This document shows, piece after piece, positions 1 to 64,000 of a stretch of DNA of 64,000 bases. Origin of the DNA: Flavobacterium daejeonense DSM 17708 (GTDB lineage: Bacteria > Bacteroidota > Bacteroidia > Flavobacteriales > Flavobacteriaceae); NCBI RefSeq assembly GCF_000425425.1, contig NZ_AUDK01000016.1, positions 1-64,000 of the forward strand, given 5' to 3'. The first letter of the stretch is position 1. Each line of letters starts with the position of its first letter. Under the pieces are notes generated by a model. That model did not search any database. It saw only the letters and a list, made by a program, of their open reading frames with translations, and was not told where the DNA came from. The translations under genes and the position numbers were made by a program.

Positions 1-279
1 AGGAACTTCAAATTTTATACTGGCATCTAAAAGAGATAAATTATTTGATATAAGATATTTAACAACTTTTAGTTTAAAATCTAAACTAAAAACTGTTTTA
101 GTCTTATTGATTTTTAAACCTAAAATTCCTTTGGATTTGTATAATCCAACCCATCTTCTAAGAAGCGAATGATCTATACCAACTTCTTTCGAAATAGCAC
201 CATAAGAACGATGATCATTAGTGTGCTTTAAAACTTGTTCAAGTTTGAATTCTGATGAAAATTTTCTTTTTTCTCTCAT
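1..279 (-). CDS. IS3-family transposase OrfA, cut by window edge
   Basis: An open frame of 93 codons starts at the ATG at 279 and runs off the left edge. The product begins MREKRKFSSEFKLEQVLKHT and contains the helix-turn-helix pattern of IS3-family OrfA proteins: SYGAISKEVGIDHSLLRRW at about residues 29-47, with a second helix-turn-helix region starting near residue 70, as in the IS150-like branch. OrfA binds the IS ends and, by frameshifting into OrfB, contributes to the transposase. The rest of OrfA and OrfB would lie to the left, so I cannot say whether the element is intact. The reading is direct; the subgroup is inferred. Confidence 0.8.
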   Translation of the reverse strand, partial: MREKRKFSSEFKLEQVLKHTNDHRSYGAISKEVGIDHSLLRRWVGLYKSKGILGLKINKTKTVFSLDFKLKVVKYLISNNLSLLDASIKFEVP

Positions 280-284
280 AAAAA

Positions 285-317
285 ATGCCCCAAATAGTGT
301 CTAACTTTTTGGGGCAT
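285..317. repeat. Inverted repeat at the IS end
   Basis: ATGCCCCAAA at 285-294 and TTTGGGGCAT at 308-317 are perfect inverted arms just upstream of the OrfA start. This places the terminal inverted repeat of the element here, with the junction to host DNA probably at about 316-325. The palindrome may also sequester the OrfA start region in read-through transcripts, as proposed for other IS elements. No target duplication can be checked without the other end. Confidence 0.55.
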
Positions 318-359
318 GTTCAAACTGCATGGTTTTCTGATTATTTCTGAAAATGGATA

Positions 360-932
360 TTAGAATTTGTAACCTACAGAAGCCTGGATTCCAAAACGAT
401 TGTTTCCTGCAGGTCCATAGGCCAAGTCTAAGAAATTATAAACATATCTAGCTTGAACAAATGCTCCGGAGTTAAAGCCATAAGCTAAGCCCGAAACAGA
501 TGCGATGTTATATTTTCTCAAATTGGTGTTAGCATAAATTCCTTTTGCTTCAGAGTCTATAATGGCACTTGCTTGTGGGCCAACTTCTATTGATAAACCT
601 TTAACTAAGTGAAATTTAGCTAAAACAGGGATTGCTATTTCGCTAATTTTTAAATCGCTGCCACTTGTGTTTCCGTTTCCGTCAAATTTAAAGCTGGAAT
701 GTGAATACAAAGCTTCAGCTTGGAATGAAAATTCATCACACATTTTGAATTCTGCTACTAAACCAGCGTGGTATCCTACTTCAGGACGTAAATCGTAAAC
801 AGATGCGTCACCTGTTGCTAACCAATCGTAATTAGCTCCGGCTTTAACACCAAATCTTACTGTTTTTGATTCTTGTGCATTTGCAAACGCAAATGATAGT
901 ACGGCAATAACCGATAAAATAACTTTTTTCAT
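360..932 (-). CDS. Outer-membrane beta-barrel protein, PorT/OMP_b-brl type
   Basis: A 190-residue protein with a clean signal peptide (MKKVILSVIAVLSFAFANAQ, predicted cleavage after the Ala-Asn-Ala motif). The mature part has alternating hydrophobic and polar beta-strands and ends in ASVGYKF, a terminal aromatic residue typical of outer-membrane barrels. Features such as FGVKAGANYD near the N-terminus and YHAGLVAEFKMCDEFSFQAE match small eight-stranded barrels common in Bacteroidota. Substrate or partner is unknown. It is transcribed toward the IS end, with about 265 bases of divergent spacing to the GT51 gene. Confidence 0.8.
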   Translation of the reverse strand: MKKVILSVIAVLSFAFANAQESKTVRFGVKAGANYDWLATGDASVYDLRPEVGYHAGLVAEFKMCDEFSFQAEALYSHSSFKFDGNGNTSGSDLKISEIAIPVLAKFHLVKGLSIEVGPQASAIIDSEAKGIYANTNLRKYNIASVSGLAYGFNSGAFVQARYVYNFLDLAYGPAGNNRFGIQASVGYKF

Positions 933-1196
933 TTTTAATTTTTTTTGTACTGCAAATTTAACCTAAAACATTCGGAAAGTCCAGTATTTACGGGCTTTTT
1001 AACGTTTTTGTTTAGTGTCTTGTTTTACAGTAATTTAGGGGTGTTTTGGTTGGCTCAGTGTAAAATAATAAGATAAGTTGTGGTTTTTTTCATGCTATTC
1101 TGCTGGAAAAGTGAAGTATTTATTAAAGTTTAAACGAAGATTCTCAATCAAAGTAAAAAGTTATTATTTTAGCTCGCGACCAAAAAAAACTGATTT

Positions 1197-3158
1197 ATGA
1201 GAACCCAAAAACAAAAAATATTCTTAGTTGCAAAAATTGTAGTAGCATTTGCATTGCTTGCAATTATTGGAATTTTTAGTTTTAGAGAGGTGCTTTTGCA
1301 ACAAATCATTGCTAAAACGGCTAACAAAATGGAAGCGGATTATAACAGTAGATTTGTGGTAAAAAAAGCTGTTTTTGAAGGATTTTCGGGAGTGCATCTG
1401 GCTGATGTTAGCTTGGTTCCTAATCATGCGGATACTTTATTTAATATTCATGAAATTAAAACGACTGTAAATGTATGGCGCTTATTGCTGGGTGAAGTGC
1501 AACTGGGAACTTTAGAAATCAAAAAAGGATATATTCAGCTGACTAAAAAAGGTGAGGTAAAAAACTTTGCCGCCTTTTTAAAAAGAAATAAAGACGAAGA
1601 AAATACTTCTGACAAAAAAGATTATGCTGCTTTTGCCTATCGGATTATTTCAAGAGTTTTGAATTTAATTCCGACGGATATGCATGTTGAAAATTTGAAA
1701 TTCAAGCTTAATGATAATGGCAAAAAAGCAACTATTGGTATTCAAAAATTAGTTTTGACCAACAAAGAACTGGAGACTTCCATTGATGTTCAAACCAATA
1801 CTTTTGCGCAACGCTGGAAAATAAAAGGTTTTGCCGATCCAAGAAATAAAAAAGCTGATATCCGGTTTTTTAATATTGATACCGGTGCGATTAAAGTTCC
1901 TTATTTTGACGAACGTTACAATCTGATTTCGAGCTTTGATTCCATTCGTCTGAACGTGGAAAATATAGATAAAAGCGGTGGAGAACTTCATATTGACGGT
2001 TTTGCTTCGATTGCCAATTTGAAAATTAATCATCGAAGAATTGCTCAAAAAGATGTTTTAATTAAAAATGCCCGATTGGATTACCGATTGCTGTTAGGGT
2101 CTGATTTTATGGCTGTGGACAGCAGTTCGACAGCGCAGTTTAATAAGGTGAAATTCCACCCGTATCTGGCTTATGAAACCGAAGAGGATACCATTTACAA
2201 ACTCAAAATCAATATTCCAAAAATGAAAGCGCAGGATTTTATCACTTCGCTTCCCGATGGTTTGTTTACGCATTTTCAGGGCATGGAAGCCGAAGGAACT
2301 TTCGATTATTATTTGGATTTTGCATACAATAAAAACAAACCAAACGATTTGGTGTTTAACAGCAATCTGAAAAAAGAAAATCTGAAAATTACCAAATACG
2401 GCGAAGCCAATTTGAACAAACTCAATGGTGAGTTTATTTATCGCGCTATCATTAACGGGATGTTGCAGCGTCCGGTTTTGGTAGGAACTTCGAATGTGAA
2501 CTATACTCCTTTGGATCAAATTTCGCCTTATTTGCAAAAATGTGTCTTAACTACCGAAGATCCTTCGTTCTTTTCGCATCATGGTTTTATCAATGAAGCG
2601 TTCAAACAATCTATTGCTAAGAATATCCGCACCCGAAAATTTTCCCGTGGCGCCAGTACTATCAGCATGCAATTGATTAAGAATGTTTTTCTGACCAGAG
2701 AGAAAACTTTGTCCCGAAAACTGGAAGAAATTCTATTGGTTTATATTTTGGAAAACAACCGCATTGTGAGCAAAAACCGTATGCTGGAGGTGTATTTTAA
2801 TATTATCGAATGGGGACCAAATGTGTATGGAATAGGTGAAGCAAGTCAGTATTATTTCCGGAAAACCCCTGCCGAATTGACTTTTAACGAATGCTTGTAT
2901 TTAGCGCGCATTATTCCAAGTCCAAAGAAATTTATGTATCAGTTTAATGATGAAGGAATTTTGAAAGAATCGGCGATGAAACAGGTTTCTTTTTTAACCA
3001 ATTTAATGATTAGAAGAGGATTGCTGACTGTAGATGATACGATTTTTAAAAAGGAGCAAACCGTTTTAACCGGTCCGGCTAAATCTTTTTTGCATATTAG
3101 AGTCAAAGATACAACCGTTGTTGACTCATTGAAAATCGATGAAGAATTTGAGTTTTAA
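1197..3158 (+). CDS. GT51 transglycosylase-domain protein with AsmA-like N-terminus
   Basis: A 653-residue protein. One membrane anchor (about residues 9-30, KIVVAFALLAIIGIFSF) is followed by about 390 residues of beta-rich sequence resembling AsmA/DUF-type lipid-transfer folds (VNVWRLLLGEVQLGTLEI, repeated short strands). Residues about 425-600 form a glycosyltransferase family 51 domain: TEDPSFFSHHG carries the catalytic Glu454, followed by RGASTISMQLIKNVFL, KLEEILLVYILE and YFNIIEWGPNVYGIGEAS, all hallmarks of peptidoglycan polymerases. No transpeptidase domain follows; the protein ends about 50 residues after the GT51 core. The likely role is glycan-strand polymerisation, or a modified version of it, at the periplasmic face of the inner membrane. 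Function of the N-terminal part is inferred only. Confidence 0.8.
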   Translation: MRTQKQKIFLVAKIVVAFALLAIIGIFSFREVLLQQIIAKTANKMEADYNSRFVVKKAVFEGFSGVHLADVSLVPNHADTLFNIHEIKTTVNVWRLLLGEVQLGTLEIKKGYIQLTKKGEVKNFAAFLKRNKDEENTSDKKDYAAFAYRIISRVLNLIPTDMHVENLKFKLNDNGKKATIGIQKLVLTNKELETSIDVQTNTFAQRWKIKGFADPRNKKADIRFFNIDTGAIKVPYFDERYNLISSFDSIRLNVENIDKSGGELHIDGFASIANLKINHRRIAQKDVLIKNARLDYRLLLGSDFMAVDSSSTAQFNKVKFHPYLAYETEEDTIYKLKINIPKMKAQDFITSLPDGLFTHFQGMEAEGTFDYYLDFAYNKNKPNDLVFNSNLKKENLKITKYGEANLNKLNGEFIYRAIINGMLQRPVLVGTSNVNYTPLDQISPYLQKCVLTTEDPSFFSHHGFINEAFKQSIAKNIRTRKFSRGASTISMQLIKNVFLTREKTLSRKLEEILLVYILENNRIVSKNRMLEVYFNIIEWGPNVYGIGEASQYYFRKTPAELTFNECLYLARIIPSPKKFMYQFNDEGILKESAMKQVSFLTNLMIRRGLLTVDDTIFKKEQTVLTGPAKSFLHIRVKDTTVVDSLKIDEEFEF

Positions 3159-3197
3159 TTTTTTTATCTGAAACATTAAAAACGTGTGAGAAAATAA

Positions 3198-3262
3198 AAC
3201 CATTAAGAAATTAAGAATATGAAGAGAAATTCTTCTTAATGAAACTTAAATTCTTAATGGTT
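3198..3262. terminator. Hairpin between convergent genes
   Basis: AACCATTAAGAA at 3198-3209 pairs perfectly with TTCTTAATGGTT at 3251-3262, and an inner AT-rich hairpin lies between them. It separates the convergent GT51 and aldo/keto reductase genes and is followed by an AT-rich tract, so a shared terminator is likely. Confidence 0.5.
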
Positions 3263-3283
3263 AATTTAAATTTTTAGGGTAAA

Positions 3284-4321
3284 TTAAGGAGCAGGATCCG
3301 GAATTACAGCATGAACGGCATTGATTTCAGAAATGATTTCATCTGATAAAACCAAGTCGATCGAACTGATGTTTTCTTTTAATTGTTCCAAAGTTGTCGC
3401 GCCAATAATATTACTCGTAACAAAAGGCTGTTGCTTAACGAAAGCTAAAGCCATTTGAGCCATTGAAATACTGTGTTTTTGAGCAATTTCCTGATAACGT
3501 TTGGCTGCCTCCGTACATTCGGCGCTGTTGTATCTGGAAAATTGCGGGAATAGTTTGATACGGGCGTTAGGATGATTTTCTCCGCTTAAAAATTTCCCGG
3601 AAAGCACTCCAAAAGCCAATGGAGAATAAGCTAACAAACCTGCATTTTCTTTCATGCATACTTCGGCTGAACCTACTTCAAATTGGCGGTTTAACAACGA
3701 ATACGGATTTTGAACGGTGCTGATTTTTGGCAGATTATTGTATTTACTTTCTTCCAGAAAACGCATGATTCCCCAGGGAGTTTCATTTGAAAGTCCGATG
3801 TGTTTGATTTTTCCTTCTTTGATAAATCCTTCTAAAGTTTCCAGTACCAATCGGATGTTGTCTTCCCAGGCATCGTGTTCTACGATAAAACCTCTTTTGC
3901 CAAAAAAATTGGTTTTACGTTCCGGCCAGTGCAATTGGTACAAATCAATATAATCGGTTTGCAGGCGTTGCAAACTGTTTTCTAAAGCGTATTTAATACT
4001 GGCTGGTGAAAAATCATTCTTTTCACGCATGTAGCCAAAATTTGGATTGGGTCCGGCAATTTTAGTAGCCAAAACAATTTCGTCTCTTTTGCCGGATTTT
4101 TTAAACCATGTTCCCAGAATTTTTTCGGTACTTCCGTAAGTTTCTTTGCGTGCCGGAACGGAGTACATTTCGGCAGTATCAAAAAAGTTTACCCCGTTGG
4201 CAACGGCATAATCCATTTGCGCATGACCATCAGCTTCGGTATTTTGTTGCCCAAAAGTCATGGTACCCAGGCATATTTTACTTACTTGAATATCAGTATT
4301 GGGTAAAGTTGTGTATTTCAT
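3284..4321 (-). CDS. Aldo/keto reductase (Tas-like)
   Basis: A 345-residue NADPH-dependent oxidoreductase of the aldo/keto reductase family, which folds as a TIM barrel. Seen in the sequence: GTMTFGQQNTEADGHAQMDY near residue 20, the catalytic Asp-Tyr pair in NFFDTAEMYSVP (about 46-57), the lysine in IVLATKIAGP (about 83-92), and the cofactor region IIGATTLEQLKENI near the end. Length and internal motifs fit the Tas/YajO branch. The substrate cannot be inferred from context. It stands alone, flanked by a terminator hairpin and a 220-base spacer without further genes. Confidence 0.9.
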   Translation of the reverse strand: MKYTTLPNTDIQVSKICLGTMTFGQQNTEADGHAQMDYAVANGVNFFDTAEMYSVPARKETYGSTEKILGTWFKKSGKRDEIVLATKIAGPNPNFGYMREKNDFSPASIKYALENSLQRLQTDYIDLYQLHWPERKTNFFGKRGFIVEHDAWEDNIRLVLETLEGFIKEGKIKHIGLSNETPWGIMRFLEESKYNNLPKISTVQNPYSLLNRQFEVGSAEVCMKENAGLLAYSPLAFGVLSGKFLSGENHPNARIKLFPQFSRYNSAECTEAAKRYQEIAQKHSISMAQMALAFVKQQPFVTSNIIGATTLEQLKENISSIDLVLSDEIISEINAVHAVIPDPAP

Positions 4322-4544
4322 TGTTGAGTTTTAAAAATTAAAACAAAACTATATAAAACGATTAATATTTTCAAGTAAAACCTAAGTCATAAAATCGTTT
4401 TCATATCCTCGTATTTTTGATAATTGTTATAAAGTATTTGTTTTAATTGCCATGATACACATGTTTAAAATTAAGACTGTAATTGTTTGTTTTTCAAATC
4501 TTTACTTTTAATATTTTTATGTTTGTTGTCTTTAACAAGCTACT

Positions 4545-4820
4545 TTATTCGTGTTGTCTTGTCAAAGAGACTATTACAGTTAGCATTTTTTTTTTATTGT
4601 CTTCTCCAGTTTCGTTAACTTGTTCTTCTTTAATAAAAAAATCAAATTCTACTTTAAATTCTCTACAAATCTTGTATATTAATAGAAAATCTATTTTTTT
4701 AGTAGTGCTACTTTCTATGTTGCATAAAGTTGTTTGTGCTATACCAAGGCGATGTGCTAATTCTGGTTGAGACCAATTATTAGCTTCTCTTAGTTGTCTT
4801 ATTTTAACACCAATGCTCAT
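4545..4820 (-). CDS. XRE-family helix-turn-helix regulator of the peptide island
   Basis: A 91-residue protein whose first 65 residues are a Cro/C1-type DNA-binding domain: IGVKIRQLREANNWSQPELA, then HRLGIAQTTLCNIESST as the recognition helix region, then LLIYKICREFKVEFDFFI. The C-terminal 25 residues are charged and show no known domain. It is transcribed away from the peptide genes, and the divergent spacer of about 220 bases holds a 16-base palindrome that recurs before the second peptide gene. It is therefore a good candidate for their regulator; this is inference from position and symmetry only. Confidence 0.85.
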   Translation of the reverse strand: MSIGVKIRQLREANNWSQPELAHRLGIAQTTLCNIESSTTKKIDFLLIYKICREFKVEFDFFIKEEQVNETGEDNKKKMLTVIVSLTRQHE

Positions 4821-4909
4821 ACATTATTTTTTTAGCAAATTCCTATATTAAAATGAGAATTACAATACCCACTTTTAGTGATATTTACATAACTCATAAG
4901 ATTTAACAT

Positions 4910-5110
4910 AAACTCAAATTCATAAATAAAATTATTCGTTTTCGAATAGGAAACTAATTTCTGTTTATTAAACTTTGTAAGAAGAAAAATTAATCTATTA
5001 ACAAAATCATTGACTTTATGAAAAATTCCGAAATTAAAAAAATGAGTCTTATTAATATGGAAGACAGATTAACATTTGTTGAAATGGAAAACATTATGGC
5101 CGGAAGTGGA
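4910..5110. repeat. 201-base direct repeat, copy 1 (promoter region plus leader)
   Basis: Matches 5786-5986 at an offset of 876 bases, with only seven mismatches by eye. It covers the palindrome, the untranslated region and the leader-coding part of peptide gene 1, and similarity stops abruptly at the predicted leader cleavage site. The stretch 4928-5035 is identical in both copies. Confidence 0.9.
4933..4948. promoter_or_regulatory. Palindromic operator candidate, copy 1
   Basis: TATTCG TTTT CGAATA is a perfect 6-base inverted repeat with a 4-base centre, about 94 bases before the peptide 1 start and about 112 bases from the divergent regulator start. About 27 bases further down, AAACTTTG (near 4971-4978) is a one-mismatch match to the -7 box TAnnTTTG. 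Position suggests binding by the neighbouring XRE regulator. Unproven. Confidence 0.45.
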
Positions 5111-5221
5111 TCCTCAACGCTATGGGGTTGTGCATTAAGTGGTTTAGCAGCAGGCGTTGCTTCTGGCATGAATCCATTAGTTGGAGGATTAACAACTGCA
5201 GCTTGTTTCTATCTAAATTAA
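5042..5221 (+). CDS. Bacteriocin-like peptide precursor 1, double-glycine-type leader
   Basis: 59 residues. The leader is MSLINMEDRLTFVEMENIMA plus Gly21; it fits the double-glycine consensus with Leu at -12, Thr -11, Glu -8, Met -7, Ile -4, and Ala-Gly at -2/-1. Cleavage after Gly21 would free a 38-residue core, starting SGSSTLWGC, that is Gly/Ala-rich with GxxxG motifs (GLAAG, GVASG) and one cysteine near each end (one disulfide possible). This resembles class IIb-type pore-forming bacteriocins. An upstream in-frame ATG at 5018 would add eight residues, but the sister copy has a stop codon there, so I chose 5042. No peptidase-transporter gene lies nearby. Confidence 0.7.
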   Translation: MSLINMEDRLTFVEMENIMAGSGSSTLWGCALSGLAAGVASGMNPLVGGLTTAACFYLN

Positions 5222-5243
5222 TTTAAACAATTAGAAATAAATT

Positions 5244-5333
5244 ATGAATAGAGGGGCTATAACAATTATACTGCTTATTGTAATAATTGCAATAGGATAT
5301 AGATATAAAATTTATAAAGAAAAAAAAAAGTAG
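5244..5333 (+). CDS. 29-residue single-span membrane peptide, possible immunity factor
   Basis: The peptide reads MNRGAITIILLIVIIAIGYR and then a lysine-rich tail (YKIYKEKKK). One hydrophobic helix (residues 5-18) followed by a basic cytoplasmic-type tail predicts a small inner-membrane protein. It starts 23 bases after peptide gene 1 and precedes a terminator, so the two are probably co-transcribed. The equivalent position in the second module holds a 64-residue two-span protein. A role in immunity is inferred from position and topology alone; it is also small enough to be a chance frame. Confidence 0.45.
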   Translation: MNRGAITIILLIVIIAIGYRYKIYKEKKK

Positions 5334-5353
5334 TACATCTCCACGAAAATTTT

Positions 5354-5389
5354 AACCTCAAGAGCATCTGTTTTTGAGGTTGTTTTTTT
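5354..5389 (+). terminator. Terminator of peptide module 1
   Basis: AACCTCAA (5354-5361) and TTGAGGTT (5374-5381) form an 8-base stem followed directly by a T-rich run. It closes the peptide 1 and 29-residue gene unit. Confidence 0.75.
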
Positions 5390-5415
5390 ATTAATTTTTT
5401 TAAATTTATCAAATA

Positions 5416-5586
5416 ATGGGAAGATTTGGAATAACAGAAATTACACTTATAGTTTTTGCTGTTTTATTATTATTCGGAGGAAAAAAAATACCGGAATTAA
5501 TGAAAGGTCTAGGAAATGGTATTAAAGAATTTAAGAGTGCTATTAAAGATACTGATTTACATAAAGACGCGAAAAAAAAGGAGTAA
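5416..5586 (+). CDS. tatA: TatA/TatE-like twin-arginine translocase subunit
   Basis: 56 residues: [20 protein letters not shown], then [20 protein letters not shown] and a charged tail. This is the full TatA plan: short periplasmic start, one membrane helix (about 5-20), the Phe-Gly hinge (20-21), an amphipathic helix (about 24-45) and a Lys/Asp-rich tail. TatA forms the export pore for folded twin-arginine substrates. It lies between the two peptide modules and has its own downstream hairpin, with no tatB/tatC in the window. It could be the genome's housekeeping tatA flanked by the island, or an accessory copy carried by it. Confidence 0.85.
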
Positions 5587-5636
5587 ATCCTTTCAGGATA
5601 GTGTCCAAACAATATCTTACTATTTTTAATATCGTT

Positions 5637-5671
5637 GGACTATTTTATAAAATTACAATAGTCCTTTTTAT
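5637..5671 (+). terminator. Terminator after tatA-like gene
   Basis: GGACTATT (5637-5644) and AATAGTCC (5657-5664) form a perfect 8-base stem, followed by a run of T interrupted once. It lies 50 bases after the tatA-like stop codon. Confidence 0.75.
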
Positions 5672-5691
5672 TTCACTAGTTTATCATGTTT

Positions 5692-5847
5692 ATGAAAAGT
5701 ACTTTCTTCAAGTACCTATTGCTCTCTATTGCTTTAATTGGACTATCCACTATTTCAATATCTGGAAATCATTCAGAGTTAATAGAAACTGAAATTCATA
5801 AACAAAATTATTCGTTTTCGAATAGGAAACTAATTTCTGTTTATTAA
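5692..5847 (+). pseudogene. Internally deleted copy of the 6431-6772 membrane-protein gene
   Basis: This open frame of 51 residues starts MKSTFFKYLLLSIALIGLST. Its start region resembles the start of the 113-residue gene at 6431 (KSTFPKY), and 5750-5794 is identical over 45 bases to 6696-6740 near that gene's end; the middle is missing. After the shared segment the frame runs into the second regulatory repeat and ends at 5845-5847. I read it as a deletion remnant of a duplicated gene, though a functional small membrane peptide cannot be excluded. Confidence 0.6.
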
Positions 5848-5986
5848 ACTTTGTAAGAAGAAAAATTAATCTATTAACAAAATCATTGACTTTATGAAAA
5901 ATTCCGAAATTTAAAAAATGAGTCTTATTAATATGGAAGACAGATTGACATTTGTCGAAATGGAAAACATTATGGCTGGGAGTGGT
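5786..5986. repeat. 201-base direct repeat, copy 2
   Basis: Second copy of 4910-5110. Differences from copy 1: two in the outermost 18 bases, one that makes codon 7 of the longer frame a stop (near 5912-5914), and four synonymous third-position changes in the leader codons. The 108 bases from the palindrome to just before the stop change are unchanged. Confidence 0.9.
5809..5824. promoter_or_regulatory. Palindromic operator candidate, copy 2
   Basis: Identical to 4933-4948 (TATTCG TTTT CGAATA), about 94 bases before peptide gene 2. Its exact repetition suggests that both peptide genes respond to the same regulator. Confidence 0.45.
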
Positions 5987-6139
5987 TTTTGGAATGGTTG
6001 CGGTGGAGCAACTGTAGGCTTAGTATTTGCATTTGGAGGTTTGGCAACACTAACTGCGGCAAGTGGTGGGCTAGCCACAGGAATTGCTGTTGGAGGATGG
6101 CTTGCTGCTAGTTCTGCTTGGGGAGCTACTTGTAGATAA
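5918..6139 (+). CDS. Bacteriocin-like peptide precursor 2, same leader, different core
   Basis: 73 residues. The first 23 residues are identical to precursor 1 (MSLINMEDRLTFVEMENIMA then GSG). The predicted 52-residue core is unrelated in detail but alike in style: SGFWNGCGGATVGLVFAFGG at its start, GxxxG motifs (GATVG, GLATG, GIAVG), no charged residue until the final Arg, and one cysteine near each end (NGC and ATC). Only the start at 5918 is possible because a stop lies in frame just upstream. The pair suggests a two-peptide bacteriocin or two toxins sharing one exporter. Export would need a peptidase-containing ABC transporter, which is not in this window. Confidence 0.7.
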   Translation: MSLINMEDRLTFVEMENIMAGSGFWNGCGGATVGLVFAFGGLATLTAASGGLATGIAVGGWLAASSAWGATCR

Positions 6140-6165
6140 TTCAAATTAATAATTAAATATCAGTC

Positions 6166-6360
6166 ATGATAAAATTTAGTAAACCTATTTTATTTATTCT
6201 TTTTGTAGCTTCTCTTTTTTTACTAGGCATATCAATTTCAAATATCGTTATTGATGGTTTTTTAAAAGGTAAAGAATTATTTGTACAAATTGCAAATTTA
6301 ATTATTTATTCATGTGCAGCATGCACATTTTATATTCAGCTATACAAATCAAAAAAATGA
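6166..6360 (+). CDS. Two-span small membrane protein, candidate immunity protein
   Basis: 64 residues with two hydrophobic segments (about 6-24, PILFILFVASLFLLGISIS, and about 40-56, VQIANLIIYSCAACTFYI) and a basic end, LYKSKK. It begins 26 bases after the peptide 2 stop and precedes a terminator, so it is the second gene of a two-gene unit. Small multi-span proteins encoded directly after class II bacteriocins are usually immunity proteins; here that role is inferred from position. No family is recognisable by eye. Confidence 0.6.
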   Translation: MIKFSKPILFILFVASLFLLGISISNIVIDGFLKGKELFVQIANLIIYSCAACTFYIQLYKSKK

Positions 6361-6385
6361 AACCCTGTTGTAATATGTAAACTTG

Positions 6386-6415
6386 AAAACAGTAGCAAAA
6401 GCTGCTGTTTTTTAA
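6386..6415 (+). terminator. Terminator of peptide module 2
   Basis: AAAACAGTAGC and GCTGCTGTTTT form an 11-base stem (one T:G pair) with an AAAA loop, followed by further T. It closes the peptide 2 unit. Confidence 0.7.
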
Positions 6416-6430
6416 TTCTACTAATTTATT

Positions 6431-6772
6431 ATGCTTATAAAAAGTACTTTTCCCAAGTACTTGATTTACAATTCACTTTCAGAACAACTTACGCAAAAAC
6501 AAGTACGAGATTTTTTTGAGATCCAAAACAAGTGGCAATGGCTTGGATATATTTTGCTGCCAATACTTTTACTCATTAAAACAGGTCTTATAGCTTATAT
6601 TCTTTACATTGGCACTTTCTTTTTTAGTGCAATTCCAGTTACATTTAAAAAGTTATGGTCAATTGTTATAAGTGCAGAGTTTGTGTTTTTGCTTGCTATT
6701 TCAATATCTGGAAATCATTCAGAGTTAATAGAAACTGAAAATTTTTATAGTGAATATTGGAATGAAAAATAA
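6431..6772 (+). CDS. Membrane protein of unknown function, island gene
   Basis: 113 residues. A polar N-terminal part (about 1-35, including EQLTQKQVRDFFEIQNKWQW) is followed by hydrophobic segments at about 38-70 (LGYILLPILLLIKTGLIAYI) and 75-93 (WSIVISAEFVFLLAISIS), then an acidic end. I recognise no family. A shortened copy lies at 5692-5847, so the gene belongs to the duplicated module. Its position after the peptide 2 terminator suggests separate or read-through expression. It might be an accessory or immunity membrane protein. Confidence 0.6.
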   Translation: MLIKSTFPKYLIYNSLSEQLTQKQVRDFFEIQNKWQWLGYILLPILLLIKTGLIAYILYIGTFFFSAIPVTFKKLWSIVISAEFVFLLAISISGNHSELIETENFYSEYWNEK

Positions 6773-6806
6773 AAAAGTTTTGAAACACTGTTTCAAAACT
6801 TTTTTA
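6771..6806. terminator. Strong bidirectional terminator
   Basis: A perfect 15-base stem, AAAAAAGTTTTGAAA (6771-6785) with TTTCAAAACTTTTTT (6791-6805) and a 5-base loop, separates the peptide island from the convergent ompA-like gene. Confidence 0.85.
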
Positions 6807-6818
6807 TCTAATGTTTAA

Positions 6819-7760
6819 TTAATCAATCTCATTCAACATCTCGGCGATTTCATCTAATCTTGGTGTTAAGATAATTTCAATACGACGGTTTTTAGCTTTG
6901 CCTTCAGCCGTTTCATTAGTAGCAATCGGAGAGAATTCTCCTCTTCCGGCAGCGGTTAAATTCTTTTTGTTGATGGCTCTGTTTTCGCTCAAAATTCCTA
7001 CAATGGCTGTAGCTCTTTTGGTTGATAAATCCCAGTTGTCAGCAATTGGTCCGGAACCACCATAAGGGTCGTTATCCGTATGACCTTCAATCAAAACCGC
7101 AATATCCGGGTTTTCACCCAATACTTTTCCTAGTTCCACTACCGCTTTTTTCCCTTCCGAACTCACAGCCCAGCTTCCGGAATTGAAAAGTAATTTGTTT
7201 TCCATGGATACATATACTTTTCCGTTTTTTTGTTCTACGGTTAAGCCTTTGCCTTCAAATCCGTTAAGAGCTTTTGACAAAGTTTCTTTTAATTTTCGCA
7301 TGGAAGCCTCGTTAGCGGCTATTTTATCTTCCAGTTCTTTCAGGCGTTGTGCATTTTTACTTAAACGTTCTTGTTCAATAGATAAGGCTTTTTGCTTGGC
7401 TTCTAATTCGGCTAATAAATCACGATTCTTTTTCATGTTGGCCTGTAAAGCATCGTTGCTGTTTTTCTCCAAAGCATTGTAAGAATCTTCCAAACGGGCT
7501 ATTTTTTCGTTTAGTGCTTTTTGGTCAGCCGTTAGTTTGTCGCGCTCCGATTTTATTTTGCTTAATTCATTTTGCAAAGTCTCGCGGTCAGATTTTAATT
7601 TGTTTTTGGCTTTTAAAAGTGCCTCATTTTCGTCGGTTAAGCTTCTGTTTTCTTTCTTTAAATCGGTGTATTTGTTTTCTAAGTCTGTATATATTTTCTT
7701 GGAAACACAAGAAGTTGAAAGTGCCAGAGCTAACAGGCTTAAGGAGATTTTTTTGATCAT
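6819..7760 (-). CDS. OmpA-family lipoprotein with coiled coil
   Basis: 313 residues. The N-terminus MIKKISLSLLALALSTSC carries a lipobox ending at Cys18, so the protein is probably lipid-anchored. Residues about 22-160 form a long charged coiled coil (KYTDLKKENRSLTDENEALL and onward). Residues about 180-300 are an OmpA C-terminal peptidoglycan-binding domain: LLFNSGSWAVSSEGKKAVVE, then ALIEGHTDNDPYG, then STKRATAIVGIL and NRRIEIIL. It would tie the outer membrane to the cell wall. It is separated by 24 bases from the upstream exonuclease III gene on the same strand. Confidence 0.88.
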   Translation of the reverse strand: MIKKISLSLLALALSTSCVSKKIYTDLENKYTDLKKENRSLTDENEALLKAKNKLKSDRETLQNELSKIKSERDKLTADQKALNEKIARLEDSYNALEKNSNDALQANMKKNRDLLAELEAKQKALSIEQERLSKNAQRLKELEDKIAANEASMRKLKETLSKALNGFEGKGLTVEQKNGKVYVSMENKLLFNSGSWAVSSEGKKAVVELGKVLGENPDIAVLIEGHTDNDPYGGSGPIADNWDLSTKRATAIVGILSENRAINKKNLTAAGRGEFSPIATNETAEGKAKNRRIEIILTPRLDEIAEMLNEID

Positions 7761-7784
7761 TTTTAAGAGTTTAAAATGTTTATA

Positions 7785-8549
7785 TTATTCGATATCTACC
7801 AGAACGGGACAGTGATCAGAATGTTTGGCCTCGGGTAAAATAAGCGCTTTTTTGATTTTGTCTTTCAAAGGTTCGCTCACCAGACAATAATCAATACGCC
7901 AGCCTTTATTGTCAGTTCGGGCTGTTTTTACACGAACGGTCCACCAGGAATAATTACCCGGTTCTTTGTTTAAAAAGCGGAAACTGTCAATGAATCCGTT
8001 TTTTAAGAAAGCATCCAGCCAGGCACGTTCTTCGGGAAGGAATCCGGAAACTTTCGCATTTCGTATCGGATCATGAATATCGATGGCCTCGTGACAAATA
8101 TTGTAATCGCCACAAATAATTAAATTAGGGATTTCCTTTTTTAATTCGTTGATGTAATTTTGGAAATCATCCATAAACATGAATTTATGATTGAGTCTTT
8201 CGATGTTGGTACCTGAAGGCAAATACAAACTCATAACTGAAAAATCATCAAAATCGATGCGTAGATTTCGTCCTTCGTGGTCCATGTGCTCAATTCCCGT
8301 GCCATAAACTACGTTTTTAGGTTTAATTTTTGATAAAATTGCAACACCGCTATAACCTTTCTTGGTTGCCGGAAACCAATAGTGATAAGGGTAGCCTGCC
8401 ATTTCAAAATCCATTAACGGAAGCTGATCAGGAGTAGCCTTAATTTCCTGAAGACAAACGACATCGGGTTTGGCCTGTTCTAACCAATTGATAAATCCTT
8501 TTGAAATAGCTGCCCGAATTCCGTTGACATTATATGATAAAATCCTCAT
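7785..8549 (-). CDS. xth: Exodeoxyribonuclease III
   Basis: 254 residues from the ATG at 8549; the frame extends eight codons further to 8573, but MRILSYNVNGIRAA is the conserved family start. Exonuclease III is an AP endonuclease and 3' exonuclease in base-excision repair. Visible motifs: catalytic Glu in VVCLQEIKAT, the YSGVAILSK region, CGDYNICH with catalytic Asp and Asn, DSFRFLN, GWRIDYCLVS and the terminal LPEAKHSDHCPV with the catalytic Asp-His. Length is normal for the family. An ompA-like gene follows on the same strand. Confidence 0.93.
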   Translation of the reverse strand: MRILSYNVNGIRAAISKGFINWLEQAKPDVVCLQEIKATPDQLPLMDFEMAGYPYHYWFPATKKGYSGVAILSKIKPKNVVYGTGIEHMDHEGRNLRIDFDDFSVMSLYLPSGTNIERLNHKFMFMDDFQNYINELKKEIPNLIICGDYNICHEAIDIHDPIRNAKVSGFLPEERAWLDAFLKNGFIDSFRFLNKEPGNYSWWTVRVKTARTDNKGWRIDYCLVSEPLKDKIKKALILPEAKHSDHCPVLVDIE

Positions 8550-8653
8550 TTTTTTAAATTTTTTGATTCCCAAAAATACTAAAAAATAACTGGTAGCAGG
8601 TATAAAATTTTAAAATCAAAGTAGGCTCATAGTCGGATAATGGAGTTTTTTTC

Positions 8654-8661
8654 TATCTTTG
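8654..8661 (+). promoter_or_regulatory. -7 box before the OlsF-like gene
   Basis: TATCTTTG matches the Bacteroidota -7 consensus TAnnTTTG exactly and ends 26 bases before the ATG. No clear TTG lies at the expected -33 distance. Confidence 0.5.
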
Positions 8662-8687
8662 TTTTTCGCTCAAAAAAGAAAAATTAA

Positions 8688-10490
8688 ATGGGTTTAGTTA
8701 CAGCCAAAGAAGTTGCAAAAGCAATAAATGTTGATAAATACGGGGTCTTAGGGACTTTTTCAGGTTGGCTATTAATGAAGGCGTTGAGAATTTCTACACT
8801 CAATAAATATTACAATCGCAATAAACATTTGAAAGAAATTGATTTTTTAAATGGTATTGTGGACGACTTACAGATAAAATTTGAAATTCCGGAAGAAGAT
8901 TTTAAACGTCTGCCTAAAGATGGCGCTTATATTACTATTTCCAATCATCCGCTGGGAGGAATTGACGGAATTTTATTGTTGAAACTGATGTTGGAAAAAG
9001 AGCCTAATTTTAAAATTATTGCTAATTTTCTTTTGCATCGCATTGAACCATTAAAGCAATACATTATGCCGGTAAATCCTTTTGAAAATCATAAGGATGT
9101 AAAATCGAGTGTTTTAGGGATTAAAGAGACTTTGCGTCATTTAAGTGACGGAAAACCCTTGGGGATGTTTCCTGCCGGGGAGGTTTCCAGTTATAAAGAC
9201 GGGCAGCTTGTTGTGGATAAACCTTGGGAAGAAGGGGCTATCAAAGTAATTAGAAAAGCTCAGGTTCCGGTGGTTCCTATTTATTTTCATGCTAAAAACA
9301 GTCGTTTGTTTTATTTCCTCTCCAAAATCAGTAGTACGTTGCGTACGGCTAAATTGCCTTCGGAATTGTTTAGTCAAAAAAACCGCGTGATTAAAGTTAG
9401 AATTGGAAAACCAATTTCGGTGGCGGAACAAAACGAATACGAAAGTATTGAAGCCTATTCGGAATTTCTGAGAAAGAAAACTTATATGCTGGCGAATCCT
9501 TTTGAAAAGGAAAGCAAATTATTGACAACGCCCCATTTAAAATTGCCTAAAAATCCAAAGGAAATTGTCACTCCGGCTAATGAAGAAAAAATTATTGCCG
9601 AAGTTAATGCCTTAAGAAATACCGATTGTCGCTTGTTACAAAGCAAAAATTATGAAGTGTTTTTTGCCGGAGCCGAAAAAATTCCGAGCATTTTGCATGA
9701 AATTGGGCGACTGCGTGAAATTACCTTTAGAGAAGTTGGCGAAGGAACGAATGAATCTATCGATTTAGATAAATTTGACCAATATTACCATCATTTGTTT
9801 TTGTGGGATGATGAAGCGCAAAAAATCGCCGGAGCTTACCGAATGGGTTTGGGAGGTGAAATCTATCCAAAATACGGAATTGAAGGTTTTTATTTGAATG
9901 AATTATTTCGTTTCGAACCGGAATTGTTTGAAACCATGCATCAGTCGATTGAGATGGGACGCGCTTTCATTATTAAAGAATACCAGCAAAAACCGATGCC
10001 GTTATTCCTGCTTTGGAAAGGAATTATTCATACTACCTTGCGTTTTCCGGAACATAAATATCTTATAGGTGGGGTGAGTATTAGTAATCAGTTTTCTGAT
10101 TTTTCTAAATCACTGATGATTGAGTTTATGAAATCCAATTATTACGATCCATATATAGCACAATATATTCATCCGAAAAAGGCTTATAAAGTGAAATTAA
10201 AAGATGCTGACAAAGATTTTATCTTCAATGAAACGGAAGCCGATTTGAATAAATTTGATAAAATTATTGACGAATTGGAGCCTGGAATTTTGCGTTTGCC
10301 GGTATTGATTAAAAAATACATTAAACAAAATGCAAAAGTAGTCGCTTTTAATGTCGATCCTTTGTTTAATAATGCTATTGATGGTTTAATGTACATTAGA
10401 ATTGCCGATATTCCGGAAAGTACAATGAAACCGGTTATGGAAGAATTTCAGGCTGAATTGGAGAAAAAATTTAATGAAAAAGGGGAATAG
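8688..10490 (+). CDS. olsF: OlsF-like bifunctional ornithine-lipid acyltransferase
   Basis: 600 residues with two acyltransferase halves. Residues about 60-290 are a PlsC/OlsA-type O-acyltransferase: ISNHPLGGIDG holds the HxxxxD motif, later GMFPAGEVSSYK and VPIYFHAKNSRLFY. Residues about 320-560 are an OlsB-like N-acyltransferase fold: VFFAGAEKIPSILHEIGRLR, ITFREVGEGTNESIDLDKFD, FLWDDEAQKIAGAYRMGLG. This order is that of OlsF, which makes ornithine lipid from ornithine and two acyl chains at the inner membrane and has been described in Serratia and Flavobacterium. The assignment rests on architecture; another amino acid substrate is possible. Confidence 0.75.
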   Translation: MGLVTAKEVAKAINVDKYGVLGTFSGWLLMKALRISTLNKYYNRNKHLKEIDFLNGIVDDLQIKFEIPEEDFKRLPKDGAYITISNHPLGGIDGILLLKLMLEKEPNFKIIANFLLHRIEPLKQYIMPVNPFENHKDVKSSVLGIKETLRHLSDGKPLGMFPAGEVSSYKDGQLVVDKPWEEGAIKVIRKAQVPVVPIYFHAKNSRLFYFLSKISSTLRTAKLPSELFSQKNRVIKVRIGKPISVAEQNEYESIEAYSEFLRKKTYMLANPFEKESKLLTTPHLKLPKNPKEIVTPANEEKIIAEVNALRNTDCRLLQSKNYEVFFAGAEKIPSILHEIGRLREITFREVGEGTNESIDLDKFDQYYHHLFLWDDEAQKIAGAYRMGLGGEIYPKYGIEGFYLNELFRFEPELFETMHQSIEMGRAFIIKEYQQKPMPLFLLWKGIIHTTLRFPEHKYLIGGVSISNQFSDFSKSLMIEFMKSNYYDPYIAQYIHPKKAYKVKLKDADKDFIFNETEADLNKFDKIIDELEPGILRLPVLIKKYIKQNAKVVAFNVDPLFNNAIDGLMYIRIADIPESTMKPVMEEFQAELEKKFNEKGE

Positions 10491-10516
10491 TGTTTTTATA
10501 CTTTTTTAAAAATTTA

Positions 10517-10569
10517 CCGCAGATTCACAGATTGTAAATTATTAAATCTGCGAATCTGCGGTTTTTTTT
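10517..10569. terminator. Bidirectional terminator
   Basis: Imperfect arms beginning CCGCAGATTCACAGATT and ending AATCTGCGAATCTGCGG pair across a 10-base loop, followed by a run of T on the plus strand and preceded by A on the other side. It separates the convergent OlsF-like and TM2 genes. Its sequence belongs to the dispersed CGCAGATT repeat style found elsewhere in the window. Confidence 0.75.
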
Positions 10570-10580
10570 AGTCTGAATAT

Positions 10581-10862
10581 CTAAAACCAGGGTTTTCTTC
10601 CCATTTGGTAGGTTCTGTAAAATTCATCATCTGATTTTGTCAGATAGATAATACCTTCTATAAGTCCGAGTAATCCCGTTATGGCGCCAAAACTGATGAG
10701 ACTTAGAAAAAGCCAAAAAATACCCGTTTTAGTATAACCTAAGAGAAATTTATGGATTCCAAATGGACCTAAGATTATTGCTAATAAACCCGCAGCAATT
10801 CTTTTATTGTCTTCTTCATAGGGCTGCGGTTGGTTCCAGTGTTCGTATTTTGAATCTTCCAT
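10581..10862 (-). CDS. TM2-domain membrane protein
   Basis: 93 residues. A polar N-terminus (MEDSKYEHWNQPQPYEEDNK) leads into the TM2 domain: RIAAGLLAIILGPFGIHKFL, then GYTKTGIFWLFLSLISFGAI and LLGLIEGIIYLTKSDDEF. The GxFGIHKFLLGY signature with two transmembrane helices is diagnostic. The family occurs widely; its molecular role in bacteria is not established. It is monocistronic as far as the flanks show. Confidence 0.9.
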   Translation of the reverse strand: MEDSKYEHWNQPQPYEEDNKRIAAGLLAIILGPFGIHKFLLGYTKTGIFWLFLSLISFGAITGLLGLIEGIIYLTKSDDEFYRTYQMGRKPWF

Positions 10863-10955
10863 AATCCCATAATTTAGTGATTATCAATCTATAAATTTAT
10901 GAAATTATCCTGAAAAAAGGAAATTTTTTGGTTTTACAAAAAGCTGGTTTTTATT

Positions 10956-11903
10956 TTATTGAGCAAATAAAGCTTTGATTTTATCAACAATAGTTTGTGC
11001 CAGGCGCTCGTGACTTTCAAAAGTCCATCCGGCAACATGTGGAGACAATAAAACATTATCAGCGTCTAATAAATATTGAAACGCTTCCGGAGTTGTTTTG
11101 TCCTGAAATAAGGTTTCAAAAGAGAGTTTTTCATACTCCAAAACATCTAAACCTGCTCCTAAGATTTTTTTGGATTGTAAGGCTGTAACCAAGTCGGCTG
11201 TAACGATATTTTTTCCTCTTGAAGTGTTGAGTATCCAGAATGATTTTGCGAAGGCATTAATAAAGTTGGTATTAACCATTTTATCCGTTTCCGGAGTCCA
11301 TGGCAGGTGCAGACTCAAAACATCTGTTTTTTGCTGTAATTCGGCTAAAGAAACCTGTTGGGCATTTTCGTCGCCTACATTTTCTTTGATGTCATAACAA
11401 AGCACTTTTACATCAAAACCTCGTAGCTTTTTAGCAAACCATTTTCCCATGTTCCCATAACCGATAATTCCAACGGTTTTTCCGTCTAATTCATGACCAC
11501 GGTTGCTTTCTCTGTTCCAGTGTCCGGAACGAATTTCTCTGTCGGCGCGGTTTAAGTTGTTAAAAAGCGATAAAATCATACCTAAAGAATGCCCGGCAAC
11601 GGCATTTCGGTTACCTTCCGGAGCAGCAATTAATGCGATATTTTTTGAAGTGGCATATTCGCAATCGATGCTTTCCAAACCGGCTCCTACACGGGCAATA
11701 AACTGCAAATTGGTTGCTTTGTCCAAAAATGTTTTGTCAATTTTAAAACGACTGCGAATTACAATGCCGTGATATTCCTGAATTTTTGCTTCTATGGCTT
11801 CTTTGGAAGAGGTAAAATCTTCATGGTTTTCAAAACCAGCCTCTTGTAATTGTTGCATCAGGATGGGATGATTACTATCGATGTGTAGAATTTTAATTTG
11901 CAT
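10956..11903 (-). CDS. D-2-hydroxyacid dehydrogenase (phosphoglycerate dehydrogenase-like)
   Basis: 315 residues, the length of single-domain-pair enzymes without an ACT domain. NAD-binding motif VGIIGYGNMG at about 147-156; substrate and catalytic residues Arg in IARVGAGLESID, Arg in LNTSRGKNIV, Glu in LDVLEYEKL and His in LLSPHVAGWT. It oxidises or reduces 2-hydroxy acids with NAD. Candidates are 3-phosphoglycerate (serine pathway) or glyoxylate/hydroxypyruvate; no serine-pathway gene lies alongside, so the substrate is left open. Confidence 0.88.
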   Translation of the reverse strand: MQIKILHIDSNHPILMQQLQEAGFENHEDFTSSKEAIEAKIQEYHGIVIRSRFKIDKTFLDKATNLQFIARVGAGLESIDCEYATSKNIALIAAPEGNRNAVAGHSLGMILSLFNNLNRADREIRSGHWNRESNRGHELDGKTVGIIGYGNMGKWFAKKLRGFDVKVLCYDIKENVGDENAQQVSLAELQQKTDVLSLHLPWTPETDKMVNTNFINAFAKSFWILNTSRGKNIVTADLVTALQSKKILGAGLDVLEYEKLSFETLFQDKTTPEAFQYLLDADNVLLSPHVAGWTFESHERLAQTIVDKIKALFAQ

Positions 11904-12001
11904 AATTATGATTTTGAGCTTTCAAAATTAGCAAAAAATATCTGCTTTTGGGTGACGGGAAATTTAGGGAAGCGTTGGGGTTTTAATTCAGAAAAACAAA
12001 A

Positions 12002-12037
12002 AACCATTTCTAAATCAGTATAAATTTAGAAATGGTT
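12002..12037 (-). terminator. Terminator of the tiny-gene pair
   Basis: AACCATTTCTAAAT (12002-12015) and ATTTAGAAATGGTT (12024-12037) form a perfect 14-base stem. Read on the minus strand it is followed by TTTTTTGTTTTT, so it terminates transcription coming from 12354-12102. Confidence 0.75.
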
Positions 12038-12101
12038 CATCGTTGAATTAATCAAACCTAAAGTAATTTTTTTACATACGCGCTTCTTTTACGATTTGTT
12101 G

Positions 12102-12179
12102 TTAGTATTTCACCATTGTTTCGTCTCCGAATAGAAAACGGGAAATTTTGTCGTAAATCATGTTGAATAACTTTTTCAT
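12102..12179 (-). CDS. Tiny protein, possibly shortened by a stop codon
   Basis: The frame encodes 25 residues, MKKLFNMIYDKISRFLFGDE then TMVKY, and ends at TAA (12104-12102). Beyond that stop the same frame continues nine more sense codons (QQIVKEARM) to a second TAA at 12072. The sequence is not one I recognise. It follows the 45-residue frame on the same strand and precedes a strong terminator, which supports real transcription. It may be a 35-residue gene with a nonsense change at codon 26, or simply a 25-residue gene. Confidence 0.35.
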   Translation of the reverse strand: MKKLFNMIYDKISRFLFGDETMVKY

Positions 12180-12216
12180 AATAATGTTTATTTAATGTTA
12201 GTAACAAATTAAACCA

Positions 12217-12354
12217 TTAACCAGAAAAGTTAGAGTAGACGGGGTTCACTTCCATAAAATTACGGCTATTTTTAGTTTTATAAAAACAACTTTTCTTTTT
12301 TTCGATGTAAAGCTCTTTTTTCGGATAAACTACATGATTATCAAACATTTGCAT
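12217..12354 (-). CDS. 45-residue basic small protein, unknown
   Basis: The frame starts at the ATG at 12354 (second ATG at 12348): MQMFDNHVVYPKKELYIEKK, then a Lys-rich middle and EVNPVYSNFSG. No family, membrane helix or signal peptide is seen. It fills most of an otherwise empty gap of about 600 bases between the dehydrogenase and GH43 genes, and is followed by the 25-codon frame and a terminator, giving a plausible two-gene unit. The function is unknown. Confidence 0.4.
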   Translation of the reverse strand: MQMFDNHVVYPKKELYIEKKKSCFYKTKNSRNFMEVNPVYSNFSG

Positions 12355-12516
12355 TATTATTTTTACAAATAAAAATTTGATTTTTAGTAAGTTAGTTGTC
12401 AGTTTTTAAATTTTAGAAGAAGCAAACCAGAAATCAATTATATTTACATTTTGCAAATGTTGATTTAACATTTAAAAAATTGAATTTTGTAATTATAATT
12501 GAAAATAAATAAAACC

Positions 12517-13557
12517 ATGAATTTTTCACGCTTCAGTATTTTTATTAGTATGCTTCTTTTTGGAGTGAGCATACAGGCTCAAAAATTAAAAAAAAACCAA
12601 TTTGATAATCCATTGGTGTTGCAACGGGCGGATCCGTTTGTAACCAAGGCGGCTAATGGAACTTATTATTTCATTGCGACGGCTCCTGAATACGACCGAA
12701 TTGAAATTAGAAGTTCTAAAACGATTAACGGAATAAAAACAGCACAGCCCGTGGTGATTTGGCGTAAGCACAATAAAGGGCCGATGGGAAATCATATCTG
12801 GGCACCGGAATTGCACCGAATTGACGGAAAATGGTACATTTATTTTGCCGCCGGTTCTGCCGAAGATAAATGGAGCATTCACAAATATGCCTTATCCAAT
12901 CCTTCAGAAGATCCAACCAAAGGCGAATGGAAAGAAGAAGGACAAATTGTAACCAAAGGAGATATTTTTTCCCTTGATGCGACAACTTTCGAATTGCACG
13001 GACAGCGTTATATGGTTTGGGTGGACAGAGGTTCCGGAAAAGTGGTAAATACCAGTTTGTATATTGCTAAAATGACCAGTCCTACTACACTTGATGACAA
13101 ACAAGTGGTTATTAGTCAGCCAGATTATGACTGGGAAATGCATACGTATAAAGTAAATGAGGGACCAGCGGTTTTGGTTAAAAACGGCAAAGTATTCCTG
13201 GCTTTTTCGGCCAGTGCTACCGATGCGACGTATTGTATTGGATTGCTTTGGGCTAAAGAAGGAGCGGATTTATTGGATCCAAAATCCTGGACTAAATTAG
13301 ACAAACCAGTTTTTTATACGAATGAAAAATTCAAACGTTTCGGGCCAGGACACAATAGTTTTACCGTAGCTGAAGATGGTAAAACCGATATTATGATTTA
13401 CCATGCCCGTGATTATGAAAAAATTAAAGGGGATGCCTTATCCGATCCGAATCGTCATACAAGAGCCAGAGTATTAAAATGGACTAAAGATGGTATGCCT
13501 GATTTTGGTCAGGAATATGATGACAATGAAATGGCTTTGAAGAAAAAGAAAAAATAA
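12517..13557 (+). CDS. Secreted glycoside hydrolase family 43 enzyme
   Basis: 346 residues from the ATG at 12517 (a TTG six codons upstream is less likely). Signal peptide MNFSRFSIFISMLLFGVSIQ with cleavage near QAQ. The five-bladed propeller enzyme of GH43 is indicated by QRADPFVTKAANGTYYFIAT (catalytic base Asp), WAPELHRIDGKWYIYFAAG, FSLDATTFEL (pKa-tuning Asp) and KVNEGPAVLVKNGKVFLAFS (catalytic acid Glu), then GPGHNSFT. It most likely cleaves arabinose- or xylose-containing side chains of plant polysaccharides, outside the inner membrane. There is no SusC/SusD pair beside it, so it is not in a typical utilisation locus. Confidence 0.88.
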   Translation: MNFSRFSIFISMLLFGVSIQAQKLKKNQFDNPLVLQRADPFVTKAANGTYYFIATAPEYDRIEIRSSKTINGIKTAQPVVIWRKHNKGPMGNHIWAPELHRIDGKWYIYFAAGSAEDKWSIHKYALSNPSEDPTKGEWKEEGQIVTKGDIFSLDATTFELHGQRYMVWVDRGSGKVVNTSLYIAKMTSPTTLDDKQVVISQPDYDWEMHTYKVNEGPAVLVKNGKVFLAFSASATDATYCIGLLWAKEGADLLDPKSWTKLDKPVFYTNEKFKRFGPGHNSFTVAEDGKTDIMIYHARDYEKIKGDALSDPNRHTRARVLKWTKDGMPDFGQEYDDNEMALKKKKK

Positions 13558-13656
13558 TTTTTTGTTGATTTACCATTAAGCAATTAAGTTAGTTTAAGGC
13601 TTAATTGTGTTAATTTTAAATGGTAAAAGAAAGACAGCAAAGATATGAATTGTAAC

Positions 13657-13689
13657 ACAAAGGCTTTCTGAATTTCAGAAAGCCTTTGT
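13657..13689. terminator. Strong bidirectional terminator
   Basis: A perfect 16-base stem, ACAAAGGCTTTCTGAA with TTCAGAAAGCCTTTGT around a single-base centre, is followed by a long T run on the plus strand. It ends the GH43 gene and the convergent proC gene. Confidence 0.85.
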
Positions 13690-13709
13690 TTTTTTTTTAC
13701 TAAGAACAA

Positions 13710-14489
13710 TTAAATATCTTTAATTTTCTTAACTGCGGCTTTAATTCCGCGGATTAATGACGAACTGAATCCGTGCGATTCCATTTCGCTTAATCCCGTA
13801 ATAGTACAGCCCTGAGGTGTTGTTACACGGTCAATTAACTGTTCCGGATGAATTTGTTCTTCCATCACCATTTCGGCAGCTCCTTTAACTGTTTGGGCGG
13901 AGATTGCCAAAGCTGTTTTCCAGTCAAATCCAATTTCGATTCCTGCCTGCATGGATGCTCTGATGTAACGTAAGGCAAAAGCAGTTCCGCTGGCAGCTAA
14001 AACCGTTGCAGCATCCATTAATTTCTCGTCAATAACCGGTGCAGTTCCTAATTCCTGAAAAATAGTTACTAATTTTTGTCCTTCAGCAGCGTGTTTTTCA
14101 TTAAAAGTAATACAGGTTGCTGATGCGGCATATTGTGCGGCAATATTTGGCATGATACGAATAGCCTGATGGTCTTCGCCAATTTTTTTCTGTAAAGTTT
14201 CCGTAGAAAGTCCCGTTACAGCCGAAGCGATAGTTTTATTTGAAATTACAGGTAAAATTTCAGCTAAAACGGTATCTACCTGATACGGTTTAATGGTTAA
14301 AATAATAACATCCGCTTCCTGAATATTGTGTTTGTTATCTGAAGAAACGGTAACGCCTAATTTTTCTAAATAAAGAATGTTGGCCGTATTTCTTCTGGTA
14401 ACTGTAATTTGGTGTTCGCTGGCATTTTTAGCCATTCCCAGAGCGATGGCAGCACCTAAGTTACCACCACCAATAATATGTACTTTCAT
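13710..14489 (-). CDS. proC: Pyrroline-5-carboxylate reductase
   Basis: 259 residues. Rossmann motif VHIIGGGNLGAAIALGMAKN at the N-terminus, VIILTIKPYQVDTVL, then IRIMPNIAAQ and the C-terminal signature LIDRVTTPQGCTITGLSEME. The enzyme reduces pyrroline-5-carboxylate to proline with NAD(P)H as the last step of proline synthesis. It is the last gene of a minus-strand run, starting 12 bases after mgtE ends, and is probably co-transcribed with it. Confidence 0.95.
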   Translation of the reverse strand: MKVHIIGGGNLGAAIALGMAKNASEHQITVTRRNTANILYLEKLGVTVSSDNKHNIQEADVIILTIKPYQVDTVLAEILPVISNKTIASAVTGLSTETLQKKIGEDHQAIRIMPNIAAQYAASATCITFNEKHAAEGQKLVTIFQELGTAPVIDEKLMDAATVLAASGTAFALRYIRASMQAGIEIGFDWKTALAISAQTVKGAAEMVMEEQIHPEQLIDRVTTPQGCTITGLSEMESHGFSSSLIRGIKAAVKKIKDI

Positions 14490-14501
14490 TAATAAATTAT
14501 G

Positions 14502-15851
14502 TTAAATTCCTAAAATCATTTTGGCTACTGCAAAATAAAGGATAATTCCAAAAATATCATTTGCAGTAGTTATAAAGGGTCCTGTTGCAATAGCAGGATC
14601 AATTTTGTTTTTATGAAGGAAAAGCGGAACTAATGTTCCTAAGGTAGCAGCAAATAAAATTACCACCAACATCGAAATGGAAATCGCCAGACCAACTAAA
14701 TATTGTTGGTACATAACCGAATGATAACCTAGCAAAAGCAGGGAAATAATCGTTCCCGAAATCATCGCTACCGATACCTCTTTGCTAAAATAAACACGAC
14801 TAAATTCTTTCAGCGAACCATTTGCTAATCCCTGAACTACGATTGCCGATGCCTGAACTCCAATGTTTCCGGCGGTTGCCGAAAGTAAGGGTACAAAAAT
14901 AATTAAGGTTTCGTATTGTCTGAAAGCGTCTTCGTTTCCTTTTAAAACAATCGAAGCAATCAATTCGATGACCATTCCGATAAGAAGCCAAGGCAAACGC
15001 GCTTTGGTCAATTCTAAAACGCTGTCATTAGTCTCTACGTCCTGCGTAATACCGGCAGCTAATTGGTAATCTTTCTCAGCTTCCTCTTTAATCACGTCTA
15101 CGATGTCATCGATGGTAATACGTCCTACGAGACGACCTAATTCGTCTACTACCGGAATAGCCTCTAAGTCGTATTTTTGCATGATACGGGCTACTTCCAC
15201 ATCTTTATCGTCAACTTTTACCCAGTTTAATTTTCGGATATAAACATCACTAATGTGGGTTTTTGTTGAAGTTGTTAATAAATCTTTCAGTGAAAGTCGG
15301 CCTTTCAAACGGTTTTCATCATCCACAACATAAATCGAATGGACGCGGGAAATATTTTCGGCCTGAATACGCATTTCTTTCACACAGGTCAAAACATTCC
15401 AGTTTTCGTTTACTTTTACCAACTCTTTTCCCATTAAACCCCCGGCCGTATTTTCGTCATAACGCAACAAGTCCACAATGTCCTTGGCGTGTTCCACGTC
15501 CTGAAGTTCCGAGATTACTTCGGCTTTGATGTCCTGAGAAAGTTCGGCGATAATGTCGGCCGCGTCATTGGTGTCCAACTCGTCCAGCTCTTCGGCAATT
15601 TCCTTTGGCGAAAGGCGACTCAGGATATTTTCACGCAAATCATCTTCCAGTTCCAGAAGAATTTCTGCGGTTTGTTCACTGTCTAATACTTTAAAAATAT
15701 AGGTAGCTTCATCAAAATCAAGTTCGTCCAAAACCTCGGCTATATCAGCATGGTGCATGTCATTCAGCAAGGATTCCAGTTCCTTGTCACGATTGTTTGC
15801 AATGTGCTGTTTTAGTTCGAGAATTAAGTCTTTACTGATTTTAAATTCCAT
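14502..15851 (-). CDS. mgtE: Magnesium transporter MgtE
   Basis: 449 residues. Residues about 15-120 form the acidic helical MgtE N-domain ([20 protein letters not shown]), about 130-260 hold two CBS domains ([50 protein letters not shown]), and about 280-449 are the five-helix channel ([38 protein letters not shown]). MgtE is a Mg2+-gated Mg2+ channel of the inner membrane. Its start codon lies inside the end of rsmA (11-base overlap), which indicates translational coupling. Confidence 0.95.
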
Positions 15852-16620
15852 CGGCTTCTATTTTTTGAGTAAGTTCGATAAATTGTGCAACATTCAATTG
15901 CTCCGGACGGAGGTCAAAGATACTATCTTCTCTTAAATTATCCGATAAATTCAGCGTTTTTAAACTGTTACGTAAAGTTTTGCGGCGTTGTTGAAAAGCC
16001 GTTTTAACTACCGTAAAGAATAATTTTTCGCCACAAGGCAAACTAAAATCTTCTTTTCTGCGCATGCGCATTACTCCTGATTTTACTTTTGGCGGCGGAT
16101 TAAAAACATGTTCGCTAACTGTAAATAGATATTCAGTATCATAAAAAGCCTGAGCCAATACGGATAAAATTCCGTAAGTCTTGCTTCCTTTTTTCTCGCA
16201 AATGCGCTCCGCGACTTCTTTTTGAAACATACCCGAAAATTCAGGGATTTGCTCTTTTAATTCTAAAACCCGGAAAACAATTTGAGATGAAATGTTATAA
16301 GGGAAATTACCAATGATAGCAAATTGTTTGTTTTCAAAAACCTCGTTAATGTTGTATTTCAGGAAATCTTTAGAAATGATTTTTCCGTGTAATTTTGGAT
16401 AATGAGCATTCAAATAGTCCACCGATTCGGTGTCAATTTCAATTACATAGGTGTTAATGGGTTTGTCTAATACATATTTAGTCAAAACGCCCATTCCCGG
16501 ACCTATTTCCAGTACATCATCATATCCTTTTAGACTTAAGGTGTCGGCAATGTCTTTTGCTATACTTTCGTCTTTTAAGAAATGTTGTCCGAGGTGTTTT
16601 TTGGCTTTTACTTTATCCAT
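15841..16620 (-). CDS. rsmA: 16S rRNA adenine dimethyltransferase (KsgA)
   Basis: 259 residues, normal length. It dimethylates two adjacent adenines in the 3' terminal helix of 16S rRNA during small-subunit maturation. Motifs: [20 protein letters not shown] at the start, SAM-binding [12 protein letters not shown], acidic VIEIDTES, catalytic [14 protein letters not shown], and [16 protein letters not shown]. It starts 67 bases after DUF4286 and overlaps mgtE; loss of KsgA classically gives kasugamycin resistance. Confidence 0.96.
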
Positions 16621-16631
16621 GTTTGTTGCTT

Positions 16632-16662
16632 TTTTATACGAAAACAGAAAGAAGCTGTTTTC
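16632..16662 (-). terminator. Hairpin between DUF4286 gene and rsmA
   Basis: GAAAACAG (16640-16647) and CTGTTTTC (16655-16662) pair around a 7-base loop; on the minus strand the stem is followed by GTATAAAAAAGC, a weak tail. It could attenuate transcription into rsmA. Confidence 0.4.
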
Positions 16663-16687
16663 TTAATTTGCATTCTGAATACTAGTT

Positions 16688-16999
16688 TTAGTGTTCTGAA
16701 ATTAGCTGTAATTCCGTCTTGAAAGTGAGCATTTTTTCACCAAAAAGTTTTTGTCCTTCTGCCTGAAAAACAGCTTCGTTTTCCTGATAGAATTTTTCTA
16801 AAGTAGCCAGACTGTCGGTAGTAAACTGAGCCGAATACGTCACGCCGCCCATTTCTTCTTCAACTAAAACACGAACCAGTTTGGCATTAGTGAATTTGCC
16901 GGTTGCGAGCATTTCCGGAATGTGTTTGTGTTGCATCCAGATTATCCATTGGTCGTGAACGCTTTCGTGTATATTGGTAGTTACGTTGTAAATTATCAT
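16688..16999 (-). CDS. DUF4286 family protein
   Basis: 103 residues: MIIYNVTTNIHESVHDQWII, then WMQHKHIPEMLATGKFTNAK, and GGVTYSAQFTTDSLATLEKF. This matches DUF4286, a ferredoxin-like alpha/beta family (dimeric-barrel type) with no known activity. In Flavobacteria it commonly accompanies serS, a TPR protein and ksgA, as it does here. No signal peptide or membrane segment. Confidence 0.85.
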   Translation of the reverse strand: MIIYNVTTNIHESVHDQWIIWMQHKHIPEMLATGKFTNAKLVRVLVEEEMGGVTYSAQFTTDSLATLEKFYQENEAVFQAEGQKLFGEKMLTFKTELQLISEH

Positions 17000-17009
17000 T
17001 CTCTATTGT

Positions 17010-17053
17010 TTAATCGTTGATTTGTTTAGCCGCTTAATCGAATCAACGATTAA
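17010..17053. repeat. Intergenic inverted repeat
   Basis: TTAATCGTTGATT (17010-17022) and AATCAACGATTAA (17041-17053) are perfect 13-base arms between the TPR gene and the DUF4286 gene. There is no T-run on the minus strand, so it is as likely a repeat element as a terminator. Confidence 0.55.
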
Positions 17054-17066
17054 CCGATTAAACTTT

Positions 17067-18845
17067 TTATAAGTTTTTATCGCCTCTTAATTCCCGGAAT
17101 TTTTTTCGGGCTTCTACAAAATAAATACTATCCTGGTGATTGAATATTATTTTCTCATAGAGTGGTTTTGCCTTTTCGGGCTCGTTTAATTTTTTACTGT
17201 AAATTTCTGCCGAAAAGAACAGTGCTTCGTCGATATAAATACCGTCACTATGATGGTCAATTATGGCTTGGTATTGGCTTAAAGCCAAATTAAATTCGCC
17301 GGTTTTTTCGTAAACTTTTCCCAGTCGTAACTGAGTTACCGCTTCGATTTCGCTTCCTTTAAAGTTTTTTAAAACTAATTGAAACTGTGCAATGGCTTCC
17401 TGATTTCGGTTTTGATATAACAAATAATCGCCTTTGGCAAATGCTTTTAAAGCCGTTTGTGTCGAATCGGCAACGGTGTTGTCGTTGATCAATAAAAAAT
17501 ATTCCAGCGCATCATTGGCTATCAACTGCGTGTTAGCCGATTTTAATTCTTTAAATTGTTTTAAAGCCCAGTCAAAATCACCTTTGAAATAACTCGTTTT
17601 AGCTGCTTTCAAACTGGCTTCGTGTGCTACAGCATCATTCTTCAAATCCATTTCAATTTGTGAATAATACAACAACGCCTGATTAAATTTTTCTTCGAAA
17701 AGGAAAATATCAGCCAGTTCCATTTTGGCTTTTGCCACTTCGTAGCTGTTCAATTGCAAATCCAAAGCTCTCTTTATAATTTCTTTTCCCTGCTCCGGTT
17801 TTTTTAAATGAAAAGTCACAAAATGCGCCTGAATCAGCTGCAAAGATAAGGTAAAAGGACTTATTTCAAATTCTTTCAGTAAAGCTTCTATTTCGCCGTT
17901 GATAGCAGCGTAATCTTTGTCGGTGGCTTTGTCGATTTTGATTTGTATCAAATAGGTATGCGCCTGAACCAATAGTCCTAAATCTTTAGTGTTTTCAAGG
18001 ATGAAATTCAGAATTTCTCCGGCCACTTCCTGATTTTCTTCTTCAATAGCCAAATTAGCTAAGTTTAAAATGCCAGCCAGTGATTCCGGATTGCGCTTGT
18101 ATATGGCTTTTTCCTGAATAAAAGCTTTGGAAAATTCTTTTTGTTGGACATAAAACCAACTTAAATAGCGATTCCAAAACAAATCCTGACTTTTTTGAAC
18201 TTTTAAAATCAAGGCTTTTCGTAAAGCGTCGCTAAAGGAATTGTCGGCTTCATCGGTCATGAAACGGGATAATTGATTTTGGATTACAATCGAGTTATGA
18301 GGATTCGCATAAGCTTCGTCCAAAAAAGTACTAATCATTTTGTCGAAATTGCCCAGTTGTCCGTAAATCAGCCCTTGTTGGTAATTAAAGTTAAAATTGG
18401 GTTGGATTTCAGTGGCCGTTTGATAAGCCTTTAAGGCAAATTCTAATTGTACTTTTCGCTCAAAAGAATTTGCAATTCCGTATACTTCATTCGGGTTTTT
18501 GCGAATGCGTTCTATAGCTTGTTCATAATAATTCTGGGCTTTGCTGTCGTTTTTTTGCAACTGGCAATTATAGCCTAATTCGACTAAAAGGCTGCCCTGA
18601 TTGTATTTGGTTAGTCGGTTTTGAATGGCTTTTTCGGCCAGATCAAATTGCTGTAATTGTTGGTAACAATCAATGGTTCTCAGAAAATATTGGGTGTTTT
18701 GGGGAATGTTTTCTAACAATTCCTCATAGCCGATTTTAGCTTTTTCAAAATCACCTTTGTCGTAGTAATACTCTGCTAATTGTTCGTTTTGAGAGAAACA
18801 AATCAATGAAAAAAACAAGGCGATATGTAGAAAGAGTTTTTTCAT
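17067..18845 (-). CDS. Secreted tetratricopeptide-repeat protein
   Basis: 592 residues with a signal peptide (MKKLFLHIALFFSLICFSQ). The rest is a chain of TPR-like helical pairs: YYYDKGDFEKAKIGYEELLE at the start, LVELGYNCQLQKNDSKAQNY, and near the end LRLGKVYEKTGEFNLALSQY and AEIYSKKLNEPEKAKPLYEK. Such proteins act as scaffolds in the periplasm. It lies directly downstream of serS, separated by a 21-base perfect inverted repeat. The partner is unknown. Confidence 0.85.
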   Translation of the reverse strand: MKKLFLHIALFFSLICFSQNEQLAEYYYDKGDFEKAKIGYEELLENIPQNTQYFLRTIDCYQQLQQFDLAEKAIQNRLTKYNQGSLLVELGYNCQLQKNDSKAQNYYEQAIERIRKNPNEVYGIANSFERKVQLEFALKAYQTATEIQPNFNFNYQQGLIYGQLGNFDKMISTFLDEAYANPHNSIVIQNQLSRFMTDEADNSFSDALRKALILKVQKSQDLFWNRYLSWFYVQQKEFSKAFIQEKAIYKRNPESLAGILNLANLAIEEENQEVAGEILNFILENTKDLGLLVQAHTYLIQIKIDKATDKDYAAINGEIEALLKEFEISPFTLSLQLIQAHFVTFHLKKPEQGKEIIKRALDLQLNSYEVAKAKMELADIFLFEEKFNQALLYYSQIEMDLKNDAVAHEASLKAAKTSYFKGDFDWALKQFKELKSANTQLIANDALEYFLLINDNTVADSTQTALKAFAKGDYLLYQNRNQEAIAQFQLVLKNFKGSEIEAVTQLRLGKVYEKTGEFNLALSQYQAIIDHHSDGIYIDEALFFSAEIYSKKLNEPEKAKPLYEKIIFNHQDSIYFVEARKKFRELRGDKNL

Positions 18846-18868
18846 TATTCGATTTATTTCAAAAATAG

Positions 18869-18934
18869 TTTACCGCAAATTCGCAAATTTTATTTTTATT
18901 AAACTTAAAAAATAATTTGCGAATTTGCGGTAAA
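18869..18934. terminator. Terminator-like perfect inverted repeat after serS
   Basis: Arms at 18869-18889 and 18914-18934 are 21 bases long and perfectly complementary (core ACCGCAAATTCGCAAATT). On the minus strand the element follows the serS stop by about 12 bases. It resembles the dispersed GCAAATTCGC repeats; the missing U-run after the stem makes it a repeat with possible terminator function. Confidence 0.6.
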
Positions 18935-18945
18935 GAGAACTAAAA

Positions 18946-20217
18946 TTAGTTGATAATATCAAAACCACAGTAAGAGCGTAAAACCTCTGGAATTACAATT
19001 CCTTCCGGAGTTTGGTAGTTTTCAATAATTCCGGCTAAGACACGTGGTAATGCTAATGAACTTCCGTTTAAGGTGTGGGCCAATTGATTTTTCCCGTCCT
19101 TGCCTTTGAAACGCAATTTCAAACGATTCGCCTGAAAAGTTTCAAAGTTAGAAACCGAAGAAATCTCTAACCAACGATCTTGTGCTGTTGAGAATACTTC
19201 AAAATCGTAAGTCAATGCCGAAGTAAATCCCATGTCGCCACCGCAAAGACGCAAAATACGATAAGGTAATTTTAGTTCGTCCAAAATTCCTTTTACGTGT
19301 TCTACCATGCCGTCTAAAGCCTCGTAAGACTTTTCAGGATGCTCGACACGCACAATTTCCACTTTATCAAATTGGTGCAAACGGTTCAATCCACGTACGT
19401 GAGCGCCGTAAGAACCTGCCTCACGACGGAAACATGGTGTATAAGCCGTAGTTAAAATTGGCAATTCATTTTCGCTCAGGATTACATCTCTAAATAAATT
19501 AGTTACAGGAACCTCAGCCGTTGGGATCAAATACAAATCATCCGTTTTGTCGTGGTACATTTGGCCTTCTTTATCCGGCAATTGTCCTGTTCCGTAACCA
19601 GAAGCTTCGTTTACTAAATGTGGCACCTGAACTTCATTGTAGCCTGCAGCTGTGTTTTTGTCTAAAAAATAATTAATTAAAGCACGTTGCAAACGGGCTC
19701 CTTTTCCTTTATAAACCGGAAAACCGGCCCCGGTGATTTTATTTCCTAATTCGAAATCAATGATGTCGTATTTCTTTACCAATTCCCAGTGTGGCTGTGC
19801 GCCTTCATGTAAAACAGGCACTTCTCCCGCTTCAAAAACGTTTAAATTTTCTTCAGGTGTTTTTCCTTCCGGAACAATATCGGCAGGAAGGTTCGGTAAA
19901 GTATATAGTTTTTCGGTTAATTCAGCGGCAATGGCTTCGGCAGTTTCAGCAAGTGCTTTGCTCTTTTCTTTATTACTTACTGTTTTTTCTTTTAAGATGG
20001 CTGCTTTTGATTTTTCACCCGCTTTCATCAATTCGCCAATATCTTTGGACAATTTATTAGATTCAGCCAGAATGTTGTCTAACTCTACCTGCGTAGCACG
20101 ACGACGCTCATCAAGTTCTACCACTTCTTCCACAACTGTTTTGGCATCCAAATTTCTTTTAGCCAAAGCTTGGATTACTTTTTCCTGATTTTCTCTAATA
20201 AATGCAATTTGTAACAT
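18946..20217 (-). CDS. serS: Seryl-tRNA synthetase
   Basis: 423 residues, typical length. An N-terminal coiled-coil arm for the long variable arm of tRNA-Ser (about 1-110, KRNLDAKTVVEEVVELDERR) precedes the class II catalytic core: motif 2 TPCFRREAGSYGAHVRGLNR LHQF and motif 3 LNGSSLALPRVLAGIIENYQ. TAEVPVTNLFRD and the end PEVLRSYCGFDIIN are also characteristic. It charges tRNA-Ser in the cytoplasm. It heads the minus-strand run down to proC. Confidence 0.97.
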   Translation of the reverse strand: MLQIAFIRENQEKVIQALAKRNLDAKTVVEEVVELDERRRATQVELDNILAESNKLSKDIGELMKAGEKSKAAILKEKTVSNKEKSKALAETAEAIAAELTEKLYTLPNLPADIVPEGKTPEENLNVFEAGEVPVLHEGAQPHWELVKKYDIIDFELGNKITGAGFPVYKGKGARLQRALINYFLDKNTAAGYNEVQVPHLVNEASGYGTGQLPDKEGQMYHDKTDDLYLIPTAEVPVTNLFRDVILSENELPILTTAYTPCFRREAGSYGAHVRGLNRLHQFDKVEIVRVEHPEKSYEALDGMVEHVKGILDELKLPYRILRLCGGDMGFTSALTYDFEVFSTAQDRWLEISSVSNFETFQANRLKLRFKGKDGKNQLAHTLNGSSLALPRVLAGIIENYQTPEGIVIPEVLRSYCGFDIIN

Positions 20218-20569
20218 AGTTGGATTTTTATAACTATTCTATTTCTAATTAACGGTAGCAAATTTAAGGAAATGTTTGAGACTTATAAGACAAAGTTTTA
20301 AGGAAAAATGATATGATGACACTACAAAAAGTTATTTCGCAAAGCAACACAAAGTGAACACGGAGATTCGCTAAGTTTATCTCTGAAATTCTTAGTGTGT
20401 CTTTGTGTCGCTTTAGTGAATCTTTGTGTAATAAAAACTATTTCACAAAGGGACGCTAAAGCGACACAAAGATTCGCAAAGTATTTAAAGTTAGCCCACG
20501 GATTATACTGATTCAAACCGATATTCACTGATTTAATTTTCAAAAAAATCGTGAATCTTTGTAAAATTG
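20218..20569. repeat. Gene-free spacer filled with dispersed repeats
   Basis: This 352-base gap contains copies of CAAAG, GCGACAC and GATTCGC motifs in both orientations. A long imperfect hairpin has arms 20399-20427 and 20443-20471 (29 bases, four or five mismatches in the middle). The sequence style recurs at 48877-48927, 50877-51010 and 52190-52285. A 73-codon frame across it (20322-20543, minus) is a by-product of the repeats. The hairpin may end the upstream DUF4375 gene. Confidence 0.65.
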
Positions 20570-21121
20570 CTACTCTCTTTTAATTTCCCTTCCGGCAAGT
20601 TCTTCCAAAATAGTAAATATTTCTTCTACAGGCAGTATTTGGGTATCGGGATGGGATTTTAAAAAAGCAGCGTTCAAAGCAACCAGGTTTTCTTCTCCTG
20701 AAATTTCGGGACTAAAAAATGCGTCGTTGTTTAAAGCGTCTCTGATTGGATTTACCCCTTCCAGTTTTCCCTTTAGAAATTTAGCCAATTTAACACTACT
20801 CATCAAACTGACTTTTTTAGATTGGGTTCGAAACAATTCCAAATGTTTTTCGGCGCCAATTAACTGCAAGCCTTCTTCTATAAGTTCGTTCAACTCTTTG
20901 TCCCAACCTGAATTGTAAACAAACTGTGCAAAGTTACCCTGAGTATATTGCGAAGTATAATAATCCAGATAATAACTCATTAAAGCGTCTTCGTGAATGT
21001 TTTCATCATCGATTTTTTCCTCACGCATCAGGTTAACAATCGAAATGTTGGAATTGATTACATCCTGAGGGTTTTTGCTGTTGGCTGCCGTTTCTGAGAT
21101 TAAAATACTTCCGAATTCCAT
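20570..21121 (-). CDS. DUF4375 (DMP19-like) protein
   Basis: 183 residues from the ATG at 21121; the frame reaches nine codons further to 21148, but MEFGSILISETA looks the better start. The core MSYYLDYYTSQYTQGNFAQF then VYNSGWDKELNELIEEGLQL and GAEKHLELF matches the DMP19/DUF4375 domain, related to a DNA-mimic protein of Neisseria. A DNA-mimic role here is not shown. It is cytoplasmic by sequence and followed by the repeat-rich spacer. Confidence 0.75.
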   Translation of the reverse strand: MEFGSILISETAANSKNPQDVINSNISIVNLMREEKIDDENIHEDALMSYYLDYYTSQYTQGNFAQFVYNSGWDKELNELIEEGLQLIGAEKHLELFRTQSKKVSLMSSVKLAKFLKGKLEGVNPIRDALNNDAFFSPEISGEENLVALNAAFLKSHPDTQILPVEEIFTILEELAGREIKRE

Positions 21122-21224
21122 GAGTTTGTTTTTATAAATGGACTGCAAATTTCGGTTTTTTTACCACAGATTACTCGGATTACCGCTGATTTTTTTGAAG
21201 CGGCTATGTTGTCTAACCGCAAAT

Positions 21225-21395
21225 TTATTCAGGTGATGAATTGTTGTTGTTCTTTTGTTGATTCATTTTAGTTACTATAGCTTTCAAACGAATGGCTCTT
21301 TCTCTTTTTTCTTCCTGTATTTTCTCTTTTTTACGGTTGAGTAATTTAGTGTGTAAAGCCTTGTTTTTACCGTCTTTTTCAGGTCCTTTTGGCAT
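21225..21395 (-). CDS. 56-residue highly charged small protein
   Basis: The frame starts MPKGPEKDGKNKALHTKLLN and continues with a Lys/Arg/Glu-rich helix (RKKEKIQEEKRERAIRLKAI) to an Asn-rich end. It lies between the DUF4375 gene and the next membrane-protein gene on the same strand, fits the gap exactly and uses ATG and TAA. I do not recognise a family; the composition suggests a nucleic-acid-binding or ribosome-associated helix. Confidence 0.55.
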   Translation of the reverse strand: MPKGPEKDGKNKALHTKLLNRKKEKIQEEKRERAIRLKAIVTKMNQQKNNNNSSPE

Positions 21396-21461
21396 GGTTT
21401 AGAATTTTATATAATGTAAATATACCCAAACTAATACTAAGTACTGAATTAAAAATCCTCT

Positions 21462-21944
21462 TTATCTATCACGATAAATTTCCTCAATTACTTTAGTTAG
21501 ATCCTCTTTTTTTTGAGTGCCAACTAATAATTTTTTTCCATTTTTTAACTCAAGAGCAAGCCCTATGTTTCCTTTTGTATTATACACTGTTCCATATTTT
21601 GTAAATAATCGAATTCCATAGCCAACAAATCCATAGCTAATTACCTGAGCAGATTTCACTTCTTTCCATTCTATTTTTTTAGTAATAAAAGGGATGAATT
21701 TTATTTGTATTTCGATTTTGTTGACTTGTGTTTTCAATTTTGAAAATCTAAATAAAACCAGAATTGCAAACATTACTATTACAGCAGTAATCAATCCCGA
21801 ATCAGAAATGGGCTTGCCGCCAAAAGCTTCTCCCTGGATTATTTGTTTGTAAATTCCATAAACAGGAATTAATGCTAGTACAATTAAAAGTAGCCACAGC
21901 CACCATTGAGTAAATTTTTGTACTTCTTTGAATTCAGTTTTCAT
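21462..21944 (-). CDS. Two-span membrane protein with PH-like end, unknown
   Basis: 160 residues from the ATG at 21944; the longer frame to 22079 would begin in repeat-like DNA and is rejected. Two hydrophobic segments (about 14-33, WWLWLLLIVLALIPVYGIYK, and about 50-64, LITAVIVMFAILVLF) precede a soluble part with strands like KIEIQIKFIPFITKKIEWKE and YGTVYNTKGNIGLALELKNG, ending EEIYRDR. This resembles bacterial PH/DUF-type domains that follow membrane helices. The function is unknown. Confidence 0.7.
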   Translation of the reverse strand: MKTEFKEVQKFTQWWLWLLLIVLALIPVYGIYKQIIQGEAFGGKPISDSGLITAVIVMFAILVLFRFSKLKTQVNKIEIQIKFIPFITKKIEWKEVKSAQVISYGFVGYGIRLFTKYGTVYNTKGNIGLALELKNGKKLLVGTQKKEDLTKVIEEIYRDR

Positions 21945-22053
21945 TGTAATTAGTTTTTTAAAGCTTTTCAAATATAGTAATTTATTGTAAGAAAAACACT
22001 CTTGCAAAACATTCGTGTTCGATTTTTTAATCCCTAGTCCCGATAGCAGTAAA

Positions 22054-22087
22054 AATCTTTTTGTGCCGGTGTTCGGCACAAAAGATT
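22054..22087. repeat. Hairpin and half-palindrome upstream of metG
   Basis: An imperfect stem AATCTTTTTGTGCCG with CGGCACAAAAGATT (one bulge) sits in the divergent spacer. Just before it, at 22038-22046, TCCCGATAG is a left half of the palindrome found in metG, bioF and bioD. The hairpin may insulate the divergent genes. Confidence 0.5.
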
Positions 22088-22172
22088 ACTTTACCTAACT
22101 TTTATTTACAGCGGAGTTCAGTGAATATATTTGTAACGGATAGCGGGACATCGAAGATTCAACGAAGTTAAA

Positions 22173-22205
22173 TTGCTCCAAATAAAATTGGATTGCTTAT
22201 TTTTG
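22173..22205 (+). promoter_or_regulatory. metG promoter
   Basis: TTG at 22173-22175, a spacer of 22 bases, then TATTTTTG at 22198-22205: an exact match to the Bacteroidota TTG-(17-23)-TAnnTTTG consensus. The ATG follows 20 bases later. Confidence 0.7.
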
Positions 22206-22224
22206 CACGCAATAAAATTGAATC

Positions 22225-24297
22225 ATGATACAAAATCCAGAAAGATATACCATTACGGCGGCTTTGCCTTATACTAACGGGCCTATTCATATTGGGCATT
22301 TGGCGGGAGTTTATGTTCCTGCCGACATTTATTCGCGTTACCTGCGTTTGCAAAATCGCGATGTGTTGTTTGTATGCGGAAGCGACGAACACGGAGTTGC
22401 CATTTCTATGAAAGCCAAAAAAGAAGGCATCACTCCGCAGGAAGTAATTGACAAATACGACGGAATAATTCGTAAATCTTTTGCCGATTTTGGGATTGCA
22501 TTTGATAATTATTCGAGAACTTCTGCTAAAATTCATCATGAAACCGCTTCAGAGTATTTTAGAAAACTATATGACAATGGTGATTTTATTGAAGAAGTAA
22601 CAGAGCAATTGTATGATGCCAAAGCGAATCAGTTTTTGGCCGATCGTTTTGTAACAGGAACTTGTCCAAAATGTGGTAATGAAGAAGCTTATGGCGACCA
22701 ATGCGAAAAGTGTGGTTCGACTTTGAATGCTACCGATTTGATTAATCCAAAATCGACCATTACAGGAGAAACTCCGGTTTTGAAATCAACAAAACACTGG
22801 TTTTTACCATTAGACCGTTACGATGCTTTTTTGAGAGAATGGATTTTGGAAGGTCATAAAAACGACTGGAAACCGAATGTGTACGGTCAGGTAAAATCGT
22901 GGATTGACGGTGGATTGGAACCTCGTGCAGTAACCCGTGACTTAGACTGGGGAATTGATGTTCCGGTTGAAGGTGCCGAAGGAAAGAAATTATATGTGTG
23001 GTTTGATGCGCCAATTGGATACATTTCGTCAACCAAAGAATGGGCAGCCAGAGAAGGAAAAGAATGGGAGCCGTATTGGAAAAATGAAAGCACTAAGTTG
23101 GTTCACTTTATTGGAAAAGACAATATTGTTTTTCACTGCGTAATTTTCCCGGCGATGTTAAAGGCTGAGGGAAGTTATATTTTGCCGGATAATGTGCCTG
23201 CAAATGAGTTCCTGAATTTGGAAGGAAATAAATTATCGACTTCTAAAAACTGGGCGGTTTGGCTGCACGAATACTTGGAAGAATTCCCTAATCAACAGGA
23301 TGTATTGCGTTATGCTTTAACATCGAATGCTCCGGAAACTAAGGACAATGATTTTACCTGGAAAGATTTTCAGGCGAGAAATAACAATGAATTGGTAGCC
23401 ATTTTTGGAAATTTCATCAATCGTGTGGTGGTGTTAACGAACAAATATTACAACGGAATTGTTCCTGCACCTAATGAATTGACCGAGGTGGATGAGCAAA
23501 CCTTAGCCGAATTACAGGCTTATCCGGCGGTGATTTCAAGCTCGATTGAGCGTTACCGATTCCGTGAAGCTTTAGGCGAAATGATGAATGCAGCCCGTTT
23601 AGGAAATAAATATCTGGCTGACGAAGAGCCTTGGAAAATGATTAAGACTGATCCGGAACGCACTAAAACCCAAATGTATGTGGCTTTGCAAATTGCCGCT
23701 GCTTTGAGTACACTGTGCGAGCCTTTCCTTCCGTTTACTTCTAAGAAATTGTTGAAAATGTTAAACATCAAAATCAACAATTGGAATTTGGAATTTGAAG
23801 ATTGGAATTTATTACCAGCCGGTCACCAAATTGGAGAAGCCGAATTATTATTTGCTAAAATTGAAGACGAAGAAATCCAAAAACAAATAGACAAATTGGA
23901 AGCTACTAAAACTGCTAATCAGGCTGAAAACAAAAAAGCAGCCCCGATAGCTATCGGGACTCAAAAAGACTTAATCCAATATGAGGATTTTGCTAAAATG
24001 GATTTACGAGTTGGGACAATCATTGAAGCTGAAAAAATGCCAAAAGCCAATAAATTATTGGTATTGAAAGTTGATACCGGAATTGACGTTCGCACGATAG
24101 TTTCAGGTATTGCCGAGAGTTTCAAACCGGAAGATATTATTGGAAAAAGAGTAACTGTTTTAGCAAATTTGGCTCCAAGAGCTTTACGTGGAGTAGAAAG
24201 TCAGGGAATGATTTTGATGACTAATAATGCCGAAGGAAAATTAGTTTTCGTTAATCCGGATGCTGAAGGTGTTGGGAACGGAGAGACTATTAATTAG
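22225..24297 (+). CDS. metG: Methionyl-tRNA synthetase with C-terminal tRNA-binding domain
   Basis: 690 residues. Class I synthetase: HIGH-type motif [10 protein letters not shown] (about 19-28), zinc knuckle [20 protein letters not shown] (about 147-166), KLSTSK (KMSKS equivalent), anticodon-binding helices, then about residues 588-690 a Trbp111/EMAP-type domain ([37 protein letters not shown]). It charges initiator and elongator tRNA-Met. A linker of about 30 Lys/Ala-rich residues joins core and C-domain, and within it lies a perfect palindromic repeat (23943-23958) read as PIAIG. Confidence 0.97.
23943..23958. repeat. Palindromic repeat inside metG
   Basis: CCCGATAGCTATCGGG, a perfect 16-base palindrome, lies in frame in the linker before the C-terminal domain. 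The same core occurs inside bioF and bioD. The bases following it (ACTCA) are also shared with the bioF copy. Confidence 0.85.
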
Positions 24298-24462
24298 TTG
24301 CTTTAAAATTGGAATTGTTTCAATTCTAATTTCAATATAGTGTTATATAAAAATGGCTGTCTACAAAGATGGCTTTTTTTGTAGTTGTCGTTTCAAAAAA
24401 ATATTGGAAAAAATATATGACTTGACAAAAATATCTTATATTTCGTTCGAAAAATAATTACT

Positions 24463-25986
24463 ATGAAAAGACTTTTACTTGGTTTCATTTTATTAGTGGG
24501 TTTGACTGTTAAAGCTCAAAAAGAGGTAGCTTCTTTGGCTGTTCCGTATTCGAGCGATTTCTATAGTGATAAGGAATCAGTTGCTGTGTCTAATGCTAAA
24601 ACTAAAGATTTAGTTTTGTTGATAGAAGATAATGATAAAACAATTTTGTCATTATTAAATGAAGATTTTAAACAAATAGGAGTGTTAGAAGGAGAGAAAT
24701 TAGATCGAAAATTTAAAACATTTATTGGTTATAGTATTCAGAGTGATACTTATTATATTTTTTTTAAAAACAATACTGATAAAAAGTTTGGCTACATTGA
24801 ATTTAATTTTAAGTCAGCTGCTGTTGCTCAATTTCCATTAGATTTTAAATTAGAAGATGAAAAATATGTAGAAGGAATTACTCAAAATGACGTTTTCTAT
24901 TTAATGACAGCTGATAAAAAATCAGATAATGTTAATTTTTATGAGTTTACCAAGCAAAAACAATTAGTAAAGCATGCTGTCGATTTTAAATCTGCTACCT
25001 ATGAGAGCAATTTAAATGGCATTACTGTAAATCATACTCCTTATAAATTATTAACTTCAAATTCTTGGGGAAACAACGGTTCACTTACAAAAATTGACCT
25101 CAACAGTCCTGGTGCCATCGAGTCAACATCAGAAAAAGTAAAGTTATATCAGCTTGGCAATGAACTCATTTTTACATTTGATAATCAAGATGATAAAACA
25201 TGTATAATAAGTATTAATACAACTGATTTTTCAAAAAAAGAAATTGTTTTTGAAAAACCTTCATTAGATTTAGTATATGATTCTGCTTCTTATAATACAT
25301 TTTCTCATAATTCATTGTATAATAATGGTGTTTTATATCAGGCAATATGTTCTTCAAAAGAATTAAAACTCACCGCAAAAAATTTCAATGATAATAAACT
25401 ACTTAAGCAACTATACATTTCAGAAGCTAATGACACTATTTCTTTTAAAAATGGACCTATCATTCAGGAAAATACTTCGATGTGGTATAAAGACAATAAA
25501 AGAGTGAGAGAACTTGAAAAAACTTCTAAATTTTTAAGAAAAGTAAGCAATGGAAAACTCGGAATTATTGCTTTCGTTAATAAAAATAACATTAAACAAA
25601 TTACAATTGGGGGATATATTGAAAGAAAAGGAGGCGGTGGTTTTGGGATGATGCCAATGGGAGGAATTCCAATGGGGGGAATCCCAATGGGAGGGATGAT
25701 GTTGACTGCATCATTTAATCCCGTTATGACAGCTTATAATGGTTATTCCTATACAAAATCAACGAGGATAGATTGCCTGTTTGATGACAGTTTCAATCAT
25801 CTTGAAGGAGAAATTGAAAAAAATATTTTTGATAAAATTCACGATGAAGAAAATGTCATAAAAAAGTATAAACATTTAGGATTTAGATTAAATCTTAAAA
25901 ATATTTACCGACATAATAATAAGTTTTATTTGTCATATCTTGATGATTCTGATAAAAAATATAACATCGTAGAGTTTGAAAATTAG
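24463..25986 (+). CDS. Secreted protein of unknown function with Met/Gly repeat
   Basis: 507 residues; signal peptide MKRLLLGFILLVGLTVKAQ. The body is Lys/Asn/Asp-rich with many short strands (LSLLNEDFKQIGVLEGEKLD, YIFFKNNTDKKFGYIEFNFK), suggesting a beta-propeller-like fold. Near residues 387-412 comes a Gly/Met/Pro tract, GGGFGMMPMGGIPMGGIPMG, with the unit PMGGI repeated. I recognise no family. It is monocistronic: an inverted repeat (24307-24333) lies upstream and a terminator downstream (26046-26081). Confidence 0.75.
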   Translation: MKRLLLGFILLVGLTVKAQKEVASLAVPYSSDFYSDKESVAVSNAKTKDLVLLIEDNDKTILSLLNEDFKQIGVLEGEKLDRKFKTFIGYSIQSDTYYIFFKNNTDKKFGYIEFNFKSAAVAQFPLDFKLEDEKYVEGITQNDVFYLMTADKKSDNVNFYEFTKQKQLVKHAVDFKSATYESNLNGITVNHTPYKLLTSNSWGNNGSLTKIDLNSPGAIESTSEKVKLYQLGNELIFTFDNQDDKTCIISINTTDFSKKEIVFEKPSLDLVYDSASYNTFSHNSLYNNGVLYQAICSSKELKLTAKNFNDNKLLKQLYISEANDTISFKNGPIIQENTSMWYKDNKRVRELEKTSKFLRKVSNGKLGIIAFVNKNNIKQITIGGYIERKGGGGFGMMPMGGIPMGGIPMGGMMLTASFNPVMTAYNGYSYTKSTRIDCLFDDSFNHLEGEIEKNIFDKIHDEENVIKKYKHLGFRLNLKNIYRHNNKFYLSYLDDSDKKYNIVEFEN

Positions 25987-26045
25987 TACGATTTTTGTTT
26001 GAATTGTTTTATATAAATAGCTTAAAATTTGATTAAAGAATAATT

Positions 26046-26083
26046 AATTGCCGCAGTTTATATTGCGGCAATTGTTATTTTTG
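26046..26083 (+). terminator. Terminator overlapping the EamA promoter box
   Basis: AATTGCCGCA (26046-26055) and TGCGGCAATT (26064-26073) form a perfect stem after the secreted-protein gene. The T-rich tail contains TATTTTTG (26076-26083), an exact -7 box, ending four bases before the ATG of the EamA gene. Confidence 0.7.
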
Positions 26084-26087
26084 GCAA

Positions 26088-26960
26088 ATGAATAATGCGA
26101 AATCTAAATTAGCACTGGTGGCAGGAATATTATGTATTTCTATCTTTCCAATTTTGGTGCGACTGCATTTAACCGGCGGGCTGATTTCGGCCTTTTATCG
26201 CATGTTTATTGCAGCTCTTTTATTGTTACCGTATGTTTTTCTTTCAAAGAAATTCCGATTGCCTTCAACCAAATTATTGTTGCTTTCCTGTGTTTGCGGA
26301 ATTATTTTCGCTACTGATATTGCCATTTGGAACATCGCCATTCAAAAATCGAGTGCTACTCAGGCGACTTTATTGGCGAATCTCTCTCCGGTTTGGGTAG
26401 GAATTGGTTCTTTCTTTTTTTTGAAAAATAAGCCTGGGGTCAATTTTTGGTTGGGAACGGCTGTTGCGCTTTTGGGAATGATTGTTTTGGTAGGATTTGA
26501 AACTTTTAGTGAACTCAATTTTGATTTGGCTTTTGTATTGGCTTTGCTGTCGGGAATGTTATATGCAACTTATATTTTGATTAGTAAAAATATATTGGAA
26601 AAAGCGGATGTACTTTCCTTTTTGAGTATTGTTTTAATATCGTCCAGTATGTTTTTGGCTATTGTTTGCGGCTTTTCCGGAGAAAATTTTACGGGTTTTT
26701 CTAATACGGCCTGGTTGGTTTTGTTTGTTCAGGGAGCCGTTTGTCAATTAATGGCCTGGTTGCTGATAAGTTATGCTACACAGTATTTACGGGCTACCCG
26801 AGTTTCGCTGAGTTTGTTAGGACAGGCAGTGCTGGCCACTTTTCTGGCTTGGTTTTTTTTAGGAGAAACCATGAGTTGGGATAGGATTTTGGGTGCTGTT
26901 TTTTTACTTTTAGGTATCCGAATTACTTTTTACAATAAATCTGTTTTGATAAAATCATAA
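26088..26960 (+). CDS. EamA/DMT-family transporter
   Basis: 290 residues with ten predicted membrane helices in two EamA repeats (first about 5-135, ALVAGILCISIFPILVRLHL; second about 145-280, FDLAFVLALLSGMLYATYIL). ATQATLLANLSPVWVGIGSF is the conserved end-of-repeat region. It is an inner-membrane carrier of small metabolites; the substrate cannot be inferred. A -7 box ends only four bases before the ATG, so its mRNA may be leaderless. The HAD gene follows after four bases, probably in one operon. Confidence 0.9.
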   Translation: MNNAKSKLALVAGILCISIFPILVRLHLTGGLISAFYRMFIAALLLLPYVFLSKKFRLPSTKLLLLSCVCGIIFATDIAIWNIAIQKSSATQATLLANLSPVWVGIGSFFFLKNKPGVNFWLGTAVALLGMIVLVGFETFSELNFDLAFVLALLSGMLYATYILISKNILEKADVLSFLSIVLISSSMFLAIVCGFSGENFTGFSNTAWLVLFVQGAVCQLMAWLLISYATQYLRATRVSLSLLGQAVLATFLAWFFLGETMSWDRILGAVFLLLGIRITFYNKSVLIKS

Positions 26961-26964
26961 AATT

Positions 26965-27651
26965 ATGTCTTTTAAAGTTATTGCTTTCGATGCCGATGAT
27001 ACCTTATTTGTAAATGAAACTTACTTTTTAGAAACAGAAGAGAAGTTTTGCGAATTAATGAGTGATTACCTTTCACATCAGGGGCTTTCTCAGGAACTTT
27101 TCCGGATTGAAATTGCCAATTTGAAAATTTACGGATACGGAATCAAAGCCTATATTCTTTCGATGATTGAGGCCGCGATGACGATTTCGGATAATACGAT
27201 TCCGGTTAGTGTAATTGAAAAAATTATTCAGTACGGTAAGGAATTATTGGAAAAACCTATTGTGCTTTTGGATGGCGTGGAAGAAACTTTGGAAGCTTTA
27301 TATGGAAAATATAAATTGGTTGTGGCGACTAAAGGTGATTTGTTAGACCAAAGAAGAAAACTGCATAATTCCGGTTTAGGGAAATATTTTCATCATATCG
27401 AAGTAATGTCGGATAAGCAGGAGCAGGATTATCTGGATTTAATTAAGCGTTTGGAAATTAAGCCGGAGGAATTTTATATGATTGGGAATTCTTTAAAATC
27501 GGATGTCTTGCCGGTTTTAAATATTGGCGGTCATGCGGCTCACGTTCCGTTTCATACTACCTGGGCACACGAGAAAATTGACCATGAAATCAAACATAAA
27601 AATTTTAGTGCTTTTGAAAATATAAAGGAGGTTTTGAAAATTATCTCTTAA
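26965..27651 (+). CDS. HAD-superfamily phosphatase
   Basis: 228 residues. HAD motif I VIAFDADDTLFVNETYF (nucleophile Asp10, acid Asp12), motif II KLVVATKGD, motif III lysine in EVMSDKQEQDY and acidic motif IV FYMIGNSLKSDVLPVLNIGG. A helical cap lies between motifs I and II (about 20-90), as in type I HAD enzymes. A soluble Mg2+-dependent phosphatase acting on small molecules is likely; the substrate is unknown. It is translated just after the EamA transporter, four bases apart. Confidence 0.88.
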   Translation: MSFKVIAFDADDTLFVNETYFLETEEKFCELMSDYLSHQGLSQELFRIEIANLKIYGYGIKAYILSMIEAAMTISDNTIPVSVIEKIIQYGKELLEKPIVLLDGVEETLEALYGKYKLVVATKGDLLDQRRKLHNSGLGKYFHHIEVMSDKQEQDYLDLIKRLEIKPEEFYMIGNSLKSDVLPVLNIGGHAAHVPFHTTWAHEKIDHEIKHKNFSAFENIKEVLKIIS

Positions 27652-27767
27652 TCAAGTTGCTTTAGGTGATTTTTGGTTTTTATCAAATGAGTTACAATTT
27701 AGTTTATGGAGAATTGTATTATTTTCTTTAACTTTACTCGGAGTCTAACTAATAAAAAAGAGAATTT

Positions 27768-28286
27768 ATGTTATCAAAAAATATAGAAACTGCCTTAAAT
27801 AATCAAATTCGAATTGAAGCCGAATCTTCTCAAACCTATTTGTCAATGGCTTGCTGGGCTGAAGTACATGGATTGGAAGGGATTTCACAATTTATGTATG
27901 CACAGTCCGATGAAGAACGCGCTCATATGCTTAAATTGATTAAATATGTAAACGAGCGTGGCGGACATGCTCAAATTACCGATTTGAAAGCGCCTAAAAC
28001 GACTTATACCACTTTTAAAGAAATGTTTGAAGCTTTGTACGAACACGAAGTTTTTGTGTCAAATTCAATTAACGAATTGGTGCATATTACGTTTTCGGAA
28101 AAAGATTATGCAACGCACAACTTCCTGCAATGGTACGTTTCGGAACAAATTGAAGAAGAAGCTACCGCAAAAACCATTTTGGATAAAATCAACCTGATTG
28201 GGGATGACAAAGGAGGTTTGTATTTATTTGATCGCGATATTCAACAAATCTCGGTAATGAGTTCGGTTGCAATAAATCCGAAATAA
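27768..28286 (+). CDS. ftnA: Ferritin
   Basis: 172 residues, the usual subunit length. A four-helix ferritin with the ferroxidase ligands visible: Glu in IRIEAESSQTYLSMACWAEV, Glu-Glu-x-x-His in YAQSDEERAHMLKLIKYVNE, Glu in LYEHEVFVSN and QWYVSEQIEEEATAKTILDK. It stores iron as a 24-mer in the cytoplasm. No iron-responsive site is recognised upstream. Confidence 0.95.
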   Translation: MLSKNIETALNNQIRIEAESSQTYLSMACWAEVHGLEGISQFMYAQSDEERAHMLKLIKYVNERGGHAQITDLKAPKTTYTTFKEMFEALYEHEVFVSNSINELVHITFSEKDYATHNFLQWYVSEQIEEEATAKTILDKINLIGDDKGGLYLFDRDIQQISVMSSVAINPK

Positions 28287-28333
28287 AAACGTTAAAATTT
28301 ATTTAGAATATATAAAAATAATATTTTTTGATT

Positions 28334-28341
28334 TATATTTG
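28334..28341 (+). promoter_or_regulatory. -7 box of the Lys/Cys-rich small gene
   Basis: TATATTTG matches TAnnTTTG exactly and ends 24 bases before the ATG at 28366. It supports that small frame as a real gene. Confidence 0.5.
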
Positions 28342-28365
28342 CTTCAGTTTTAAACTGGTAGCAAG

Positions 28366-28551
28366 ATGGGCAAAAAAGAAAAGGAAAAGGACAAGAAAAA
28401 GAAGAAGAAAGACAAACAGAAAAAAGAAGCTCTTGTTGTTATTAAGAAGGTAGAAAATTGTAAATCTTCCTGTTGTGAAAAGTTCAAAAAATCGGAAAGT
28501 AAACGTTGCAAGCGTTGCCCAATGTACGATTTGATTCAAAAAGTAGCCTAA
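28366..28551 (+). CDS. 61-residue Lys-rich, Cys-rich small protein
   Basis: Begins MGKKEKEKDKKKKKKDKQKK, then EALVVIKKVENCKSSCCEKF and KKSESKRCKRCPMYDLIQKV. The C-terminal half has five cysteines as C-x3-CC and C-x2-C, suggesting a metal site. The N-terminal half is almost pure Lys/Glu/Asp. A consensus -7 box precedes it and a strong terminator follows, so it is a stand-alone gene next to ferritin. No family is named with confidence. A frame on the opposite strand is its shadow. Confidence 0.7.
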   Translation: MGKKEKEKDKKKKKKDKQKKEALVVIKKVENCKSSCCEKFKKSESKRCKRCPMYDLIQKVA

Positions 28552-28560
28552 ATAAATATT

Positions 28561-28597
28561 AAAACCCATCTCGTTTTAAAAATGAGATGGGTTTTCT
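28561..28597. terminator. Bidirectional terminator
   Basis: AAAACCCATCTC (28561-28572) and GAGATGGGTTTT (28584-28595) form a perfect 12-base stem between the small gene and the convergent ssb. Confidence 0.85.
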
Positions 28598-28623
28598 GTT
28601 TAATAACACAGTGGTTAAAAAAA

Positions 28624-28959
28624 TTACGGTTTTCCTAACAAAAGTAAATCAGAAACCACCACTTCCGTTACATAGCGTTTTTCACCGTTTTTGTCTTCAT
28701 AACTGCGATGCGTTAGTTTGCCTTCAATGGCAATTTCTCTGCCTTTGGTTACATATTTTTCAATAATTTCGGCAGTTTTTCCCCAGGCTACTAAGCGATG
28801 CCATTGGGTTTCTTCTACTTTTTCACCTTTGTCGTTTTTATAACTTTCATTAGTGGCTAAGGTAAAATTGGCTAATTTTTTTCCACCGTCGAAGTTTTTA
28901 ATTTCTGGCTCATTTCCTAAATGACCGATTAACTGTACTTTGTTTCTTAATGCATTCAT
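28624..28959 (-). CDS. ssb: Single-stranded DNA-binding protein
   Basis: 111 residues: one OB-fold, MNALRNKVQLIGHLGNEPEI then ANFTLATNESYKNDKGEKVE, TQWHRLVAWGKTAEIIEKYV and KGREIAIEGKLTHRSYEDKN. It binds ssDNA in replication and repair. It is shorter than housekeeping SSB and lacks the acidic tip (no DDDIPF-type end; it ends SDLLLLGKP), so it may be a secondary SSB paralogue that does not recruit partners. Confidence 0.92.
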   Translation of the reverse strand: MNALRNKVQLIGHLGNEPEIKNFDGGKKLANFTLATNESYKNDKGEKVEETQWHRLVAWGKTAEIIEKYVTKGREIAIEGKLTHRSYEDKNGEKRYVTEVVVSDLLLLGKP

Positions 28960-28990
28960 GGCGTGTAAAATTTAATTGTTAATATTTTTT

Positions 28991-29044
28991 ATTGCTATTG
29001 CTATTGCTATTGCTATTGTCATTGAAATTGAAATTGAAATTGAC
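28991..29044. repeat. Hexanucleotide repeat tract upstream of ssb
   Basis: Nine consecutive hexamers of form ATTGNN: ATTGCT four times, ATTGTC, ATTGAA three times, ATTGAC. It lies 32 bases upstream of the ssb start (which is on the minus strand) and could vary in copy number by slippage. Confidence 0.85.
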
Positions 29045-29187
29045 AATGTTGTTTCTTTTCGACAGTACAAAGTTGCACCGGTTGTCAGGCTTTATTCGGT
29101 TATTAGCTACTTACTTTCGGTTGTAAATATTTGTAAACGTTTGTAAACGGATATTTTTTTGTATCTTGCAGTAAATCAAGATATTTT

Positions 29188-30717
29188 ATGAAATCAGAAA
29201 TTAATAAAGTCGAGTTACGCAATCTGAAAATTCAGGATTATAAAGATTTAAAAGCGTCAATGATTGAATCCTATCCTGAAATGGTTGACGATTATTGGAG
29301 AGAATCGGATATTAAAAAATTACTCAAAATATTCCCCGAAGGACAATTGGTTATTTTAGTAGATGATATTGTGGTGGGGGCTGCTTTATCACTTATTGTA
29401 CCGGAAGATTTGGTAGATCAAAACCATGATTATGCTAAAATTACCGGAGATTATACTTTTTCGACCCATACTTCAAAGGGGGAAGTCTTGTACGGAATTG
29501 ATGTTTTTGTGGTGCCAAAATACCGCGGTTTGCGTTTAGGACGCCGATTGTATGATGCCCGAAAAGAAATTTGCGAACAGCTGAATTTAAAATCCATTGT
29601 TTTTGCGGGACGAATTCCGAACTACGGGAAATATGCTAACGAACTGACACCAAAAGCTTATATTGATAAAGTAAAACGCAAAGAAATTCACGATCCGGTG
29701 TTGTCTTTTCAATTGAGTAATGAGTTTCACGTGATGCGTGTGATGCGCAATTATTTGGAAGGAGACCGAAAATCCAAGCAATTTGCCGTTTTGTTAGAAT
29801 GGAATAACATTTATTATGATGAAAGTCCGCAAATTATTAATACGACCAAAAGCGTTATCCGATTAGGATTGATACAATGGCAAATGCGTTCGTTGAACAA
29901 CTTGGAAGCATTGTTTGAACAAGCCGAATTTTTCATCGATGCCGTTTCGGGTTACGGAAGTGATTTTGCTGTTTTTCCGGAATTGTTTATTGCGCCGTTA
30001 ATGGCCGATTATAATCATTTGTCTGAGGCTGATGCTATAAGAGAATTAGCCAAATATTCGGAACCTATTCGAAAAAGATTTCAGGAATTGGCAATTTCGT
30101 ACAACATTAATATTATCACAGGAAGCATGCCTACTTTGGTTGACGGAGTGCTTTATAATAGTGGTTTTTTATGCAGAAGAGATGGGACTTATGAAACTTA
30201 TACCAAAATTCATATTACACCAAATGAGGTATTTCATTGGGGGATAACAGGAGGAAATTCCATTCAAACCTTTGATACCGATTGTGGAAAAATTGGAGTT
30301 ATCATTTGTTACGATGTCGAATTTCCGGAACTTTCCCGATTGATGGCCGACGAAGGGATGAATATCTTGTTTGTTCCTTTCCTGACTGATACGCAAAATG
30401 CCTTCACCAGAGTGAAACATTGTGCACAGGCCAGAGCCATAGAAAATGAATGTTATGTGGCTATTGCCGGCTGTGTGGGGAATTTACCAAAAGTAAATAA
30501 TATGGATATTCAATTTGCGCAATCGGCTGTGTTTACTCCGTCTGATTTTGCCTTTCCAAGTAATGGAATTAAGGCCGAAACGACTCCCAATACCGAAATG
30601 ACCTTAATTGTGGATGTCGATTTGGATTTACTCAAAGAATTACACGAACACGGAAGTGTTAATATAATGAAGGACCGTCGTCATGATTTGTACCGAATCA
30701 AAAAACTAAAAAGTTAG
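29188..30717 (+). CDS. GNAT acetyltransferase-nitrilase fusion
   Basis: 509 residues. Residues about 8-210 are a GNAT domain: VFVVPKYRGLRLGRRLYDAR is the acetyl-CoA pyrophosphate loop. Residues about 222-505 are a carbon-nitrogen hydrolase with the Glu-Lys-Cys triad: Glu in DFAVFPELFIAPLM, Lys in YTKIHITPNE, Cys in IGVIICYDVEFPELSRLMAD. Fusions of this order are common in Bacteroidota; they probably acylate an amine and hydrolyse an amide or nitrile of a related compound, but the substrate is unknown. The zinc-ribbon gene begins two bases later. Confidence 0.9.
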   Translation: MKSEINKVELRNLKIQDYKDLKASMIESYPEMVDDYWRESDIKKLLKIFPEGQLVILVDDIVVGAALSLIVPEDLVDQNHDYAKITGDYTFSTHTSKGEVLYGIDVFVVPKYRGLRLGRRLYDARKEICEQLNLKSIVFAGRIPNYGKYANELTPKAYIDKVKRKEIHDPVLSFQLSNEFHVMRVMRNYLEGDRKSKQFAVLLEWNNIYYDESPQIINTTKSVIRLGLIQWQMRSLNNLEALFEQAEFFIDAVSGYGSDFAVFPELFIAPLMADYNHLSEADAIRELAKYSEPIRKRFQELAISYNINIITGSMPTLVDGVLYNSGFLCRRDGTYETYTKIHITPNEVFHWGITGGNSIQTFDTDCGKIGVIICYDVEFPELSRLMADEGMNILFVPFLTDTQNAFTRVKHCAQARAIENECYVAIAGCVGNLPKVNNMDIQFAQSAVFTPSDFAFPSNGIKAETTPNTEMTLIVDVDLDLLKELHEHGSVNIMKDRRHDLYRIKKLKS

Positions 30718-30719
30718 TT

Positions 30720-31067
30720 ATGAAAAACTGTTTAGAATGTGGTGAAAAAATAGTAGGCCGCGAAGACAAAAAGTTTTGCAGCGATGGTTGTCGCAATGCC
30801 TATAATAACAAGATGAATAAAGACAGCAATAATATTATGCGCAACATTAATAATAAATTGCGTAAAAATTATCGCATTCTCAGCGAACTGAACACGGGCG
30901 GAAAATCAAAAACAAGTCGGACCAAATTATTAAGTAAAGGTTTCGATTTTGATTTTTTTACCAATATTTTAAAAACAAAAACAGGAAATACATACTATTT
31001 TCTGTATGATCAGGGTTATATGTTATTAGAAAATGATATGTATATCCTTGTCAAAAAAGACAACTAA
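30720..31067 (+). CDS. Zinc-ribbon protein, DUF2116-like
   Basis: 115 residues. The N-terminus MKNCLECGEKIVGREDKKFC then SDGCRNAYNNKMNK is a four-cysteine zinc ribbon of the type found in DUF2116. The rest is basic (NIMRNINNKLRKNYRILSEL) with a C-terminal hydrophobic strand pattern (NTYYFLYDQGYMLLENDMYI). It probably binds nucleic acid or a protein. It is two bases from the upstream fusion gene and 20 bases from the M28 gene, so the three may be one operon. Confidence 0.75.
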   Translation: MKNCLECGEKIVGREDKKFCSDGCRNAYNNKMNKDSNNIMRNINNKLRKNYRILSELNTGGKSKTSRTKLLSKGFDFDFFTNILKTKTGNTYYFLYDQGYMLLENDMYILVKKDN

Positions 31068-31087
31068 AAAATCCCAATCTGCCTAGA

Positions 31088-33499
31088 ATGAAAAAAGATC
31101 TCTCATCCATAGTTTATGTGCTGTTTTTTTCGGCCGTTCTCGCTTTCGTTTATCTCAGCATCATGCCAAGATGGACCGTTAATGATACGAAGCCACTTGC
31201 TGAGTTTTCGACCAAAAGAGCTTTGGTACACATAAAAAAAATCAGTCAGCAGCCGCATTATGTGGGCTCCAATTATCACAATCAGGTGGCTAATTATTTG
31301 CGATATGAACTGACTAAATTAGGTCTCGAAGTCAGTTATCAGGATGGTTATACCTTGACTGATTGGGGGAATTTAACCAAATCCCATAATGTTATTGCCC
31401 GAATCAAAGGAAATCAAAAAGGCAAAGCGCTGTTGTTGCTTTCGCATTATGACAGTGCACCGCATTCGGCTTCCAAAGGAGCCAGTGATGATGCCACCGG
31501 AGTGGCTACTATTTTAGAAAGTGTGCGCGCTTTTTTGTATGCCAAAACCCCTCATAAAAACGATATTATCATTCTGTTTTCTGATGCGGAAGAATTAGGT
31601 TTGAACGGAGCGGCTCTTTTTGTAACCCAGCATCACTGGGCTAAAGAAGTAGGATTGGTGCTGAATTTTGAAGCCCGGGGAACTTCCGGACCTAGTTATA
31701 TGCTGATGGAAACCACAGATGGAAATGCGGCGATGGTGAAACATTTTGCGGAAGCGAATCCGAATTTTACAGTATCTAATTCTTTAATGTACAGTATTTA
31801 CAAAATGCTGCCTAATGATACCGATTTGACTGTTTTCAGAGAACAGGGCGGAATTCCCGGTTTTAATTTTGCTTTTATTGACGGACATTATAATTATCAT
31901 ACCGCGCAGGACGATGTGCAGCATTTAGACGTTAACTCCTTAGCGCATCAGGGTTCTTATTTAATGCCTTTATTGCATTATTTTTCGAATGTCAATTTGG
32001 ATAGCCTGAAGACAGCCGAAGACGATGTTTATTTTTCCATTCCTTTCAGCTTTATCAGTTATCCCTTTAGTTGGGTGATTCCAATGTTGCTGATTGCTTT
32101 TGTGTTGTTTTTGTTTTTTATCTTTTTAGGAATAGCCAAAAGAATTTTGACTGTCCCAAAAATGCTTTCGGGTTTTGTTCCGTTTTTGGGTTCGTTATTT
32201 GCTTCCGGTTTGATTACCTTTTTAGGTTGGAAATTAGTGTTGCAAATTTATCCGCAATACCAGGATTTACTTAATGGTTTTACTTATAACGGACACGATT
32301 ATATTGCTGCTTTTGTGTTGTTAAGTCTGGCTGTTTGCTTTGCATTTTATCGCTTTTTTGCTCCCAATAAAATCAGTGCCAATGATTTTGTAGCGCCATT
32401 ATTGGTGTGGTTGCTTTTAAATTTCGGAATTGCCTTTGGCTTAAAAGGCGCTGGTTTTTTAATTATTCCGTTTTATTTTGGAATTTTTACTTTCGGATTT
32501 TATATTCTTACGCAAAAATACAGTCCGATACTTAACCTGATTTTTTGTATCCCGGCTTTGTTGATTATTGCTCCTTTTATCCAAATGTTTCCTATAGGAT
32601 TGGGATTGAAAATTTTGTTCGGAAGTGCCATACTTACGGCACTTTGTTTTGGATTGCTGTTGCCGGTTTTTGGGAATTTTGTTCAAAAAGGAAGCTGGTC
32701 GGTTTTGTTTCTTTTAGTTGCTATTGGATTTTTTATCAAAGCAAATGCCGAATCTGATTATGAAAAAGGAAAAGCAAAATCGAATAGTTTGGTTTATCTG
32801 TTTGACGCCGATGCTAGTGCTGCACAATGGCTGACGTATGATAAAAATTTAGATGTTTGGACAAAAACCTATTTGGGTGAAAATCCGCAAAAACCCAAGG
32901 GGCTTGAGGCGATTCCGCTTTTTAGTAAATACGATTCCGGATTTACCTTTGCTGCCAAAGCGCCTTTGAAAAATATTCCGCAACCTGCAATTGATTTTTT
33001 AACCGATAGTATTGCTGATAATCAGCGTTATTTGAAGATTCGAATTTCACCCAATCGGAAAGTAAATCGCTATGATATTTTTGCCAATGAAAAAATGGAT
33101 TTGTACAATATCAAAGCGAATGGCGTATCTCATTTAGAGCAAAAAGGAAAAATTTACGAAAGAGAAGGAAAGCGGTTGTTGAGTTATTATGTGGTGAACA
33201 ATGATCCTTTGGTTTTAGAGTTTAATATCAATGCGGCAACTGTTATGGATATGACTTTGTTGGAAAGTTCCTTTGATTTGTTACAAAATCCAATGTTTCA
33301 CCTTCGCAAAAGAGCCGATTGGATGATGCCAACACCTTTTGTGCTGAATGATGCTATAGCGATTAAAAAAACAATCCGTCCGAGTCCGAGAGTGATTAGG
33401 GATACGGTTCCGGTTGTTGTTCCTAAAGCCAGATTTGTGAAACCGGTTAAAGTTGAAGCAACGCCCGACTTCGAAATTGCAAAAGATACGGCTAAATAA
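31088..33499 (+). CDS. Membrane-bound M28 aminopeptidase
   Basis: 803 residues. Signal/anchor helix about 8-28, then an M28 zinc peptidase (about 40-310): zinc ligands His and Asp in LLLSHYDSAPHSASKGASDD, Glu-Glu in LFSDAEELGLNGAAL, Glu in LVLNFEARGTSG and His in GHYNYHTAQDD. About 320-560 hold several membrane helices (WVIPMLLIAFVLFLFFIFLG onward), then about 240 soluble residues with a Pro-rich end. The plan resembles eukaryotic ER metallopeptidase 1 (FXNA). The peptidase domain probably faces the periplasm. Confidence 0.85.
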   Translation: MKKDLSSIVYVLFFSAVLAFVYLSIMPRWTVNDTKPLAEFSTKRALVHIKKISQQPHYVGSNYHNQVANYLRYELTKLGLEVSYQDGYTLTDWGNLTKSHNVIARIKGNQKGKALLLLSHYDSAPHSASKGASDDATGVATILESVRAFLYAKTPHKNDIIILFSDAEELGLNGAALFVTQHHWAKEVGLVLNFEARGTSGPSYMLMETTDGNAAMVKHFAEANPNFTVSNSLMYSIYKMLPNDTDLTVFREQGGIPGFNFAFIDGHYNYHTAQDDVQHLDVNSLAHQGSYLMPLLHYFSNVNLDSLKTAEDDVYFSIPFSFISYPFSWVIPMLLIAFVLFLFFIFLGIAKRILTVPKMLSGFVPFLGSLFASGLITFLGWKLVLQIYPQYQDLLNGFTYNGHDYIAAFVLLSLAVCFAFYRFFAPNKISANDFVAPLLVWLLLNFGIAFGLKGAGFLIIPFYFGIFTFGFYILTQKYSPILNLIFCIPALLIIAPFIQMFPIGLGLKILFGSAILTALCFGLLLPVFGNFVQKGSWSVLFLLVAIGFFIKANAESDYEKGKAKSNSLVYLFDADASAAQWLTYDKNLDVWTKTYLGENPQKPKGLEAIPLFSKYDSGFTFAAKAPLKNIPQPAIDFLTDSIADNQRYLKIRISPNRKVNRYDIFANEKMDLYNIKANGVSHLEQKGKIYEREGKRLLSYYVVNNDPLVLEFNINAATVMDMTLLESSFDLLQNPMFHLRKRADWMMPTPFVLNDAIAIKKTIRPSPRVIRDTVPVVVPKARFVKPVKVEATPDFEIAKDTAK

Positions 33500-33505
33500 A
33501 ATTTT

Positions 33506-33555
33506 AAACCCGACAGCTTTTATCCCGAAGCTTCGGGACTGTCGGGTTTGTTTTT
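33506..33555. terminator. Terminator with nested CCCGAAGCTTCGGG palindrome
   Basis: AAACCCGACAG (33506-33516) pairs with CTGTCGGGTTT (33539-33549), and inside it TCCCGAAGCTTCGGGA (33523-33538) is a perfect palindrome. A T run follows. It ends the M28 gene and convergent radA. The inner palindrome is a variant of the element inside metG, bioF and bioD. Confidence 0.85.
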
Positions 33556-33566
33556 AAAAATAAGTT

Positions 33567-34928
33567 TTACCCAAAAAGCATACTTGCTACATCTTCTATT
33601 TTAGCAACCAATTCAATTTTGATTCCGGTATTTTTTAAAGCAATTTTATTGTATTTAGATACGAAAATGGTCGAGAATCCCAGTTTTTCGGCTTCCTGAA
33701 TGCGCTGGTCTACACGGTTCACCGGACGGATTTCGCCTGAAAGTCCAACTTCGCCGGCAAAACAGAAACCTTTGTCCACCGGGATGTCTTCATTGGAAGA
33801 TAAAATTGCAGCTACGACAGCCAAATCGATAGCGGGATCATCAACCGTAATTCCTCCCGTGATGTTCAGGAAAACGTCTTTGGCTCCCAGTCGGAAACCA
33901 GCTCTTTTTTCTAAAACAGCAAGAATCATGTTCAGCCTTTTGGCATTGTAACCTGTGGTGCTGCGTTGTGGTGTTCCGTAAACAGCTGTACTTACCAACG
34001 ATTGGATTTCGATCATCAGCGGGCGCATGCCTTCGAGAGTGGTTGCGATAGCAGTTCCTGATAATTCTTCATCTTTATGCGAAATTAATATTTCGGAAGG
34101 ATTAGAAACTTCGCGTAAACCACTGCCCAGCATTTCGTAAATACCAATTTCGGAGGTAGAACCAAAACGATTTTTGAGTGAACGTAAAATACGGTACACA
34201 TGATTTCGATCGCCTTCAAATTGTAAAACCGTATCGACCATATGTTCCAAAATCTTTGGACCAGCAATGTTGCCGTCTTTGGTAATATGACCAATTAAAA
34301 TCACAGGAATATTAGTTTCTTTGGCAAACTTAATCAGTTCGGCAGTAGTTTCTCTAATTTGAGAAATACTTCCCGCTGTCGATTCAATATAATCGGTATG
34401 CAGGGTTTGAATCGAATCGATTATTACGATTTCAGGTTCGATAGCTTCAATTTGTTTGAAGATATTTTGGGTTTTGGTTTCCGTCAGAATGTAGCAATTA
34501 TCGCTACTTGGCGTAATCCTTTCGGCACGCATTTTTATTTGCTTCTGACTTTCTTCACCCGAAACATATAAGGTTTTATAAGGTAATTTTAAGGAAATTT
34601 GAAGCAAAAGCGTACTTTTTCCAATTCCCGGTTCACCGCCTAAAAGTGTCAGGGAGCCGGGAACAATTCCGCCTCCCAACACGCGATTCAATTCGGCATC
34701 CGTAGTATCCATACGGATTTCCTGAGTCGAATCGATTTCGTTGATTTTTAAAGGCTTTGGCGCTCTGCTGCTAGGTGTAGGTTCGCTTTTCCAGGCAACT
34801 TTATCCTGTTTTTGAATAATTTCTTCGGCAATGGTATTCCATTCTTTGCAGGCGTTGCATTGCCCTTGCCATTTAGCATAAGAAGTTCCGCAACTCTGGC
34901 AGAAAAAAGAGGTTTTAACTTTCGACAT
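33567..34928 (-). CDS. radA: DNA repair protein RadA
   Basis: 453 residues. N-terminal zinc finger FFCQSCGTSYAKWQGQCNAC (about 8-27), Walker A LLGGEPGIGKSTLLLQISLK (about 96-115), Walker B IVIIDSIQTLH, the RadA signature KNRFG (in RSLKNRFGSTSE), and the C-terminal Lon-like domain (DLAVVAAILSSNEDIPVDKG, AGEVGLSGEIRPV). RadA is a RecA-related helicase that extends recombination intermediates. Its start is two bases from the end of the esterase-like gene, so it is probably co-transcribed. Confidence 0.97.
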   Translation of the reverse strand: MSKVKTSFFCQSCGTSYAKWQGQCNACKEWNTIAEEIIQKQDKVAWKSEPTPSSRAPKPLKINEIDSTQEIRMDTTDAELNRVLGGGIVPGSLTLLGGEPGIGKSTLLLQISLKLPYKTLYVSGEESQKQIKMRAERITPSSDNCYILTETKTQNIFKQIEAIEPEIVIIDSIQTLHTDYIESTAGSISQIRETTAELIKFAKETNIPVILIGHITKDGNIAGPKILEHMVDTVLQFEGDRNHVYRILRSLKNRFGSTSEIGIYEMLGSGLREVSNPSEILISHKDEELSGTAIATTLEGMRPLMIEIQSLVSTAVYGTPQRSTTGYNAKRLNMILAVLEKRAGFRLGAKDVFLNITGGITVDDPAIDLAVVAAILSSNEDIPVDKGFCFAGEVGLSGEIRPVNRVDQRIQEAEKLGFSTIFVSKYNKIALKNTGIKIELVAKIEDVASMLFG

Positions 34929-34930
34929 TA

Positions 34931-36076
34931 TTATTTAACGGTTAAACTTTTCATATCATCGTACTTGTTGTACATCATTTCTTTGGTCAAATTGCCAATT
35001 TCTTCCAATTGTGAAGCGCGTTGGTATTTTTGGGCGGCTTTTTTGGCATCGCCTGTTTTTTCATACATCAACCCCAGTTCGTAATCGGCGAGCATGGTTT
35101 TTGGATAATTTTTATTGGCTAATTGTGCTAGTTTTTCCAATTCGTCGTAGGCTTTGTTTTTTAAAATGGCAGCTTCGATGGCTTTGAAATCATTAATTCG
35201 GATGGGAACCTGTAAACCTAGTTTTTCTGTAGTGTTGTCGTATTTTTTAGTCAAATAATCCACGTATCCTGAAGGTAAAACAGCGATTTTTTCGGTGAAT
35301 TCGGTAGAAGAAATCGGTTTGTAGCTGTCGAAAATCTGATACAAAGCGTTCGGAATGGAAAATAGAACTAACGAATAATGCGAAGCATTGTTGAATTTGT
35401 CGTATTGATAATTGATTAAAGGATTGTTGGTTGCCGCCGCTTTGATATTGCCGTCCAATTCTTCAATGGGTTGCCGCAATTGTTTAATATCGCCGTCAGC
35501 AGAAGACTGATAGTAAAACAGATTTTTTTTGGTATTGGTCAAAGTGGTGGTAATCTGATTGCTCATTCCAGGGGCGAGTTCCGGACTTAAGGAAATATAA
35601 GCGTTGAAAAACGGATTTTCTTTATACAAAAAGAAATTTAAAAATCCGGCAGTGGTGTCGTGTCCGGCAATGATTCGGAAAGGAGCTGTGCGGTATTTTT
35701 TTTCGACAAAAGGCATTAGTTCTTCTCCAATAAAATTATAAAATGCTGCCGATCTTTTGGTTGGCATTCCTTCAACTTCATCGATGCCGCAATCGCTCAT
35801 GCGGCTGTTTTTTTGTTTGATGCCGATGATGATAATTTCCGGCAAATCGTCCCAATATTCACCATAATCCAGTGCGCCCTGAAACGGATTCATTAAATAA
35901 TCACCGTCCAATAATAATAAAACGGGATATCTTTTGGCAGGGTTTGTTTCGTAAGAAGGAGGGAGGCTCACGAGAATTTCACGGGTTTCAGCCAGTTTGG
36001 TCGATTTGATCAATTCGGTTTTTTGTTGTGCAAATAATGAAATCGTAAGAAAGAATAAAAGTAGAGCTTGCTTCAT
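34931..36076 (-). CDS. Esterase-fold protein lacking the nucleophile serine, TPR end
   Basis: 381 residues from the ATG at 36076; the ORF could reach 36115. Signal peptide MKQALLLFFLTISLFAQQ. Residues about 20-260 resemble the esterase D/Fes-type alpha/beta hydrolase (VLLLLDGDYLMNPFQGALDY, GIKQKNSRMSDCGIDE). At the nucleophile elbow the sequence is IIAGHDTTAGFLNF, so the usual GHSxxG has Asp140 in place of Ser. Residues about 300-375 look like TPR helices (LADYELGLMYEKTGDAKKAA). It may be inactive, or use Asp as nucleophile like other hydrolases of this fold. It precedes radA. Confidence 0.8.
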   Translation of the reverse strand: MKQALLLFFLTISLFAQQKTELIKSTKLAETREILVSLPPSYETNPAKRYPVLLLLDGDYLMNPFQGALDYGEYWDDLPEIIIIGIKQKNSRMSDCGIDEVEGMPTKRSAAFYNFIGEELMPFVEKKYRTAPFRIIAGHDTTAGFLNFFLYKENPFFNAYISLSPELAPGMSNQITTTLTNTKKNLFYYQSSADGDIKQLRQPIEELDGNIKAAATNNPLINYQYDKFNNASHYSLVLFSIPNALYQIFDSYKPISSTEFTEKIAVLPSGYVDYLTKKYDNTTEKLGLQVPIRINDFKAIEAAILKNKAYDELEKLAQLANKNYPKTMLADYELGLMYEKTGDAKKAAQKYQRASQLEEIGNLTKEMMYNKYDDMKSLTVK

Positions 36077-36151
36077 AATTTGGAGATTTAGGTTGGAATG
36101 CAATCGGTACAGCAAGATACTAATTTTTGATGAAAGTAAAATAAAGACTAT

Positions 36152-36184
36152 AAAAACAAGAAGCGTTTCTTTTGGAAACGCTTC
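36152..36184 (-). terminator. Terminator of the panC-panD operon
   Basis: GAAGCGTTTC (36160-36169) and GAAACGCTTC (36175-36184) form a perfect stem; on the minus strand it is followed by TTGTTTTTATAG. It ends panD. Confidence 0.8.
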
Positions 36185-36209
36185 GAAATTAATTTTTTTG
36201 AATTTTCAT

Positions 36210-36560
36210 TTATGTTAATGAATTGTTTTTTTCATTTGGAAAAATAATCCATGGTTTGAAAGTTTTGGCTTCTTCAAAGTCCATTGAAGCATACGAAATA
36301 ATGATGATAATGTCATCACGCTGTACTTTTCTGGCTGCCGGACCGTTAAGTGTGATTTCGCCGGAATTTCTTTCTCCTTTTATGGCATAAGTGTCAAAAC
36401 GTTCTCCGTTGTTGATGTTAACAATAGAAACTTTTTCTCCTTCAATGATATTAGAGGCATCTAATAAGGTTTCATCGATGGTAATACTGCCAATGTAATT
36501 TAAATCGGCTCCTGTTACTTTTACCCGATGAATTTTCGATTTTAAAACTTGAATTTGCAT
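36210..36560 (-). CDS. panD: Aspartate 1-decarboxylase
   Basis: 116 residues. The proenzyme cleavage site Gly-Ser is visible in [12 protein letters not shown] (Ser25 becomes the pyruvoyl group); [12 protein letters not shown] precedes it and [20 protein letters not shown] follows. It makes beta-alanine from aspartate for coenzyme A synthesis. The gene follows panC by 14 bases on the same strand, the two forming a pantothenate operon. Confidence 0.95.
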
Positions 36561-36574
36561 GGTGCAAAAGTAAA

Positions 36575-37423
36575 TTATTTTAATGAAATGGTATCAATTA
36601 AACGGATATTATTAACAAATACGGCAATAAATGCGCGATAATTTTTATCTTTTAATTTTGCTTCACAAGGGATTAGTGTTTCTTCTTCGGCAATTTCAAA
36701 GTATTCTAAATCAAGCATTTCGTTTGTTTTGAAAGCTTTTTCAACCCATTGTTTTACTTCCTCGCAGGTTTGGGTTTTGAATTTTTTTTTGGCTTCTGTC
36801 AGTGTTTTATAAATCACCGCAGCCTGTTCTCTTTCGGTTGCCGAAAGACGTTCGTTTCGGGAGCTCATGGCGAGTCCGTTGGCTTCTCTAAAAATAGGAC
36901 AACCGATGATATTGACTTTCAAATGGTTTTTGTGAACCATTTTTTTGACAATTTGTAATTGCTGAAAATCTTTTTCTCCAAAATAAGCATTCGTTGGAGT
37001 TACAATTTCAAATAAACGTTTTACAATAGTTCCTACACCGTTAAAATGTCCGGGTCTGAACTTGCCTTCCATTTGGTTTTCCAATCCGTCAAAATCAAAA
37101 TCCTGTGAAGTGACATTGCCTTCGTAAATGTCTTCGACGGATGGTGCATAAACAATAATGTTTGGATCTAAAGAAGCTATTTTTTGAGTGTCTGCTTCCA
37201 GAGTTCTTGGGTATTTTTCCAGGTCTTCCGGATTGTTAAACTGAGTAGGATTGACAAAAATACTCACTACAGTATGTTGGTTTTCTGCTAGTGATTGTTG
37301 CATTAAGGAAAGGTGTCCCTGATGTAAGGCACCCATTGTAGGAACAAAACCAATAGTGGAATTTGACGTTTTAACAGAATTTAAAAATTCGGTCAAAGTT
37401 GCTTTTCCATAGAAAATAGGCAT
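36575..37423 (-). CDS. panC: Pantothenate synthetase
   Basis: 282 residues from the ATG at 37423 (an ATG ten codons upstream at 37453 is possible). Motifs: [20 protein letters not shown] (HxGH), [38 protein letters not shown] and [11 protein letters not shown] (KMSKS-like). It joins pantoate and beta-alanine with ATP. It is divergent from the GT5-domain gene, with which it shares a spacer of about 110 bases. Confidence 0.95.
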
Positions 37424-37485
37424 GATCGTTTTATTAAAATTGAGTGCAAACATAATATATTAGTTAATAACTGCATAAAATTTTG

Positions 37486-37493
37486 TAATTTTG
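37486..37493 (+). promoter_or_regulatory. -7 box before the GT5-domain gene
   Basis: TAATTTTG is an exact TAnnTTTG match, ending 39 bases before the ATG at 37533, in the divergent panC spacer. No TTG at the usual distance is clear. Confidence 0.45.
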
Positions 37494-37532
37494 CATGGTT
37501 TTTATTACCAACATAACTAACTAAATTACAAT

Positions 37533-38336
37533 ATGAAAGATAAGAGGATATTATATGTATCATCTGAAGTGGTGCCGTATTTGGCTGAAAATGAGGTTTC
37601 TTTAATGTCTTATGATGTGCCTAAAATGGTCAATGATCAGGGGGGGCAAATTCGAATTTTTATGCCGAGATATGGTAATATTAATGAAAGAAGACACCAA
37701 TTACACGAAGTTATTCGTCTTTCCGGAATGAATTTGGTAGTAAATGACTTAGATATGCCATTGATTATTAAGGTAGCATCTATTCCAAAAGAAAGAATTC
37801 AGGTATATTTTATTGATAATGACGAATATTTTAAAAGAAAAGCCACATTTGCTGATGAGGACGGAAAATTATATCCGGATAATGACGAGCGGGCTATCTT
37901 TTTTGCAAAAGGTGTCGTTGAAACGGTAAAAAAATTAAACTGGGTTCCTGATATTATCCACGTTCACGGTTGGATGGCAGCGATGTTGCCGGTGTATATG
38001 AAGCATTTTTATAAAAATGAAGCTTTGTTTTCCGATACAAAAATTGTGACTTCGGTTTACGGACAGTCTTTTGACGGGACTTTGGATATTGAAATGATTA
38101 ATAAAGTTAAAATGGATGGCGTGCCTCAGGAAGCGGTTGATATGCTTTCGACTCCTGATTATGAGAATATTATTAAGGCAACGGTCATGCATTCGGATGC
38201 GGTAATTGTGGCTTCATCAAATCTTAGTTCAAGTTTAACAAAATTTATTGAAACTTCCGGTAAACCTTTTTTACCTTACGTCCCTAAAGATGCTTTCGCT
38301 GATGCGTACAGCAATTTTTACAAAGAAATGCTTTAA
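37533..38336 (+). CDS. Glycogen/starch synthase N-terminal (GT5) domain protein
   Basis: 267 residues, only the N-terminal half of a GT5 glycogen synthase: ILYVSSEVVPYLAENEVSLM, RIFMPRYGNINERRHQLHEV, FFAKGVVETVKKLNWVPDII, HVHGWMAAMLPVYMKHF, TVMHSDAVIVASSNLS. The C-terminal glucosyltransferase half is absent, and the ADP-glucose-binding KxGG segment is replaced (YLAENEVSLM where KTGGLGDV is usual). Flavobacterial genomes often carry this short form. It may be a catalytically inactive regulator or scaffold. It is co-oriented with the DUF4270 gene and glmS, 23 bases from the former. Confidence 0.8.
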   Translation: MKDKRILYVSSEVVPYLAENEVSLMSYDVPKMVNDQGGQIRIFMPRYGNINERRHQLHEVIRLSGMNLVVNDLDMPLIIKVASIPKERIQVYFIDNDEYFKRKATFADEDGKLYPDNDERAIFFAKGVVETVKKLNWVPDIIHVHGWMAAMLPVYMKHFYKNEALFSDTKIVTSVYGQSFDGTLDIEMINKVKMDGVPQEAVDMLSTPDYENIIKATVMHSDAVIVASSNLSSSLTKFIETSGKPFLPYVPKDAFADAYSNFYKEML

Positions 38337-38359
38337 CCCTCAATTTTTAGGTATTTAAT

Positions 38360-40072
38360 ATGCGTAATACTTCTTTTTTTAAGATCATTCTATTATTTAT
38401 AACTGTTGTTTTTCTGGCATCCTGTGATAAAGATTATAACTCCATTGGTGGTGATTTAATTGGAGACGAACATTTTGGTTTGCAAAGTGAAAGTTATAAT
38501 GTGCTTTCATACAATCATAAAGTCGGAGGGGTGCAATCCAGTAATTTGCCGGTTAATGCCTTAGGTGTTTATGAAGACGCTGTTTTTGGGACTACTACGG
38601 CAAGTTTTGTGACTCAGGTCGTTTTGAACTCTCCTAATCCAACAATAGATATGAGTTTGAATCCTTTGGTTGATAATGTAGTTTTGTCAATTCCTTATTT
38701 TAGTCATATTGATTACAACGCAGTGAATGAGGTTGAAGGTGATAATACTTATATTTTGGATTCTGTTTATGGTCCTGAAACAGGGAAAATAAAATTGAGT
38801 ATCTATGAGAGTGGTTATTTTATGAGAGATTTAGATCCTGCAACGGGTTTTTTAGAGGCGCAAAAATATTACACTAATCAAGGAAGTGACTTTGATGGCT
38901 TGAAAAAAACGACATTGTTGAATGATAGTATAGTTTCTCAAAATGATGAATTTTTCTTTGATGGAAATGAAATAAGAAAAACTACCACAACTACAACAGA
39001 TGGTGTAGAAACAAAAACAACAACCCGTACAGCTCCTGCTATGCAATTGGCTTTGAATAAAAGTTATTTCCAAACAAGAATTATTGATGCGGCAGCATCT
39101 GGTGTATTGGTTACTAACGATGTTTTTAAAAATTATTTTAGAGGATTGTATTTTAAAGTTGAAAAATCTGGTTCCTATCCGGGTCAGTTGGCTATGATGA
39201 ATTTTAAAACAGGTACGGTTACTATTAATTATAAAGAAGATTATCATTATACTGAAAAAGACGAGAATGGTAATGATGTTGATAAGGTTAAAAGAGTTCT
39301 TAAATCTATTGTCCTTAATTTGACTGGTAATACTGTAAATTTGTTATCAAATAGTAATAATACAACTTATGAAACCGCTGTTACCAATCCGAATACGACT
39401 TCGGGAGATGAAAAACTGTATTTAAAAGGAGGAGAAGGGGCAATGGCTGTTTTAGATCTTTTTGACAAGGCGGATGTTTTAAGTTATGATGAAAACGGAA
39501 ATGAAGTTTCCGGCGCTAATGGAGTTCCGGATCAATTGGACGAATTAAGACGTAAAGATCCTGTAACTGGAAAGAAAAAGTTAGTGAATGAAGCTAATTT
39601 GGTTTTTCACATGGACCATACGGCAATGGGAGCCAATAGAATACCGAGCAGAGTTTATTTGTATGACTTGACGAATGCGACTACGGTTTTGGATTATTTG
39701 TATGATGGAACAACTGGTACGAATGCTAAAAACGGATTGTTAATTTACAATGGATTGTTAGATAAAACGAAAATAAGTGATTACACTTATAAAATCAGAA
39801 TTACGAATCAGATTAAAAACTTAATAAGAAATGCTGATTCCACCAATGTTAAATTAGGAGTGGTAGTTACTGAAGATATTAATAACAGTGCCATGAATAA
39901 GTTGCGTACATCAGTAGTTTTATCCGATGGGACGCCAAGCGGAACAGTATTGTCTAAAGTACCTCAGGCTTCGGTAATGAGTCCGATGGGAGTGGTGTTG
40001 CACGGTGGAAACTCTTCCGTTCCGGATGACAAAAGATTAAAATTAGAAATATATTACACAAAACCGAATTAA
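38360..40072 (+). CDS. DUF4270 lipoprotein
   Basis: 570 residues. Lipobox at the end of MRNTSFFKIILLFITVVFLA with SC at 21-22 (VFLASCDKD). The DUF4270 family is recognised by YNSIGGDLIGDEHFGLQSES, the long beta-rich body and the tail SSVPDDKRLKLEIYYTKPN. Family members are surface-exposed or outer-membrane lipoproteins of Bacteroidota of unknown role. It sits between the GT5-domain gene and glmS, nine bases before the latter, so all three may form one transcript. Confidence 0.85.
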   Translation: MRNTSFFKIILLFITVVFLASCDKDYNSIGGDLIGDEHFGLQSESYNVLSYNHKVGGVQSSNLPVNALGVYEDAVFGTTTASFVTQVVLNSPNPTIDMSLNPLVDNVVLSIPYFSHIDYNAVNEVEGDNTYILDSVYGPETGKIKLSIYESGYFMRDLDPATGFLEAQKYYTNQGSDFDGLKKTTLLNDSIVSQNDEFFFDGNEIRKTTTTTTDGVETKTTTRTAPAMQLALNKSYFQTRIIDAAASGVLVTNDVFKNYFRGLYFKVEKSGSYPGQLAMMNFKTGTVTINYKEDYHYTEKDENGNDVDKVKRVLKSIVLNLTGNTVNLLSNSNNTTYETAVTNPNTTSGDEKLYLKGGEGAMAVLDLFDKADVLSYDENGNEVSGANGVPDQLDELRRKDPVTGKKKLVNEANLVFHMDHTAMGANRIPSRVYLYDLTNATTVLDYLYDGTTGTNAKNGLLIYNGLLDKTKISDYTYKIRITNQIKNLIRNADSTNVKLGVVVTEDINNSAMNKLRTSVVLSDGTPSGTVLSKVPQASVMSPMGVVLHGGNSSVPDDKRLKLEIYYTKPN

Positions 40073-40081
40073 TAGAATTAT

Positions 40082-41926
40082 ATGTGTGGAATAGTTGGTT
40101 ATATAGGTCATAGAGAAGCTTATCCTATTGTTATCAAAGGTTTGAAAAGGCTGGAGTATCGTGGATATGATAGTGCCGGAGTAATGGTTTATGATGGTTC
40201 GATTAAAGTTTGTAAAACCAAAGGAAAAGTAGCCAGCCTGGAAGAGTTAGCTGCAAAGCAAATTAGTACCAAGGGTACAATTGGAATTGGGCATACGCGA
40301 TGGGCGACTCATGGAGTTCCGAATGACGTGAATTCACATCCGCATCTTTCTAATTCCGGTGAATTAGCTATTGTTCACAACGGAATTATAGAGAATTACG
40401 CTCCTTTAAAAGAAGAGTTAATCAAGCGTGGTTATGTTTTTCATTCGGATACGGATACCGAAGTATTGGTTAATTTGATTGAAGAAGTTCAGAAGAAAGA
40501 AAAAATAAAATTAGGAAAAGCAGTTCAGTTGGCATTAAATCAGGTGGTTGGAGCTTATGCGATTGCTGTTTTTGATACTAAAAATCCGAATGAAATTGTG
40601 GCAGCTCGTTTGGGAAGTCCTTTGGCAATAGGAGTTGGAGAAGAAGAGTATTTTATTGCTTCGGATGCTTCTCCTTTTATCGAATATACTTCTAATGCGG
40701 TTTATCTGGAAGATGGAGAAATGGCTAATATTAGTTTGAAAAAGCCAATCAAAATCAGAAAAATTAAAGATGATAGTTTGGTGGATCCTTATATTCAGGA
40801 GCTTCAGATGAATTTGGAGCAAATTGAAAAAGGAGGTTTCGATCATTTTATGCTAAAAGAAATCTACGAGCAACCAAGTGTAATCAAAGATACTTACAGA
40901 GGACGTTTGCATGCTGATAAAGGTATTATTCAGATGTCAGGAGTGGAAGATCATTTAGAGAAATTCCTGAATGCCGACAGAATTATCATTGTTGCCTGCG
41001 GAACTTCCTGGCATGCCGGTTTAGTGGCGGAATATATTATCGAGGAATTTGCAAGAATTTCGGTAGAAGTAGAATATGCTTCTGAATTTAGGTATAGAAA
41101 TCCAATTATTAAGAGCAGTGACGTGATTATTGCGATTTCGCAATCAGGTGAAACTGCCGATACGATGGCGGCTATTAAGTTGGCTAAAGAACAAGGTGCT
41201 TTTGTTTTTGGAGTTTGTAACGTGGTTGGTTCTTCGATTTCCAGAGAGTCACACGCTGGTGCTTATACGCATGCCGGACCTGAAATTGGAGTGGCTTCAA
41301 CAAAGGCTTTTACTACTCAGATTACAGTATTGACCATGTTGGCATTGCGTTTGGCAAAAGCCAAAGGAACGTTGTCACATTCTGATTTCCACAGGTATTT
41401 GTTGGAGTTAGAATTGATTCCCGAGAAAGTAAAAGAAGCTTTGGGAACTATCGATAGAGCTAAAGAAATTGCAGCTGCTTTCAAAGATGCACCAAATTGT
41501 TTGTATTTAGGTCGTGGGTATAATTTCCCGGTAGCTTTAGAAGGAGCTTTGAAATTAAAAGAGATCTCTTATATTCATGCGGAAGGTTATCCGGCCGCCG
41601 AAATGAAACACGGTCCTATTGCTTTGATTGATGAGCAGATGCCGGTGGTTGTTATTGCACCGAAACAGGGACATTATGATAAAATTGTAAGTAATATTCA
41701 GGAGATTAAATCCAGAAGCGGAAAAATTATTGCTGTAGTAACTAAAGGAGATACTCAGGTTAGGGAATTAGCCGATTATATCATAGAAATTCCGGAAACT
41801 TCGGATGCGTTGTCGCCTTTGATTACGACAATTCCACTGCAGTTATTGTCTTATTACATTGCGGTTTATAGAGATTGTAATGTAGATCAGCCACGTAACC
41901 TGGCAAAATCAGTAACGGTAGAATAG
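40082..41926 (+). CDS. glmS: Glucosamine-fructose-6-phosphate aminotransferase
   Basis: 614 residues. N-terminal glutaminase begins MCGIVGYIGHREAYPIVIKG with catalytic Cys2; GHTRWATHGVPNDVNSHPHL follows. The C-terminal isomerase has two SIS domains (VACGTSWHAGLVAEYIIEEF and LYLGRGYNFPVALEGALKLK), ending LAKSVTVE. It makes glucosamine-6-phosphate, the first step to peptidoglycan and lipopolysaccharide amino sugars. No glmS ribozyme is seen in the nine-base spacer, consistent with Bacteroidota. Confidence 0.97.
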   Translation: MCGIVGYIGHREAYPIVIKGLKRLEYRGYDSAGVMVYDGSIKVCKTKGKVASLEELAAKQISTKGTIGIGHTRWATHGVPNDVNSHPHLSNSGELAIVHNGIIENYAPLKEELIKRGYVFHSDTDTEVLVNLIEEVQKKEKIKLGKAVQLALNQVVGAYAIAVFDTKNPNEIVAARLGSPLAIGVGEEEYFIASDASPFIEYTSNAVYLEDGEMANISLKKPIKIRKIKDDSLVDPYIQELQMNLEQIEKGGFDHFMLKEIYEQPSVIKDTYRGRLHADKGIIQMSGVEDHLEKFLNADRIIIVACGTSWHAGLVAEYIIEEFARISVEVEYASEFRYRNPIIKSSDVIIAISQSGETADTMAAIKLAKEQGAFVFGVCNVVGSSISRESHAGAYTHAGPEIGVASTKAFTTQITVLTMLALRLAKAKGTLSHSDFHRYLLELELIPEKVKEALGTIDRAKEIAAAFKDAPNCLYLGRGYNFPVALEGALKLKEISYIHAEGYPAAEMKHGPIALIDEQMPVVVIAPKQGHYDKIVSNIQEIKSRSGKIIAVVTKGDTQVRELADYIIEIPETSDALSPLITTIPLQLLSYYIAVYRDCNVDQPRNLAKSVTVE

Positions 41927-41950
41927 TTTATATAAAAACATATTTTTTAG

Positions 41951-41979
41951 AAAAGCGGGATGAAAGTCTCGCTTTTTTT
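41951..41979 (+). terminator. Terminator after glmS
   Basis: AAAAGCGGGA and TCTCGCTTTT pair (one G:T) around a 6-base loop, followed by T. Confidence 0.75.
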
Positions 41980-42145
41980 GTTTGTGATTTTTAGATAAAC
42001 AAGCAGGTTGTCAATGGTTTTGAATTGGTAATTTGATAAAGGAAGTTGGTTTTCTTTGAGTGAATTTCTAAATAGAGGGCTTTATATTATTATTTTGCTA
42101 AAATTAGTATTATTTTAGTAGTCCAAATCATAAACTTAACCAATT

Positions 42146-45031
42146 ATGAAATCTTATCTATTTTTCTTGTTTCTGCTTTTTTGTAGCGTAAATTTTGCTC
42201 AAAATACAGTTGAAGGTTCAATTGTTGAAAAGAACAATTTGCCAGTTGTAGGTGCTAATATTCGTGTTGTTGGTGAAACTGCTGCGACAGTAACTGACAG
42301 CGATGGAAGGTTTCTTTTAAGTACGTCTTTGCGTTTTCCTTATGAGCTTGAAGTGAGTAGTGTGGGTTTTAAAACCAAAAAAATTACTGTAGCTTCTAAA
42401 AAACAGTTGATCGGGATTCTTCTTGAAGAAGAGCAAAATGTGTTGGATGAAATTGTAGTTTCGGCTTCCAGAACTCCGGAACGGATTTTTGAATCGCCGG
42501 TTACTATTGAAAGAATGGGGATTTCGGATGTGAAGAAAACGGCTTCGGCAACTTTTTATGACGGTTTGGAAAATCTGAAAGAAGTACAAATGAATACCAG
42601 TAGTTTGACTTTTAAATCAATTAATACCCGTGGTTTTGCCACGGTAGCTAATACGCGTTTTATGCAATTGGTGGATGGAATGGATAATTCTTCGCCTTTA
42701 TTGAATTTTGTTTTGGGAAATATGGTTGGTATTTCTGAAATCGATGTGCAAAGTGTGGAATTACTGCCGGGAGCTTCTTCGGCTTTGTATGGGGCGAATG
42801 CATTTAACGGAATTTTGTTTATGAATAGCAAGAGTCCGTTTAATTATCAGGGAATTACCGCTTATGTAAAATACGGACAAACGAGTCAAAAAGCGGCCGG
42901 AACTAATGATTTTGTGGATTATGGAATTCGTATGGCACATGCTTTTGATAAACATTTTGCTGCCAAAGCTAATTTTACTTACATGAGAGGTACTGATTGG
43001 TATGCAACTGATTATCATGATCGATTTGTTGCAGGCAGAGACAGAACCAATCCTAATTACGACGGAGTGAATGTATATGGAGATGAGGTGAGTACCAATA
43101 TTTATAATGTAGGTCAAAAAATGGTTGCGAGCGGTGCCTGGGCTGCTGCGGGTTTGCCAAGTGGTTTTGCTGAATATTTGCCTAAGGAAAATGTGTCCAG
43201 AACCGGATACAACGAAGTCGATTTGACCGATAATAAAGCGAGTAATACTAAAATAGATTTGGCGCTTCATTTCAGACCTTTTGGAAATGAGAATTTTGAA
43301 ATTATCTGGTTGAGTAAGTTTGGTTTTGGGAATGCGGTTTATCAGGGAGCGAATCGTTATTATCTGAATAACTTTTTTATGCAACAACATAAATTAGAAT
43401 TCAAAGGGAAGAACTTTTTCTTAAGAGGGTATACCACTTCTGAAGATGGAGGGAATTCCTATGATATGCTTTTTACAGGGATTAATGTAAACAGAGCCTG
43501 GAAATCGGATGAAATCTGGTTTGGGACTTATGCGGCAAATTATGCCGGGGTTTATGGGAATCCGTCGAGTCCTTTGTATAATAATGCTGCCGGCGCACAT
43601 GCTTATGCGAGAGCTCAGGCTGATGTAGGCAGGTTGATGCCGGGAACTGCGGCTTTCAAAGCAGCTTTTAATAGTGTTATTGCTGAACCTGATGTTTTGA
43701 CGGGCTCGAGATTAGTAGATAATTCTAAAATTTACCATTCGGATGCAAATTATAATTTTAAAGATTTAATCAAATTTGCTGAAATTCAAATTGGAGGTTC
43801 GTTTAGAGAATATCAATTGAATTCTCACGGAAGAATTTATACGGACGACAATGGACCAATTCATTATAATGAGTACGGGGCTTATACACAATTGATGAAA
43901 AAGTTTATGGAGGAGCGTTTGAAATTTACAGGTTCCATACGTTATGATAAATCGCAAAATTTTGATGGTAATTTTTCGCCAAGACTTTCATTGGTTTACG
44001 CAGCTGGTGAAAATAAGCAACATAATTTCAGAGCTTCGTTTCAAACCGGTTTTAGAAATCCAACTACTCAGGATCAATATATAGGTTTTAATATTGGAAA
44101 TGCAGTTTTAATTGGTTCAGCTCCGGATAATTTATCCCGATATTCGGAAATATTACCGGTTAGTACAGCTGTCGGGCAATCTTATGCCGCTGGGACTTCG
44201 GCTATTATGACGGGAAATGAGGCTTATAATAATTCTTATACGGCAAGCTCGGTGCAGGCTTTTGCTGCCTTTGCTGCTGCTAATCCCGGAAATACACCCG
44301 GAGCAGCAGCTTTATTACAAAAAACAGCTATTAATTATGTGAGACCAGAAGAAGTGAAAGCATTTGAATTGGGTTATCGTTCTAGGGTTAAAGAGGTGAT
44401 AATTGATATTAGTGCTTATTATAACATTTATAATAATTTTATAGGAAATGCAAATGCAATTGCGCCTTTGTATGGAAAGGCGTCTAATACTTTTGATTTT
44501 GCTTCCGGAGCGCCTACTTATAGTACAAATCCTGAAGTGCAGTCTTTACACGCTTTGGCAAATGGTAATTATAGAGTTTATCAGTTGTATACTAATACAA
44601 ATGTAGAAATTAAATCATTTGGGATAGGTGTTGGGCTTTCGCGAAAAGTGTATGAAAATTTTGAAGTGGGAATGAATTATAATTATGCTGAGTTTGATTT
44701 TGATCAGGCAAAAGATCCAAGTTTTGAAGCTGGTTTTAATACGCCAAAACACAGAGCGAAAATTTCTTTAGGCAATGAAGAATTGTTTAAAAATTTTGGA
44801 TTTAACATCAGCGGTCGATGGAATTCTGATTATAAATGGGAGTCTTCAATGATTGATGGTATGGTAAAATCGGCTACGGTTATTGATGCCCAAATGAATT
44901 ACAGAATCCCTTCGCTCAAATCGACTTTGAAAATTGCGGCTTCTAATATTGGAGGAAAAGAATATATGCAGGTTTTAGGAGCGGGATTAATCGGGCAGCA
45001 GTATTTTGTTTCCTGGACGGTAAATCCGTAG
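42146..45031 (+). CDS. TonB-dependent outer-membrane receptor
   Basis: 961 residues. Signal peptide (MKSYLFFLFLLFCSVNFAQ), carboxypeptidase-regulatory-like domain (about 22-105, GSIVEKNNLPVVGANIRVVG), TonB-box-like DEIVVSASRTPERIFESPV, plug domain (about 115-240, STRGFATVANTRFMQLVDGM, VELLPGASSALYGANAFNG), then a 22-strand barrel rich in aromatic and Asn/Gly motifs. The end QQYFVSWTVNP is not a classic terminal Phe. No SusD partner follows. Substrate unknown; siderophore, cobalamin or oligosaccharide uptake are possible. Confidence 0.88.
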   Translation: MKSYLFFLFLLFCSVNFAQNTVEGSIVEKNNLPVVGANIRVVGETAATVTDSDGRFLLSTSLRFPYELEVSSVGFKTKKITVASKKQLIGILLEEEQNVLDEIVVSASRTPERIFESPVTIERMGISDVKKTASATFYDGLENLKEVQMNTSSLTFKSINTRGFATVANTRFMQLVDGMDNSSPLLNFVLGNMVGISEIDVQSVELLPGASSALYGANAFNGILFMNSKSPFNYQGITAYVKYGQTSQKAAGTNDFVDYGIRMAHAFDKHFAAKANFTYMRGTDWYATDYHDRFVAGRDRTNPNYDGVNVYGDEVSTNIYNVGQKMVASGAWAAAGLPSGFAEYLPKENVSRTGYNEVDLTDNKASNTKIDLALHFRPFGNENFEIIWLSKFGFGNAVYQGANRYYLNNFFMQQHKLEFKGKNFFLRGYTTSEDGGNSYDMLFTGINVNRAWKSDEIWFGTYAANYAGVYGNPSSPLYNNAAGAHAYARAQADVGRLMPGTAAFKAAFNSVIAEPDVLTGSRLVDNSKIYHSDANYNFKDLIKFAEIQIGGSFREYQLNSHGRIYTDDNGPIHYNEYGAYTQLMKKFMEERLKFTGSIRYDKSQNFDGNFSPRLSLVYAAGENKQHNFRASFQTGFRNPTTQDQYIGFNIGNAVLIGSAPDNLSRYSEILPVSTAVGQSYAAGTSAIMTGNEAYNNSYTASSVQAFAAFAAANPGNTPGAAALLQKTAINYVRPEEVKAFELGYRSRVKEVIIDISAYYNIYNNFIGNANAIAPLYGKASNTFDFASGAPTYSTNPEVQSLHALANGNYRVYQLYTNTNVEIKSFGIGVGLSRKVYENFEVGMNYNYAEFDFDQAKDPSFEAGFNTPKHRAKISLGNEELFKNFGFNISGRWNSDYKWESSMIDGMVKSATVIDAQMNYRIPSLKSTLKIAASNIGGKEYMQVLGAGLIGQQYFVSWTVNP

Positions 45032-45195
45032 TTTTTGGAGGGTTTGGAAAAACGAAATTTCTATATTTTTTGAAAAAATTGATAATTGTTCCAAAATCAT
45101 ATCTGATTGTTTTAAGGTAATATGGCTCTCAGAAGTGGTTTTTAAAGCGGTTTTTAGGGTTGGTTTTATTTTTTTATGTTTTTTAAATAAAATTG

Positions 45196-45225
45196 TTGAT
45201 TTTTTATTTTAAAAAATTATCTTTG
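45196..45225 (+). promoter_or_regulatory. Consensus promoter before atpD
   Basis: TTG (45196-45198), 19 bases, then TATCTTTG (45218-45225). Exact match to the Bacteroidota promoter pattern, about 83 bases before the atpD start, implying a 5' leader of roughly 75 bases. Confidence 0.75.
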
Positions 45226-45305
45226 CGCTCTGAAAAAACACCTAAACAGTAAATTTTAAAGGTGTGTATTTCATAAACCTAAATAGCTGTTTAATAAATA
45301 CATAA

Positions 45306-46820
<1,515 letters not shown>

Positions 46821-46897
46821 TTGGTTGTTAGTTGTTAGTTGTTAGTTGTTTGAAAAAAAACAACCGTCAACCATCAACCATCAACTATTAACTAAAA
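46821..46897 (+). repeat. Imperfect tandem and inverted repeat between atpD and atpC
   Basis: The spacer opens with about four TTGTTAG-like units and, after a run of A, has three CAACCAT-like units. The two halves are partly complementary, giving a long imperfect hairpin with an A-rich loop that ends six bases before the atpC start. Confidence 0.75.
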
Positions 46898-46902
46898 AGA
46901 AT

Positions 46903-47184
46903 ATGATTTTAGAAATAGTATCACCAGAGGCATCTTTGTTTAAAGGAGAAATTACATCAATCACTTTACCGGGTGTGGATGGTAGTTTTCAAATTTTAAA
47001 CAATCACGCTCCAATAGTTTCCTTACTTCAAAAAGGAACTGTAAAAATTACAGCTCCTAGTTTTAAGTTTAACAAAGAAGCAGCAGCATTGTTTACTAAA
47101 GTAAATGATCAAAACTATACGTTGGCTATTTCTTCAGGAACTATTGAAATGAAAGACAACAAAGTAATTGTTTTAGCTGACTAA
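46903..47184 (+). CDS. atpC: ATP synthase F1 subunit epsilon
   Basis: 93 residues from the ATG at 46903; the 19 codons upstream in the frame are repeat DNA and are excluded. MILEIVSPEASLFKGEITSI then TLPGVDGSFQILNNHAPIVS is the N-terminal beta-sandwich of epsilon. The C-terminal helical hairpin of the usual 130-residue subunit is missing: the protein ends after MKDNKVIVLAD. Short epsilon subunits of this kind are normal in Flavobacteria. It is co-transcribed with atpD. Confidence 0.93.
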   Translation: MILEIVSPEASLFKGEITSITLPGVDGSFQILNNHAPIVSLLQKGTVKITAPSFKFNKEAAALFTKVNDQNYTLAISSGTIEMKDNKVIVLAD

Positions 47185-47202
47185 GACAATTTAGGTTAAC
47201 AT

Positions 47203-47242
47203 AAAAACGTCAAGCTTTGCTTGGCGTTTTTTTTTACTTTTG
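47203..47242 (+). terminator. atp operon terminator overlapping the bioF promoter box
   Basis: AAAAACGTCAAG (47203-47214) and CTTGGCGTTTTT (47220-47231) form a stem with a T tract. The tail contains TACTTTTG (47235-47242), an exact -7 box, ending five bases before the bioF ATG at 47248. Confidence 0.75.
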
Positions 47243-47247
47243 TTTTT

Positions 47248-48459
47248 ATGAAAAAATTACCCAACAATCTTAAAGCAAAGTTAGAGGCAAGAATAATGAA
47301 TAACGCCTTGCGGCAGTTGCCAAAACCTAATGGTTTAGTTGATTTTGCATCCAATGATTATTTAGGTTTTTCAAAATCAGAATCGATTTTTAATGCTGTG
47401 CATCAGTATTTATTAGCGAATAATTTTACCCAAAATGGAGCCACAGGTTCAAGGTTAATTTCTGGAAATCATTCCGTGTATCAAGAAGCAGAAAACTATA
47501 TTGCGCAATTCCATCAATCGGAGTCGGCATTGATTTTTAATTCAGGATATGATGCCAATGTAGGTTTTTTTAGTTCGGTGCTGCAAAAAGGAGATTTGAT
47601 TTTATATGATGAATTATGTCATGCTTCCATTCGTGACGGAATTCAGCTTTCCAATGCGAAATCCTATAAATTTAAACACAATGATTTTGAAGACCTGGAA
47701 AGACTTATTTTACGTTTTAAAAAAAACGAAATCACGCCGGATGAAGTTCAACAGCAGTCCATAACTCATCCCGATAGCTATCGGGACTCACAACTCACAA
47801 CTATTTACATTGTTACCGAATCTGTTTTTTCAATGGATGGAGATTGTCCCAATATCGAAGAGTTGATTGCTGTTTCTGAAAAATACAATTGTTACTTAGT
47901 TTTTGACGAAGCGCATGCTTTGGGAGTTTTTGGTATTAATGGATCTGGATTGGTTCAGCAGTTTGCCTTGCAGGAAAAGGTTTTTGCTAGAATTATGACT
48001 TTCGGAAAAGGCTTGGGATGTCATGGTGCTGCTGTTTTAGGAAGTCAGGAATTAAAAAACTATTTGGTCAATTTTGCCCGAAGTTTTATTTATACAACAG
48101 GATTATCTCCACATGCTGTTGCGACAATTTTAGTTGCTTATCAGCAATTGGAAACTGAACAAAATAATATTCATTTGTTAAGGGAAAATATTATTCACTT
48201 TAATCAGCAAAAGAATGTATTGGGATTAAAACAAATTTTTGTCCGAAGCAAATCGGCAATACAATCGGCTATTATTCCAGGAAATGAAAAAGTGAAATGG
48301 ATTGCCAAACAAATTCAGGAAAAAGGTTTTGACGTAAAACCCATACTTTCACCAACTGTGCCGGAAGGACAGGAAAGATTACGATTTTGTTTGCATGCCT
48401 TTAATTCGAAAGAGGAAATAACAGAAGTATTGCAGTTGTTAAGTAACTTTGTTTTTTAA
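47248..48459 (+). CDS. bioF: 8-amino-7-oxononanoate synthase
   Basis: 403 residues from the ATG at 47248; an upstream TTG is not used. PLP-dependent alpha-oxoamine synthase: DFASNDYLGFSKSE, GATGSRLISGNHSVYQEAE, HASIRDGIQLSNA, VFDEAHALGVFGINGSG, and the PLP lysine in MTFGKGLGCHGAAVLGSQ. It joins pimeloyl thioester with alanine in biotin synthesis. Its neighbours bioD and bioA choose bioF over the related kbl. Residues about 165-185 (QQQSITHPDSYRDSQ) form an extra loop made partly by an inserted palindrome. Probably leaderless mRNA. Confidence 0.88.
   Translation: MKKLPNNLKAKLEARIMNNALRQLPKPNGLVDFASNDYLGFSKSESIFNAVHQYLLANNFTQNGATGSRLISGNHSVYQEAENYIAQFHQSESALIFNSGYDANVGFFSSVLQKGDLILYDELCHASIRDGIQLSNAKSYKFKHNDFEDLERLILRFKKNEITPDEVQQQSITHPDSYRDSQLTTIYIVTESVFSMDGDCPNIEELIAVSEKYNCYLVFDEAHALGVFGINGSGLVQQFALQEKVFARIMTFGKGLGCHGAAVLGSQELKNYLVNFARSFIYTTGLSPHAVATILVAYQQLETEQNNIHLLRENIIHFNQQKNVLGLKQIFVRSKSAIQSAIIPGNEKVKWIAKQIQEKGFDVKPILSPTVPEGQERLRFCLHAFNSKEEITEVLQLLSNFVF
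47769..47786. repeat. 18-base palindrome inside bioF
   Basis: TCCCGATAGCTATCGGGA, perfect and in frame, read as HPDSYRD. It sits in a loop that typical enzymes of the family lack. Confidence 0.85.
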
Positions 48460-48463
48460 AACT

Positions 48464-48871
48464 ATGGAAGATTATTTTGAATTAATTGGAAGGTATCAAT
48501 ATTCATCAGAAGCAATAATTCTTAAAGGTAAATTAGAAGCTGAAGGAATAGCTGTTTTTATGCGTGATAATAATACCGTAGATGCCAATCCTTTGTATAG
48601 TAATGCTATTGGTGGAGTAAAACTGTTTGTCTATAAAGATAATTATTCAAAAGCAATGGAAATCATTTCTCAAGTTTCCGAATATTCGTTAGATGATGCC
48701 TGTCAGTTGATGAAATGTCCAAATTGTGGTGCAGAAGAAATTGACCGGGTTACTTCTATAAAAGATTTTAAATCGCTTTTTGCATTTGTCTTCTCCATAT
48801 TTTTAGGTTCATTACCTTTTTATTCAAAACATAAATACAAATGTGTGAAGTGTAAATTTGAATTTAATTAA
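48464..48871 (+). CDS. DUF2007-domain protein with zinc-ribbon-like end
   Basis: 135 residues from the ATG at 48464. Residues about 4-75 are the DUF2007 putative signal-transducing domain: YFELIGRYQYSSEAIILKGK, LEAEGIAVFMRDNNTVDANP, GGVKLFVYKDNYSKAMEIIS. The C-terminus has Cys pairs (LMKCPNCGAEEIDRV and YKCVKCKFEFN) around a short hydrophobic stretch, a zinc-ribbon pattern. It lies inside the biotin locus between bioF and bioD. Its role is unknown. Confidence 0.8.
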   Translation: MEDYFELIGRYQYSSEAIILKGKLEAEGIAVFMRDNNTVDANPLYSNAIGGVKLFVYKDNYSKAMEIISQVSEYSLDDACQLMKCPNCGAEEIDRVTSIKDFKSLFAFVFSIFLGSLPFYSKHKYKCVKCKFEFN

Positions 48872-48876
48872 AATAC

Positions 48877-48927
48877 TTTGCGCTTACTCTTTGCGAATCT
48901 TCTTTTAACTTTGTGAATCTTTGCGAA
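48877..48927 (+). promoter_or_regulatory. Dispersed repeat carrying a promoter-like box before bioD
   Basis: Repeats of CTTTGCG and GCGAATCTT in this 66-base spacer include TAACTTTG (48906-48913), an exact -7 box, 24 bases before the bioD ATG. A TTG lies 25 bases further up, slightly outside the usual spacing. Confidence 0.45.
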
Positions 48928-48937
48928 ACAAAAAACT

Positions 48938-49573
48938 ATGAAATTATTTATAACAGGAATCGGAACCGATGTAGGCAAAACGATAGCTTCGGCAATAATA
49001 ACGGAAGCCTTAGAGGCTGATTATTGGAAACCGATTCAGGCGGGAGATTTAGATACTTCTGACAGTCATAAAATAAAGGCCTATTTGTCGAATGAGAAAA
49101 CTATAATTCATCCGAATAGTTATGCGTTAAAAACGCCTGCAAGTCCGAATTTGGCGGCAGCAATTGATGGAATTACTATCGATTTAAAAAACATTAAAGA
49201 GCCTAATCCCGATAGCTATCGGGAGGATAATCATTTGGTAATTGAAGGTGCTGGAGGGATTTTTGTTCCAATTAATGATAATGAAACGATAATCGATTTG
49301 ATTCAGCCGGATTATAAGGTGATTGTGGTTTCCCGTCATTATTTGGGAAGTATCAATCATACGCTGCTCACAATTGAGGCTTTACAAAACCGAAAAATTG
49401 CCATTGCCGGAATTCTTTTTAACGGCAAAGAAAATCAATCTTCGGAGTCGATTATTTTGAAAAAAACAGGATTAAACTGCCTCGGAAGAATTGAAGAAGA
49501 GCCTTACTTCGACAAAAATGTAATTCGCGAATTCGCCGATTTGTTTCGGGAAAAGCTGTTGCAACTTCAATAA
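48938..49573 (+). CDS. bioD: Dethiobiotin synthetase
   Basis: 211 residues. P-loop MKLFITGIGTDVGKTIASAI (about 1-20), WKPIQAGDLDTSDS, and HLVIEGAGGIFVPINDNETI. The enzyme carboxylates diaminopelargonate and closes the ureido ring using ATP. Before EGAGG there is an added stretch, EPNPDSYREDN, formed around a palindromic insertion. It lies between the DUF2007 gene and bioA (31-base spacer). Confidence 0.93.
   Translation: MKLFITGIGTDVGKTIASAIITEALEADYWKPIQAGDLDTSDSHKIKAYLSNEKTIIHPNSYALKTPASPNLAAAIDGITIDLKNIKEPNPDSYREDNHLVIEGAGGIFVPINDNETIIDLIQPDYKVIVVSRHYLGSINHTLLTIEALQNRKIAIAGILFNGKENQSSESIILKKTGLNCLGRIEEEPYFDKNVIREFADLFREKLLQLQ
49207..49224. repeat. 18-base palindrome inside bioD
   Basis: TCCCGATAGCTATCGGGA, identical to the bioF copy and in the same reading phase (NPDSYRE). 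Its protein-level insertion lies between the substrate-handling region and the EGAGG motif. Confidence 0.85.
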
Positions 49574-49604
49574 TCAATGGCAATCTCAATTGTAAAAATC
49601 TGAA

Positions 49605-50876
49605 ATGACATTAACCGAAAAAGACAGCCAATACCTTTGGCATCCATATACCCAACATAAAACGGCTCAGTTGCCTATTGCTATAAACAGAGGTGAAGGA
49701 GCTTTGCTTTGGGGCGAAAATGGAAAAGAATATATTGATGCGATTGCTTCCTGGTGGGTAAATCCGTTTGGGCATTCCAATAAATTTATTGCCGATGCTA
49801 TTTATAAGCAATTAACGACTTTGGAACACGTGCTTTTTGGTGGGTTTACTCATGAACCAGCAGTTGTTTTAGCTGAAAAGCTGATGCAAATTTTACCTGA
49901 AAATCAACAGAAAATATTCTTTTCGGATAATGGCTCTACTTCGGTGGAAGTGGCTATTAAAGTAGCTTTGCAATTTTTTTATAACAAAGGCGAAAAACGA
50001 ACCACGATTATCGCACTTGAGGATGCTTTTCACGGCGATACTTTTGCGGCGATGGCAGCCAGCGGAATTTCCTTTTATACCCAGGCTTTTCAGGGGATGT
50101 TTATTGATGTGGTGCGTATTCCGGTTCCGGTGAAAGGAAAGGAACAACTTAGTTTTGATACTTTAAGAAGAGTCATTTCAGAAAATAATTGTGCCGGATT
50201 TATCTTTGAACCTTTGGTACAAGGCGCCGCGGGAATGGTGATGTATGTACCCGAAGCTTTGGATGAGCTTATAAAAATATGTCGACAAAATGATGTTTTG
50301 ACAATTGCTGATGAAGTTATGACAGGTTTTGGAAAAACTGGAAAAACCTTTGCTATGGATTATTGCACGGAAATTCCAGATATGATGTGTTTGTCAAAAG
50401 CATTAACCGGAGGAACCATCCCGATGGCGATTACTACTTTTACTCAGGAAATATTTGAGGCTTTTTATGATGAAGACATCAATAAAGCCTTGTTTCACGG
50501 ACATACTTTTACCGCAAATCCAACGGGTTGTGCTGCTGCATTAGCCAGTATGGAATTGTTGCAAACTTCCGAAATGCAAGCCAATTTGGTTCGGGTGAAT
50601 CAAAAACATTTGGATTTTCAGGAATATATTAAAAAGCATCCAAAGGTAACCACGACCCGGGTTCTAGGGACTATTTTTGCCTTGGAAATAAAGAAAGAAG
50701 GAGAGGAATTGTATTATGGTTCAATGCGAACCAAACTCTATAATTTCTTTATCGAAAATGGCGTTATTCTGCGTCCGGTTGGAAATATTGTTTATATTTT
50801 ACCTCCATATATTATCAGTGATGCTCAATTAGATAAAATCTATGAAGTAGTCGAAAAAGCACTAGAAATAGTTTAA
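49605..50876 (+). CDS. bioA: Adenosylmethionine-8-amino-7-oxononanoate aminotransferase
   Basis: 423 residues. Class III aminotransferase: YLWHPYTQHKTAQLPIAINR at the start is characteristic of BioA; SWWVNPFGHSN, FFSDNGSTSVEVAIKVALQF, ALEDAFHGDTFAAMAASG, and the PLP lysine in MCLSKALTGGTIPMA. It makes 7,8-diaminopelargonate with SAM as amino donor. It is the third biotin gene in this locus; bioB lies 10 kb away on the other strand. Confidence 0.95.
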   Translation: MTLTEKDSQYLWHPYTQHKTAQLPIAINRGEGALLWGENGKEYIDAIASWWVNPFGHSNKFIADAIYKQLTTLEHVLFGGFTHEPAVVLAEKLMQILPENQQKIFFSDNGSTSVEVAIKVALQFFYNKGEKRTTIIALEDAFHGDTFAAMAASGISFYTQAFQGMFIDVVRIPVPVKGKEQLSFDTLRRVISENNCAGFIFEPLVQGAAGMVMYVPEALDELIKICRQNDVLTIADEVMTGFGKTGKTFAMDYCTEIPDMMCLSKALTGGTIPMAITTFTQEIFEAFYDEDINKALFHGHTFTANPTGCAAALASMELLQTSEMQANLVRVNQKHLDFQEYIKKHPKVTTTRVLGTIFALEIKKEGEELYYGSMRTKLYNFFIENGVILRPVGNIVYILPPYIISDAQLDKIYEVVEKALEIV

Positions 50877-51027
50877 GGTTTAACCGCAAAGATTCACAAA
50901 GGAGGCACTAGAACACAATTTTAATAATGTTGTGTTGTGAGCCTAGTTCTTTCTTTGTGTTCTTCGTGTTTAAATAGTTTCTGTTTTTACAAATAACTTT
51001 GCGACCTTTGCATTAAAAAAAATACTC
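50877..51027. repeat. Repeat-filled spacer with promoter box before the ketosynthase
   Basis: It opens with CGCAAAGATTCACAAAGG, a member of the dispersed repeat style, and contains an inverted pair AACACAA / TTGTGTT (50912-50936). TAACTTTG (50994-51001) is an exact -7 box, 26 bases before the TTG start of the next gene. Confidence 0.5.
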
Positions 51028-52182
51028 TTGTCACAAATTATATCAATAACCGCCTTAGCCTCTATTTCTCCATTAGGAAATAATTCTAAAAATATTTGGG
51101 AAAAGTACCTTTCACCAAAACATTGTTTTACTAAAACGCAATTGGATAATCAGGAGACTTTGGTAGCAGTTTTGGATGAAGAATCTCAAAAAATAGTTTC
51201 GGACTTGCAACATTCCGATATTAAATACAAGACTTTGGATAAATCGGTTTTGTATGCCATGGCTGCATCGCGACAGGCTGTTAAAAATGCAGGATGGGAT
51301 ACCGATTCTGTTTTTGGAATAAATATCGGTTCTTCGCGTGGAGCGACCGATTTGTTTGAAAGACATTTTCAGGAATATTTAGAGACAGGAAAATCGCAAA
51401 CATTGGCTTCGCCTACTACAACTTTAGGAAATATTTCTTCCTGGGTGGGACATGATTTGCAAAGTACAGGTCCTGAAATTTCGCATTCGATAACCTGTTC
51501 TACGGCTTTGCACGCGCTTTTAAATGGTGTGGCTTGGTTGCGTTCTGGGATGGCTGATAAATTTCTTGTTGGAGGTAGTGAAGCACCTTTAACCGATTTT
51601 ACTATCGCTCAAATGAGAGCTTTAAAAATCTATTCGCATAGTGACGAAGCTTATCCAAATCAGGCCTTGAATTTTGATAAGAAATTGAATTCAATGATTT
51701 TAGGGGAAGGAGCTGCTGTTGCCTGTTTAGAGCTGGGAAAAAAGGACAATGCTCTGGCTTTTGTGGAAGGTGTTGGCTATGCTACCGAAATTTTGGAACA
51801 CAATATTTCTATTTCGGCAGAAGCGATTTGTTTTCAAAAATCGATGAAAATGGCTTTGCAAAATATAAATCCTGAAGAGGTAGATGCGATTGTAATGCAC
51901 GCTCCGGGAACTAAGGCCGGAGATTTAACAGAATACAAAGCAATTCAGAAAATTTTCGGAGAAAAGCTGCCGTTGCTGACTACGAATAAATGGAAAATCG
52001 GGCACACCTTTGGTGCTTCGGGCATATTGAGTGTAGAATTGGCCATTTTGATGCTGCAACACAATCAGTTTATTGGAGTTCCTTTTGCGAAAGCGCAAAC
52101 ACAAACAAAACCTATTCGAAAAGTATTGGTAAATGCAGTTGGTTTCGGTGGAAACGCGGTGAGTGTTTTGTTGTCAGTTTAG
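51028..52182 (+). CDS. Beta-ketoacyl synthase of the biotin locus, TTG start
   Basis: 384 residues. The frame opens with TTG at 51028 (MSQIISITALASISPLGNNS) and no ATG lies nearby, so TTG is taken as start. Thiolase-fold condensing enzyme: active Cys157 in SITCSTALHALLNG, His291 in VMHAPGTKAGDL (normally HGTGT), His326 in NKWKIGHTFGASG. It condenses acyl-ACP with malonyl units. Directly after bioA, it may help build the pimeloyl chain, since no bioC or bioH is in the window. A general fatty-acid role cannot be excluded. Confidence 0.8.
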   Translation: MSQIISITALASISPLGNNSKNIWEKYLSPKHCFTKTQLDNQETLVAVLDEESQKIVSDLQHSDIKYKTLDKSVLYAMAASRQAVKNAGWDTDSVFGINIGSSRGATDLFERHFQEYLETGKSQTLASPTTTLGNISSWVGHDLQSTGPEISHSITCSTALHALLNGVAWLRSGMADKFLVGGSEAPLTDFTIAQMRALKIYSHSDEAYPNQALNFDKKLNSMILGEGAAVACLELGKKDNALAFVEGVGYATEILEHNISISAEAICFQKSMKMALQNINPEEVDAIVMHAPGTKAGDLTEYKAIQKIFGEKLPLLTTNKWKIGHTFGASGILSVELAILMLQHNQFIGVPFAKAQTQTKPIRKVLVNAVGFGGNAVSVLLSV

Positions 52183-52189
52183 GTAGTTG

Positions 52190-52285
52190 TAACGCAAAGC
52201 TTCGCTAAGATTTCACAAAGCGTCGCCAAGTGATTTCTTTTTCGTGTATCTTGGTGTTTTTCTTGGTGTGTCTTTGCGAAAGAAA
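52190..52285. repeat. Repeat-rich convergent spacer
   Basis: Contains ACGCAAAGCTTCGC, GCGTCGCCAAG, CTTGGTG twice and CTTTGCGAAAG, arranged in partly inverted order between the ketosynthase gene and convergent recX. It may serve as terminator for both. Confidence 0.5.
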
Positions 52286-52286
52286 T

Positions 52287-52769
52287 CTATTCTTCTGTTG
52301 TATCATTTTCCAACTCCCTGACTTTCTCATAAACAAGATTGCTTTCGAAGCCTCTTCGAAGCATAAAATCACAGAACTTCTTTCTTTTTTTGAGTGCATT
52401 TGTTTCTCGAATGGATTCCCAGTTTCTATTGGCTAAAGTCTCGAAAGTTTCGTAGTATTCTTCGGGGCTGATTTCTTTTAAAGCGGTATTAATTATTGTT
52501 TGATTGATCCCTCTGAATTTTAATTCATTAGTAATTCGGATTTTCCCCCAATGTTTAATGCGGTGTTTTCCTCGGGCAAAACTGCAGGCGAAACGTTCTT
52601 CGTTAAGGAAATTATCGCTAATCAATTGATGGATAATTTGGTTAATTTCTTCCGAATTCATTTTCATGCTTCGTAATTTTTGAATTACTTCTTCATGACA
52701 ACGTTCCTGATAGGCGCAGTAATGTTCGATTTTTTGAACGGCTTCTTTAATGGAAAAAACGTCTTTCAT
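52287..52769 (-). CDS. recX: RecX regulatory protein
   Basis: 160 residues of three-helix repeats: AVQKIEHYCAYQERCHEEVI, LISDNFLNEERFACSFARGK, HWGKIRITNELKFRGINQTI, FEKVRELE-like end (YEKVRELENDTTEE). RecX binds the RecA filament and limits its activity. It is not next to recA here, which is usual for Bacteroidota. Confidence 0.9.
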   Translation of the reverse strand: MKDVFSIKEAVQKIEHYCAYQERCHEEVIQKLRSMKMNSEEINQIIHQLISDNFLNEERFACSFARGKHRIKHWGKIRITNELKFRGINQTIINTALKEISPEEYYETFETLANRNWESIRETNALKKRKKFCDFMLRRGFESNLVYEKVRELENDTTEE

Positions 52770-53078
52770 TTTTATTGCAATTATTCGTCATAAAGATACT
52801 TGTTTTCGGTAAAAAGTATGTTTTTGTCTGTGAAATAGCTGTTTTTTCTGTGGAAAAACCAAATTAGAAATTACGGTCTTAGATATGAAATTTTGCATGT
52901 TAAAGCCTTATGAATAAAGAGGTTTGAGAGGAAAAATGTACTTCAACGAGAAAATAAGTACATCAACGTTTTTAGTTTTTCGAATAAAAAAATACAATTA
53001 ATCTTGCCTCGTAATTACTGTTTTTATCAGTTGAGGATTAAAGTTTTAAGGTTTGTGCCTGCTCCAAATAAATATCTT
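52770..53078. promoter_or_regulatory. Divergent spacer, 309 bases, weak signals only
   Basis: Between recX and the 1390-residue surface protein. ATGTACTT (52936-52943) and AAGTACAT (52956-52963) form an 8-base inverted repeat within two near copies of TACTTCAACG / TACATCAACG. TAATCTTG (52999-53006) is a one-mismatch -7 box. No gene is supported; the frame from a TTG at 53004 is an upstream extension that I do not accept. Confidence 0.4.
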
Positions 53079-56000
53079 ATGAGACTAATTTTACCTAAGA
53101 AATCTTTTTTTATATTTTTTATTGTTTTGTTTTTTTTTGTTGAAGGGTTTTCACAAACATATACAATAACAGGAAATGTTAACGCTTCTAGTTATAGTTG
53201 TAGCACATTTGTGGGATATACTACTATTAGTATAGGTAATGGTTCTGCTACGACAAAATTAACAATGGATCAAGACTTAAATTTGATAGGTAGTTGTTCA
53301 TTAGGGCCGCTTAGAATTATTATCAATAATGCAACTCTTGATTTTTCTATGGCTAATAAACGATTAACATTGCCAGAAGGCTCGTCGATAGAGTTTACTA
53401 ATGGTGGTGCTTTGTATCCTAATGGAGGTAACGGAGGTGGCTGCACTGGAAGTGATAGGATTTATATCGGTACAAAAAATATAGCAGCCTGCCAGGGTTC
53501 TTCTGGAGTAGTAGGTTTTGACGATATTAATATTTTGGGAGGTACTGGTGCGGCTTATTCAAATTCACCAGTTTGCGTTGGAAGTTCAATTAATTTAACT
53601 GCAACACCTCCACCAAATGGTAGTTTTACTTACTCTTGGACTGGACCTAACTCTTTTACAAGTACGTCACAAAACCCAACATTTATTGCTACTGCTTCAA
53701 GTGGAGGTGTTTATAGTGTAACTATGACTAGAACCGATGGTAAAGCTACTTATGGACAAGTTACAGTAAAAGTTAATTCTCTTTCTACCGTGGCAGCTAT
53801 TGAAGGAGGAGCAACAACAGTATGTGTTAATACGTCAACATCAGCATTTACAAATGCTACTTCTGGAGGTACATGGTCAATTACAAATGGAACAGGAACA
53901 GCTAGCATTACATCTGGAGGAGTTGTTACAGGTTTATCAGCTGGTTCAGTAACTGTTGTTTATACAGTTTCTAATGGTACTTGTACCAATTCGACAACTA
54001 AATCTTTGACTATAAATGCTAATAATACAGTAAGTTCAGCTTCATCGAGTCCAACTTTATGTGTAAATACAGCAATAACCAATATTACCCATACCACAAC
54101 TGGAGCAACTGGAATAGGTTCTGCTTCTGGTTTACCAACAGGAGTTACTGCGTCATGGTCGTCAAATACCATTACTATCAGCGGTACACCTACGCAAACG
54201 GGCACTTTTAATTATAGTATCCCTTTAACAGGAGGATGTGGAAGTGTTAATGCAACGGGTGTGCTAACTGTTAATAACTTACCTAATAATGTCTATAATG
54301 GTTTTTCGGCAACTACTATTTGTGCCGGTGGTAGTCCGCAACTGACTTTTGACGCTGAAGATGCTACTTTTTCGACGCCTTATAGTATTACTTATAAAAA
54401 CGATGCTACTTCTGTTCAATATACTGTTTCAATTCCATCTGCAGCACCTTATAGCTTTACTCCGGGGGATAATCCCACATCGAATACAGGTTATACTTTA
54501 GTTTCTATTTCGAATGCAACTTGTACAAGAACGAGTGATTTTGCAAATCCCGGAGCTAATTTAATTGTTCGTCCAATACCTACTGCTACTATAAGTGGTA
54601 CAACAACTGTTTGTGTTGGTGCTTCGTCTCCAAATATTACATTTACGAATCCTCAAACAGTTGCTATAACCATAACTTATAACATAAATGAAGGAACAAA
54701 TCAAACGGTAAATGTTGCAGGAGGAGGAAATAGTTCAACAAATGTAGCGGTTTCAACAGCATCCGCAGGTGATTTTGTTTATAATTTAGTTAGTGTGGTT
54801 TATCAAAGTACACCCAATTGTTCGAACACACTTTCAGTTAGTGCAACGGTAACTGTGAATAGCAATTCTGTTGCGCCAACAAGTATCACTGGAACAACGA
54901 CTATTTGTAGTGGTGATTCTACAACTTTGACTTTAAGTGGAGGAACAGCTGGTACAGGGGCTGTTGCTAAATGGTATTCGGGTTCTTGTGGTGGGACTTT
55001 ACTAGGGACAGGAAACAGTATATCTGTTTCGCCAATTTCAACAACAACTTATTTTGTTAGATATGAAGGAACTTGTAATACAACTTCATGTGCTTCTGCA
55101 ACTGTAACTGTGAATGATAATAATACAGTAAGTGAAGCCTCATCAAATCCAATATTATGTGTTAATGCTACTATGACTAATGTTACACATACTACTACCG
55201 GGGCAACAGGAATAGGGATAGCCAGTAATTTGCCGGCAGGAGTTACAGTATCTTGGGCTTCTAATACAATTACTATTACTGGAGTTCCTACCGAATCAGG
55301 TACTTTTAATTATAGTATTCCTCTAACAGGAGGATGTGGAAATGTTAGTGCTACAGGAACGATTGTTGTTAATCCTCTTCCAACGATTCCAACAGCAGGT
55401 ACACCAACAAATCCAACCTGTACAGTGCCTACAGGAAGTGTGCCTTTGAGTGGGTTGCCTTCATCAGGGACTATTGTTCAGACAGGATATAGAAGTGATA
55501 GTTATGCAATTACAGGAGGTGGGACACAAGTTATTTCAGGACTTTTGCCGGGAACTTATTATTTTGCAATTGATAATGGAAGTTGTGTTTCTGGTACAGT
55601 GACTGTTGTTATTATTGCTCCGGTTACTAATACCTGGTCAACCGGATGGAGTAATGGGACTCCTGCGATTAACCAAAGGTTAGTTTTCGCTACTAATTAC
55701 GAAAATGATGCAGATGTAGAGGGTTGTTCTTGTCAAGTAACTGGGTCGGCAATTGTTACTATTAAATCCGGACGTACTTTAAAAATTGAGAATGAAGTTG
55801 AAGTTGCCAACACAGCATCTTTAATTTTCGAAAACGATGCTAGTTTAGTTCAAATGAATGATGCTGCTGTAAACTCAGGAAATATCAATTACCATCGTCA
55901 TACTGGTTTTGTAAAACGCTATGATTTTACCTATTGGTCATCACCTGTTGCGGGACAAACTCTAAAGGCTTTGTCTCCCAATACACTTTTTGATAAATAT

Positions 56001-57251
56001 TATAGCTATAATCCAACTTCGGGATGGAAAATAGAATATTATGGAGCTGCTATAATGGAAAAGGGACGCGGATATATTATTAGAGCGCCACAAACATTTA
56101 GTATTACTGTGCCGGCTGTTGATACAGCTCCTGAGTTTGTTGGGGTGCCTAATAATGGATTAGTTTCTTATGATGTGCTCCCTAATTTAGTAAACCTTGT
56201 AGGGAATCCTTATCCTTCAGCTATTGATGCAGATAAGTTTATTGCTGCAAATTCAGCTTCATTAGAAGGTACGCTTTATTTTTGGACTCATAATACATCA
56301 CCAAGTAAAGATATTGCAGGAGATGCTATTTATAATTACACTGCAAATGATTATTTTATTTATAATAAAACAGGAGGTGTTGGCGTTTCTGGAAAAATAG
56401 CAGCAGGTCAAAGTTTTTTTGCACCATCAAGTACAACAGGAGGAACAGTACTATTTAATAATGCGATGAGATATACCGAAGGACAACCTAATTATGATAA
56501 TTCACAGTTTTATAAATTGGGAAGCACTTCTAAAACAACTATTAAAGCTGAAGTTGAAATTAAAAAAAGCCGTATTTGGCTGAATCTAACTAATAAAGAA
56601 GGTGCTTATAAGCAAATGTTAATAGGTTATATTGATGGAGCTACTAATAATTATGATGCCGGTTTTGACGGAGTAACTTATGATGGAAACCAATTTGTTG
56701 ATTTTTATAGTGTGAATAATGCGGTAAATTTGGCTATTCAGGGTAGAGCTTTGCCTTTTGTAAAACAAGACAGTGTGGCATTAGGGTATAAATCAACAAT
56801 TGTGGGTGATTTTCAAATAAGTATTGACCATGCCGATGGTGTTTTAGAAACTCAGAATGTATTTTTAGAAGATAAAACACTGAATATACTCCATGATTTA
56901 AGAAAAGGGGCTTACACTTTTACAACAGCTAAGGGAGTCTTTAATAATCGTTTTATATTGCGTTATGTAGATAAAAATGTGGTAGAGGAAGTTGCTGCAC
57001 CAGTTGCGTCGGAAGAATTAAGTAATGAAGTTGTAGCCTCGGTTAAGGACGGAGTAATTACTGTGAATTCGACAGTTGGAGCTTTAAAAACAGTTGTTAT
57101 CTATGATGTTTCAGGAGGAAACTTGTATCAAAAAGATAATATTGATTCGAATGAATTAGTGATTCAACAATTAATATCCAGTCATCAGGTTTTGGTGATT
57201 AAAATAGTTTTGTCAGATGGGTCAGGCTTGAGTCGAAAAGTGATTTATTAG
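53079..57251 (+). CDS. Giant secreted Ig-repeat protein with T9SS type A sorting domain
   Basis: 1390 residues from the ATG at 53079. Signal peptide (MRLILPKKSFFIFFIVLFFF then VEGFSQ). An N-terminal beta-rich region with cysteines is followed by several Ig/PKD-like domains (SNSPVCVGSSINLTATPPPN, PVCVG/TICSG starts). Two near-identical domains lie at about 315-396 and 681-762. From about residue 850 a module shared with the next gene follows (CSCQVTGSAIV, YDFTYWSSPVAGQ, GNPYPSAIDAD). The end VVIYDVSGGNLY...LSRKVIY fits a type IX sorting domain, so it is probably exported to the cell surface. Likely adhesin or surface-layer component. Confidence 0.8.
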   Translation: MRLILPKKSFFIFFIVLFFFVEGFSQTYTITGNVNASSYSCSTFVGYTTISIGNGSATTKLTMDQDLNLIGSCSLGPLRIIINNATLDFSMANKRLTLPEGSSIEFTNGGALYPNGGNGGGCTGSDRIYIGTKNIAACQGSSGVVGFDDINILGGTGAAYSNSPVCVGSSINLTATPPPNGSFTYSWTGPNSFTSTSQNPTFIATASSGGVYSVTMTRTDGKATYGQVTVKVNSLSTVAAIEGGATTVCVNTSTSAFTNATSGGTWSITNGTGTASITSGGVVTGLSAGSVTVVYTVSNGTCTNSTTKSLTINANNTVSSASSSPTLCVNTAITNITHTTTGATGIGSASGLPTGVTASWSSNTITISGTPTQTGTFNYSIPLTGGCGSVNATGVLTVNNLPNNVYNGFSATTICAGGSPQLTFDAEDATFSTPYSITYKNDATSVQYTVSIPSAAPYSFTPGDNPTSNTGYTLVSISNATCTRTSDFANPGANLIVRPIPTATISGTTTVCVGASSPNITFTNPQTVAITITYNINEGTNQTVNVAGGGNSSTNVAVSTASAGDFVYNLVSVVYQSTPNCSNTLSVSATVTVNSNSVAPTSITGTTTICSGDSTTLTLSGGTAGTGAVAKWYSGSCGGTLLGTGNSISVSPISTTTYFVRYEGTCNTTSCASATVTVNDNNTVSEASSNPILCVNATMTNVTHTTTGATGIGIASNLPAGVTVSWASNTITITGVPTESGTFNYSIPLTGGCGNVSATGTIVVNPLPTIPTAGTPTNPTCTVPTGSVPLSGLPSSGTIVQTGYRSDSYAITGGGTQVISGLLPGTYYFAIDNGSCVSGTVTVVIIAPVTNTWSTGWSNGTPAINQRLVFATNYENDADVEGCSCQVTGSAIVTIKSGRTLKIENEVEVANTASLIFENDASLVQMNDAAVNSGNINYHRHTGFVKRYDFTYWSSPVAGQTLKALSPNTLFDKYYSYNPTSGWKIEYYGAAIMEKGRGYIIRAPQTFSITVPAVDTAPEFVGVPNNGLVSYDVLPNLVNLVGNPYPSAIDADKFIAANSASLEGTLYFWTHNTSPSKDIAGDAIYNYTANDYFIYNKTGGVGVSGKIAAGQSFFAPSSTTGGTVLFNNAMRYTEGQPNYDNSQFYKLGSTSKTTIKAEVEIKKSRIWLNLTNKEGAYKQMLIGYIDGATNNYDAGFDGVTYDGNQFVDFYSVNNAVNLAIQGRALPFVKQDSVALGYKSTIVGDFQISIDHADGVLETQNVFLEDKTLNILHDLRKGAYTFTTAKGVFNNRFILRYVDKNVVEEVAAPVASEELSNEVVASVKDGVITVNSTVGALKTVVIYDVSGGNLYQKDNIDSNELVIQQLISSHQVLVIKIVLSDGSGLSRKVIY
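54021..54265 (+). repeat. Internal domain repeat, copy 1
   Basis: Codes for an 82-residue domain beginning NNTVSSASSSPTLCVNTAIT, repeated at 55119-55363, exactly 366 codons downstream. Confidence 0.85.
55119..55363 (+). repeat. Internal domain repeat, copy 2
   Basis: Begins NNTVSEASSNPILCVNATMT; same length and same cysteines as copy 1, with scattered substitutions. It points to domain duplication within the gene. Confidence 0.85.
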
Positions 57252-57270
57252 TCAATTAAGAAATAGTTTC

Positions 57271-57306
57271 AAAAATCCCGATTGCAGTTTGTAATCGGGA
57301 TTTTTT
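57271..57306 (+). terminator. Terminator between the two giant genes
   Basis: AAAAATCCCGATT (57271-57283) and AATCGGGATTTTT (57293-57305) form a long stem with T tail. The stem contains TCCCGAT, again related to the palindrome family. Confidence 0.85.
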
Positions 57307-57467
57307 GGTTTAGAATATTTCATAAGCTATTGGTTTAGCGATTGTTTGCATTGGAAACAATAATTTTTTTAAGGCATAATTGTATTTTAACAGCAAAAAA
57401 CTGTATTTAATCGATTTTTTACCTACTTTTAGTACGGATTTTTTTACCCCCAAAAAGTCACACCCAA

Positions 57468-57486
57468 CCGGATATAAGGTATCCGG
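57468..57486 (+). promoter_or_regulatory. Leader hairpin upstream of the second giant gene
   Basis: CCGGATA (57468-57474) and TATCCGG (57480-57486) form a perfect GC-rich stem, about 30 bases before the ATG at 57517, followed by a T-rich run. It looks like a terminator or attenuator placed in the leader. Confidence 0.45.
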
Positions 57487-57516
57487 CGGTTTGTCTATTT
57501 TTTTTATTGAAGGGGT

Positions 57517-60500
57517 ATGCGTCCAAATTTTTTTACTTTTCAATCCTTGCTACAAAAGCCGGTATATACTGGTTTGTTATTGTTGCTTTGTCTTTTTCAA
57601 TCCTTTTTTTTATTTAGTCAAACGACTAAAACGTTGACTTCTTCAGGTACATTAGAAGTGCCGGCTGGTGTTACTAGTTTGTCTGTTCAATGTTGGGGAG
57701 CCGGTGGCGGTGGCGGTGGGTCTAATAATACATTATCGGCTGCAGGTGGTGGTGGTGGTGGTGCTTTTAAACAAGGAACGGTAATAGTAGGTGTTGATAA
57801 GGATAATGTAAAAGTTTTTTATACTGTTGGATCCGGAGGATCTGGAGGTTCTACAGCAAGTATTAATGGTTCGACTGGAGGTGCTACTATTTTTTCTACT
57901 ATTTCTGCTAATGGTGGAGCAGGAGGGCAAGGGGGAACTTCATTAATTCAATATGGCACTGGTGGTATCGGAGGAGCGGCAGGTGATTATAAAGGAGGAA
58001 ATGGTGCGACTGCATATTTACTAGGAGCTTCGCTTATTCCTTTGGTTATTGAAGCGAATATTAGTGGTGGCGGTGGAAGTAGTGCAGGAACTGCTACAAA
58101 TGGGAATAATACTGCTGGGAAAAATGGAGGAGTAGCTGTAACTAATGGGGGAGCAGGGGGAGCTGGAAATTCACAAAATATTATTGATTTATTATTGTCT
58201 CCTGATAATCCGGGTTTTCCGGGTAGTGTGCCTGGAGGTGGAGGTGGTGGAGCTGTAGGAGTAGGTGTTGTTAATGGTGTTTTAGGGGGGCTTATAAATG
58301 GTAATATTGCAGCGAGTACAGGAGGAAAAGGCGGGGACGGTCAAATAAAAGTAACGTATACCTGTCCAACGTACAGTGTTTCCGGTGTTTCTGCTGCAAG
58401 TACCTGTACTACTTTTGGAACTGCTGTAATTACATTGAATGCAACTGCGGAAGGATTGCCGGTTGGGACTTATACGGTAACTTATGACAGAAGTGTTCCA
58501 GAGGCTACAGGACTTACCGCTACTATGGTAGTCGAAACAGCCGGAACAGGGGCTTTTACCGCTACCGGATTAACAGCGGCAGGTGTAAGCAGAATAACTG
58601 TCAAAAGATTAACTTCTGTTGATTGTTTTACGGATATTAGTAATCAATATGTTAATTTGACTGTGAATACTGTGCCTGCTCAACCGGGAACGATAAGTGG
58701 TTATAATAGTCAATGTGCTGGAAATACTTCACAAACTTATAGCATAGCAACTGTTGCTAATGCTTTATCTTATACTTGGACTGTCGATACGGCTTCAGGA
58801 TGGGCTATTACTTCGGGACAAAATTCGAATTCGATAACGCTTACTGTTGGTACTGCTGCTGCCAATATAAGTGTGGTAGCGGTTAATGAATGTGGTAATT
58901 CGACTGCGAGTACATTGGCAGTCAGTTTAAATATTCCGGCTCCAACGACATCTGTTACCTTGCAGCCTACTTGTTTGGTAAATACAGGAACAATTACGGT
59001 AACGAGTCCCGCTCCGGCTGCCGGTATTAGTTATAGCCGGGACGGAATTGATTATTCAAATACCAGTGGGGTTTTTACTTTGGTGCCTATTGGTGATTAT
59101 AGTATAACTGCAAAATATCCTTCCGGCTGCATCTCGGAAATAGCTACTATTGCGATGGAATCTTCGGTTGTTGTAAGAACATGGAATGGTTCCTGGGATT
59201 CTGGAGTGCCTACCATTGAAGAGAAAGTGATTTTTGAATCGGATTATGATGAAGATGAAAGTATTGAAGCCTGTTCCTGTCAGGTGAACTCAGGAGCTGA
59301 TGTGGAAATAAAATCAGGACGGTATATGAAACTTCGCAATGAATTAGTGGTGGAGGATGGAGGTTCTTTAACTTTTGAAAACAATGCCAGTTTGGTTCAG
59401 ATAAATGATGATAGTGAGAATTCTGGTGAAATAATTTACAAAAGATATACGAAACCTGTAAAGCGTTATGATTTTACCTATTGGTCTTCTCCAGTTGAAA
59501 GGCAGACATTAAAAAAGCTTTCGCCAACTACTTTAGCGGATAAATATTATAGTTACAATCCTAATACAGGTTGGGTGATTCATTATAATGGAAATAAGAT
59601 TATGGAGCCGGGAGAAGGTTATATTATCCGCGCACCGCAAACTTTTAGTATCACCGCTGCGACCATTGATTATAATCCTAAGTTTGAAGGACCACCAAAT
59701 AATGGAGAAATTACTAAAACTTTAGAAGGTAATAAAGTGTATCTTCTCGGAAATCCTTATCCGTCTGCCATTGATGCCGATGCGTTTTTGAATATAAATT
59801 CGGATTTAGAGCTCGATCCAGAGGACAGAGTTTTAGAAGGAACACTTTATTTTTGGACACATAATTCACCACCAAGTGACAATGTTGGTACTTTTCCGGG
59901 GAATGACCCTGCAATTTACAATTATACAAGCAGTGATTATGCTGCCTATAATCGTACCGGAGGTGTAGCAACCCATGCGGCTGTTGTGGATGATGATGAA
60001 AATGATCCAAATGATAATAATAATTTAAGTGAACCAACAGGGAAAATAGCCGCAGGACAGGGCTTTTTTGCGCCCACAACTAAGGGCGGAGCAATTATTT
60101 TTAATAATAGTATGCGTCTTGTTGGTGATGTAGTAATTGATAATTCGCAGTTTTTTAAAATGACAACTGCTGCAAAATCTGCTAAAGCATTAGAGAAAAA
60201 CCGACTTTGGCTGAATTTATCCAATGCTCAGGGCGCTTTTAAGCAAACTTTAATCGGGTATATAACTGGAGCGACCAACGGATATGAAGGGAGTTTTGAT
60301 GGTGTAAGTTATGACGGAAACCAGTATGTTGATTTTTATAGTGTTAACCAAGGGGCAAATTTTTCTATTCAGGGAAGAGCTTTGCCTTTTCAGAAAAAAG
60401 ATAGCATTGTTTTAGGCTATAAAACGGCTATTGTGGGTGAATTTCAAATTAGTATTGACCATGCTGATGGGAAGTTGGCTTCGCAAAAAGTATTTTTAGA

Positions 60501-60867
60501 AGATAAAATGCTGAATGTATGGCACGATTTGAAGGAGCCTTACGTTTTTACCACTGAAAAAGGAATTTTTAACGACCGTTTTCTATTGTTTTATCAGGAT
60601 AAGAATGCGGTGGAGGAAGACACAGTTGATACTGAAGTTGCGGGAGTAGTGATTGCTGTAAAAGACAAAACGATTACCATTAATAGTGCAGATTCATTAA
60701 TAAATACCGTTGCTGTTTATGATTTTTCAGGACGCTTAGTTTATTCTAATTCTGTTATTAATGCTAATAGTACAGTTGTTCGGAATTTGTTTGTCAATCA
60801 TGCGGCTTTAATTGTGCAGCTTGAATTAGAAAATGGTAAAAAAGTAAACCGGAAAATAATTTATTAA
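57517..60867 (+). CDS. Giant secreted Gly-rich protein with T9SS type A sorting domain
   Basis: 1116 residues. Signal peptide ending near SFFLFSQT. Residues about 50-275 are very Gly-rich (CWGAGGGGGGSNNTLSAAGG), as in adhesin-like glycine-rich domains. A PKD-like region follows (about 390-480, PGTISGYNSQCAGNTSQTYS), then from about residue 555 the module shared with the preceding gene (CSCQVNSGADVE, YDFTYWSSPVERQ, GNPYPSAIDADAF). It ends in a T9SS-like domain (VAVYDFSGRLVYSNSVINAN, NRKIIY). Surface location and a role in adhesion or gliding are inferred. Confidence 0.8.
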   Translation: MRPNFFTFQSLLQKPVYTGLLLLLCLFQSFFLFSQTTKTLTSSGTLEVPAGVTSLSVQCWGAGGGGGGSNNTLSAAGGGGGGAFKQGTVIVGVDKDNVKVFYTVGSGGSGGSTASINGSTGGATIFSTISANGGAGGQGGTSLIQYGTGGIGGAAGDYKGGNGATAYLLGASLIPLVIEANISGGGGSSAGTATNGNNTAGKNGGVAVTNGGAGGAGNSQNIIDLLLSPDNPGFPGSVPGGGGGGAVGVGVVNGVLGGLINGNIAASTGGKGGDGQIKVTYTCPTYSVSGVSAASTCTTFGTAVITLNATAEGLPVGTYTVTYDRSVPEATGLTATMVVETAGTGAFTATGLTAAGVSRITVKRLTSVDCFTDISNQYVNLTVNTVPAQPGTISGYNSQCAGNTSQTYSIATVANALSYTWTVDTASGWAITSGQNSNSITLTVGTAAANISVVAVNECGNSTASTLAVSLNIPAPTTSVTLQPTCLVNTGTITVTSPAPAAGISYSRDGIDYSNTSGVFTLVPIGDYSITAKYPSGCISEIATIAMESSVVVRTWNGSWDSGVPTIEEKVIFESDYDEDESIEACSCQVNSGADVEIKSGRYMKLRNELVVEDGGSLTFENNASLVQINDDSENSGEIIYKRYTKPVKRYDFTYWSSPVERQTLKKLSPTTLADKYYSYNPNTGWVIHYNGNKIMEPGEGYIIRAPQTFSITAATIDYNPKFEGPPNNGEITKTLEGNKVYLLGNPYPSAIDADAFLNINSDLELDPEDRVLEGTLYFWTHNSPPSDNVGTFPGNDPAIYNYTSSDYAAYNRTGGVATHAAVVDDDENDPNDNNNLSEPTGKIAAGQGFFAPTTKGGAIIFNNSMRLVGDVVIDNSQFFKMTTAAKSAKALEKNRLWLNLSNAQGAFKQTLIGYITGATNGYEGSFDGVSYDGNQYVDFYSVNQGANFSIQGRALPFQKKDSIVLGYKTAIVGEFQISIDHADGKLASQKVFLEDKMLNVWHDLKEPYVFTTEKGIFNDRFLLFYQDKNAVEEDTVDTEVAGVVIAVKDKTITINSADSLINTVAVYDFSGRLVYSNSVINANSTVVRNLFVNHAALIVQLELENGKKVNRKIIY

Positions 60868-60871
60868 AGCA

Positions 60872-60907
60872 AAAAAAATCCATTAGGTATTTCTAATGGA
60901 TTTTTTT
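60872..60907. terminator. Bidirectional terminator
   Basis: AAAAAAATCCATTAG (60872-60886) and CTAATGGATTTTTTT (60893-60907) form a perfect stem between the giant gene and convergent bioB. Confidence 0.85.
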
Positions 60908-60915
60908 CGTTGTTA

Positions 60916-62001
60916 TTATTTTTCTTTGACAGAAGCTTCAACATTTCGTTCAATTACGTGTCCCGGGCGTGACCATTTTGGTTTTTCGCCTAAGGAAGCA
61001 AATTGAGAATCTTCTGCTTCAACCGTTTTTGGCTGAGAGATTTTTGTAAATGGTTTTTGTGGGTTTAAACCAAGCATTTCAAACATTTTCATGTCTTCAT
61101 TAACATCCGGATTTGGCGTAGTTAAAAGTTTATCTCCGGCAAAAATGGAGTTTGCACCGGCAAAGAAGCACATTGCCTGTCCTTCACGACTCATATTCAT
61201 TCTTCCTGCTGAAAGACGCACCTGAGTTTCCGGCATCACGATACGGGTAGTAGCCACCATGCGAATCATTTCCCAAATTTCTACTGGTTTTTCTTCTTCT
61301 AACGGTGTCCCTTCCACGGCAACTAAGGCATTGATTGGCACAGATTCCGGTTGCGGATTTAAGGTAGAAAGAGCCACTAACATTCCGGCGCGGTCTTCAA
61401 TACTTTCTCCCATTCCGATGATTCCTCCGCTACAAACCGTAACATTGGTTTTACGAACGTTTTCAATAGTTTCTAATCGGTCTTCAAATCCTCTCGTTGA
61501 AATCACTTCTTTATAATATTCTTCAGAAGTATCTAGGTTGTGGTTATAGGCGTATAATCCGGCTTCGGCTAAACGTTGTGCCTGATTTTCAGTAAGCATA
61601 CCAAGCGTACAGCATACTTCCATGTCCAGTTTATTAATGGTACGCACCATTTCTAAAACCTGATCAAATTCAGGTCCGTCTTTAACGTTTCTCCAGGCTG
61701 CTCCCATACATACACGGGAAGAACCACTTTCTTTAGCACGCAAAGCCTGAGCTTTTACCTGACTTACCGACATTAAATCATTTCCTTCAACCTTAGTGTG
61801 GTAACGTGCTGCCTGAGGGCAATACCCACAATCTTCCGGACATCCTCCTGTTTTGATAGATAATAAAGTAGACACCTGAACCACATTTGGATCGTGATAT
61901 TCTCTATGAATTGAAGCTGCTTCAAAAAGCAAATCCATCATAGGTTTATTATATATAGCGATAATTTCTTCTTTTGTCCAATTGTGTTTTGTAATACTCA
62001 T
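60916..62001 (-). CDS. bioB: Biotin synthase
   Basis: 361 residues. Radical-SAM cluster motif CxxxCxxC in TGGCPEDCGYCPQAARYHTK, followed by SSRVCMGAAWRNVKDGPEF, MEVCCTLGMLTENQAQRLAE, YNHNLDTSEEYYKEVISTRG, and RLSAGRMNMSREGQAM with the Arg ligand of the second cluster. It inserts sulfur into dethiobiotin. A longer tail (after IFAGDKLLTTPNPDVNEDMK) is usual. It is separated from bioF-D-A by recX and the two giant genes. Confidence 0.97.
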   Translation of the reverse strand: MSITKHNWTKEEIIAIYNKPMMDLLFEAASIHREYHDPNVVQVSTLLSIKTGGCPEDCGYCPQAARYHTKVEGNDLMSVSQVKAQALRAKESGSSRVCMGAAWRNVKDGPEFDQVLEMVRTINKLDMEVCCTLGMLTENQAQRLAEAGLYAYNHNLDTSEEYYKEVISTRGFEDRLETIENVRKTNVTVCSGGIIGMGESIEDRAGMLVALSTLNPQPESVPINALVAVEGTPLEEEKPVEIWEMIRMVATTRIVMPETQVRLSAGRMNMSREGQAMCFFAGANSIFAGDKLLTTPNPDVNEDMKMFEMLGLNPQKPFTKISQPKTVEAEDSQFASLGEKPKWSRPGHVIERNVEASVKEK

Positions 62002-62096
62002 TGTACTGTTTTTTTTGATGGCTCAAAAGTAGTCAAATTGTTCAAAATGACAATGCAATCGCTTTAAAAAGGATGGATTAGAAAGAAGTTGAATTT

Positions 62097-62534
62097 TTAA
62101 TCAGTTGAAAATCGATTATTCCAATACAGCATTAGCATTAAGGTTACAATTACCGATGAGGCAAGTCCTTCAAACAATAATGAAATGGAGTACATATCAA
62201 TTGATGGATTTCCGCCAAAAAGGAAAGTTTCGGATAATGACCGTACAAAGGCATCGCCGCCCTGTAAATAGCTGTAAATGACCAGTGCGATGATGCTCAA
62301 AAAAACACTAACTACGGAGGTGTATAGTGCTGATACGGCATTTGAAACAAATTTTTTCTTTCCTTCGATGAGGTTCATCTGAATGGTTCGGTTAACTCCG
62401 TAAAAAACAAAAAGAATGTTTAAAAATCGTAAATAAAATAAATGTGCTAAGCCTAATGCTTCCATGAGTAAAAAGTAAATAGCAATGGCAATGAAGATGA
62501 TAAATCCGTTAGTGATTTCTTTAGGTGGTTTCAT
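62097..62534 (-). CDS. Four-helix membrane protein, paralogue A
   Basis: 145 residues with four hydrophobic segments: ITNGFIIFIAIAIYFLLMEA, FYLRFLNILFVFYGVNRTIQ, FVSNAVSALYTSVVSVFLSI and LLFEGLASSVIVTLMLMLYW. It is clearly paralogous to 62605-63042: same length, shared IAIYFLLMEAL / IALYFLLMEAL, FYGVNRT / YYGVNRT, SISLLFEG / NISLLFEG. I do not recognise the family; it resembles DUF4199-like small membrane proteins. It lies downstream of its paralogue on the same strand. Confidence 0.75.
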   Translation of the reverse strand: MKPPKEITNGFIIFIAIAIYFLLMEALGLAHLFYLRFLNILFVFYGVNRTIQMNLIEGKKKFVSNAVSALYTSVVSVFLSIIALVIYSYLQGGDAFVRSLSETFLFGGNPSIDMYSISLLFEGLASSVIVTLMLMLYWNNRFSTD

Positions 62535-62604
62535 TTTGGCAGGATTAAAATTAATGGTTTAATTTTAAAAAATGGTTGGTTTTAGATATTCTGTACTTTG
62601 TTTT

Positions 62605-63042
62605 CTAGTCTGAAGGATATTTCTTTTTCCAAAATAACATCAGTGAGAAAGTAACAATTACCGCCGATACAATTCCTTCAAAAAGTAAAGAAATGTTATA
62701 GGTCATTACGGAAGGGCTTCCTACGAATAATAATGTATCCGATAAGGTTTTAATGTAGTCGTCTCCTCCTTTGGCGTAGATATAGGCAACTAAGCCTGAA
62801 ATACTTAAAAATACACCAAATAATGCAGTTAATAATGCCGAGATGGCGTTGTCGGCAAAATTAGTTTTGCCTGCTGCAAAATTAGATTTCAGGGTTCTGT
62901 TTACACCATAATAAACAAAAACAATGTTAAATAATCGCAAGAAGTAAACATTAGAAAGGTGAAGCGCTTCCATCAACAAAAAGTAAAGAGCAATACCTAT
63001 AAAAATAATAACTCCATTGTAAAATTCTTTTGAGAGTTTCAT
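62605..63042 (-). CDS. Four-helix membrane protein, paralogue B
   Basis: 145 residues: YNGVIIFIGIALYFLLMEAL, NVYFLRLFNIVFVYYGVNRT, NAISALLTALFGVFLSISGL, GSPSVMTYNISLLFEGIVSA. It is one of a tandem pair with 62097-62534; about half the positions agree by eye. The 70-base spacer has only a weak AT-rich inverted repeat. No function is known. Confidence 0.75.
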   Translation of the reverse strand: MKLSKEFYNGVIIFIGIALYFLLMEALHLSNVYFLRLFNIVFVYYGVNRTLKSNFAAGKTNFADNAISALLTALFGVFLSISGLVAYIYAKGGDDYIKTLSDTLLFVGSPSVMTYNISLLFEGIVSAVIVTFSLMLFWKKKYPSD

Positions 63043-63074
63043 ACGCTTAATTTTTTAGGGTTAAAAAATAATAG

Positions 63075-63102
63075 TTTGATAAACAGGGTATTGTCTATCA
63101 AA
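63075..63102 (-). terminator. Possible ribF terminator
   Basis: TTTGATA (63075-63081) and TATCAAA (63096-63102) are short arms; on the minus strand a T-rich run follows. Weak, between ribF and the membrane-protein pair. Confidence 0.4.
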
Positions 63103-63155
63103 TTTACGGAAAATACAGGAGTTATTGTAAAAAAAGTAGCTGTTTTTTATTAATT

Positions 63156-64000
63156 CTAAAGATTTTCCAGGTAAGAAAGGGTTTGAATTTTGTCTTTCTC
63201 AATTTGTACTTTTAATAAATCTACAGAATCAAATTTTTCTTCGCCACGAATGCGTTTCAGGATAGAAACACTGATTTGTTGGTCGTATAAATCAGCGTTG
63301 AAATTTAAATAATGAATTTCTACCGACAGTTTTTCGCCACCAACGGTAGGATTGAGTCCGATATTCATCATTCCAAAAACTTTTTCACCGTTGAGTTGGC
63401 TACTCACAATATAAACACCTTTTTGAGGAATTAGCTTGTAATCTTCTTCAATGTTGAGGTTGGCTGTGGGAAAACCGATCGTTCGTCCCAGTTGTTTGCC
63501 TTTGATAACCGTTCCGGTCAGGAAATATTCATAGCCCAGATACTTGTTCGCCAGATACATATTGCCTTCCTGAATAGCATTTCTGATTTTGGTCGAACTT
63601 ACCGAAATATCGTTGATTTCCTGTGCAGAAATTTGTTCGACTTCAAAGCCGTATTTTTCGCCAAATTCAATCAGATTGTGAATATCGGCGGTGCGGTTTC
63701 TTCCAAAACGATGGTCGTAACCAATAATAATTTTGTGAATTTTAAATTGATCAACCAATACTTTTTTTACAAAATCTTCGGCTGTCAGTCTGGAAAAACT
63801 TTCGTCAAAAGGATGGATTACCAGATTTTGAATTCCTAATTGTTCCAGAAGATTAATTTTTTCAGTAATTGTATTGAGTAATTTGATTTCTGAACGTTCC
63901 TGTAAAATCATTCTTGGATGCGGAAAAAAAGTCAACACCAGACTTTCATACCTTTCGTCAAGGGTGTTTTGAATTACTTTTTCAAGTATTTTTTTATGTC
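63156..64000 (-). CDS. ribF: Bifunctional riboflavin kinase/FAD synthetase, 5' end missing
   Basis: The frame stays open to the right edge (281 codons plus two bases visible), starting inside the HxGH motif (the first readable codons give HKKILEKVIQNTLDERYESL). FAD synthetase part: LTFFPHPRMILQERSEIKLL, IIGYDHRFGRNRTADIHNLI, SVSSTKIRNAIQEGN. Riboflavin kinase part: LTGTVIKGKQLGRTIGFPTA, GVYIVSSQLNG, FGMMNIGLNPTVGG, VEIHYLNFNADLYDQQISVS. It converts riboflavin to FMN and FAD. About 25-30 N-terminal residues lie outside the window. Confidence 0.95.
   Translation of the reverse strand, partial: HKKILEKVIQNTLDERYESLVLTFFPHPRMILQERSEIKLLNTITEKINLLEQLGIQNLVIHPFDESFSRLTAEDFVKKVLVDQFKIHKIIIGYDHRFGRNRTADIHNLIEFGEKYGFEVEQISAQEINDISVSSTKIRNAIQEGNMYLANKYLGYEYFLTGTVIKGKQLGRTIGFPTANLNIEEDYKLIPQKGVYIVSSQLNGEKVFGMMNIGLNPTVGGEKLSVEIHYLNFNADLYDQQISVSILKRIRGEEKFDSVDLLKVQIEKDKIQTLSYLENL

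Follow-up and report, generated by a model that had tools for sequence, protein, structure and literature searches.

Two bacteriocin-like cassettes probably stranded without their exporter in Flavobacterium daejeonense

Two small bacteriocin-like precursor genes lie in tandem in the genome of Flavobacterium daejeonense DSM 17708 with no exporter at hand, and the question is whether they form one two-peptide toxin, two separate toxins, or the remains of either. The window analysed here is the first 64,000 nucleotides of contig NZ_AUDK01000016.1 (assembly GCF_000425425.1). An earlier note, made from the letters of this DNA alone, had allowed for both a two-peptide toxin and two separate toxins.

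An island built on a repeated promoter and leader

The island (4545-6807) has a G+C content of 27-29%, against 38-40% in its flanks, and holds two precursors with identical leaders and unrelated, Gly/Ala-rich cores with two cysteines each, next to a divergent XRE gene (Table 1). The earlier note had described two precursor ORFs with the same first 23 residues (MSLINMEDRLTFVEMENIMAGSG), unrelated cores with one cysteine near each end, a small membrane ORF after each precursor and an XRE gene on the minus strand that diverges from the pair. All of these descriptions were borne out; the local alignment score of the two cores was 34 against a shuffle mean of 32.1, and 715 of 2,000 shuffles scored equally high. 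The first peptide had been given as 59 residues, and that ORF exists, but an in-frame ATG eight codons upstream yields a precursor of 67 residues, and such an N-terminal leader extension is also found in relatives. The second leader is without these first eight residues because of a stop codon. The earlier note left out the TatA-like gene and the TM5 and exporter remnants that are listed in Table 1.

Table 1. Features of the island, with positions in the window.
Feature	Position	Strand	Basis or detail
XRE/Cro-type regulator, 91 aa, divergent from unit 1	4545-4820	-	Pfam HTH_3, E 4.8e-10
Direct repeat copy 1 (promoter and leader)	4899-5109	+	95% identity over 211 nt
Palindrome ATTCGTTTTCGAAT in promoter 1	4934-4947		Exact-match scan of assembly
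Precursor 1, 67 aa (leader 5018-5104; core 1 5105-5218, core Cys9 and Cys34)	5018-5221	+	ORF
29-aa single-TM protein	5244-5333	+	One TM segment by hydropathy
Intrinsic terminator-like hairpin after first pair	5353-5382	+	Terminator scan
TatA-like protein, 56 aa, part of core-1 cassette	5416-5586	+	Pfam TatA_B_E, E 2.6e-16
Scar 1: first ~20 residues of TM5 joined to exporter tail ISISGNHSELIETE	5686-5794	+	Repeat comparison, alignments
Direct repeat copy 2 (promoter and leader)	5775-5985	+	95% identity over 211 nt
Palindrome ATTCGTTTTCGAAT in promoter 2	5810-5823		Exact-match scan of assembly
Leader N-terminal extension of copy 2, cut by stop	5894-5914	+	One TAA inside (stop 5912-5914)
Precursor 2, 73 aa (leader 5918-5980; core 2 5981-6136, core Cys7 and Cys51)	5918-6139	+	ORF
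64-aa two-TM protein	6166-6360	+	Two TM segments by hydropathy
113-aa fusion ORF: internally shortened TM5 N-terminal half and about the last 25 PCAT exporter residues	6431-6772	+	Alignments
Terminator-like hairpin at island end	6769-6807	+	Terminator scan

Over the 121 nt upstream of the leader, the two copies of the repeat differ by only two changes, one of which is the copy-2 stop codon, and the 23 shared leader codons carry five synonymous and no non-synonymous changes. If the cassettes arrived by recombination, these synonymous-only changes may predate the loss of the exporter. As had been noted, both promoters carry the same palindrome, and the two copies are the only exact ones in the 4.24-Mb assembly, where another 21 sites differ from it by a single mismatch. 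This palindrome is a probable operator, through which the XRE protein would repress both units. The closer of the two XRE relatives tested is a divergent XRE beside a lipoprotein-type core locus in another genome (G710, L097; score 177, shuffle mean 29, z 28), while the operon-type XRE of G006 gave a z of 11.7 by shuffling. A response-regulator-like gene, labelled by eye, lies upstream in G017 and G625 (L080 and L088). Of the terminators that had been placed after each unit, the scan, which gave three places in all, recovered the one that follows the first pair; its third place (6312-6328) lies inside the 64-aa ORF, and the hairpin after that ORF (approximately 6386-6413) is an observation by eye only.

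Leader type and predicted fold of the cores

The consensus of C39-type leaders is LSxxELxxIxGG, and the leader LTFVEMENIMAG fits it except for an alanine at position -2 (Ala-Gly instead of Gly-Gly); the same MAG leader occurs beside PCAT operons in G063 and G733. The interpretation of the peptides as bacteriocin-like precursors that carry C39-type leaders, from a Flavobacterium-like host, is supported: related precursors adjoin dedicated peptidase-ABC exporters in three same-genus genomes (G063, G006, and G096), and a homolog of the 64-aa two-TM protein lies directly 3' of core 2 in all 11 other loci found with core 2. The profile comparison that had been proposed assigned neither window peptide to a Pfam or NCBIfam family, with hits considered up to E 1. 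Neither peptide matches the NCBIfam class IIb model TIGR03949, which two precursors of relatives hit below its cut-off (L080, E 0.012; L138, E 0.0037). The GxxxG motifs pointed out earlier are present (two and four), but their counts are not above chance for this composition (1.03 and 2.81 expected, P 0.27 and 0.29, 5,000 shuffles each).

Both window cores have their cysteines near the ends of the core and a turn at its center, and exactly two cysteines are found in 26 of 30 candidate precursors. Turn-type residues cluster midway between the cysteines (mean relative distance of P/N/GG 0.33 versus 0.48 when shuffled, with none of 2,000 shuffles as low), as they do after thinning to 21 cores (1 of 2,000 shuffles as low). 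For core 2 without its leader, AlphaFold2 run on a single sequence predicted, with moderate confidence and for this one sequence only, a two-helix hairpin (residues 3-28 and 30-51; mean pLDDT 74.9, pTM 0.43) whose turn coincides with the cysteine midpoint at residue 29; the model had no fold match in the PDB.

Intact relatives, lost export genes and neighboring membrane proteins

The full operon in related Flavobacterium comprises genes for an XRE regulator, a precursor, a small membrane protein, the membrane protein TM5 (~210 aa), a TlpA-like thioredoxin, and a peptidase-ABC exporter. TM5 profile matches were detected in 31 of 398 genomes of the genus and 24 of 395 genomes of the phylum (the window's genome is counted in both), and the 30 genus loci, taken with 1.5-kb flanks, included a thioredoxin in 26, a PCAT in 22, and an XRE gene in 18. 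In the window, all that is left of this machinery beside the precursors is the joined ends of TM5 and PCAT. The TM5 part of the 113-aa ORF aligns with E 7.3e-18 (44%), its exporter part (6695-6769) matches residues 693-717 of 719 (E 9.4e-4, 60%), and no thioredoxin gene lies between the TM5 and exporter remnants; the scar after unit 1 is shorter and has the same tail. Because the 113-aa ORF fuses part of TM5 to the end of the exporter, the export genes are taken to have been deleted. The earlier remark that the window holds no exporter is correct, and the cause of the absence is a deletion that left about the last 25 exporter codons. The search for peptidase-ABC genes elsewhere in the genome that had been advised returned two candidate C39 exporters (C3:151996-154116 and C33:17857-20055).

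Toxin genes are interrupted in four relatives. The broken gene is the precursor in G678, where the core-1 precursor is frameshifted while TatA and the small proteins are still open, and in G006, where the leader is out of frame with the core; in G112 and G136 it is the lipoprotein gene. This suggests that this type of locus decays often and that the window copy may be silent.

Profile matches to core 2 were found in nine further genomes and two named Flavobacterium records, and comparisons with seven cores gave shuffle z values of 8.3 to 14.5. In 8 of the 11 other loci, core 2 lies within a predicted lipoprotein, not a leader peptide. The 64-aa protein (z 5.0 to 22 against the six homologs tested) is the likely immunity protein of core 2. 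Core 1 has homologs in G004 and G708, in both cases within a complete operon (shuffle z 22 and 18; pN/pS 0.18 and 0.26), and in G004 a counterpart of the 29-aa protein occupies the same position, with 23 of 29 residues identical. The 29-aa protein (pN/pS 0.17) is a candidate immunity or accessory protein of core 1. Across core 1, the 29-aa protein, and TatA of the window, pN/pS against relatives ranges from 0.17 to 0.46. Among the loci opened, those of G733, G096, and G006 have core 2 but no core 1, and those of G004 and G708 have core 1 but no core 2, which argues against the two-peptide system and favors two separate toxins.

The TatA-like protein scores above curated cut-offs (TatA_B_E, 59 bits versus 21; NCBIfam tatAE, 57 versus 53.9) and matches solved TatA chains (best E 9.5e-13). 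Within the TatA/TatE family, it is identical to the genome's own TatA (C3) at 33 of the first 44 residues; unlike the C3 protein, it is encoded in a bacteriocin cassette, and the cassette TatAs, that of the window included, share TEI and GNG where C3 TatA has PEI and GSG. Core-1 and TatA-like matches co-occur in the same 3 of 30 operons (L075, L076, and L079), where the TatA-like protein lies between the small TM protein and TM5. Since these operons also have similar TM5 proteins, the link to TatA is not separated from shared descent, with the exception of unit 2 of the window, which has a TM5 remnant and no TatA. An unlikely but more far-reaching scenario is that the core-1 bacteriocin attacks the Tat translocase (TatA) in the inner membrane, with the altered cassette TatA protecting the producer as a resistant copy or decoy, and that core 2 and its 64-aa partner are a mobile toxin-immunity pair with two unrelated delivery routes (exported leader peptide and predicted surface lipoprotein). 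The window, which combines a regulator of the lipoprotein type with a leader of the operon type, would then be a recombinant of both. Among the listed full-text matches that pair Tat or TatA with bacteriocins, the titles and abstract openings contain no description of TatA or Tat as a bacteriocin target.

Competing explanations and comparison with known systems

Judged from sequence, the island probably encodes two separate single-peptide bacteriocins that form disulfide-closed helical hairpins, together with their immunity genes, stranded without an exporter in a partly decayed and probably horizontally acquired locus. The window retains open reading frames for both cores and the leader of 23 residues, as well as for the regulator and the candidate immunity proteins. 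On this reading, the locus consists of two toxin-immunity cassettes, each headed by a copy of the same promoter and leader. Cleavage of the precursors by a C39-type exporter is expected directly after Met-Ala-Gly, and, in intact relatives, the TlpA-like protein would close the disulfide between the terminal cysteines. The Gly/Ala-rich hairpin would then insert into the inner membrane of competitors, each core acting alone. Protection of the producer would come from a membrane protein specific to each core: the 64-aa protein in the case of core 2 and, for core 1, the 29-aa protein, the TatA-like protein, or both. With the exporter gone, the island would now either protect its host against related producers or export its peptides via one of the two candidate C39 exporters elsewhere in the genome.

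The first of these outcomes, in which the precursors are dead passengers and the 64-aa protein, the 29-aa protein, and TatA now protect against related producers, is a reasonable possibility that we nevertheless hold to fall short of even odds. The deleted export genes, the open state of all candidate immunity genes, and the example of G678 are consistent with it, but both precursors are still open, the leader copies differ only synonymously, and promoter and palindrome are conserved. The locus is not an intact two-peptide class IIb locus, and it is improbable that peptides 1 and 2 are partners of a working class IIb bacteriocin exported in trans. The tandem copies with one leader and promoter and the C39 exporters elsewhere in the genome would suit such a pair, as would the two-cysteine helical-hairpin peptides known in the class IIb subgroup of gallocin A (PMC10100652); against it stand the separate occurrence of each core, the neighbor gene that each has to itself, the absence of an NCBIfam class IIb match, and GxxxG counts at chance level.

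The AT-rich DNA, the truncated duplicates, and the stop in the second leader extension would agree with chance ORFs or pseudogene debris without a product, but homologous cores in other species, with the z values given above for seven core-2 and two core-1 comparisons, and the pN/pS values, all under 0.5, of core 1, the 29-aa protein, and TatA make this very unlikely. We give slightly less credence still to pheromone-like signals of a regulatory circuit. The adjoining regulator and the C39 leaders, which are common to pheromones too, would agree with a signal, but a conserved small membrane protein directly 3' and long, Gly/Ala-rich cores with two cysteines fit toxin and immunity better.

The preferred reading, that of two separate bacteriocins, has parallels among described systems. 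In the bacteroidetocin (proposed class IIf) region, four genes encode a protein with five TM segments, a small cysteine-containing peptide with a GG leader, a thiol oxidoreductase, and a peptidase-ABC exporter (Coyne 2019, PMC6671954). The same gene set is found in the intact Flavobacterium relatives (TM5 being likened by description only) and in 8 of 12 loci opened from other Bacteroidota (20 such genomes have a TM5 match). Bacteroidetocins A and B are mature peptides of 42 aa with four cysteines, their further relatives have at least two cysteines, and that paper found no immunity protein (PMC6671954); the Flavobacterium cores, in contrast, are mostly Gly/Ala-rich with two terminal cysteines and an adjacent small membrane protein, and the machinery is deleted in the window. 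The gallocin A subgroup, which includes brochocin C, thermophilin 13, and ABP-118, resembles the island and its intact relatives in two near-end cysteines, a predicted alpha-helical hairpin, a GG-type leader, a thioredoxin-like protein needed for gallocin activity, and a small hairpin immunity peptide (PMC10100652). Gallocin, however, is a streptococcal two-peptide bacteriocin, whereas the window peptides match no class IIb model and their cores occur singly in other genomes. Set against the window by description, Caulobacter Cdz shares glycine-zipper proteins, type I export, a small inner-membrane immunity protein, and a Gram-negative host, but it is a two-protein, cell-surface, contact-dependent system with N-termini that resemble RTX secretion signals (PMC5380434). 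BcpT/BcpI of Bacteroidales pairs a toxin, predicted to be a surface lipoprotein, with an immunity protein of 57 aa encoded just 3'. It recalls the lipoprotein form of core 2, also by description, but BcpT has 499 aa and BcpI a lipoprotein signal (PMC9308784).

If the TatA scenario were true, the link would suggest Tat protein export as a bacteriocin target. If the reading as two stranded bacteriocins is right, Flavobacterium has a bacteriocin system whose toxin-immunity pairs can be tested, the island is a clear example of a toxin cassette outliving its exporter, and one toxin core occurs in two forms, as a leader peptide and as part of a lipoprotein.

Organization of the Island and Remnants of Export Genes

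The earlier note described two precursors with identical leaders and a divergent XRE regulator gene, an anatomy that was borne out by our analysis (see table), as was the occurrence of the same palindrome in both promoters, with ATTCGTTTTCGAAT lying within both copies of a 211-nt direct repeat. These were the only exact copies of the palindrome in the assembly, which holds 21 copies with one mismatch. The open reading frame (ORF) of the first peptide stood, but its length of 59 residues did not: an in-frame upstream start and a similar extension in relatives exclude the shorter form as the full product. The G+C content was 27.2% in unit 1 and 29.2% in unit 2 (the two tandem precursor cassettes), and 39.5% and 38.1% in flanking genes; an aldo/keto reductase gene and an OmpA-like gene border the site. 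No record similar to the island was found among plasmid and phage records, and tblastn of precursor 2 in a first contig scan identified no relatives.

Features of the island and C39 (peptidase) places on other contigs (C2, C3, and C33) of the same genome
Feature	Position	Strand	Remark
XRE gene	4545-4820	minus	Confirmed
Direct repeat, 211 nt, 95%	4899-5109 and 5775-5985		Promoter, palindrome, and leader
Precursor 1	5018-5221		67 aa counted from upstream start; confirmed
TatA-like gene	5416-5586		Overlooked by the earlier note
Second scar, after unit 1	5686-5794		TM5 start and same exporter tail
Precursor 2	5918-6139		73 aa; confirmed
Full-length exporter frame	C3:151996-154116		Adjoins radical-SAM-like gene (by eye)
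Full-length exporter frame	C33:17857-20055
Two C39 places in 60-aa frames	C2
C39-VKOR-thioredoxin protein	C2		One C39 place

The statement that the window lacks an exporter also held, with a C39 search of the genome yielding five places, none of them within the window. A search of same-genus genomes yielded matches in 9 of 199 genomes (own genome included) and led to three relatives (G063, G006, and G096) in which the export genes are intact. Their operons comprise a divergent XRE gene, a precursor, small membrane proteins of 55-68 aa, a membrane protein of 209-213 aa (denoted TM5), a 173-aa thioredoxin-like protein, and a peptidase-ABC exporter (PCAT), with a 280-aa DUF6625 protein in two of the three. 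Families assigned on the G006 set were AhpC-TSA/ResA-like, DUF6625, and C39 plus ABC domains; TM5 matched no family in Pfam or NCBIfam.

When TM5 was queried against the own genome, the sole match was at window positions 6461-6706 (E 7.3e-18, 44%). Of the 41 places matched by the exporter query, almost all were other ABC proteins, and one, at window positions 6695-6769, corresponded to exporter residues 693-717 of 719 (E 9.4e-4, 60%). Together, these two matches identify the 113-aa ORF as a TM5-exporter fusion and not an ordinary membrane protein; the N-terminal half of TM5, itself shortened near its start, is joined to the very end of the exporter. The tails of this scar and of that after unit 1 share 45 identical nt. 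Collectively, these observations indicate that export genes were once present at the island and were later deleted. Both scars enter the exporter at almost the same point, a pattern compatible with a single ancestral deletion or with two deletions at a short shared sequence such as CTATT. Among the 18 TM5 matches listed, 4 carried this motif at the junction site, and 1 of 7 exporter tails contained it.

Elsewhere in the genome, a stretch of contig C2 (299500-318500; locus L026) encodes five leader-bearing precursors (at 4608, 6206, 9274, 10954, and 13144), each preceded by a box with core AAGTGCAC[GA]TGA (by eye), and one protein that combines C39-like, VKOR, and thioredoxin domains (13461-15038). 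This is a peptide cluster separate from the island, and transposase-like gene pieces lie inside it (7329-8648; by eye).

Distribution of the Intact Operon

TM5 homologs were identified in 31 of the 398 genomes searched in the genus and in 24 of the 395 searched in the phylum, each count including the own genome. Among 30 genus loci (L061-L089, covering 29 of the 32 TM5 places outside the window, and L112 from the phylum search), thioredoxin was present in at least 26, PCAT in at least 22, and an XRE gene in at least 18, these counts being lower bounds because the 1.5-kb flanks are short. No TM5 ORF passed the ATG filter at one of these loci (L073). Outside the genus, 20 genomes of other Bacteroidota had a TM5 match, and loci were opened from 12 of them. 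TM5 adjoins thioredoxin and PCAT in eight, an ABC-type protein and XRE occur without thioredoxin in two (L142 and L147), and neither thioredoxin nor PCAT is shown in two (L145 and L149). The genes of the intact operon are those described for bacteroidetocins (PMC6671954).

Gly-rich, two-Cys peptides of 55 aa with leaders ending in Ala-Gly were observed beside XRE and TM5-like genes at L142 (6611-6778) and L147 (6175-6342). At an aspartokinase site in genome G710 (L156, 3475-4652), an XRE gene and a TM5 gene with an internal stop were found, with no thioredoxin or PCAT beside them; this is a second decayed example of the operon.

Two Cores in Separate Cassettes

Profile searches for core 2 detected homologs in 2 of 397 family genomes (the other being G280) and in 9 of 398 genus genomes, own genome included in each (the others being G006, G093, G096, G109, G112, G136, G710, and G733). 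Core 2 also occurs in F. tistrianum GB 56.1 and Flavobacterium sp. LC2016-23, which may be the same species as some of the nine. In all 11 other loci, the gene directly 3' of core 2 encodes a homolog of the 64-aa protein found in the window; the six homologs compared gave shuffle z from 5.0 to 22, the leader-type ones being weakest. Core 2 lies behind a C39-type leader and beside a PCAT operon in G096, G733, and G006, although leader and core are in different frames in the last. In the other eight loci, it occupies the C-terminal part of a protein of ~230-300 aa with a lipoprotein start. L045, L047, L049, L060, L091, and L092 show a lipobox at the N-terminus, and in L097 one was recognized by eye behind a GTG start. 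The G136 gene, which is broken close to its start, showed none, and a stop codon cuts the gene in G112 (L047).

For core 2 of the window, z was 8.3 to 14.5 against five lipoprotein cores and 9.3 and 10.7 against two of the leader type; core 1, at z -1.1 to 1.8, matched none of these seven cores. The window XRE is closer to the divergent XRE of the G710 lipoprotein locus (z 28), where an ATTCG...CGAAT pair was seen by eye in the divergent region, than to the operon-type XRE compared (z 11.7). Thus, the regulator and core 2 of the window are of the lipoprotein type, whereas its leader and scars are of the operon type. The lipoproteins matched no known family, a sequence search of the PDB returned no relative (best E 0.78), and modeling of this form with AlphaFold2 gave an uninformative result (mean pLDDT 32.8). 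In the portions of the literature searched, no description was found of a core common to leader peptides and lipoproteins. Tandem lipoproteins at L155 of G280 (5282-5974 and 6973-7686) share their first 24 residues, differ in their Cys-containing C-terminal cores, and each precede a different membrane protein (68 and 164 aa), so that the arrangement of one leader with different cores seen in the window recurs here in lipoprotein form.

G004 and G708 carry clear homologs of core 1 within complete operons (shuffle z 22 and 18), arranged in the order core 1, one-TM protein of 28 or 29 aa, TatA-like protein, TM5, thioredoxin, and PCAT, which is the gene order of unit 1. A second small TM segment and TatA share one open frame in G004. 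G678 hosts a third operon with the same set, in which a frameshift parts the core-1 precursor from its leader and further precursors are present. The window TatA, one of three TatA/B/E-family genes in the genome, is identical at 33 of 44 positions to the C3 TatA, the only housekeeping TatA compared, and at 33-35 of 44 to three other cassette TatAs; it shares TEI and GNG with the latter, in contrast to PEI and GSG in the C3 protein.

The note's first option, a two-peptide (class IIb) toxin, is rejected, as each core occurs without the other in loci opened elsewhere (core 2 without core 1 in the loci of G733, G096, and G006) and GxxxG motifs are not above chance. Cores 1 and 2 are thus best read, from these comparisons, as two cassettes and not two partners. 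Linkage to the cassette and altered residues single out the cassette TatA as a candidate for immunity or for target mimicry. Matches to core 1 and TatA fell in the same 3 of 30 genus loci, and the main alternative is that this co-occurrence reflects shared descent of three operons; that explanation is weakened by unit 2, which has a TM5 remnant but no TatA. No description of a TatA-bacteriocin link was found in the portions of the literature searched.

Predicted Structure, Constraint, and Mode of Action

Among 30 candidate precursors selected by leader and composition (L089 being a doubtful match), 26 have exactly two Cys and 23 have the first and last Cys near the two ends. Turn-type residues lie close to the Cys-Cys midpoint (relative distance 0.33 versus 0.48 shuffled; 0 of 2000 as low). 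The set measured comprised the 26 two-Cys cores less L064 (a near-duplicate of L063) and the spurious L089, leaving 24, to which both window cores were added. The distance was 0.34 versus 0.48 (1 of 2000) in the 21 cores left after five similar ones were dropped, and 0.23 versus 0.49 for proline alone (1 of 2000, or 3 of 2000 in the thinned set). Trimming of some linkers ahead of the first Cys leaves the measured stretch unaffected. AlphaFold2 predicted helices at residues 3-28 and 30-51 of core 2 alone, with a turn at the Cys midpoint (residue 29), at moderate confidence because pLDDT was 74.9 and pTM 0.43; the model matched no PDB fold. The predicted two-Cys, hairpin-turn layout is the same as that described for gallocin A, in a study that showed a disulfide and a requirement for a thioredoxin-like protein and modeled a hairpin immunity peptide (PMC10100652).

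The two leaders differ by five synonymous and no non-synonymous changes over 23 codons, and the 121 nt upstream by two differences, one of which creates a stop in copy 2. Against relatives, the window's core 1, TatA, and 29-aa protein gave pN/pS of 0.17 to 0.46 (small samples, without a significance test), the highest against the broken G678 core. The low pN/pS and the synonymous-only leader changes argue that parts of the island were long functional, a constraint that says nothing on the time after exporter loss.

The observation of the island is real, beyond chance, and mostly explained. The cores would insert in the membrane and kill, and the immunity proteins would protect. The island is largely accounted for as a probable decayed form of a bacteriocin machinery that is widespread in Bacteroidota, and it carries two putative toxin-immunity cassettes.
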